Source of the DNA: Desulfovibrionaceae bacterium
Lineage (GTDB): Bacteria; Desulfobacterota; Desulfovibrionia; Desulfovibrionales; Desulfovibrionaceae
Length of the DNA stretch: 32,046 bases
Assembly: GCA_031082225.1 (NCBI GenBank)
Contig: JAVHLG010000043.1
Location: 1-32,046 of the forward strand
Reading direction: 5' to 3'
Shown here: positions 1 to 32,046 of the stretch, in pieces
Position numbering within the stretch: the first letter of the stretch is position 1
How the letters are laid out: every line of letters begins with the position of its first letter
The notes under the pieces: generated by a model
What the model was told of the DNA's origin: nothing
What the model saw: only the letters and a program-made list of their open reading frames with translations
Databases searched by the model: none
Made by a program: the position numbers and the translations under genes

Positions 1-26
1 CTTTTTCAAAAGGTTTCCCCCCTTGC
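1..26. repeat. partial GC-rich palindrome, possible terminator
   Basis: The window opens inside an inverted repeat: CTTTT-TC-AAAAG at 1-12, followed by GTTT and a run of C. Read on the minus strand this lies about 20 bases past the stop of the RNase H-like gene, so it could be the terminator stem of the minus-strand cyclase-mnmE-exonuclease run. The other arm is cut off by the window edge, so neither its length nor a U tract can be judged. Confidence 0.3.
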
Positions 27-46
27 CGCCGGAGGCACGCTCCCCG

Positions 47-898
47 CTATCTCCAGCCGCCTGGGCGGCCGCCCAGGTAGCGCCGGGCCAGGCGGCGCAG
101 GACGGCGGTGTCCGGCTGGTGCGGATTGTGGCCGGGTCGGGGCACGGGCAGGGTATGGAGATGGGCGAAGGGCGTCTCCAGAAGGCAGGCGTTGACGGCG
201 TGGACGAGCAGCGTCTCAAGGCCGATGACGTCGGCGGCGTTGTAGGCCAGTAGCGTCTCCAGCACGGCCTCGTCGCCGGTGCGTTGGTATTCCCGCCATA
301 GGATGACCGCGAAGTAGCCGTCCACGCCGTCGAGTTCGCCCCGGTCGATGCCGAGGCGTTTCTCGCAGGCCTTGAGCCCGCCCTTGATGCCAAGCGCCCC
401 CAGGACGCAGCGCAGGTCGATGTGGGCCTGGGGCAGGCCGAGGCCGAGGTTGCGCCGCAGGACCGGCACGTCGAACGAGCGGCCGTTGTAGGTCACGATC
501 ACCGGATAGCGGGCGATGTCGGCCGCGAAATCGTCCAGGTTGCGGCCCCGGGCGTAGGTCCGGGCGTTTTTGCCGTCGGAGAGGGCCACGGCGGTGACGA
601 TCTGCTCCGGTCCGCCGTCGGTCTCGATGTCCACATAGGCCACCTGGCCCTGAAACGCCGGGAAAAGCCGCCAGGTGTCGGCGGGTTTGAGGCGGCTGGC
701 GAAGTATCGGGCATCCCCGACGGCCAGGCGCAACCGGGAACCGGCCAGTTCGTTGCGCCACAGGGCCGCGTTGCGGCCTGCCTTCCCGGTGTCCGCTTCC
801 GCCGACAGGTCGTCCCACGAGGTCACGCCACGTTCCCACAGGCGGCGTTCCCTGGTCCCGCCGATGCCGGTGAGGTGGCAAAACGTCTGCTCAAGCAT
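47..898 (-). CDS. RNase H-like (DEDD-type) 3'-5' exonuclease domain protein
   Basis: This 283-residue soluble protein belongs to the RNase_H_2 / YprB-like exonuclease group. All acidic motifs of a DEDD fold are visible: DIET at 90-93 (D90, E92), YNGRSFDVPVL at 137-147 (D143), D161, and YNAADVIGLE at 219-228 (D223). The N-terminal 80 residues include a GIGG segment resembling the helix-hairpin-like lead of YprB homologues. No membrane segment or signal peptide is seen. The ATG at 898 is preceded by AAGGAG at good spacing. It is the last gene of a minus-strand run after the cyclase and mnmE, 97 bases beyond the mnmE stop. The exonuclease fold is well supported; the substrate (DNA or RNA) and the cellular role are not known from sequence. 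Confidence 0.85.
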   Translation of the reverse strand: MLEQTFCHLTGIGGTRERRLWERGVTSWDDLSAEADTGKAGRNAALWRNELAGSRLRLAVGDARYFASRLKPADTWRLFPAFQGQVAYVDIETDGGPEQIVTAVALSDGKNARTYARGRNLDDFAADIARYPVIVTYNGRSFDVPVLRRNLGLGLPQAHIDLRCVLGALGIKGGLKACEKRLGIDRGELDGVDGYFAVILWREYQRTGDEAVLETLLAYNAADVIGLETLLVHAVNACLLETPFAHLHTLPVPRPGHNPHQPDTAVLRRLARRYLGGRPGGWR

Positions 899-997
899 TG
901 CGTCTCCTTTTCGTGCCGGGTCGCTGAAAGGCGGCGCCGTGCGCCCATCGGGCCATCCCGTGGCCGGTTCGCGGCCGGGCGGTGAGGCCGGGCGGCG

Positions 998-2413
998 TCA
1001 TTTGCCGATGCAAAAGGTTTCGAAAATCGACGCGAGCACCGCGTCCGGGGTCATCTCGCCGGTGATGTCGGCAAGGGCCGCGCAGGCCGTCTCCAGGCGC
1101 ACGCCCAGAAGGTCGTAGGGCACGTCCCGGGCGATGTCCCGGGTCAGGTCCGTGAGTTCGTCCAGGGCCCGGGCCAGGGCGGCGGCCTCGCGCTGGTTGG
1201 GGGACACGGCGACAGGCGGCGGGGCGTTTTCCGCGCCCAGGCGGCGGCGTATGGCGACCGTCAGGGCGTCGAGGCCCAGGCCGGTTGCGGCCGAGACCCG
1301 CAGGGTCTCGAAGCCCAAGCCCGCCAGGGCGGCGGCGGGATCGGGGTCGCCTTGCGGCAGGTCGGCCTTGTTGACCACGGCCATGACCCGGGACGGTCCG
1401 AGGGTCCGGGCCAGGGCCAGTTCCCGGGCGTCGTCGTCGCCGTGGGCCAGGGGATGTGCGCCGTCCACCACGAAAAGGGCCAGTTCGGCCGCCTGGACCC
1501 GCTTTTCCCCCCGGTCCCGGCCCACGGCCTCGGCCTCGTCCCCGGTCTCGCGCAGGCCCGCCGTGTCCGTCAGGCGCACGGGCATGCCGCCAAGGTCCAG
1601 GGTTTCCTCCAGATAGTCCCGGGTGGTGCCGGGTATGCCGGTGACGATGGCCCGTTCGCGGCCCAAAAGGGCGTTGAACAGACGCGATTTTCCGGCGTTG
1701 ACCCGTCCGAACAGGACCACGGACGCGCCCTCGCGAAAGGGCCTGGCCTGGCGGTTGGCCGCAAGAAGCTGACGAATCCGGGCGGCGACGTCGGCCGTCC
1801 CGGCGGCGAACGCCTCCCTGGACAGGCACTCCACGTCCTCCTCGGGGAAATCCACGGCCAGGCAGACCCCGGCCCGCAGCGCCTCCAGGCCCTGGCGCAG
1901 TTCCCGGGCCAGTCGGCCCATGGCCCCGTCCAGCCTAGCCAGGGCCATGTCGGCCTGGACCGGGGTGGCGGCGGCGATGAGCTCGGCCACGGCCTGGGCC
2001 TGTGACAGGTCCATGCGGCCGTTTAGAAAGGCCCGCAGGGTGAATTCCCCGGGACCGGCCGGGCGTGCGCCCATGGCCAGGCAGGCGGCCAGGATGGCGT
2101 CGGTGGTGGCCGGGCCGCCGTGGCAGGAGATTTCCACCGTGTCCTCGCCGGTATAGGAACCGGGGCCGGGCATAAACGCCGCCAGCACCTCGTCGATGCG
2201 GCGGCCGTCCGGGGCGTGCAGGCAGCCGTGGTGCAGGCGGTAGGGGAGAAGGGTCGTGAACCCGGGCCGGGAGGAGCGAAAAAGGGCCAGGGCGGCCTGG
2301 CGGCAGCCCTGTCCGGAAAGGCGGATCACGGCCACGCCGCCCGCGCCCGGGGGAGTGGCCCGGGCCACGATCATGTCCCGGCCGGGGCCGGTGGGGGATG
2401 TCTCTGGGCTCAT
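998..2413 (-). CDS. mnmE: tRNA uridine-5-carboxymethylaminomethyl(34) synthesis GTPase MnmE
   Basis: MnmE works with MnmG to install the (carboxymethyl)aminomethyl group on wobble uridine 34 of certain tRNAs, in the cytoplasm. The 471-residue product has the N-terminal tetrahydrofolate-binding domain (IVARATPPGAGGVAVIR, 15-31), the helical domain, an inserted G domain and the diagnostic C-terminal FCIGK (467-471). G motifs are GRVNAGKS (236-243), TTRD (263-266), DTAG (283-286) and NKAD (348-351). The P loop has valine where most homologues have proline (GxPN), a mild variant. The chosen ATG at 2413 overlaps the cyclase stop as ATGA; an internal ATG at residue 14 would also leave a full domain. 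The open frame continues far upstream out of frame with the cyclase but has no similarity there. Confidence 0.96.
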   Translation of the reverse strand: MSPETSPTGPGRDMIVARATPPGAGGVAVIRLSGQGCRQAALALFRSSRPGFTTLLPYRLHHGCLHAPDGRRIDEVLAAFMPGPGSYTGEDTVEISCHGGPATTDAILAACLAMGARPAGPGEFTLRAFLNGRMDLSQAQAVAELIAAATPVQADMALARLDGAMGRLARELRQGLEALRAGVCLAVDFPEEDVECLSREAFAAGTADVAARIRQLLAANRQARPFREGASVVLFGRVNAGKSRLFNALLGRERAIVTGIPGTTRDYLEETLDLGGMPVRLTDTAGLRETGDEAEAVGRDRGEKRVQAAELALFVVDGAHPLAHGDDDARELALARTLGPSRVMAVVNKADLPQGDPDPAAALAGLGFETLRVSAATGLGLDALTVAIRRRLGAENAPPPVAVSPNQREAAALARALDELTDLTRDIARDVPYDLLGVRLETACAALADITGEMTPDAVLASIFETFCIGK

Positions 2414-4662
2414 TTGGTGGTGTGTTTGAAGACGCCGTCCCACGGTCCCTGGGGAGGCGCGGCGGCCAGGGCCCGGCAGCGTTCGGCCTGGAGGGCGTAG
2501 ATCGCGTCGGGGTATGCGGCGGCCAGGGTTTCGTAGGCGGCAAGGGCCTCGGGGAAGCGTCCGGCCCGGTACAGGACAAGGGCGGCGGCGGCCTTTTCCA
2601 GTTCGTCCGCCCGTGCCGCGTATTCCTGGCGGCTGAGGGGGCAATAGATGGTTACGGGCTCGGCCTTGCCCTTGACCAGAACCCGGTCCACCTCCTGGAA
2701 GAAGACGTCGTCCGGGGCGGCGGCGGCGATGGACTCCGTGACCAGGATTTTTTTCCGGTAATACTTGGTCAGCCCTTCCAGGCGGGAGCACAGGTTCACG
2801 GTGTCGCCGATGACCGTGTAGTCGAAGAGGTCTTCGGAACCGAAGTTGCCCACCCGGGCCATGCCGCAGTGCAGGCCCACGCCGATGTCAATACGCAGGC
2901 CGTAGGTCTCCTCGAAGCCCACGTTGATGCGGGCCAGTTCCTCGTGCATGGCCATGGCCGCGGCCAGGGCCTTGGCCGCATGCCCTGGCACGGGCAGTGG
3001 GGCGTTCCAGAAGGCCATGATCGCGTCGCCGATGAACTTGTCCAGGGTGCCCATATGCCCGGTGATGATGCCGGTCATGGGGGTCAGGTAGCGGTGCAAA
3101 AGATCCACCACCTGGGTGGGGGTGAGCTTCTCGGACATGTTGGTGAAGCCGCGCACGTCGGAAAAAAGCACCGTGACCTCGCGTTCCTCGCCGGTCAGCG
3201 TCAGGCGGTCCGGCGAGGCCACCAGGTCGTTGACCACGGCCGGGGGCAGGTAGTGGGAAAAGGCCGCGTGGATGAAGCGTTTCTGGCGTTCCTCACGCCA
3301 GAACTTGAGAAAGGTCAGGGCCGTGAAATTGACCAGAAGGGTCAAAAGGGGCGCGATGGGGGAGATGACGAAACGGTGCGTGGCCAGGGCCTGGGCGGAC
3401 CCGAACCACATGGCCAGGGCCAGGGCCGCAAAGGGGGCCAACAAAAACATGGCCCTGGTCCAGGCCAAAAGGGCGGCGGCGGCCAGGCCCACGGCCAGGA
3501 CGGCGCAGAGTTCGAGTCCGGGGGCCCAGTCCGGGCGCAACAGAAAATCCCCGCTGACGATCATATCCGCCAGGGTGGCATGCACCTCGACCCCGGGCAT
3601 GGCCCGGTCCAGGGGGGTGGCCCGCAGGTCGCGCAGGCCGGCGGCCGAGGCCCCGATAAAGACGATCTTGCCGTGCAGGGCCTGGGGATCGGCCGACCCC
3701 GTGAGCACGTCGGCGGCGCTTATGCGCGGGAACGTCCCGCCGGGGCCCCGGTAGTTGATAAGCACCCGGCCCTGGCCGTCCAGGGGGATGACCCGCCTTT
3801 GGCCGTCAGGAAACGGCAGGGTCAGGGATTCCACCCCGCCGTCGTCCACCCGGACCACGGCGTTTTTGATTCCCAGGGCCAGCATGGTGGTGGCCAGGGA
3901 CAGGCTGGGCACGACCGTCTCCCCGTGGGCCAGGAGCATGGGGGAGCGGCGCACGATGTTGTCGGGATCGGGAATGGTGTTGAAAAAGCCCGCTCCGGCG
4001 GCGGCCGCCAGAAGGCGGGGCAGGGGGCAGACCGCGCCTGGGGCGTTTTGCAGATAGTCGCGCATGGGGCGCGCCCCCGGGGCGGTGATCGTGGCGGCCC
4101 GAAGCGGAGGGAGGTCGCAGGGCGGTCCGGGGGATTTCGCCGCATCGGTTTTCGGGGCGAATTCGAGGTAGTAGCCCAGAACGCACGGGGCGTCGCGCAA
4201 CACCCCGGCCAGCACCGCATCGAAGTCGCCCAGGGCGTTGGGCAGGCCGTCGAAGGAGACGTCGAGTTTGAGCTCCTCGCGGAAGGCGCGGCGCATGATC
4301 TCCGGGGAGGTGCGGTCGGGCTCGGCGAACACGATGTCGACGCCCACGGCCAGGGCCCCGGCGGCCTTGATGCGGGCCAGGAGCAGGGCCACCCGGAAGC
4401 GCGGCCAGGGCCATTGCCCGTAGGCGGCCAGGCTTTTCTCGTCCAGGTCCACCACCACGGGCAGGCCGCTGGGGACGCTTTTGAGCTCCCGGCGCATGGT
4501 CACGTCATAGAGCTTGAGTTCCTGGAACTGGAGCCAGCCCGGACGCAGGACGTACAAGGCGGCCATGCACAGGGTGACGGCCACGCCGGTGAGGAAGATG
4601 ATCCCCCGGCCCCGGGACAGGCGGCCGCACAGGGGGGTCAGGCAGTCGATGAATCGTCTCAT
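2410..4662 (-). CDS. CHASE2 domain class III adenylate cyclase
   Basis: This 750-residue membrane protein probably makes cAMP from ATP in response to an extracytoplasmic signal. An N-terminal transmembrane helix (about 21-39) leads into a periplasmic CHASE2 sensor (about 45-380). Three hydrophobic segments (about 382-402, 405-421, 433-452) follow, then a cytoplasmic class III cyclase domain (about 493-675). Metal-binding aspartates are D502 (LFSDVRGFTN) and D546 (DKFIGDAIMAFW). Substrate-specifying residues appear to be K542 and T616 (DYTVIGDTVN), a Lys-Thr pair typical of class IIIb adenylate rather than guanylate cyclases. N623 and R627 fit the transition-state positions. A short TPR-like helical tail lies at about 685-735. 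Its last codons overlap mnmE. The sensed ligand is unknown. Confidence 0.9.
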   Translation of the reverse strand: MRRFIDCLTPLCGRLSRGRGIIFLTGVAVTLCMAALYVLRPGWLQFQELKLYDVTMRRELKSVPSGLPVVVDLDEKSLAAYGQWPWPRFRVALLLARIKAAGALAVGVDIVFAEPDRTSPEIMRRAFREELKLDVSFDGLPNALGDFDAVLAGVLRDAPCVLGYYLEFAPKTDAAKSPGPPCDLPPLRAATITAPGARPMRDYLQNAPGAVCPLPRLLAAAAGAGFFNTIPDPDNIVRRSPMLLAHGETVVPSLSLATTMLALGIKNAVVRVDDGGVESLTLPFPDGQRRVIPLDGQGRVLINYRGPGGTFPRISAADVLTGSADPQALHGKIVFIGASAAGLRDLRATPLDRAMPGVEVHATLADMIVSGDFLLRPDWAPGLELCAVLAVGLAAAALLAWTRAMFLLAPFAALALAMWFGSAQALATHRFVISPIAPLLTLLVNFTALTFLKFWREERQKRFIHAAFSHYLPPAVVNDLVASPDRLTLTGEEREVTVLFSDVRGFTNMSEKLTPTQVVDLLHRYLTPMTGIITGHMGTLDKFIGDAIMAFWNAPLPVPGHAAKALAAAMAMHEELARINVGFEETYGLRIDIGVGLHCGMARVGNFGSEDLFDYTVIGDTVNLCSRLEGLTKYYRKKILVTESIAAAAPDDVFFQEVDRVLVKGKAEPVTIYCPLSRQEYAARADELEKAAAALVLYRAGRFPEALAAYETLAAAYPDAIYALQAERCRALAAAPPQGPWDGVFKHTTK

Positions 4663-4807
4663 GGGCGTGTCGGGGGTTAGTGGGGCATGGTGGCGTCAGC
4701 CTCGGGGCCGATCCGGGGAGGATAGCGTTTTCGCGTCCCGATGGGAATGGCGGGCGGCGGGCAGGGGGGGGCGTGTCGGGAACAACCCCGGAAAGAATCC
4801 GGACGCG

Positions 4808-4840
4808 AAAAAAGACGGGACCGCGCCAGGCGCGGTCCCG
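4808..4840 (-). terminator. intrinsic terminator of rplM-rpsI
   Basis: On the minus strand, 27 bases past the rpsI stop, a perfect 12-bp inverted repeat centred on one base (CGGGACCGCGCC / GGCGCGGTCCCG, 4816-4840) is followed by TCTTTTTT. In RNA the apex would open to a 3-5 base loop. This is a textbook rho-independent terminator separating the ribosomal genes from the cyclase operon. Confidence 0.92.
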
Positions 4841-4866
4841 CCGAACAAGCGTGAGGGAAACCCGGA

Positions 4867-5259
4867 TTAACGCTTGGAGTACTGGAACCTGGCGCGGGCG
4901 CCGCGCTGGCCGTACTTTTTGCGCTCTTTCTCGCGGGGATCGCGGGTCAGAAGGCCCGCCTTTTTCAGGGGGGCGCGCAGTTCGGGATCGACCCGCAAAA
5001 GGGCCCGGGCGATGCCGTGCCGCACGGCCTCGGCCTGACCGGTGAGGCCGCCGCCGCAGACATTGACCTTGATGTCGTACTTGCCTTCGCTGCGGACCAC
5101 GGCCAGGGCCTGACGCACGATGAGGTGCAGGGTGGGCCGGGGAAAATATTCCTCATAGGGCCTGTTGTTGATGAGGATGCGGCCGTTGCCTTTGTAGAGG
5201 CGGGTGCGGGCCACGGCGGTTTTGCGCCGTCCGGTGCCGTAGAAGAAATCGTCGCTCAT
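4867..5259 (-). CDS. rpsI: 30S ribosomal protein S9 (uS9)
   Basis: The product is small-subunit protein uS9, whose C-terminal tail reaches the P-site tRNA. The 130-residue sequence shows the family start ([17 protein letters not shown]), the [16 protein letters not shown] segment, the [19 protein letters not shown] core and the basic tail [17 protein letters not shown] ending in the invariant SKR. Length matches the family. The ATG at 5259 has GGGAG upstream. It sits 24 bases after rplM, the near-universal bacterial pair, and an intrinsic terminator follows it. Confidence 0.98.
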
Positions 5260-5283
5260 GCGTGTCTCCCGATACCGAGGGAT

Positions 5284-5712
5284 TTAGAGGTCGATGGGCT
5301 TGGGCTGCTGGGCCGTATGGGGATGCTCGGTTCCGGCATAGACCTTGAGCTTTTTCAGCATGGCCCGGCCGAGCCTGTTTTTCGGGAGCATGCCGCGCAC
5401 GGCCTTCATGATCACCTGCTCGGGCTTGGTCTGCATCATGGTCCGCAGCGTGGTTTCCTTGAGGCCGCCGATGTAGCCCGAGTGGCGGTAGTACATCTTC
5501 TGGTCCAGCTTGCGGCCGGTGAACCGGATCTTGTCGGCGTTGACCACCACCACGAAGTCGCCCCCATCCATGTGCGGGACGAATTCGGGCTTGTGCTTGC
5601 CGCGCAGGCGGCCGGCCAGGGCGCTGGCCAGACGGCCCAGGATCTTGTCCGAGGCGTCCACGATCAACCAGTCGTGCTGGATATCTTTTTTGGAAGGGGA
5701 GAACGTTTTCAT
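5284..5712 (-). CDS. rplM: 50S ribosomal protein L13 (uL13)
   Basis: uL13 is an early-assembly protein of the large ribosomal subunit. The 142-residue sequence is full length. It shows the N-terminal [16 protein letters not shown], the [22 protein letters not shown] segment, [15 protein letters not shown] and the [20 protein letters not shown] block typical of the family. The start ATG at 5712 follows AAGGAG. It is the first gene of the rplM-rpsI operon, with a sigma70-like promoter just upstream. Confidence 0.98.
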
Positions 5713-5744
5713 GACCGCTCCTTAAATGTGCTCGAAAGGCGGAT

Positions 5745-5773
5745 TGTCTATCTCCATCGTGGCATCTTGTCAA
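5745..5773 (-). promoter_or_regulatory. sigma70-like promoter for rplM-rpsI
   Basis: On the minus strand a perfect -35 box TTGACA (5773-5768) is separated by 17 bases from TAGACA (5750-5745), a 3/6 match to the -10 consensus. It ends about 33 bases upstream of the rplM ATG, leaving room for a short leader. Placement and the perfect -35 make this a good candidate; the weak -10 lowers certainty. Confidence 0.5.
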
Positions 5774-6105
5774 CCCTTCGCGCCGCGATTTCCGGATCGG
5801 CCCCGGCATAAAGGTCGGGGAGGGGTTCGGGCGCCACACGACAAGGCGGCGGTGCTGCAGACGGGGCGTGGCCACGGGCGCGGCCCGAAGCGGCGTCGGG
5901 GGCATGGTCTGCGAACCGATGCCCCCGGAGGAATACGCCGCGAGGAGTGCGCCAAAGGTGATGGGAATACGCCCTGGGGGCCCTTCCCCGTCGTCGGCCT
6001 AATGTTGCGTCCGGTACCTGCCGTTATGGTTTCGCAAGGGGGAACACCTTGAATGTATGATTTTTATTCATAAAATACATACATGTTTTTTTTGTGAACG
6101 CCATA
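5774..6105. other. intergenic region between cytochrome b gene and rplM promoter
   Basis: No convincing gene is seen here. The region holds a GC hairpin with a 9-bp stem (CGGGGGCAT at 5897-5905 with ATGCCCCCG at 5919-5927), whose 13-base loop allows three further pairs (GGT with ACC). It also holds an unusually AT-rich palindrome at 6053-6084. Both lie downstream of the cytochrome b stop, so either may help end that transcript. Small plus-strand open frames here have arginine- and proline-rich translations typical of noncoding GC-rich DNA. Confidence 0.6.
6053..6093 (+). terminator. AT-rich palindrome followed by T8
   Basis: ATGTATG (6053-6059) pairs with CATACAT (6078-6084). Inside, after a 2x2 mismatch, TTTTAT pairs with ATAAAA around a tiny TC loop. 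On the plus strand the structure is followed after one base by eight T (6086-6093), the layout of an intrinsic terminator, although the stem is AT-rich. The nearest genes on both sides are on the minus strand, so what it would terminate is unclear; on the minus strand it lies just beyond the cytochrome b stop. A protein-binding site is an alternative. Confidence 0.4.
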
Positions 6106-6765
6106 CTAGGCCGGATTCTTCTTCTCCCATTCGGCCACGTCGCAGACGTCCTCGACCTCCTCCCGGCCGGTGAACATGGCCTTCACGTGGGCGAAGACGG
6201 TGTGCCCGGTGGTGGTCATGTAGACGTGCACGATGAGGAAGATGAGGATGGCGAAGGCCCCGATCAGATGGGCTATGGCCACCACGCCCAGCGACAGGCC
6301 GGTGATGCCCATGTCCGCCCAGGAGTTGTAGAGGTAGTACAAAAGCCCGGTGACCATCTGGAAGGGCAGAAGCACGGCCGCCAGGGACAGGTAGGTCATG
6401 CGCTGCAGCGGATTGTGCTTGGCGTCATGGCGTTTGGGGCAGGGATGGGGCTGCCCGGAGAAGATGCCGTAGCCGTAGTAGATCATGACCTCGACCATCT
6501 TTTTGCTGGTGGGCACGTACTGCTTCCACTCCCCGGTGGTGAAGACCCAGAAGACGAAGAAGGCGAAGGCCACAAGCCAGGTAAGTCCCAGGAAGTTGTG
6601 GATCGTAACGGCCTGTTCGAAGCCGAAAAGCGTGATTGAGCCGTGGACCTCGAAGCCGGTGACGAGCAGCAGCAGGATGAGCAGGGACTGGAACCAGTGC
6701 CAGAACCGTTCGTACCGGGTGTACAGGTAGATGGTGCGCATGGGGCGCGAATGGTTGTCGGACAT
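6106..6765 (-). CDS. b561-type cytochrome, membrane subunit of octaheme cytochrome module
   Basis: This 219-residue integral membrane protein resembles the cytochrome b subunits of Ni/Fe hydrogenases, formate dehydrogenases and thiosulfate reductases (Cytochrom_B561 / Ni_hydr_CYTB family). These carry b hemes and exchange electrons with the quinone pool. Four hydrophobic segments lie at about 25-47, 56-77, 122-146 and 155-182. Candidate heme-ligand histidines in or near them are H23, H41, H56, H166, H180 and H188. A cytoplasmic-type loop with CPKRHDAKHN lies between helices two and three. The ATG at 6765 follows GGAGAAG and shares one base with the stop of the octaheme gene (TGATG), so the two are translated together. 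I infer that it links the periplasmic octaheme protein to menaquinone. Confidence 0.88.
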   Translation of the reverse strand: MSDNHSRPMRTIYLYTRYERFWHWFQSLLILLLLVTGFEVHGSITLFGFEQAVTIHNFLGLTWLVAFAFFVFWVFTTGEWKQYVPTSKKMVEVMIYYGYGIFSGQPHPCPKRHDAKHNPLQRMTYLSLAAVLLPFQMVTGLLYYLYNSWADMGITGLSLGVVAIAHLIGAFAILIFLIVHVYMTTTGHTVFAHVKAMFTGREEVEDVCDVAEWEKKNPA

Positions 6766-8429
6766 CACTTCTTCTCCCTCTTTTTTCTGGACAAAAAGCG
6801 GATGAACCCGTGTCCGGCCACGCCCAAAAGCGCGGCGGCCGAGGCCCCGAACCCCAGATCGGTCACGGCGGCGGAGGTGTCGCGGCCGGGGATGTACACC
6901 CCGGGGACGCCCTTCATGCGGCCGTCCCGGGAGTGGCACTCGGCGCAGGGCACGGCCTGTTCGCGCGGGGCCACCATGTGGGTCGTGGGGTAGTAGTATT
7001 CCGTGGACACGAAGCCGAACTCGCCGGAGAACGGCATGTCCACATAGGCCATGCCGGCCGTGATGGCCTTTTTCCAGTCGTACTTCGCCCAATACGCGTC
7101 GGAATCCTTGCCCCCGAAGAGATTGGGGATGACCATGGTCATATTGACCGTGTCATAGGGCTGTTTGCCCCGATGCACCTTAAACGGCATGATCCGCGAC
7201 CTGGGGTCGTCCGGGCCGCCCACGGGCTGGTTCATGGACACCACGGCCGAGGGGTCGATGACGTCGGTGACCAGCTTGTGGCTCATGGCCCCGTTAAACC
7301 AGCGGTATTCCGGCTCCACGTTTTTCTCCCATACGAAATCGCCCTTCTTGGAATCGTAGATGGGCTTGCCCAGGGGGCCGTCCTTCTTGAAGGGCTTGCC
7401 CTCGGCGTTCTTCTGTCCCGCCGTGGACCAGTCCCAGACCATCTTGGTGGGGATGATCCGGGCGAAGTGCGGGATGTGGCAGGACTGGCAGGCCACCTTG
7501 TCCGTGTGGTCGTTGGACTTGGCGTCGTTTTTGTGGGGCGTCGCGCTGTGGCAGGACTCGCAGGCGATCTTGGAGGCCAGGTCGGCCTCGGTGAGGCTGA
7601 TGCGCTCGGGCGCGGCCGGGGTGGTGTAGAGACGGCCCGCGATCTGGTGGTCCTTGGTGGTGTGGCAGCGCTGGCAGGTGAAGTTTAGGCCCTCGGCATC
7701 CATGTGCACGTCCAGGCTCTTTTTGGGCATGGCCATGGAACTGTCCAGGTCGCCGTGTTTGACCGCGTCGCCGCCGCCGCCGTAGAAATGGCAGGTGCCG
7801 CAGTTGACGCGGTCGGGCTTGCCCACCTTGGCCACGATTTTTTTGTAGTCCGGGGGCAGGTAGGTCTTGCCGGATTCGGGGAAGACCGTGGGCTCCTTGA
7901 CCGGATTGCCCGCCCCGGCCGGATACTTTTCATAGGTGTGGGTGGTGTCGTGGCACACCAGACAGTCGATCTTGGTGTTGGACGTGAAATCGAAGTTTTT
8001 GTCCTTCCAGCCGTAGCCGATGTGGCAGGAGGTGCAGCGCGGCTCGTTGGAGGGCACGGCGATACAGAAGTTGTTGATGGTTTTCCCGTACTTGCCCATG
8101 TTTTTTCCGTCGCCGCAGTTGTCGCACAGCCAGGTCCAGTGGATGGAGTGGTGGATCTGTTCGGCGGCCTGGGTGTGACAGGAGAGGCAGGCCGCCGTGA
8201 CCTCCTCGGGAGAGGCGAAGTCCTTCTGCAGGGCCTCGAGTTTGGAGTGGTCCACCGTGGTCCAGCGCCCGCCCGGGGCCATGACCGCGTTCTGGGCCAG
8301 TTTCCGTCCCGGGGCCGCATCGCCCGCCACCTCTGCCGGGCCCGAGGCCCCCACCGGCCCCAGGGCCATCAGGGCGGCCGTGCCGACAAGCGCCGCTACA
8401 AGAAACCAGGATCGTGTCCCTTGCCGCAT
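6765..8429 (-). CDS. octaheme c-type cytochrome, tetrathionate reductase family
   Basis: This 554-residue exported multiheme cytochrome has an N-terminal signal segment (about 7-29). It has exactly eight CxxCH heme-attachment motifs, at 81-85, 132-136, 156-160, 210-214, 252-256, 290-294, 314-318 and 495-499. The pattern, with the NNFCIAV...NEPRCTSCHIGYGW stretch, matches the Shewanella-type octaheme tetrathionate reductase family, in which the active-site heme has a lysine ligand. Lysines at 109-116, between motifs one and two, are candidates. An extra Cys pair without histidine (C102, C105) lies there too. Near the C terminus a hydrophobic helix (about 525-546) followed by RKKREKK should anchor it in the membrane. 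The ATG at 8429 has a strong AAGGAGGG. The physiological substrate (tetrathionate, nitrite, hydroxylamine or another) cannot be told from sequence. Confidence 0.92.
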   Translation of the reverse strand: MRQGTRSWFLVAALVGTAALMALGPVGASGPAEVAGDAAPGRKLAQNAVMAPGGRWTTVDHSKLEALQKDFASPEEVTAACLSCHTQAAEQIHHSIHWTWLCDNCGDGKNMGKYGKTINNFCIAVPSNEPRCTSCHIGYGWKDKNFDFTSNTKIDCLVCHDTTHTYEKYPAGAGNPVKEPTVFPESGKTYLPPDYKKIVAKVGKPDRVNCGTCHFYGGGGDAVKHGDLDSSMAMPKKSLDVHMDAEGLNFTCQRCHTTKDHQIAGRLYTTPAAPERISLTEADLASKIACESCHSATPHKNDAKSNDHTDKVACQSCHIPHFARIIPTKMVWDWSTAGQKNAEGKPFKKDGPLGKPIYDSKKGDFVWEKNVEPEYRWFNGAMSHKLVTDVIDPSAVVSMNQPVGGPDDPRSRIMPFKVHRGKQPYDTVNMTMVIPNLFGGKDSDAYWAKYDWKKAITAGMAYVDMPFSGEFGFVSTEYYYPTTHMVAPREQAVPCAECHSRDGRMKGVPGVYIPGRDTSAAVTDLGFGASAAALLGVAGHGFIRFLSRKKREKK

Positions 8430-9006
8430 AAGCCCTCCTTTCCTGTTCCGTGCCCGAGTTCCACGGAGCTCCCGCCTTGCGGTCATATCCGCGCCTGGCG
8501 GACACCCCGCACACCTTTTCCGACATATCCCATTTTGCGGTTCCGGCAAACCGGCGCGCCGCAATGTGCGACACAAGAAATGTTCTCGACGGTTTTTTTT
8601 GCGTCTTCACACATCGGGAGAAGATGGGGCAGACGATACAGGATTTTCAAGGGCGTTGGCAATACCCCCGAGGGGTTTTTGAATCAAGTATTTTCGCCAA
8701 TTATTGAAGGAAAACACTATGAAATGGGATTGGGGCGGGCGGGTGGACGGTGTCCGGAATGGAGACGGAAAGGCACGGTAAATCCAGAGAGAATGCTATT
8801 ATGCTGTGAGGTTACGAAATGTTACGGGGATGCCGTCACTCCTCGGGGGGCTGGGGTCGGCCAGGGCGTGAGACCGCTGCGAGTGATTTTATTGAACCGG
8901 GGTACGGTATATGTGGAGTCCTCCCGGGACTTTCCCCGGTGGCGGTGCGGGTCTTCCCTGAGGGGGCGCCTTGCGACGGGGCCGCGGTCATGGGCCTGCC
9001 GGGGGA
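8430..9006. other. intergenic region upstream of the octaheme operon
   Basis: This stretch lacks a recognisable gene and is locally less GC-rich around 8590-8730. It contains the probable promoter of the octaheme-cytochrome b operon on the minus strand. A 20-codon plus-strand open frame at 8719-8781 (ATG AAA TGG start, AAGGA upstream) is possible but has no recognisable features. A T8 run at 8593-8600 has no clear stem before it. No tRNA-like fold was seen. Confidence 0.5.
8633..8662 (-). promoter_or_regulatory. possible sigma70 promoter of octaheme operon
   Basis: On the minus strand TTGCCA (8662-8657, 5/6 match) is followed after 18 bases by TATCGT (8638-8633, 4/6 match). This would give a leader of about 200 bases before the octaheme ATG at 8429. 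It is the best hexamer pair I found in the upstream region, but the long leader leaves it uncertain. Confidence 0.3.
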
Positions 9007-9270
9007 TCACGCTGACGTTTTTCCCCGCCCGAAGGAGGCCAGCACCCCCAGACAGGCAAAGGCTGCGAAGGCCGAAAGGCCCAGGCGCATGCTGTCTATG
9101 AACCGGGGTAGGGTATCCTGGGAGACGGCCTCGCCGCCCAGAAGCAGGGAGAAGATCAGCGTCACCGCCGTCATGCTGGCGGCCATGCCCAGGGTGCGCA
9201 TGGAGCCCACCATGCCCGAGGCCACGCCGAATTGGCGTTTGGGGACGCTGGCCAGAATGCCGCCGTCGTC
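9007..9270 (-). pseudogene. remnant of an MFS (DHA2-like) exporter, C-terminal end only
   Basis: The minus-strand frame reads GGILASVPKRQFGVASGMVG, then SMRTLGM..., then two hydrophobic helices and a terminal ASFGRGK. This is the characteristic ending of 14-helix DHA2/EmrB-type drug exporters. Only about 87 residues remain. The same frame hits a stop (TGA at 9315-9313) just upstream, and the rest of the transporter is absent: the next upstream sequence is the start of the divergent HD gene. A GTG at 9225 could start a 72-residue peptide, but no function is expected. I read it as the scar of a deletion or rearrangement. Confidence 0.75.
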
Positions 9271-9340
9271 AGCCGGGCGTTGCGGTTTGCCTGTCCCGGG
9301 GCTAGGATGGCCTCAGCCGACAGTCCCCCAAGGAGCCGCC

Positions 9341-10600
9341 ATGGTCAGCGTGCGCAAGAGCCTTTTGCAACTGGTGTTTGCCGGGTCGTTCATGAAGCGC
9401 TGGAACGACAAGCACCGGTCCATGGATCTGGTGGAGGTGGACAAGCAGGCCCACAAGATGATGGTGGCCTGGATGCTCTTTTCGCTGAACTCCCGGCATC
9501 TGCCGCCCAGGGAGCGCACGGCCCTGGCCGGGGAGATCATCGAGGGCGGCATCTTCGACTATTTCTACCGTCTGGTCATCACCGACATCAAACCGCCGGT
9601 GTTCTACCGCATCAAGGCCAACCCGGCCCATTACGAGAAACTCACGGCCTGGGTGCTGGAACAGCTCGAGCCCCGGGTGCGCTCCCTGGGGGAGCCCTTC
9701 TGGGGGCGGCTGACGGACTACCTGTCCGTGCCCGAGGCCGATACCCCGGCCCGACGCATCTTAAGCGCCGCCCATCTGTATGCCAGCAGTTGGGAATACA
9801 GCCTGATCAAGGCCGAAAACCCCTGGGACGAGGAGCTTTTGGACATCGACTCCTCGTTTCGGGAGGGCCTTTTGGCCTACCGCGACCTGGAGGGCGTACC
9901 GGAACTGGCCGGGGCCATGTTTTCGGGCGAACGCAACGCCATCGGCCGATTCGCCCGCATCCTGGGGCAGCTCCGCTTCCAGACCCGCTGGTCCCAGACC
10001 CCGCGCATCCCCGAAACCTCGGTCTTGGGGCACATGTTCATCGTGGCCTGCTACGCCTATTTCTTCAGCCTGGCCGTGGACGCCTGTCCGGCCCGGCGCA
10101 ACAACAACTTCTTCGCCGGGCTCTTCCACGATCTGCCCGAGCTTCTGACCCGGGACATCATCTCGCCGGTGAAAAAATCCGTGCGCCACATCGGGGAGAT
10201 GATCAAGGAATACGAAAACCAGGAGCTCGACCAGCGGATATTCACGCCGCTGACCCAGGGCGGCTATTCCGTCCTGGCCGACCGGCTGGCCTATTTCCTG
10301 GGCATGGAGGTGGGCTCGGAGTTCCAGGCCTCGGCGGTGGTGGACGGGAAGGTGGCGGCCCTGGACGAGGCCGCCCTGGACGGGGCCTGCAACGACGACG
10401 CCTTTGATCCCAAGGACGGCTACCTGCTCAAGGTCTGCGACAGCCTGGCGGCGTTTATCGAGGCCTATACGGCCATGCGCAACGGCATCACCTCGGACCA
10501 GCTTATGCGGGCCATCTGGCGCATCCGCACGGACTACGCCCAGGCGGTGCTGGCCGGGGGGCGGGTCCATGTGGGCGCGCTATTCGCCGATTTCGACTGA
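9341..10600 (+). CDS. HD-domain phosphohydrolase, YfbR-type
   Basis: This 419-residue soluble protein has a C-terminal HD domain (about 222-380) resembling YfbR-like 5'-nucleotidases (HD_3 group). The metal-site residues are visible: H231 (ETSVLGHMFIVA), H263-D264 and E267 in LFHDLPELLTRDIISPVKKS (also D272), and the distant D367 (KVCDSLAAFIEAY). The first 215 residues form a mostly helical region I do not recognise, so the protein is about twice the length of YfbR. The ATG at 9341 is preceded by AAGGAG. An in-frame extension upstream to 8819 runs antisense across the MFS remnant and is not credible as coding. Family members dephosphorylate deoxynucleoside monophosphates; that activity is plausible but not shown here. 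Confidence 0.8.
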   Translation: MVSVRKSLLQLVFAGSFMKRWNDKHRSMDLVEVDKQAHKMMVAWMLFSLNSRHLPPRERTALAGEIIEGGIFDYFYRLVITDIKPPVFYRIKANPAHYEKLTAWVLEQLEPRVRSLGEPFWGRLTDYLSVPEADTPARRILSAAHLYASSWEYSLIKAENPWDEELLDIDSSFREGLLAYRDLEGVPELAGAMFSGERNAIGRFARILGQLRFQTRWSQTPRIPETSVLGHMFIVACYAYFFSLAVDACPARRNNNFFAGLFHDLPELLTRDIISPVKKSVRHIGEMIKEYENQELDQRIFTPLTQGGYSVLADRLAYFLGMEVGSEFQASAVVDGKVAALDEAALDGACNDDAFDPKDGYLLKVCDSLAAFIEAYTAMRNGITSDQLMRAIWRIRTDYAQAVLAGGRVHVGALFADFD

Positions 10601-10757
10601 GTTGTCCGGGAGGCGGCAGGCCCGGAGACGTCTCGTTTTCCGCCGCCAACGAGGCACGCCTCCAAGGGGTTATTTCACGATCTTGCCGCACGGATGGTGA
10701 GGACGCGGCACGAAGACCGGAACGGATGGGAAACCGCCAGGGAACAAGGAGACCTCC
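10601..10757. other. gap between HD and CBS genes with GC-rich complementary segments
   Basis: The gap contains GGAGGCG (10609-10615) complementary to CGCCTCC (10657-10663). It also contains GGCGGC (10612-10617) complementary to GCCGCC (10642-10647), and a GAGACGTCTC palindrome (10625-10634). The first two pairings compete. No U tract follows, so a terminator is doubtful; a structured leader of the CBS gene is an alternative. Confidence 0.3.
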
Positions 10758-11252
10758 ATGCTGCGAAAAAGGGCGTTCGACATCCTGCGCACGGACTATG
10801 TGGTCATCGGCCCGCAGGACAGCTTTGGGGATGCCGTCAGGCGGCTCTTTACGCATCTGGCCCATACCCCGGACATGGACGCGGCGGCCCTGGTGGGCCC
10901 GGACGGCTTTGTGGGCGTGGCCGACAGCAGCGACATGCTCGCGGCGCTTGGCGACTGCGCCGTGGACGACGGGCTGCGCCTGAGCCTTGGGGCCTCGGAT
11001 TTCGAGCCGGTGTTCGCGGCCCAGTGCCGCACCTGCCTTGGGCGTCCGGCCCTGGAGATGCTCGCCGCGCGTGACGGCGAGACCCCGGTGGCGGGCCCCC
11101 GGGACGCCCTGGTGCTGGTCCTGGACGCCATGCGGCAGGCCGGGGCGCGGTTTGCGGCCGTGGTGGACGGGGGGAGGGTGCTGGGGCTTTTGTCGGCCCG
11201 GGACATCCTTGGGGAATTTGCCCGGCTGGCCGAGACGTCGCGCGGGATCTGA
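10758..11252 (+). CDS. stand-alone CBS-pair domain protein
   Basis: This 164-residue cytoplasmic protein is little more than two tandem CBS motifs (about 8-65 and 108-158). The second ends in the typical VVDGGRVLGLLSARDIL. CBS pairs bind adenosine nucleotides (AMP, ATP, SAM, c-di-AMP) and regulate partners. A linker between the motifs carries QCRTCLG (C90, C93), which could bind a metal or be redox-active. The ATG at 10758 follows AAGGAG. It lies 157 bases after the HD gene on the same strand and converges on the HD-GYP gene, leaving 19 bases between stops. No partner protein is identifiable, so its role is open. Confidence 0.85.
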   Translation: MLRKRAFDILRTDYVVIGPQDSFGDAVRRLFTHLAHTPDMDAAALVGPDGFVGVADSSDMLAALGDCAVDDGLRLSLGASDFEPVFAAQCRTCLGRPALEMLAARDGETPVAGPRDALVLVLDAMRQAGARFAAVVDGGRVLGLLSARDILGEFARLAETSRGI

Positions 11253-11274
11253 GGCCTGCGTCCGTGCGGCCTCA
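11250..11274. terminator. inverted repeat spanning both convergent stop codons
   Basis: TGAGGCC (11250-11256) and GGCCTCA (11268-11274) form a perfect 7-bp inverted repeat with an 11-base loop. The first TGA is the stop of the CBS gene; the complement of the last TCA is the stop of the HD-GYP gene. It is the only stem between the two convergent genes. No T run flanks it on either strand, so a bidirectional transcript-end role is inference. Confidence 0.4.
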
Positions 11275-12276
11275 GCGTCGTTCGTTCACCAGATGGTTGA
11301 TGAGAAGCTTTGTGATCTCGGAGGGATATCGTTTGACATCGTCGCACAGGGCCTTGGCCGCCGTCATGGGGTCCATGGCCCTGGCGTAGGGGCGGTCGGT
11401 GCACATGGCGCAAAACGAGTCGGCCACGGCGCAGACAAGCCCCAGGTCGGAGATGCCCGGACCGCTTAAATGCTGGGGATAGCCGTTGCCGTCCAGACGC
11501 TCGTGGTGGTGGTTCACGCAGTTTTCCACCTCGGGATACTTGATGTCCAGCCGGGCGATCATCTCGTAGCCGCTTAAGGTGTGGGTCTGGATCTTCTGGC
11601 GTTCCTCGGGGGTCAGGGGCTTGGTCTTGTCGCGGATAAACGCCGGCACCTTGCTCATGCCCATGTCGTGCAGAAAAAAACCCAGGGCGGCGCGGTCGAA
11701 GGGCTGGCGGTTTTTGGGTTCCTTGTTGAAATCGTCGGACAGGCGCAGGATGTGCAGCAAAATCCCCAAAAAGCCGCTGTTGACGGAATGGTTGGGGAGG
11801 TTGTGCTCCTGGTTTCGGCGTCTGGCCAGGGCCTTGATGCGTGAGAAATCCTGCCACAGGTATTCCGTGAGCGTAAACACGTCCTCCTGCACCTTGTCGT
11901 AGACCACCTTGACGGGCTGCTCGAAAAAGGCCTGCATGCGGCGGGTCAGCGCCATCTGAAAGATGTCCGCGATCTCGCGTTCCAATAGATGCTTGTCCAG
12001 AAGCACCAGGTCGAGCTGGTGGCTGATGTGCTTGACGTACACGGACTGGTCGGCCCGGGAGACGAAGATCACCCCGGCGTCCACCAGTTCCGCCAGCTCC
12101 TCGGCCTGTTCCCTGGCAAGCCGCTCCCCGACCTTGTAATAGGTGATGATCCGGGACACGTCCTCCCGGAAGCGGTAGATGTTCAGCGGCGGACGGAACT
12201 TGTTGAAGCTTTGCAGAATATCCCTGTTGATCTGGTAATATTCTTCCTCGAAGTCCTGGGGCAGATCGTCGCTCAT
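11272..12276 (-). CDS. HD-GYP domain c-di-GMP phosphodiesterase
   Basis: This 334-residue protein should hydrolyse the second messenger cyclic di-GMP. The C-terminal HD-GYP domain (about 150-325) has NHSVNSG (162-168), FLHDMGMSKVP (201-211, HD at 203-204), HHERLDGNGYP (257-267), the complete HD-GYP signature, and ADSFCAM (D286). The N-terminal 140 residues are helical with no receiver, PAS or membrane segment visible, a lead region I do not recognise. The start at ATG 12276 is chosen because the translation begins cleanly (MSDDLPQDFEEEYY) there; an upstream in-frame ATG at 12372 would add a low-complexity lead. The ribosome site is weak (AAGGACGG, rather distant). Because the signature is intact, activity is likely. 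Confidence 0.9.
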   Translation of the reverse strand: MSDDLPQDFEEEYYQINRDILQSFNKFRPPLNIYRFREDVSRIITYYKVGERLAREQAEELAELVDAGVIFVSRADQSVYVKHISHQLDLVLLDKHLLEREIADIFQMALTRRMQAFFEQPVKVVYDKVQEDVFTLTEYLWQDFSRIKALARRRNQEHNLPNHSVNSGFLGILLHILRLSDDFNKEPKNRQPFDRAALGFFLHDMGMSKVPAFIRDKTKPLTPEERQKIQTHTLSGYEMIARLDIKYPEVENCVNHHHERLDGNGYPQHLSGPGISDLGLVCAVADSFCAMCTDRPYARAMDPMTAAKALCDDVKRYPSEITKLLINHLVNERR

Positions 12277-12370
12277 GGTGCGTTCGCCCGTCCTTGTGGC
12301 GTCTGGCTGCGGTGCGCGGCCGTTTCCCGGGGGGCCGGGGGCGCGTTTATTGCTGAACGATTCTGTGTGC

Positions 12371-12399
12371 ATGTAACGGGTTTCCCTGGAATATGGCAA
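12371..12399 (-). promoter_or_regulatory. possible promoter of HD-GYP gene
   Basis: On the minus strand TTGCCA (12399-12394, 5/6) is followed after 17 bases by TTACAT (12376-12371, 3/6), about 95 bases upstream of the chosen ATG. Spacing is ideal but the -10 match is weak. If this is right, the upstream in-frame ATG at 12372 cannot be used, because it lies in the -10 box. Confidence 0.3.
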
Positions 12400-12615
12400 C
12401 CCCGGCGGGCGGTTTTCGCCCCTGGGGCCGCAGGATGTCTCCGTGCCGCGGCAGACCGGGGGCACGGTGTGGGGGCCGCCTTGCCCCGCTTCGGGCGCTC
12501 CCCGTCCGGGAGGCCGCCTTGGGGGGGCTCCACTTTTTTCGCCGCCGGTGCGCCGCATTCCCGCCGTTCTCCCACCTCACGGTAAAAATTCCGTCAAAAT
12601 GGCCTGTTTTGCATG

Positions 12616-12652
12616 TCCCTGTGAACTAAATCCCCTTGACAGTGAACAGGGA
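12616..12652 (+). promoter_or_regulatory. dcw promoter candidate: TTGACA inside an inverted repeat
   Basis: A perfect -35 box TTGACA lies at 12636-12641, but no good -10 follows at 16-18 bases. It sits within TCCCTGT (12616-12622) and ACAGGGA (12646-12652), a perfect 7-bp inverted repeat. GTGAAC also occurs twice, at 12621 and 12643, 22 bases apart. The MraZ-type repeats begin 25 bases after the -35, where they would overlap the -10 or start site, as expected for a repressor operator. The promoter identity is tentative. Confidence 0.4.
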
Positions 12653-12666
12653 TTGGAAGAGAAACT

Positions 12667-12722
12667 GTGGGAAAGAGTGGTAATAAGTGGAGAGATGTGG
12701 CCCGTGGTGGGTCCGGGTGGGC
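12667..12722 (+). promoter_or_regulatory. MraZ-box array: six GTGG motifs at exact 10-bp period
   Basis: GTGG occurs at 12667, 12677, 12687, 12697, 12707 and 12717, each separated by six variable bases. Known MraZ operators in E. coli are TGGGN repeats with 5-base spacers, and in mycoplasmas AAAGTG-type repeats about 10 bp apart. Here three units are strict TGGGN (TGGGA, TGGGT, TGGGC) and the others TGGNN. The array ends 30 bases before the mraZ ATG. The repeat pattern is directly visible; its use as MraZ autoregulatory site is inferred from position and the known motif. Most described operators have three or four units, so six is long. Confidence 0.75.
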
Positions 12723-12752
12723 CGAAGCGGCCCGCCGTAGCCGGGAGGGGCG

Positions 12753-13208
12753 ATGTTTCGAGGGCATTCCTACCGCAGCCTCGATCCCAAGGGGCGGCTC
12801 ATGCTTCCGCCGGAATTCCGGGAGGAGGTCTTGCGCCATGATCCCGAGGGACGCCTCATGCTCACCAGCTTCGACGAGTGCGTGTGCGGATACCCCATTC
12901 CCGAATGGGAGGGGATCGAAAAGAGCTTCATGGCCGTCAACGTCTTAAACGTCAGGCTGCGCAACCTGCAGCGGCGGATCATCGCCGGGGCCATGGAAGT
13001 GGCCCTGGACAAGCAGGGCCGCATCCTGGTGCCGCCGCATCTGCGCTCCTACGGGGCCTTGGACAAGGATGTGGTGCTGGCGGGCATGGTGACCAAGTTC
13101 GAGATCTGGGATCAGGGACGGTTTGAGGCCCGGCTCAAGGCCACGGACGAGAATCTCGACGCGGACATGGCCGAACTGGCCGCCGCCGGTTTCGAGTTGC
13201 GCCTGTAG
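12753..13208 (+). CDS. mraZ: transcriptional regulator MraZ
   Basis: MraZ is the first gene of dcw clusters and a DNA-binding regulator of that cluster, forming ring-shaped oligomers from two SpoVT-AbrB-like halves. The 151-residue product shows the two internally repeated motifs: SLDPKGRLMLPPEFRE (9-24) and VALDKQGRILVPPHLR (83-98). Length is typical. The ATG at 12753 follows GGGAGGGG closely. The GTGG repeat array directly upstream is its likely operator. It ends five bases before the first possible rsmH start, so the two genes are probably cotranscribed. Confidence 0.97.
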   Translation: MFRGHSYRSLDPKGRLMLPPEFREEVLRHDPEGRLMLTSFDECVCGYPIPEWEGIEKSFMAVNVLNVRLRNLQRRIIAGAMEVALDKQGRILVPPHLRSYGALDKDVVLAGMVTKFEIWDQGRFEARLKATDENLDADMAELAAAGFELRL

Positions 13209-13219
13209 GCCGCGTGGAC

Positions 13220-14197
13220 ATGGATGCCCGACATGTGCCCGTGCTGCTCGCCGAAACCCTTGGGCTTTTGCGCGTGGCCCCGGGCGACCGGATTTTGGAC
13301 GCCACGGTGGGACTTGGCGGACACAGCGAGGCCATTTTGGAGTCCGTGGGGGGCGAGGCCTGGCTTGTCGGGCTGGATCGGGATCAGGCCGCCCTGGACA
13401 TCGCCGGGGAGCGCCTGGCCAGATTCGGCGACCGGGTGCGATTGGTGCAAAGCCGCTACAGCCGTTTTGCCGAGGTTTTGGAAGAACTGGGCGTCGAGGC
13501 TGTGGATGCGGTGATTCTGGATGCCGGGGTGTCGTCGCTGCAGTTGGACGATCCGGCGCGGGGTTTCAGTTTTCTGGCCGACGGGGACTTGGACATGCGC
13601 ATGGGCGGCGCGACCGAGGGGGAGGCCCCGGCCGTGACGCTTTTGAACAAGGCCTCGTACCAGCGCCTGCGGGAGATCATCCGTGACTACGGGGAAGACC
13701 CGCAGGCCGGGCGTATCGCCAGGGCCATCGTGGCGGCGCGGGAAAAGCGGCCCATCACCCGGACCCTGGAACTGGCGGCCATCGTCGAGGCCGCCTACCC
13801 GGCCAGGTGGCGGGCCACAGCCAGGCAGCATCCGGCCACCCGCACGTTCCAGGCGATCCGCATGGCCGTCAATGCCGAGCTAGCGGAGTTGGAGGCGTTT
13901 TTGGAACGCATTCCGGACTATCTGCGCCCCGGGGGGCGCGTGGCGGTCATCGCCTTCCATTCCCTGGAAGACCGGCTGGTCAAGCGGGCCTTTCGCCGCG
14001 AGGCCACGGGCTGCATCTGCCCCAGGGAACAGATGTCGTGCGTGTGCGGCCACGTGGCCCGTCTGCGCATCCTGACCAAAAAACCGATCATCCCGGGCGA
14101 AGCCGAGGTGGCGGAAAATCCGCGTTCCCGCAGCGCCAAGCTGCGGGCCGCCGTGCGTTTTGAGCCGGACGTCGAACGAGAAGGAGGCAGACCATGA
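13220..14197 (+). CDS. rsmH: 16S rRNA (cytosine1402-N4)-methyltransferase RsmH
   Basis: RsmH (MraW) methylates N4 of C1402 in 16S rRNA using SAM. The product of about 325 residues has the N-terminal HVPVLLAETL and the SAM loop DATVGLGGHSEAIL. It also has DAVILDAGVSSLQLDDPARGFSF, ATRTFQAIRMAVNAEL, and the C-terminal HSLEDRLVKRAFR and NPRSRSAKLRA blocks that mark the family. A GTG at 13214 in the same frame, adding two residues, is an alternative start; neither has a strong ribosome site, so the ATG was preferred. Its stop overlaps the ftsL start as ATGA. Confidence 0.97.
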   Translation: MDARHVPVLLAETLGLLRVAPGDRILDATVGLGGHSEAILESVGGEAWLVGLDRDQAALDIAGERLARFGDRVRLVQSRYSRFAEVLEELGVEAVDAVILDAGVSSLQLDDPARGFSFLADGDLDMRMGGATEGEAPAVTLLNKASYQRLREIIRDYGEDPQAGRIARAIVAAREKRPITRTLELAAIVEAAYPARWRATARQHPATRTFQAIRMAVNAELAELEAFLERIPDYLRPGGRVAVIAFHSLEDRLVKRAFRREATGCICPREQMSCVCGHVARLRILTKKPIIPGEAEVAENPRSRSAKLRAAVRFEPDVEREGGRP

Positions 14198-14643
14198 GCG
14201 CCATGTCCAGGGAATGGGCCTTTTCCATGGCCTTCAGTCTGTTCCTCATGCTGGTGTTCGGCATGGGGCTGGTGTGGCTCAACATCGAACGGGTGGACAT
14301 GGCCTACGAGATCACGCGGCTGCAAGGCGAGATCGACCAGGCCACGGCGCTTGCGGCCAAGCTCGAAGTGGAGCGCGACACATTGATCACCCCGGGACGT
14401 CTGCGGGAGTTGGCCGTGCAGTTCGGCCTGGGACCGGCCAAGTCCGGGCAGATCCGCTGGATCGGCGAAAACGGGGAGGCCTTGGGGGAATCGCGGCGGA
14501 CGCAGGACGTTCAGGTCCAGGCCGCCACGCCTGAGGCGCACAAAGCCGGGAGCGGCAAGGACAAGGCAGGGCGCACGCCGGGCAAGGCCCCTGCGCAGGC
14601 CGCAAAACCGGCTGCCGAACCCCAGGATGCGTACGAAAACTGA
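14194..14643 (+). CDS. ftsL: FtsL-like cell division protein
   Basis: This 149-residue bitopic protein occupies the ftsL position between rsmH and ftsI. A short cytoplasmic N terminus precedes a transmembrane helix (about 9-29). A periplasmic coiled-coil stretch follows (about 35-65, YEITRLQGEIDQATALAAKLEVERDTL region), then ITPGRLRELAVQFGLGPAK, the pattern shared by FtsL proteins. FtsL joins FtsB and FtsQ to activate FtsWI. The C-terminal 50 residues are Ala/Lys/Pro-rich and probably disordered, making the protein longer than E. coli FtsL. The ATG follows AAGGAGG and overlaps the rsmH stop. Sequence conservation in FtsL is low, so the call leans on topology and position. Confidence 0.85.
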   Translation: MSAMSREWAFSMAFSLFLMLVFGMGLVWLNIERVDMAYEITRLQGEIDQATALAAKLEVERDTLITPGRLRELAVQFGLGPAKSGQIRWIGENGEALGESRRTQDVQVQAATPEAHKAGSGKDKAGRTPGKAPAQAAKPAAEPQDAYEN

Positions 14644-14685
14644 TCGGCGTCGTCGGGCCGCGCGGCCACGGCGACGGGAAACGGC

Positions 14686-16752
14686 ATGAGAAACGGCACG
14701 AAAAAGGCAGCACCCGAGCGCGACCAGAAGCGCGTCAGGGACTGGAGCAGGGCCAAGCTCACCTTTGTGGGCGTGGTCTTCGCCATTGTCCTGACGGGAC
14801 TCTGGGTCCGGGCCGGATATCTGCAAATCGTGCAGGGGCCGGATCTGGCCAGGCTGGCCCTGCGCCAGCACATGGCCTCGGAGTCGGATCGGGGGGAGCG
14901 GGGGCAGATTTTCGACCGCAGCGGCCGGCTTCTGGCCAAGACCGTGGAATTTTCCGCCGTGAGCGTGCGGCCCAAGGACCTTGCGGACCTGGACGCCGCC
15001 GCCGCCAAACTGGCCGAGATCCTGCGGGTCAAACCGGCCTGGATCAAAAAAAAGCTCGAATCCTCCAAGCCGTTTGTCTACATCTCCCGGCGCGTGGACG
15101 ACAAAACCTCGGCCGAGATCCGGCAGGCGAACATCCCCGGCGTCACCCTGGAGGCCGAGCATGGCCGGTCCTATCCCAACCGGCATCTGGCCGGCCAGGT
15201 GCTGGGGTTCGTGGGCATGGACGACCAGGGCCTGGAGGGCGTGGAACTCTCCTTCGAGGACTGGCTGGCCGGTCGCCGGGCCAAATACGCCGTGCAGCGC
15301 GACGCCTCGGGCCGCAAGCTCTATTTCGACGCCCAGGGGCATGAACTGCGCAACCTGCGCGGCCGCGACGTGACGCTGACCATCGACTCCCAGATCCAGT
15401 TCTTCGCCGAGGAGGAACTGGCCAAGGCCGTCACCACCCACAACGGCAAGGCCGGAACCTGCCTGGTGGTCCATGTTCCCACGGGAGAGATCCTGGCCTG
15501 GGCCAACTATCCCTTTTTCAATCCCAATGCCGCCCGAAGCGTCAATCCCAGGGAAGGGCGCAACCGCTCCGCCCTGGACGTGCTGGAGCCCGGCTCCACC
15601 ATGAAGCCCCTGATCGTGGCCGCCGCCCTCCAGGAGGGCCTGGTCAAGCCCGACACCAGCTTTTATTGCGAGAACGGCAAGTTCAAGGTGGGCGCGAGCA
15701 CCATCAAGGACACCCATTCCTACGGCGACCTTTCGGTGAACAAGATCATCCGCTGGTCGAGCAATATCGGCGCGGCCAAGATCGGCATGCTGCTTGGCCC
15801 CAAGCGGCTGCACGCCTATTTTGAAAAAATCGGGTTCGGCGCGCCCACCGGACTGCCCCTGTCCGGCGAGGGCCGGGGGTTGATCCGGTCGCTCAAGGAC
15901 TGGCAGCCCATCGACACGGCCACGGTCTCCTTCGGCCAGGGGGTGGCCGTCACCCCCATCCAACTGGCCCAGGCCTTTTTGATCCTGGCCAACGACGGCG
16001 TGAAAAAGCCCCTCAAGCTGGTGCTCGATCCGCCTCAGGCGACGACCGAGGCCCCGCCCGTCCGGGTTTTCGACGCCGAGGTGGCCAGGGCCGTGCAGCG
16101 CATGATGCGCGAGGTGGTGCACGAGGAAAAGGGCACCGGCCGGGTGGCCCGGATCGAGGGAATCGAACTCGGCGGCAAGACCGGAACGGCGCAAAAGGCC
16201 AGTCCCACCGGCGGATACGGCAACAAATACCTGGCCTCGTTCGTGGCCTTCGTCCCGGCCGAGACGCCGCAATATCTGGTCATGGTGCTGGTGGACGAAC
16301 CCGAACCCAGCCACTACGGCGGCGTGGTGTCCGCCCCGGCCGTGCGCGATGTCACGCAAAAGACCCTGTCCTACCTCGGACGCCTGCCGGAAACCGTTTT
16401 CCTGGCCGCCGGGAACGGGCAGGCGGCAGCCGCCCCCGGGGGCGGGGTCCATCAGGACGATGCCGCCAATGCGCTCTCCACCGGGCCGGGGCCTGTGTTG
16501 CCGGGGGGCATCGACGCCGCCGCTGCGGAGGTGGTGCCGGTCCCGCCTGGCCTGCTCGATTCCCCGGCCATCCCCAATTTTTCCGGGATGCCGCTGCGCC
16601 GGGTGGTGGAGATTCTGGTCACCAAGGGCATTGTGCCCAAGATCGAGGGCCAGGGGCTGGTGGTGACCAAACAGAGTCCTGCGCCGGGCGCGCCCTGGCC
16701 GGGGGCGGAAAAGAAACAGGATTTCGTGCTGTGGCTGGCCAGGCCGTCCTAG
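14686..16752 (+). CDS. ftsI: division-specific peptidoglycan transpeptidase FtsI (PBP3) with PASTA domain
   Basis: FtsI crosslinks septal peptidoglycan as partner of FtsW. The 688-residue product has a membrane anchor (about 25-45), the pedestal/dimerisation domain (about 70-225) and a transpeptidase domain (about 255-565). The three active-site motifs are STMK (304-307, nucleophile S304), SSN (358-360) and KTGT (498-501). A linker rich in Ala, Gly and Pro (about 575-620) leads to one PASTA-like domain (about 628-685, IPNFSGMPLRRVVEIL...GLVVTKQSPAPG). PASTA is familiar in Gram-positive PBP2x/SpoVD proteins and absent from E. coli FtsI, though seen in other deltaproteobacterial-type sequences. 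The ATG at 14686 has only a weak ribosome site. Confidence 0.96.
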   Translation: MRNGTKKAAPERDQKRVRDWSRAKLTFVGVVFAIVLTGLWVRAGYLQIVQGPDLARLALRQHMASESDRGERGQIFDRSGRLLAKTVEFSAVSVRPKDLADLDAAAAKLAEILRVKPAWIKKKLESSKPFVYISRRVDDKTSAEIRQANIPGVTLEAEHGRSYPNRHLAGQVLGFVGMDDQGLEGVELSFEDWLAGRRAKYAVQRDASGRKLYFDAQGHELRNLRGRDVTLTIDSQIQFFAEEELAKAVTTHNGKAGTCLVVHVPTGEILAWANYPFFNPNAARSVNPREGRNRSALDVLEPGSTMKPLIVAAALQEGLVKPDTSFYCENGKFKVGASTIKDTHSYGDLSVNKIIRWSSNIGAAKIGMLLGPKRLHAYFEKIGFGAPTGLPLSGEGRGLIRSLKDWQPIDTATVSFGQGVAVTPIQLAQAFLILANDGVKKPLKLVLDPPQATTEAPPVRVFDAEVARAVQRMMREVVHEEKGTGRVARIEGIELGGKTGTAQKASPTGGYGNKYLASFVAFVPAETPQYLVMVLVDEPEPSHYGGVVSAPAVRDVTQKTLSYLGRLPETVFLAAGNGQAAAAPGGGVHQDDAANALSTGPGPVLPGGIDAAAAEVVPVPPGLLDSPAIPNFSGMPLRRVVEILVTKGIVPKIEGQGLVVTKQSPAPGAPWPGAEKKQDFVLWLARPS

Positions 16753-16934
16753 GCTTGCGAAACGTGCACACTACGTCATCGTGTAGTAAAAAGAAATATT
16801 CCAAGCGGTTGTCAGTACGATTCGAATGCGTCGGCATCTAAGGACAGGCCTTGAGGATCCGACACAGGCAGGCCAGGCGGCCGGTGAAACGGCTGCAATC
16901 AGAAACCGGAAAAAACGCGGCAAAGGCGGACACC
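16753..16934. other. ftsI-murE gap with AT-rich core
   Basis: This 182-base gap is the longest inside the dcw run and is AT-rich around 16785-16815. A small stem ACTAC/GTAGT with an 8-base loop precedes an A-rich stretch. A TTG at 16851 with AAGGA upstream is in frame with murE and would add 28 basic, non-conserved residues. An internal promoter or mRNA processing site would fit, but no good hexamer pair was found. Confidence 0.35.
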
Positions 16935-18413
16935 ATGGACAGCACATCGGGGCACCGACATTCCACGGACGCAACGGGCCTGGCCGAGGCCCTGGCGGCC
17001 GTGGCCGGGGGCGCGACCCTGTGCGTGCATTCGGGCCGGGTCGTGCCCGGGTCGGTCTTCGTGGCGCTTGCTGCCGACCCGTCCGCCGCAAGTGCGCATG
17101 CGGCCGAGGCCGTGTCCCGGGGGGCGTCCCTGGTGGTGGCCGGTCCCGGCCTGGCCCTGCCCCGGGAGGGCGCGGCCCGGCTGGTCACGACACAACATCC
17201 CCGCCTGGCCCTGGGGGAATTGGCCAAGGCCGCCCATGGCCCTGATTTTTCGGGTTTTTCCCTGGTCGGGGTCACGGGCACCAACGGCAAGACCACGGTC
17301 TGCTTCCTGGTGGAGCATCTGCTGTTAAGCGCCGGCCTGCCCACGGGCCTGCTCGGCACCGTGGCCTACCGCTGGCCCGGCGGATCGCGCCCGGCCACCC
17401 TGACCACCCCGGGATGCCTTGACCTGCACGAACTGTTTGCCGAGATGATCGCGGCCGGAACCCGGGCGGCGGTCATGGAGGCCTCCTCCCACGCCCTGGA
17501 TCAGGACCGGGTGGCCGGGCTGTCCTTTTCCGCCGCCGCCTTCACCAACCTGACCCAGGACCACCTGGACTACCATGGGGACATGGAGACCTATTTCCGG
17601 GCCAAGGCCCGGCTTTTCAACCACTATCTGGCCGCGCCCGGGCGTGCCGTGGTCAATTTCGACGATCCGCACGGTCCGCGTCTTTTGCAGATGCTGCCCG
17701 GGAGCGTGGGCTACGGCCTGGGTTCCTTCGTTCCGGGCGGCTGGCGGCCGCTTGTGGGGGAGATACGCCGCCACGACGGCTCGGGTCTGACCCTGGGCGT
17801 CAGCTTCGAAGGGAAAGACTGGGAGATCGTCTCGCCCCTTGTCGGCCGCTACAATGCCCAGAATCTCCTGGCGGCCATGGGCGTGGGGCTGGTCCTGGGG
17901 CTGTCCCCGGCCGACATGACGGCCCTGTCGGGGTTTGGGGGGGTGCCGGGGCGGCTTGAGCGGGTGGTCAACGACCGGGGCCTGAACGTCTTCGTGGACT
18001 ACGCCCACACCCCCGACGCCCTGGAAAACGTGCTTCGGGCCGTGCGCGAGGTGACGGCGGGACGCCTGTTCGTGGTCTTCGGCTGCGGCGGCGACCGCGA
18101 CCGGGCCAAGCGGCCGCTCATGGCCGCCGCCGTGGCCGGTCACGCCGATGTGGCGGTTTTGACCTCGGACAACCCGCGCCACGAAGACCCCGAGGCCATC
18201 ATGGACGACGCCCGGCCCGGGCTTGCCGGGGCGGCCAGGGTTTTGGAAAACCCCGACCGTCGCGCGGCCATCAGCATGGCCCTGGCCGGGATGACGCCCG
18301 AAGACGTGTTGGTGGTGGCCGGGAAGGGGCATGAGGCCTATCAGCAGATCGGGGATGCGAAACTGCCGTTTCACGACGCCACGGTCGTGAGGGAGCTTGC
18401 CCGGTGCGCATGA
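16935..18413 (+). CDS. murE: UDP-MurNAc-L-Ala-D-Glu:meso-diaminopimelate ligase MurE
   Basis: MurE adds the third stem-peptide residue in the cytoplasm, using ATP. The 492-residue product has the ATP loop GVTGTNGKTT (about 112-121), MEASSHALDQDRV, the LTQDHLDYHGDMETY block and RLERV...VDYAHTPDALENVL. The DNPR motif (412-415) is the signature for meso-DAP rather than lysine. In the N-terminal UDP-binding domain the usual DSR motif reads HSGR (32-35), an unusual variant. The ATG at 16935 was chosen because it has AAGGCGG upstream and matches normal N-terminal length; an in-frame TTG at 16851 is less likely. The stop overlaps the murF start region. Confidence 0.97.
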   Translation: MDSTSGHRHSTDATGLAEALAAVAGGATLCVHSGRVVPGSVFVALAADPSAASAHAAEAVSRGASLVVAGPGLALPREGAARLVTTQHPRLALGELAKAAHGPDFSGFSLVGVTGTNGKTTVCFLVEHLLLSAGLPTGLLGTVAYRWPGGSRPATLTTPGCLDLHELFAEMIAAGTRAAVMEASSHALDQDRVAGLSFSAAAFTNLTQDHLDYHGDMETYFRAKARLFNHYLAAPGRAVVNFDDPHGPRLLQMLPGSVGYGLGSFVPGGWRPLVGEIRRHDGSGLTLGVSFEGKDWEIVSPLVGRYNAQNLLAAMGVGLVLGLSPADMTALSGFGGVPGRLERVVNDRGLNVFVDYAHTPDALENVLRAVREVTAGRLFVVFGCGGDRDRAKRPLMAAAVAGHADVAVLTSDNPRHEDPEAIMDDARPGLAGAARVLENPDRRAAISMALAGMTPEDVLVVAGKGHEAYQQIGDAKLPFHDATVVRELARCA

Positions 18414-19813
18414 TGCTCTCGGAAATACTGGCCGCCACGGGCGCCGTGGGCGACCTGGGCGACGTGGGCAACCCCGTGTTCGACGGGGTCTGCACGGACA
18501 GCCGGGCCGCGGCCCCGGGTCTTATGTTCGTGTGCATTCCGGGGACGCGTTTCGACGGCCACAACTTTGCGGCCGAGGCCGTGGCCAAGGGCGCGGGCGC
18601 AATCCTGGCCGACCGGCCCATGCCGGATCTGGCCTCCCGGGCCCCGGTACTCCTGGTCAAGGACACGGTGGCCGCCCTGGGACGCCTGGCCGGATACTGG
18701 CGCAGGCAGACATCGGCCAAGGTGGTGGCCGTGACCGGTTCGGCGGGCAAGACCACGGTCAAGGAGCTTGTGGCGGCCATTTTGTCCGAGCTTGGGCCGA
18801 CATCGAAGAACTACAAAAATTTCAACAATCTGATCGGCCTGCCCCTGTCCATCTTAAGCGCCGGAATCGACGACGCCTTCTGGGTCATGGAGCTTGGTGT
18901 GAGCGTCCCGGGCGAGATGCGCGAGTTGGCGGCCATGGCCGCGCCGGATGTGGCCGTGGTGGTCAACGTGGGCGCGGCGCACCTGGAGGGCTTCGGCGAC
19001 GTGGCCGGGGTGGCCCGGGAGAAATGCCTCCTGCTGCGCGCCGTGGCCAGGGGCGGCAAGGCCCTGGCCGGCATGGACCATCCCGAACTGTGGGACGAGG
19101 CCCGGCGGGTGTTTCCCCGGGTTTTGGGCATGTCGGCCAGGGGGCTTGATGCGCCGTACCAGGCGGCGTATCTGGGGCCCCGGGAAGAGGGAGGCCTTTA
19201 TTCCGTCCGCCTGGGGGAATTGGCCATGGAAGTGGCCCTGCCCTACCGGGGCGGGCATTTCGCCGAGAACATCCTGGCCGCCGCCGCCTGCGCCCACGTG
19301 CTGGGGGCGGACGAGGCGGCCATCCGGCGGGGACTTGCCGCCGCCGCCATCCCCGAACAGCGGTTTTGCTGCCGCCGCCACGGCTGCTTCACGGTGGTGG
19401 ACGACACCTACAACGCCAACCCCCTGTCCATGCGCCGGGCCCTGGAGGCCGGGGCGGAGATGGCGGCGGGGACGCCGTTTGTGGCTGTGCTCGGGGAGAT
19501 GCTGGAGCTTGGGGCGGTCACCCGGGAAGAGCATGTCCGGCTTGGGGAATATGTGGCCGGGCTGTGCCCGGCGGCGGTGTTTTTTTGCGGCCAGAGCGGC
19601 CAGGCCGTGGCCGGGGGACTGGCCGGGGCAGGCTATGCCGGGCCGTTTTTCGCCGTCTCCTCCCCTTCCGAATTCCTCAAGGCCTTTACCGGCCTTGGAC
19701 TTGCGGGAGGCGTCGTGCTTTTCAAAGGATCCAGATCGATGCGCATGGAGGCGTATGCCTGCGCCCTGTGCCAGGACGCGGAGAAAGCAAGCAAACGGGA
19801 GGGGAAATCATGA
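18404..19813 (+). CDS. murF: UDP-MurNAc-tripeptide:D-Ala-D-Ala ligase MurF
   Basis: MurF adds D-Ala-D-Ala to complete the UDP-MurNAc-pentapeptide. The 469-residue product has the N-terminal [11 protein letters not shown]...FVCIPG (29-47), the ATP loop [12 protein letters not shown] (110-121), [14 protein letters not shown], and [15 protein letters not shown] in the C-terminal part, all family marks. Three starts are close together: GTG 18404, ATG 18410 (overlapping the murE stop as ATGA) and ATG 18413. The GTG has the best spacing to GGGAG and was chosen. The stop overlaps mraY by ATGA. The D-Ala-D-Ala it uses must come from a Ddl encoded outside this window. Confidence 0.97.
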
Positions 19814-20886
19814 TCTACCACCTCCTGGTGCCCCTGGCCGGTCAGTTTACGGCCTTAAACGTCTTTCGGTACATCACCTTCCGTTCGGCGGCGGCGTTCA
19901 TGACCGCCCTGGTCCTGTCCATCCTCCTCGGGCCCCGGATGATCCGCTGGCTGACCAGGATCAAGTGCGGCCAGTACATCCACGAGGACGTGAAATCCCA
20001 CCAGTGCAAGGCCGGAACCCCCACCATGGGCGGACTGCTCATCGCCTTCTCGGTGATGGCGTCGGTGCTTTTATGGGGCGATCTGACCAACGAATTCGTG
20101 TGGCTGACGCTTTTTGTCTTTGCCGGATTCGGGGTGGTGGGCTTTGTGGACGACTACCTCAAGGTGGTCAAGAAAAAGAACAAGGGCCTCTCCGTCCGGG
20201 CCAAGATTCTCGGCCAGTTGCTCGTGGCCGGGGTGGCGGCGGTCCTTTTGGTGACCCACCCGGACTATTCCACCAACCTGGCCGTGCCGTTTTTCAAGTC
20301 CGTCAGTCCCGACCTGGGGCTGTGGTACATCGCCTTCGCCATGCTGGTCATGATCGGGGCCAGCAACGGGGTGAACATCACCGACGGCCTGGACGGGCTG
20401 GCCATCGGCCCCATGATCGTGGCCGGGGGCATGTTCGCCCTGTTCATCTATGTGGCCGGGCATGTCCAGATCGCCAAATATCTCCAGGTGATGAGCGTGG
20501 CCGGGGTGGGCGAGGTCACGGTCTTTTGCGGGGCGCTCATGGGCGCGGGGCTCGGATTTCTATGGTTCAACGCCTATCCGGCCCAGGTGTTCATGGGCGA
20601 CGTGGGCTCATTGTCCCTGGGCGGGGTGCTGGGATTTTTGGCGGTCCTTTGCAAACAGGAACTGCTGTTGGTCCTGGTGGGCGGGCTGTTCGTGGCCGAG
20701 ACGGTCTCGGTCATCATCCAGGTGGGCTATTTCAAGATGAGCGGGGGCAAGCGCATCTTCAAGATGGCCCCCCTGCACCACCATTTCGAGCTCATGGGCG
20801 TGCCGGAGTCGAAGATCATCATCCGGTCCTGGATCTTGTCCATTCTTCTGGCCTTTTTGGCCCTGAGCACGCTGAAGCTGAGGTAG
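19810..20886 (+). CDS. mraY: phospho-MurNAc-pentapeptide transferase MraY
   Basis: MraY transfers phospho-MurNAc-pentapeptide to undecaprenyl phosphate, making lipid I at the inner membrane. The 358-residue polytopic product has about ten hydrophobic helices and the family motifs: KAGTPTMGG (67-75), FVDDYLKV with D114-D115, [14 protein letters not shown] (185-198), [12 protein letters not shown] (261-272, D264) and the cytoplasmic APLHHHFEL (320-328). The ATG at 19810 overlaps the murF stop as ATGA and follows GGGAGGGG. Length matches E. coli MraY closely. Confidence 0.98.
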
Positions 20887-20891
20887 GGGAC

Positions 20892-22220
20892 ATGCGCGAC
20901 ATGGTGCATTCGGGACAACTGGCCGGGCATACGGCCGTGGTCGTGGGGGCCGGGGCCTCGGGACGGGCCGCCGTGCGGCTTCTGTCCCGGCTCGGGGCCT
21001 GGGTGCGCCTGCTGGAAAAAAATCCCGCCGCCATCCCCGCCGATTTTTGCCAGGCCCAGGCCTGCAAGGGCGTGGAAATCCTGACCGGCGAACACACCCC
21101 CGGCCATTTCGCCGGGGCGGACCTCGTGGTCTTAAGCCCCGGCATTTCCCGGGCCTCCCTGGCCCCGTATCTGGCGGCCTGCCCGGACGCCCAGGTATTG
21201 GCCGAACTGGAGCTGGCCTCCTGGTTCGTGGAGGCGCCCATGGTGGCCGTGACCGGCACCAACGGCAAGACCACCACGGTCATGCTCATAAGCCACCTGC
21301 TCACCCGGGCCGGGCACGCGGTCTTCACCGGCGGCAACATCGGCACGCCCCTTTCGGAATACGTCCTGGCCGGTGAGCCCGCCGACGTGTGCGTCATCGA
21401 GGCCAGCAGCTTCCAACTCCAAAACGTGTACACCTTCCATCCCAAGGTGGCGGTCCTGCTCAATTTTTCCGCCAACCACCTGGACTGGCACGCGGACATG
21501 GACGAATACCTGGCCGCCAAGCTCAGGCTCTTCGCCATGCAGGGGCCGTCGGATCTGGCCGTGGTCCCTGCCGACCTGGACTACCTGCTCACCGGCCGGA
21601 CGTTCACCAAGGCCCGCATCGAGACCTTCGCCGCCTCGGATCGCTTCCGCTGCCAACGGCTCCTGGGCCGCCACAACCAGGCCGACATGGAGGCCGCCTT
21701 CGCCGCCTGCGCCCCCTTCGGGATCACCGAGGAGATGGCCAGGACCGCCTTTTTCGACTTCGCTCCGGCCCCGCACCGTATCCAGGTGGTGGGGGAGAAG
21801 CGCGGCGTGGTCTTTGTGGACGACTCCAAGGCCACCACGGTCACGGCCATGCGCGCGGCCATTGAGACCTTCGATATGCCCGTGCATCTTTTGGCCGGAG
21901 GGGTGTTCAAGGGCGGCGACCTGGACGGGATGATCCCCCTTTTGCGGGAGCGGGTCAAAAGCGTGGGCCTTTTCGGCGGCAGCCGGGAGATTTTCGAGGC
22001 CGCCTGGCGCGGGGCCGTGCCTTTGGAATGGTCAGCGACCCTGGCCGAGGCCGTGGGCAGGCTCTACGCGGCCGCCGCGCCCGGCGAGGTGATCCTGTTG
22101 TCTCCGGGAACGTCCAGTTTCGATCTCTATAGCGACTACAAGGCCAGGGGCCGGGATTTCCAGGCCGCGTTCGCCGCCCTGCCCGGCGCTCCCGAGTCCA
22201 AAACGGGAGGGAAGAAATGA
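20892..22220 (+). CDS. murD: UDP-MurNAc-L-alanine:D-glutamate ligase MurD
   Basis: MurD adds D-glutamate to UDP-MurNAc-L-Ala. The 442-residue product begins with a nucleotide-fold VVVGAGASGRAAVRLL (16-31) and has the ATP loop VTGTNGKTTTV (120-130). It also has GGNIGTPL, EASSFQL, NFSANHLDWHADMDEYLAAK and a C-terminal VVFVDDSKATT and LLSPGTSSFD. The ATG at 20892 lies 5 bases after the mraY stop; a second in-frame ATG at 20901 has better spacing to the AGGGG and could be the real start. The same frame stays open far upstream across murF and mraY, but that is an out-of-frame shadow. The stop overlaps ftsW by ATGA. Confidence 0.97.
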   Translation: MRDMVHSGQLAGHTAVVVGAGASGRAAVRLLSRLGAWVRLLEKNPAAIPADFCQAQACKGVEILTGEHTPGHFAGADLVVLSPGISRASLAPYLAACPDAQVLAELELASWFVEAPMVAVTGTNGKTTTVMLISHLLTRAGHAVFTGGNIGTPLSEYVLAGEPADVCVIEASSFQLQNVYTFHPKVAVLLNFSANHLDWHADMDEYLAAKLRLFAMQGPSDLAVVPADLDYLLTGRTFTKARIETFAASDRFRCQRLLGRHNQADMEAAFAACAPFGITEEMARTAFFDFAPAPHRIQVVGEKRGVVFVDDSKATTVTAMRAAIETFDMPVHLLAGGVFKGGDLDGMIPLLRERVKSVGLFGGSREIFEAAWRGAVPLEWSATLAEAVGRLYAAAAPGEVILLSPGTSSFDLYSDYKARGRDFQAAFAALPGAPESKTGGKK

Positions 22221-23341
22221 GCCTGACGACCGGAACCGAACTTCCCGCCCAGCAAAACAGCATGGACTACTGGCTTTTAGGGGCGACCCTGGTCCTGGCC
22301 GGTCTGGGGCTGATCATGGTGTTGTCGGCCAGCGGGGTCATGGCCGAGCGGGCCATGGAGAGCAAATACTTCTATTTCCGCAAACAGGCTATTTTTGCCC
22401 TGGTGGGTTTGGTGATCATGCTTGTTTTCGCCACCATGCCCAAAAAGGTCATGTACGCCCCGGTCTATCTGTGGCTGTTCGTGGTCATCGGACTGCTCTG
22501 CCTGACGCTCATCCCGCCGTTCTCGGTCAAGGCCGGCGGGGCGAGGCGCTGGCTGTCCCTGGGCGGGGTGTCCATCCAGCCCATGGAGTTCGCCAAGGTG
22601 GCCCTGGTCTTCTATCTGGCCTATTTTTTCAGCCAGAAGCAGAAGCTGGTGCGTTCCTTCAGCGTGGGCTTTATCCCCCCAGTGGTGGTCACCGGCGGGC
22701 TTGGGCTCATCCTTCTTTTGCAGCCGGACTTCGGCGGCGCCGTGTTTCTGGGCATGCTCTTTTTCCTCATGAGCCTGGTGGGCGGCACCCGTATGACCTA
22801 TCTGTTCGTGTCCGTGATCTTCGGGGCCGCGGCCATCGGCCTGCTCATCGTCCAGTCCCCCTACCGCTTCAAGCGCTGGTTCGCCTTCCTCGATCCCTTC
22901 AAGGATCCCCAGAACGTGGGCTATCAATTGGTGCAGTCCTTCTACGCCTTCGGCTCCGGCGGCATCACCGGGGCCGGGTTCGGCTCCGGCAAGCAGAAGC
23001 TCTTCTACCTGCCCGAGGCCCATACGGACTTCGTCATGGCCGTACTTGGCGAGGAGATGGGCTTTATCGGAGTGTCCATCATCTTTTTGTGCATCGCGAT
23101 CCTTTTGTGGCGGGCCTTTCGCATTGCGCTGTCCCAGGACGACCTGCGCGACCGGTTCACGGCCTACGGCATGGCCTTGGTGCTGGGCCTGGGTTTTATG
23201 CTCAATCTGGCCGTGGTCCTGGGCTGCGTGCCGCCCAAGGGCGTGGCCATGCCTTTTTTAAGCTACGGAGGTTCGTCCCTGGTGGCCTGCTTTTTGTGCG
23301 TGGGCGTGCTCTTAAACCTCTCCAGGAGGCAGACGGCATGA
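22217..23341 (+). CDS. ftsW: septal peptidoglycan glycosyltransferase FtsW
   Basis: FtsW is the SEDS-family polymerase that extends septal glycan strands from lipid II with FtsI. The 374-residue product has about ten membrane helices. Family motifs include the GGARRWLSLGGVSIQPMEFAK stretch, LLLQPDFGGAVF (with the catalytic-type aspartate), SFYAFGSGGITGAGFG, LPEAHTDFVMAVLGEEMGF and KGVAMPFLSYGGSSL. Division-specific rather than RodA identity is supported by its position between murD and murG. ATGA overlaps occur at both ends. Confidence 0.96.
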   Translation: MSLTTGTELPAQQNSMDYWLLGATLVLAGLGLIMVLSASGVMAERAMESKYFYFRKQAIFALVGLVIMLVFATMPKKVMYAPVYLWLFVVIGLLCLTLIPPFSVKAGGARRWLSLGGVSIQPMEFAKVALVFYLAYFFSQKQKLVRSFSVGFIPPVVVTGGLGLILLLQPDFGGAVFLGMLFFLMSLVGGTRMTYLFVSVIFGAAAIGLLIVQSPYRFKRWFAFLDPFKDPQNVGYQLVQSFYAFGSGGITGAGFGSGKQKLFYLPEAHTDFVMAVLGEEMGFIGVSIIFLCIAILLWRAFRIALSQDDLRDRFTAYGMALVLGLGFMLNLAVVLGCVPPKGVAMPFLSYGGSSLVACFLCVGVLLNLSRRQTA

Positions 23342-24468
23342 AGCGCATGGTCGTGGCCACGGGAGGCACCGGCGGACACATCTTCCCCGCCCTGGCCGTG
23401 GCCCAGGCCCTTCGGGTCATGCACCCGGGCCTGGAGGTCGCCTTCGTGGGCGGACATGGTCCGGAAGGCCTGCTGGCCCGCAAGGCCGGGCTGCGATTTG
23501 TGGCCCTTCCCGCCAGAGGGGTGTTCGGACGGGGCCTGAGGGGCCTTGTGGAAGGCCTGTTCTCCACCCGGGCCGTGTTCCTGGCCATGCGGTTTTTCCG
23601 GTCGTTTCGGCCGGATCTGGTGGCCGGTTTCGGCGGCTACGCCAGCTTCTTCCCGCTTGTGGCGGCGCGGCTTGTGGGCATCCCCACGGCCCTGCACGAG
23701 CAAAACAGCGTGCCCGGCGTGACCAACCGGCTTCTGGGAAAAATCGTCCGTCGGGTCTTCGCCACCTATCCCGACGAGGCCGGGGTCTTCGACCCCAAAA
23801 AGACCGTCCAGACCGGCAATCCCGTGCGCCATGACATCGCGGCCCTGTGGAACGCCCCGCAAAAGGATGATCCGCACTCGCGCAACATCCTGGTCCTGGG
23901 CGGCAGCCAGGGGGCCCAGGCCATCAACACCGCCGTGTTGGCGGCCCTGCCCCGGATGCTCGATGCGGGGCTTGCGGTGACCATCCAGACCGGGCGGGCG
24001 GATTTCGAGCGGGTGGCCCAGGCGGCGGCCGGGACGGCCGAATCGCGCCGTGCGGCGGGCCGCGCCGTTCCCGGGGAACTGGTCATCGAAAATTTCATCG
24101 AGGACATGGCCGCCGCCTATTCCCGGGCCGACCTGATCATCGCCCGCTCCGGGGCCAGCACCCTGGCCGAGATCACCTCCGCCAGAAAACCGGCCATCCT
24201 GGTGCCCTTTCCCTACGCCACCCACGACCATCAGACGGTCAACGCCTCGTTTCTGGCCAGGGCCGGGGCGGCCATCGTCATCGATCAGAAGGCGCTTGAT
24301 CCCGAGGCCCTGGCCGGGCTGGCCATTGACCTTTTCGCGGACCCCGGACGGCTGGCGGCCATGTCCCAGGCCGCAGGAAAACTGGCCGCGCCAAAGGCGG
24401 CCGAGACCATCGCCCGGGAACTTTCAGACCTGGCGGCTGGGCGCAACACAGACGGAGGCAGGGCATGA
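23338..24468 (+). CDS. murG: UDP-GlcNAc:lipid I GlcNAc transferase MurG
   Basis: MurG makes lipid II by adding GlcNAc to lipid I on the cytoplasmic face of the membrane. The 376-residue GT28-type product has the first G loop [16 protein letters not shown] (7-22), [27 protein letters not shown], the second glycine loop [11 protein letters not shown], and the UDP-GlcNAc site [11 protein letters not shown] followed by [15 protein letters not shown]. The ATG at 23338 follows AGGAGG and overlaps the ftsW stop as ATGA. Length is normal. Confidence 0.97.
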
Positions 24469-25871
24469 GCGGCCTTGGCACGGGGAAAAAGGGCGGCATG
24501 CGCACCAAGGTGCGGCGCATCCACATGGTGGGCATCGGCGGATCGGGCATGAGCGGCATCGCCGAGGTGCTCTTAAACCTCGGCTACGACGTGGGCGGCT
24601 CGGATCTGGCCTACGGCCCGGTGGTCAAGCGCTTAAAGCAGCTCGGGGCGGACATCGCCATCGGGCATGGCCGGGAAAACGTGGGCGCGGCCGACGTGGT
24701 GGTGCGGTCCTCGGCCGTGGCCGCCGACAATCCGGAACTGGTGGAGGCCAGGTCCCGGGGCATCCCCATCATCCCCCGGGCCGAGATGCTGGCCGAGCTC
24801 ATGCGCCTGCGCACGGGCATCGCCGTGGCCGGAACCCACGGCAAGACCACCACCACCTCGCTTCTGGCCACGGTTTTCACCGAGGCGGGGCTTGATCCCA
24901 CGGTCATCATCGGCGGCCGCTTAAACGCCTACGGGGCCGGGGCGCGGCTCGGGGAGGGCGAATACCTCATCGCCGAGGCCGACGAGTCCGACGGCTCCTT
25001 TCTGTGCCTGTCGCCCATCACCACCGTGGTCACCAACGTGGACGCCGACCACCTGGACTTCTATTCCGGCCAGCAGGCCATTGACGATGCCTTCGTGCAC
25101 TTTTTAAACGCCATCCCGTTTTATGGCGTCAACGTGGTCTGCCTGGACGACCCCGGCGTGGCCAGGCTTTTGCCCCGGGTGAACCGCCCGGTTCTGACCT
25201 ACGGGTTTTCCGAGAAGGCCAGGCTTCGCGGCAACATCCTGCGCACGGCCGCCTCCAGCCGTTTCGAAGTGTTTCTCGACGGCGCGTACCTGGCCGAGAT
25301 GCGGCTCAACCACCCGGGCCGCCACAACGTGCAAAACGCCCTGGGGGCCCTGGGCGTGGCCCTGGAGGCGGGCATTGCCGCCGACATCGTGGCCGGGGCC
25401 TTCGCCAAGTTCGGCGGCGTGGGACGGCGTTTCGAGCTCAAGGGGGCGGCGGCCGGGGTCACGGTGGTGGACGACTACGGCCACCACCCGGCCGAGATAC
25501 GGGCCACCCTGGCCACGGCCAAGACCTGCTATCCGGGCAAGCGGCTGGTGGTGGTCTTCCAACCCCACCGGTTCACCCGTACCAAGGCCCTTTTCGGGGA
25601 TTTCTGCCGCTGCTTCGAGGGGGTGGACGAGCTCGTCCTGACCGAGATCTATCCGGCCTCGGAATCGCCCATCCCCGGCGTCTCGGGCGAGAGCCTGGCC
25701 CAGGGCATCCGCCAGGTGAGCAAGACCCGGGTGACGTTTTTTCCGGACTTTGCCGCCGTGGAGGAGGCCCTGCCGGACATCGTGGCCTCGGGCGACCTCC
25801 TTTTGACCCTTGGCGCGGGCAACGTGTGGCAGGTGGGACAGCATTTCCTGGAGCGGGAAGGTGGCGCTTGA
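24465..25871 (+). CDS. murC: UDP-MurNAc:L-alanine ligase MurC
   Basis: MurC starts stem-peptide synthesis by joining L-alanine to UDP-MurNAc. The 468-residue product has the Rossmann start [17 protein letters not shown] (20-36), the ATP loop [12 protein letters not shown] (121-132), [22 protein letters not shown], and the C-terminal [14 protein letters not shown] and FQPHRFTRT. The first ATG (24465) overlaps murG by ATGA and follows GGAGGCAGGGC; it adds a short Lys/Gly lead before the conserved region, and ATG at residue 12 is possible. The stop lies within the murB start region. Confidence 0.97.
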
Positions 25872-26748
25872 CATCCTTGACGGGCCGCTTTTGGCCCGGC
25901 GCACCACCCTTGGCCTGGGGGGAAAGACCCTGGCCGAGATCCGGGCGGCGTCTGTGGCCGACCTGGACGGACTTTCGGACGCCCTGGCCCGCGTCGGGGC
26001 GCGGCCCCTGGCCCTGGGCGGCGGCAGCAACATCCTGGCCGCAGACCGGGAGCTCGATCTGGCCGTGGTCAGCCTTGCGCGCGGCGGCGACCCGGAGCGT
26101 GCGCCCGGCGCGGCAGCGGGCCGGGTCCGGGTTGCCGTCTGGGGCGGCCTTCCCCTGGGGCGGCTGGAGGTCTGGTGCCGCAGACGCGGACTGGCGGGCT
26201 TGTCCGGCATGGTCGGGATTCCGGGCACCGTCGGCGGGGCCGTGGCCGGGAACGCAGGCTCCTATGGCCGGGACATGGCCGGGGTTTTGGCCGGGGTCTG
26301 GGCCTGGACGCCGGATGCCGGGGTGGAGTTTTTCGGACCGGACAGGTTCACGGCGGGCTACCGCCGGTTTTCCCTGGTCGGCGTGGCGGGGTTTTTCATG
26401 ATCGCCCGGGTTCTTCTCGATTTCGAGTCCGCCGCCGAGGCGGCGGTCAGGGAGGAGGCTGGCCTGGCCCTGAAGAAAAAAAAGGCTGCCCAGCCCATTG
26501 CCGCGGCCACGGCGGGATGCGTCTTCAAAAATCCCGAGGGCCAAAGCGCCGGAAGGCTCCTGGATCTGGCCGGGTTTCGGGGCAGGGGGCTTGGGGGCAT
26601 GGAGTTTTCCGCCATGCACGCCAATTTCCTGGTCAATCGCGGAGGGGGAACGAGCCAGGCGGCCTTTGAACTGATTGACGCGGCACGGGAGGCGGTATCC
26701 TCCCGATTCGGCCATGAACTGGAGCTTGAGGTAAGGGTGGTGTCATGA
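25861..26748 (+). CDS. murB: UDP-N-acetylenolpyruvoylglucosamine reductase MurB (Cys variant)
   Basis: MurB is the FAD enzyme that reduces enolpyruvyl-UDP-GlcNAc to UDP-MurNAc using NADPH. The 295-residue product has the FAD motif [12 protein letters not shown] (51-62), the block [13 protein letters not shown] then [14 protein letters not shown] (111-137), and GYRRFSL. The catalytic proton-donor position in xGSxFKNP reads AGCVFKNP, with Cys (C220) in place of Ser, a substitution also found in other type II-like MurBs. The start is GTG 25861, inside the last codons of murC; no ATG is available nearby and the conserved region begins almost at once. The stop overlaps ftsQ by ATGA. The shortness fits type II enzymes. 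Confidence 0.95.
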
Positions 26749-27662
26749 GCGTGCGGGTCGGCGGCATCTCCGGGGGCATAGCCATCTCCAAGAAGCGCAA
26801 GAACGCCTATACGGCCACCGTTTCAGCCAAACCGGGCGCGGCGCGCGACTGGCGTCTGGGCGGCAACCGCAATCGGGCCCTTGCCGCCTCCCGGTTTTCC
26901 CAGCCCCACGTCCCAAAGGTCAGCCTGGGTTCCGTGGGCGGTTTTTTCGCCAGGATCATGACCATGGGGTTCGCCGCCGTCGTCATCCTGGCCGTCAGCG
27001 TGGGGCTTTTGGCCGGATACCGCTGGCTGACCACGGTGAACTATTTCGATCTGACCCATGTGGAGATCGCCGGGGTCAACCGGTTGTCCCAGGATCATGT
27101 CCGGGCCCTGTCCGAGATCGCCTTGGGCGACAACCTGCTGTCCCTGGACATGGAGCAGATCCGCCAGGCCCTGACGCGCGACCCGTGGATCGAGACGGCG
27201 ACGGTCAAGCGGGTTCTGCCGGGGTCGTTGTCCATCCAGGTGGTGGAACGCGTGCCCGCCTACCTTGTGCACTACGAGGGCGGCCTTTATTATTGCGACG
27301 AGTCCGGCCGCCTGATCGACAAGGTGGCCCCGGACGCCTTTGTCTCCCTGCCCCAGATCGAGGTGGAGGCCGGGATGGAAAAGCGCCTGGCGCTTCTGGC
27401 GGAGCTCAAAAAGACCGTGGGCGAGAACCACGCGCCGTTCAAATTCAGCCAGGTGGGCTGGATCCGCCTGAGTTGGGGACGCGGGCTTGAGGTGCAACTC
27501 ATGGACTCGGACATCCTTTTATGCATCGGCTCGGAAAACTGGATGCAGAATCTGAAGCGCCTAAACCTCGTGCTGGCGGACCTTCGGCGGCGCGGGGAAC
27601 TGGAGAAGGTCGGGGTCGTCACCGCCCAGGACGACAAGGTCTGGGTGGAAAAAAAGTCATAG
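26745..27662 (+). CDS. ftsQ: cell division protein FtsQ
   Basis: FtsQ (DivIB) scaffolds FtsL, FtsB and FtsWI at the septum. The 305-residue product has a basic cytoplasmic segment of about 68 residues and one membrane helix (about 71-92). A POTRA domain follows (about 100-172; FDLTHVEIAGVNRLSQDHV...WIETATVKRVLPGSLSIQVVERVPAYL), then a FtsQ/DivIB C-terminal domain ending in DDKVWVEKKS. The overlap with the murB stop (ATGA) suggests coupled translation. The cytoplasmic part is longer than in E. coli. Ddl, often encoded just before ftsQ, is absent. Confidence 0.93.
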   Translation: MSVRVGGISGGIAISKKRKNAYTATVSAKPGAARDWRLGGNRNRALAASRFSQPHVPKVSLGSVGGFFARIMTMGFAAVVILAVSVGLLAGYRWLTTVNYFDLTHVEIAGVNRLSQDHVRALSEIALGDNLLSLDMEQIRQALTRDPWIETATVKRVLPGSLSIQVVERVPAYLVHYEGGLYYCDESGRLIDKVAPDAFVSLPQIEVEAGMEKRLALLAELKKTVGENHAPFKFSQVGWIRLSWGRGLEVQLMDSDILLCIGSENWMQNLKRLNLVLADLRRRGELEKVGVVTAQDDKVWVEKKS

Positions 27663-27743
27663 TCGCAACGGTCCCGTCTTTCGGCGTGGGGGCGTTCGGG
27701 GACGGGGCGGCGAACATCGTGGAGACAGGAAGGGGAGGAGGCC

Positions 27744-28970
27744 ATGGCCAAGTCGGAACTCATTGTCGGTCTGGATATCGGAACCACCAAAATCTGCGTG
27801 GTGGTGGGCGAATTGTCGCCCGAGGGCGTGGACGTGGTGGGCATCGGCACCGCCCAGTCCAACGGTTTGCGCAAGGGCGTGGTGGTCAACATCGAGCAGA
27901 CCGTGCAGTCCATCAAAAAGGCCCTGGAAGAGGCCGAGCTCATGGCCGGGTGCGAGATTCGCTCGGTCTATGCGGGCATTGCCGGGAGCCACATCAAGGG
28001 CTTCAACAGCCACGGGGTCATCGCCGTCAAGGGCGGCGAGGTGGGGCAGCGCGACGTGGAGCGGGTCATCGACGCGGCCAAGGCCGTGGCCATCCCCCTG
28101 GATCGCGAGGTCATCCACATCCTGCCCCAGGAATTCATCGTGGACGACCAGCGGGGCATCGCCGACCCCTTGGGCATGGCCGGGGTGCGCCTGGAGGTCA
28201 AGGTCCACATCGTCACCGGCGCGGTGACCAGCGCCCAGAACATCATCCGCTCCTGCCACCGGGCGGGCCTGGACGTCTCGGACATCGTGCTCGAGTCCCT
28301 GGCCTCGGCCAAGGCCGTTTTGACCGACGAGGAGCGCGAAATCGGCGTGGCCCTGGTGGACCTGGGCGGCGGCACCACCGACGTGGCCCTGTTCGCCAAC
28401 GATTCCATCAAGCACACGGCCGTTTTGGCCCTGGGCGGCGCCAACCTGACCAACGACATCGCCTTCGGGCTGCGTACGCCCATGGCCAGCGCCGAGGCCA
28501 TCAAGGTCAAATATGGTTGCGCCCTGGCCGACCTGGTGCAAAAAGACGAGGTCATCGAGGTCACAAGCGTGGGCGGCCGGGAACCGCGCCGCTTGTCGCG
28601 CCAGGTGCTGGCCGAGATCTGCGAGCCCCGGGTGGAGGAGATGCTGGCCTTGGTTGACCAGGAGCTCATCCGTTCCGGCATGAAGGGCCTAATCGGCGCG
28701 GGCGTGGTCCTGACCGGCGGCACGGCGCTCATCGAAGGCATCCAGGAGCTTGGAGAGCAGATTTTCAACCTGCCCACCCGGGTGGCCTATCCGGACAAGG
28801 TGGGCGGCTTAAAAGACGTGGTGCACAGTCCCAAATACGCCACGGCGGTGGGGCTTCTCATGTACGGGGCGGAAAAAGAGGGCGTGGAGCAGCGTTTCCG
28901 CATCCGCGACGAGAATGTTTTCAATCGCATCCTGGGGAGGATGCGCAAGTGGTTTGTTGACGTGAAGTAG
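27744..28970 (+). CDS. ftsA: cell division protein FtsA
   Basis: FtsA is the actin-like ATPase that tethers FtsZ filaments to the membrane. The 408-residue product has phosphate-1 LDIGTTKICVVVGE (10-23), the inserted 1C domain, the phosphate-2 loop LVDLGGGTTDVALF (about 204-217), the adenosine motif GVVLTGGTALIEGI, and a C-terminal amphipathic helix FNRILGRMRKWFVDV for membrane binding. The ATG at 27744 has a strong GGGGAGGAGG. An 81-base gap from ftsQ breaks the chain of overlapping starts and stops. Confidence 0.97.
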   Translation: MAKSELIVGLDIGTTKICVVVGELSPEGVDVVGIGTAQSNGLRKGVVVNIEQTVQSIKKALEEAELMAGCEIRSVYAGIAGSHIKGFNSHGVIAVKGGEVGQRDVERVIDAAKAVAIPLDREVIHILPQEFIVDDQRGIADPLGMAGVRLEVKVHIVTGAVTSAQNIIRSCHRAGLDVSDIVLESLASAKAVLTDEEREIGVALVDLGGGTTDVALFANDSIKHTAVLALGGANLTNDIAFGLRTPMASAEAIKVKYGCALADLVQKDEVIEVTSVGGREPRRLSRQVLAEICEPRVEEMLALVDQELIRSGMKGLIGAGVVLTGGTALIEGIQELGEQIFNLPTRVAYPDKVGGLKDVVHSPKYATAVGLLMYGAEKEGVEQRFRIRDENVFNRILGRMRKWFVDVK

Positions 28971-29022
28971 GACGGCTGGGGTTTTTCGGGGAGCATTCAA
29001 GGAGACTATCGAGGGGGAGGGA

Positions 29023-30348
29023 ATGGACATGGAATATTTCGAATTGGACACCGAATCGAGCGCGCGCATCAAAGTGGTGGGCGCAGGGGGCGGCGGCAGC
29101 AATGCCGTGGACAACATGATCTGCTCGGCCTTAAAGGGCGTCACCTTCATCACCGCCAACACGGACATGCAGGCCTTAAGCAAGTCCAAGGCCGAATTTC
29201 GCCTCCAGATCGGCGAGAAGCTGACCAAGGGCCTGGGCGCGGGGGCCAATCCCGAGGTCGGCCGCGACGCCGCCCTGGAGAGCATCGACCTCATCCGCGA
29301 GACGCTCGGCGACGCGGACATGGTGTTCATCACCGCGGGCATGGGCGGCGGCACCGGCACCGGGGCCGCGCCGGTCATCGCCCAGGCGGCCAAGGAGATC
29401 GGGGCCCTGACCGTGGCCGTGGTCACCAAGCCCTTCTACTTCGAGGGCAAAAAACGCCTGTTGCAGGCCGAAAAGGGCGTGCAGGCCCTGCGCGAGGTGG
29501 TGGACTCCATCATCACCATCCCCAACGACCGCCTGCTGTCGTTGGCCTCCAAAAAGGCCACCTTTCTGGAGATGCTCAAAAAAGCCGATGAGGTGCTCTA
29601 TTTCGCGGTCAAGGGCATCTCCGACCTGATCATGGTGCCGGGGCTCATCAACCTGGACTTCGCCGACGTCAAGGCCGTCATGTCCGAGATGGGGCTGGCC
29701 ATGATGGGATTCGGCGTGTCCCGGGGCGAATCCCGGGCCCGGGAGGCGGCGCTCAAGGCCATCACCAGCCCGCTTCTGGAGGACGTGACCATCGACGGCG
29801 CGCGCGGCGTGCTCATGAACATCACCTGCGGTCCGGATCTGACCATCGAGGAGGTGGACGAGGCCGCCTCCACCATCACCGAGGCCGTGCACGAAGACGC
29901 CAAGGTCTTTTTCGGCACGGTCTTCGACCAGGACGCCGGGGACGAGATGCGCATCACGGTCATCGCCACGGGCATCGACAGCGAACGCCTGGCCGCCTCC
30001 AACGCCGCCGCAGCCGCGCGGCAGGCCGAGGAACGCCACGTGGAGAACGTGACCCCCATTAGCCGCACCCGCACGCCCGGTTCGTCCGGTCCCGGCGGAG
30101 GCGGCGTCCCGGTCCAGCCCGCAGGCCCGGGGAGCATCCTGCAAAGCCCGCGCGCAGCCAAGATCATGACCTCGGTCACGGCCAACGACTACAACATCCC
30201 GGCCTACATCCGAAAAGGCGTGAAAAAGACCCCCGAGTCCGCAGCCGTGCAGCCGCCGGTCAAGGCCCACGCCCCGGGCGAGGAGGAGTTCATTTTCGAT
30301 GAGGAGGAGTTCGAGATTCCGTCGTTTATCCGCATGCAGGCGGATTGA
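29023..30348 (+). CDS. ftsZ: cell division GTPase FtsZ with two C-terminal tail motifs
   Basis: FtsZ polymerises with GTP into the division ring. The 441-residue product has VVGAGGGGSNAVDNM (18-32), the tubulin signature GGGTGTG (108-114), the NLDFADV T7 loop (210-216) and the full GTPase and polymerisation core to about 318. A Gly/Pro/Ala-rich linker follows. The conserved C-terminal peptide EFEIPSFIRMQAD (429-441) binds FtsA and other partners. A second peptide of the same pattern, DYNIPAYIRKG, lies at 389-399, exactly 40 residues earlier. The start ATG follows a GGGGGAGGG ribosome site, 52 bases after ftsA. The stop overlaps a TTG start of the radical SAM gene. Confidence 0.98.
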   Translation: MDMEYFELDTESSARIKVVGAGGGGSNAVDNMICSALKGVTFITANTDMQALSKSKAEFRLQIGEKLTKGLGAGANPEVGRDAALESIDLIRETLGDADMVFITAGMGGGTGTGAAPVIAQAAKEIGALTVAVVTKPFYFEGKKRLLQAEKGVQALREVVDSIITIPNDRLLSLASKKATFLEMLKKADEVLYFAVKGISDLIMVPGLINLDFADVKAVMSEMGLAMMGFGVSRGESRAREAALKAITSPLLEDVTIDGARGVLMNITCGPDLTIEEVDEAASTITEAVHEDAKVFFGTVFDQDAGDEMRITVIATGIDSERLAASNAAAAARQAEERHVENVTPISRTRTPGSSGPGGGGVPVQPAGPGSILQSPRAAKIMTSVTANDYNIPAYIRKGVKKTPESAAVQPPVKAHAPGEEEFIFDEEEFEIPSFIRMQAD

Positions 30349-32015
30349 CGGCGACCGCTGCCGTGAGGCGCGATTCCCCTCCCCCGGTCTTCTTCGGTCG
30401 TGATCGCCCGCCCCGGCGTGAATGGGGCGGGCGGCTCCCCGTGGCCCTGGTGTTCCCGGGGCCGCCCCGGGCCGCCCTGTCGGCCCTGGGCTGGCAGGCG
30501 GTCTACGCCCTGGTCTCCCGGCATCCCGCCCTGGCCGTGGAACGGGTGTTTTTTTCCGGCCCGGGCAAGGCCGTATCCGAAGACTCCGGCCGCCCCCTCT
30601 CCGACTTCCCGGTCATCGCCTTCTCCCTCGGCTACGAGGAGGACTACGCCACGGCCGTGGCCGCGCTTATGTCCGTAGACCTGCCCCCCCTGGCCATGGA
30701 CCGGCCGGACTATCCCCTGGTGCTGGCGGGCGGGCCGCTTGTCTTCATGAACCCCGCGCCCATGCTGCCCGCCCTGGACGCGGCCTTTGTGGGCGAGGCC
30801 GAGGCCGGGTTCGCGGCCTTTCTGGACCGCATCCGCGAATACGCCCTGGACGGTCGCGACAAGCCCTCGCTTCTGGCCGCCGTGGCCGACATGCCGGGCG
30901 TACTGGTCCCGGGCCGCACGAGCCTGCCCGTGCGCCGGGCCGTGCATCGCGCCCCTGGCTCGTCCACGGCCCTGTCCTGTCCGGCCCATTCCGTGTTCGT
31001 CTCCCCCGAGGCGGAATTTAAGGACATGCTGCTGATCGAGGTCAACCGGGGCTGCCCCTACGGCTGCCGGTTCTGCGCCGCCGGGTTCGTCTACCGGCCG
31101 CCGCGCCACGCCAGCATGGACGACGTGCTGGACATCGTGGACCGGACGCGTCCGCAAAAGGTCGGCCTCGTGGGCACGGCGCTCACGGACTGGGACGAGC
31201 TTTTGCCGCTCCTGGACGCCCTGGCGCAGCGCGGCGTGAAGTTCTCCCTGGCCTCGGTGCGCGCCGACGGCGTCACCCGCGAGCTTTTGACCATCCTGCG
31301 CGCTGCCGGTTCGCGCACCCTGACCCTGGCCCTGGAAGGCCCAAGCGCCCGCATCCGGTGCGCCGCCAACAAGAATCTCTCCGAGGAGGCCTTTCTGGCC
31401 GCCGTGGCCCTGGCCGGGGAGTTCGGGATCAACCACCTGAAAATGTATCTGATCGTGGGCTGGCCCGGCGAAACCCCGGCCGATTACGACGAACTGGCCG
31501 CACTCATGGCCCGCGTCCACGCCGCCGGGCGCATTGGCCGGGGCAAACGCGGCGTCCAGCACGCCACCCTGGCCGCCAGTTGCCTGGTGCCCAAGCCGTT
31601 TACGCCCCTGCAATGGGCCAAAATGGCCTCAGAGGACGACATCGCGCGCGCCGGAGAGCGCCTGAAACAGGCCGTGGCCCCGCACAAGGGCATGCGCTAC
31701 AGCCTGGACGGCGCGTTCGCCGCCCGGGTGCAGGGGCTCCTGGCCCGGGGCGACGAGCGCCTTTTCGATCTCATCCTTTTGGCCGCCAAAAACGGCGGCA
31801 ATTTCAAAAAGGCCCTGTACGCCTGGAACGGCGACCCCGCCGCCTATATCGACCGTCAGCGCGATCCGGACGAGGTCTTCCCCTGGGAGATCGTCGATGT
31901 CGGCGTGTCGCGCGACTACCTGCGGCGGGAATGGCGACGCTACCATGACGCCGCGCCCACAGCAAAATGCCCGGCCGCCGGATGCGGCGCATGCGGACGT
32001 TGCGGCATGGAATAA
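30345..32015 (+). CDS. radical SAM protein with N-terminal B12-binding-like region
   Basis: This 556-residue enzyme has the radical SAM cluster motif CPYGCRFC (237-244, C237, C241, C244) at the head of a TIM-barrel-like domain (about 225-440). The N-terminal part (about 30-190, LPVALVFPGPP...FPVIAFSLGYEED...LVLAGGP) resembles the cobalamin-binding-like region of B12-type radical SAM proteins but lacks the DxHxxG cobalamin histidine. The C terminus ends in four cysteines, C542-x4-C547-x2-C550-x2-C553, which could hold a second iron-sulfur cluster or a metal. TTG 30345 overlaps the ftsZ stop (TTGA); GTG 30363 is the alternative start. Its substrate is unknown; the position directly after ftsZ suggests coexpression with division genes. 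Confidence 0.88.
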   Translation: MTATAAVRRDSPPPVFFGRDRPPRREWGGRLPVALVFPGPPRAALSALGWQAVYALVSRHPALAVERVFFSGPGKAVSEDSGRPLSDFPVIAFSLGYEEDYATAVAALMSVDLPPLAMDRPDYPLVLAGGPLVFMNPAPMLPALDAAFVGEAEAGFAAFLDRIREYALDGRDKPSLLAAVADMPGVLVPGRTSLPVRRAVHRAPGSSTALSCPAHSVFVSPEAEFKDMLLIEVNRGCPYGCRFCAAGFVYRPPRHASMDDVLDIVDRTRPQKVGLVGTALTDWDELLPLLDALAQRGVKFSLASVRADGVTRELLTILRAAGSRTLTLALEGPSARIRCAANKNLSEEAFLAAVALAGEFGINHLKMYLIVGWPGETPADYDELAALMARVHAAGRIGRGKRGVQHATLAASCLVPKPFTPLQWAKMASEDDIARAGERLKQAVAPHKGMRYSLDGAFAARVQGLLARGDERLFDLILLAAKNGGNFKKALYAWNGDPAAYIDRQRDPDEVFPWEIVDVGVSRDYLRREWRRYHDAAPTAKCPAAGCGACGRCGME

Positions 32016-32033
32016 TCGGGGCTGCCGCCCCGA
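32016..32033 (+). terminator. GC hairpin after the radical SAM gene
   Basis: Directly after the TAA stop, TCGGGGC (32016-32022) pairs with GCCCCGA (32027-32033) around a TGCC loop. This is a 7-bp stem where a transcript end is expected after the long dcw run. No T tract follows before the window ends 13 bases later, so it may be a weak terminator, a 3'-end stabiliser or part of a dispersed repeat. Confidence 0.35.
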
Positions 32034-32046
32034 ACCCCGCCATGCT

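Follow-up and report, generated by a model that had tools for sequence, protein, structure and literature searches.

Six GTGG motifs spaced at exactly 10 bp lie upstream of mraZ in the 32,046-nucleotide stretch of Desulfovibrionaceae DNA analyzed here (the window). They are best explained as the operator through which MraZ would act on the promoter of the dcw cluster (mraZ-rsmH-ftsL-ftsI-murE), a reading that we hold with a probability of about 0.88. It draws on the array itself, its period, its conservation, its spacing from the promoter, the mraZ gene and the fold of the MraZ monomer; by analogy with relatives, MraZ would bind the array and repress the dcw cluster. Taken on its own, the array is an ordinary operator, modestly extended: the widespread MraZ operator is already known, and what this genus shows is a small variation, three extra and looser copies. 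In a great many bacteria, MraZ leads the genes for cell division and wall synthesis, and the literature matches listed offer no explanation of why its box number varies. Natural arrays of two to six boxes in close relatives, at mostly fixed promoter spacing, provide a ready series for relating box number to affinity or repression.

The array, its promoter and MraZ

The GTGG cores open the six repeats of Table 1 at exact 10-bp steps, so that the array runs from its first base at 12667 to its last at 12720; an additional GTGG at 12704 is out of phase with it. The array is real and far beyond chance. When the 153 bp preceding mraZ were shuffled 5000 times with dinucleotides preserved, no 10-bp GTGG chain exceeded three members, a length reached in four shuffles; shuffling the complete window 100 times and counting both strands likewise gave three at most. 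The pattern GTGGN6GTGGN6GTGG has five exact matches in the 4.08-Mb genome, four of them within the array upstream of mraZ, and its backward control has one. When two mismatches are allowed, the three-box pattern occurs seven times in the window against 8.3 expected, which is not above chance, so that the strength of the array lies in its exactness and length. Both the strict period and the position given by the first-pass annotation, between the putative dcw promoter and mraZ, are thus borne out, the array lying between TTGACA and the mraZ ATG at 12753.

Elsewhere in the genome, the exact three-box pattern is found once (C71:1031-1054, minus strand), with spacers rich in GC, and we take this match for a chance occurrence. 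The two-box pattern GTGGDRRNNNGTGGDRR is found at seven places in the same genome, two of them in the array, against three for its backward control, and the genome therefore offers no convincing second MraZ target.

Table 1. Features of the mraZ promoter region and the dcw cluster in the window
Feature	Position	Strand	Basis
-35-like TTGACA, mraZ/dcw promoter	12636..12641	+	sequence; conserved spacing to box 1
weak -10-like hexamer GAGAAA, 17 bp past TTGACA	12659..12664	+	sequence; position inferred from relatives (e.g., L027)
putative MraZ box 1, GTGGGAAAGA, full box	12667..12676	+	box-model score 12.1
putative MraZ box 2, GTGGTAATAA, full box	12677..12686	+	box-model score 12.4
putative MraZ box 3, GTGGAGAGAT, full box	12687..12696	+	box-model score 6.7
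core-only repeat 4, GTGGCCCGTG	12697..12706	+	score -4.9; core in G001 and G002, spacer diverged in G002
core-only repeat 5, GTGGGTCCGG	12707..12716	+	score -1.7; core in G001 and G002
core-only repeat 6, GTGGGCCGAA, also hairpin 5' arm	12717..12726	+	score 2.1; core in G001, not in G002
mraZ, 151 aa, first gene of dcw; product homologous to MraZ, the dcw repressor	12753..13208	+	PF02381, TIGR00242, AF2 model
rsmH (mraW)	13214..14197	+	PF01795, TIGR00006
ftsL-like	14194..14643	+	weak NCBIfam FtsL matches below cut-off; position; without Pfam match
penicillin-binding protein with PASTA domain, ftsI position	14686..16752	+	PF00905, PF03717, PF03793
murE ORF, start codon provisional	16851..18413	+	NF001124, TIGR01085

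The array starts 2 bp past the -10-like hexamer, which matches TATAAT at three of six positions, and a promoter scan listed nothing, including no call for this -10 of mraZ. If this poor hexamer is the -10, transcription would start near 12671. An inverted repeat, TCCCTGTGAACT (12616-12627) and AGTGAACAGGGA (12641-12652), straddles the -35 element; it was rejected as a second operator, its left arm being missing in G001 and G002, the other two genomes found of the genus. On the minus strand, a divergent ORF at 11272-12558 with an HD domain (PF13487) and an uncertain start codon suggests that a second, opposite promoter may sit upstream of mraZ.

The MraZ encoded in the window carries two D-x-x-x-R motifs, DPKGR and DKQGR, which we take to be the DNA-binding motifs of the family, and residues D11, R15, D86 and R90 are kept and invariant in 13 sequences. 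It matches PF02381 in two stretches, as two domain copies (E 6.5e-26, 90.5 bits), and TIGR00242 at 113.1 bits (cut-off 98.35), while its AlphaFold (AF2) monomer model, with a pLDDT of 93.6, aligns to 1n0e at Z 20.7.

In the mechanism that we propose, a ring-forming MraZ (the ring is known in relatives) would set neighboring subunits on successive boxes, and the 10-bp period would place these boxes on one face of the helix, one subunit per turn. MraZ would thereby cover the start site and the DNA immediately past the -10 region, and would repress its own operon, mraZ included. Boxes 1-3 would be the main site, and the core-only repeats 4-6 of this genus would add weaker contacts and extend the complex into the leader, with an effect at which we can only guess.

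Conservation and length of the array in relatives

We read 141 mraZ loci of the order Desulfovibrionales, which has an MraZ match in at least 288 genomes; weaker MraZ matches were taken up only in part, for 28 genomes. The mraZ start was recognized in 139 loci for the main counts, leaving out L128 (start not recognized) and L064 (too short), and the period control (116 loci), box model (127 loci), flank test and promoter distances use sets smaller than 139. Of the 139 loci, 110 have three or more GTGG before mraZ at exact 10-bp steps: three in 91, four in 16, five in one and six in two. The remaining 29 have fewer than three exact copies (two in 20, one in nine). Three repeats are therefore typical of the order and six is an unusual number. 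The period is specific, since at least three GTGG are found at period 10 in 96 of 116 loci, at periods 5-9 and 11-19 in none of the 116, and in four at period 20, which is a multiple of 10. Beyond the order, 30 loci of the phylum carry four GTGG (2 loci), three (13), two (12) or one (3), a set in which L205, wrongly cut at a contig end, is counted as having one.

The distance to the promoter is also conserved. From the start of TTGAC[ATC] to box 1 it measures 28-32 bp in 88 of the 118 order loci with at least two boxes, with another value in 20 and the element not found in 10; in all three members of the array's genus it is 31 bp. Comparison of upstream regions thus gives strong support to the operator role put forward in the first-pass annotation. 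As for the alignment of relatives that it proposed as a check, the 10-bp periodicity is conserved, so that its refuting case of an absent period is not observed, and the number of repeats is not conserved. Four exact 10-bp boxes are found in the 7/7 loci read of genus g2 (L057, L063, L081, L114, L117, L132 and L147), each with a GCG-containing spacer after box 1.

A search for exact 10-bp arrays of five or more boxes covered 675 different genomes: 297 from the order and 395 from the phylum, with 17 in both sets. The three genomes found of the array's genus, G000, G001 and G002, were alone in having such arrays at mraZ, with exact counts of 6, 6 and 5; the other matches, in G094 and G311, do not lie at mraZ and consist of near-identical units in a run. 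Exact arrays of five or six therefore look like a genus trait. This search requires exact 10-bp steps and so misses arrays of mixed 10/11-bp steps. In genus g3 of the same family, G166 (L123) has six perfect GTGG cores upstream of mraZ at steps of 11, 10, 10, 11 and 11 bp, compared with exact 10-bp steps in the window, and G091 (L129) has five perfect cores at mixed 10/11-bp steps and a sixth at a longer step, which suggests that long arrays probably arose more than once. Five further genera (g7, g8, g18, g13 and g28; L139, L143, L145, L108 and L160) appear to carry about five boxes upstream of mraZ, partly recognized by eye, in which the cores are degenerate (GTGT, GGGG, GTAT) and steps of 10 and 11 bp are mixed.

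The points that count against the operator reading include the poor -10, the 29 loci with fewer than three exact repeats, the low scores of repeats 4-6 and the size of the genus sample, three genomes.

Full boxes and core-only repeats

The six repeats are not equivalent. A box model built on 297 boxes from 39 other genera describes a box as GTGG, then T or G, then an A-rich tail. By the consensus of the family, boxes 1-3 of the window have such tails and repeats 4-6 do not, retaining the GTGG core alone. The best-scoring chain of boxes ends at box 3 in the window and in G002, and reaches repeat 6 in G001.

Boxes 1-3 alone could therefore be the operator, and repeats 4-6 leftovers or by-products of a G-rich leader, hairpin included, that MraZ does not read. 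We give this somewhat less than an even chance. The sharp fall of the box-model score past box 3 speaks for it, as does the norm of three boxes in the order (91/139), and repeat 6 falls within the arm of a leader hairpin here and is out of phase in G002. On the other hand, cores 4 and 5 stand in exact register in 3/3 members of the genus despite the spacer differences of G002: in a comparison of G000 with G002, repeats 4-5 share 8 of 8 core positions and 3 of 12 spacer positions (Fisher 0.0014). With the out-of-phase repeat 6 counted in, the figures for repeats 4-6 become 9 of 12 for cores and 6 of 18 for spacers (hand count). Between G000 and G001, the same repeats show 12 of 12 core and 12 of 18 spacer identities, a difference that is not significant (p 0.057). 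Chance also accounts poorly for the extra cores, 10-bp chains of more than three being found in 0/5000 shuffles.

A further argument against a strict limit of three boxes comes from other genera, where partial cores, matching at 3/4 letters, are overrepresented one helical turn outside the array. In 97 loci from 39 other genera with arrays of at least three, weighted by genus, such cores stand one turn downstream in 23.6% of cases versus 5.4% at other offsets, and one turn upstream in 27.1% versus 7.4% (bootstrap difference 0.060-0.318 downstream and 0.080-0.332 upstream). Two turns out they are little enriched (8.2% and 9.6%), with 15.6% at 21 bp upstream. Altogether, repeats 4-6 may make weak extra contacts with MraZ or may have no role, and we put the odds at about even. 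It is also conceivable, but rather unlikely, that five or six successive boxes are engaged in this genus by a single MraZ ring or by two neighboring rings, with repeats 4-6 as low-affinity steps that extend the complex by ∼30 bp into the leader and lead to graded repression or to a roadblock that hinders elongation across the entire dcw cluster.

Described MraZ operators and other readings of the array

Described MraZ operators have three or four repeats, and the array of the window consists of three full boxes plus three core-only repeats. The repeats of E. coli MraZ are written in the form TGGGN. In Escherichia coli K-12, the array before mraZ reads GTGGgaaattGTGGggcaaaGTGGgaataa, with three GTGG at 10 bp. 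It is the same GTGG array, so the two forms named by the first-pass annotation (TGGGN in E. coli, AAAGTG-type in mycoplasmas) differ mainly in consensus notation, and the suggestion of the first-pass annotation that the array bridges two consensus forms is unsupported. Its description of the array as longer than known operators stands for the exact core counts of the genus, with the qualifications that three of the six repeats are core-only and that six or five cores occur, at mixed 10/11-bp steps, in the two genomes of genus g3. The E. coli mraZp resembles the window in carrying its three GTGG at 10-bp spacing past a TTGACA and before mraZ, and differs from it in having three repeats rather than six and 37 bp rather than 31 from the start of TTGACA to the first box. 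In the portion of PMC8475190 available, the "MraZ boxes" of E. coli and repression are treated.

The available text of PMC7761207 describes, in the Burkholderia cenocepacia promoter PmraBc, four 7-nt repeats with 3-nt spacers that lie downstream of the -10 and over the start site, and reports that MraZ binds the repeat-bearing fragment; on this description, the 10-bp period is that of the window and the number of repeats is four instead of six. For Mollicutes, the MraZ site is given as (AAAGTGKN3)3 in the part of PMC5282649 available, with MraZ binding as a single octamer. As cited there, this site shares with the window the GTG core, the 10-bp period and the direct orientation of the repeats, and differs from it in its flanking bases and in having three repeats.

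By their entry titles, two structures released on 2026-02-04 hold Mycoplasma genitalium MraZ with its promoter (PDB 9r4j) and "MraZ in complex with 4 box promoter" (PDB 9sz7). The model of the window MraZ aligns to them at Z 18.4 and Z 19.1, respectively; the title of 9sz7 names a four-box promoter, and no six-box complex stands among the MraZ titles listed. The literature matches listed contain neither the paper behind these 2026 entries nor a paper on MraZ arrays in Desulfovibrionales.

Three readings other than a protein operator on DNA were rejected after testing. With a mean G4Hunter score of 0.80, the array is rich in G and could form a G-quadruplex, as proposed for the Staphylococcus aureus mraZ promoter, where the available text of PMC11796246 places a G4 just downstream of the promoter. 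We consider this very improbable here, because 12651-12760 holds no four-run G3 motif (loops of 1-12), 4.3% of the 25-nt stretches of the window reach at least the score of the array in absolute value, and the exact 10-bp spacing, which a G4 does not need, is nevertheless conserved, with A-rich spacers in relatives. A similarly slight chance attaches to the repeats acting in the mRNA leader, through translation or RNA structure, rather than in DNA. While the array would lie mostly inside the leader, whose fold is more stable than that of shuffles (z -2.9, 3/200 shuffles as good), an Rfam search up to E = 1 gave no match, the hairpin does not appear when the leaders of G001 and G002 are folded (that of G001 forms another, weaker hairpin), and both the helical periodicity and the fixed spacing from the -35 point to DNA. 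A slippage-prone tandem repeat of variable copy number, acting as a phase-variable switch, would fit the exact copy numbers of 6, 6 and 5 within the genus; we give it next to no weight, as the units are unlike outside the core and Tandem Repeats Finder, at a minimum score of 30, lists nothing.

The leader hairpin of the window is GC-rich and pairs 12716-12724 with 12728-12736 (GGTGGGCCG-AAG-CGGCCCGCC); it overlaps repeat 6 and stands just before the mraZ ribosome-binding site. The S. aureus G4 sits where MraZ boxes would be expected, an overlap that the available text of PMC11796246 does not discuss, and the reporter effects described for it could therefore also reflect lost MraZ binding.
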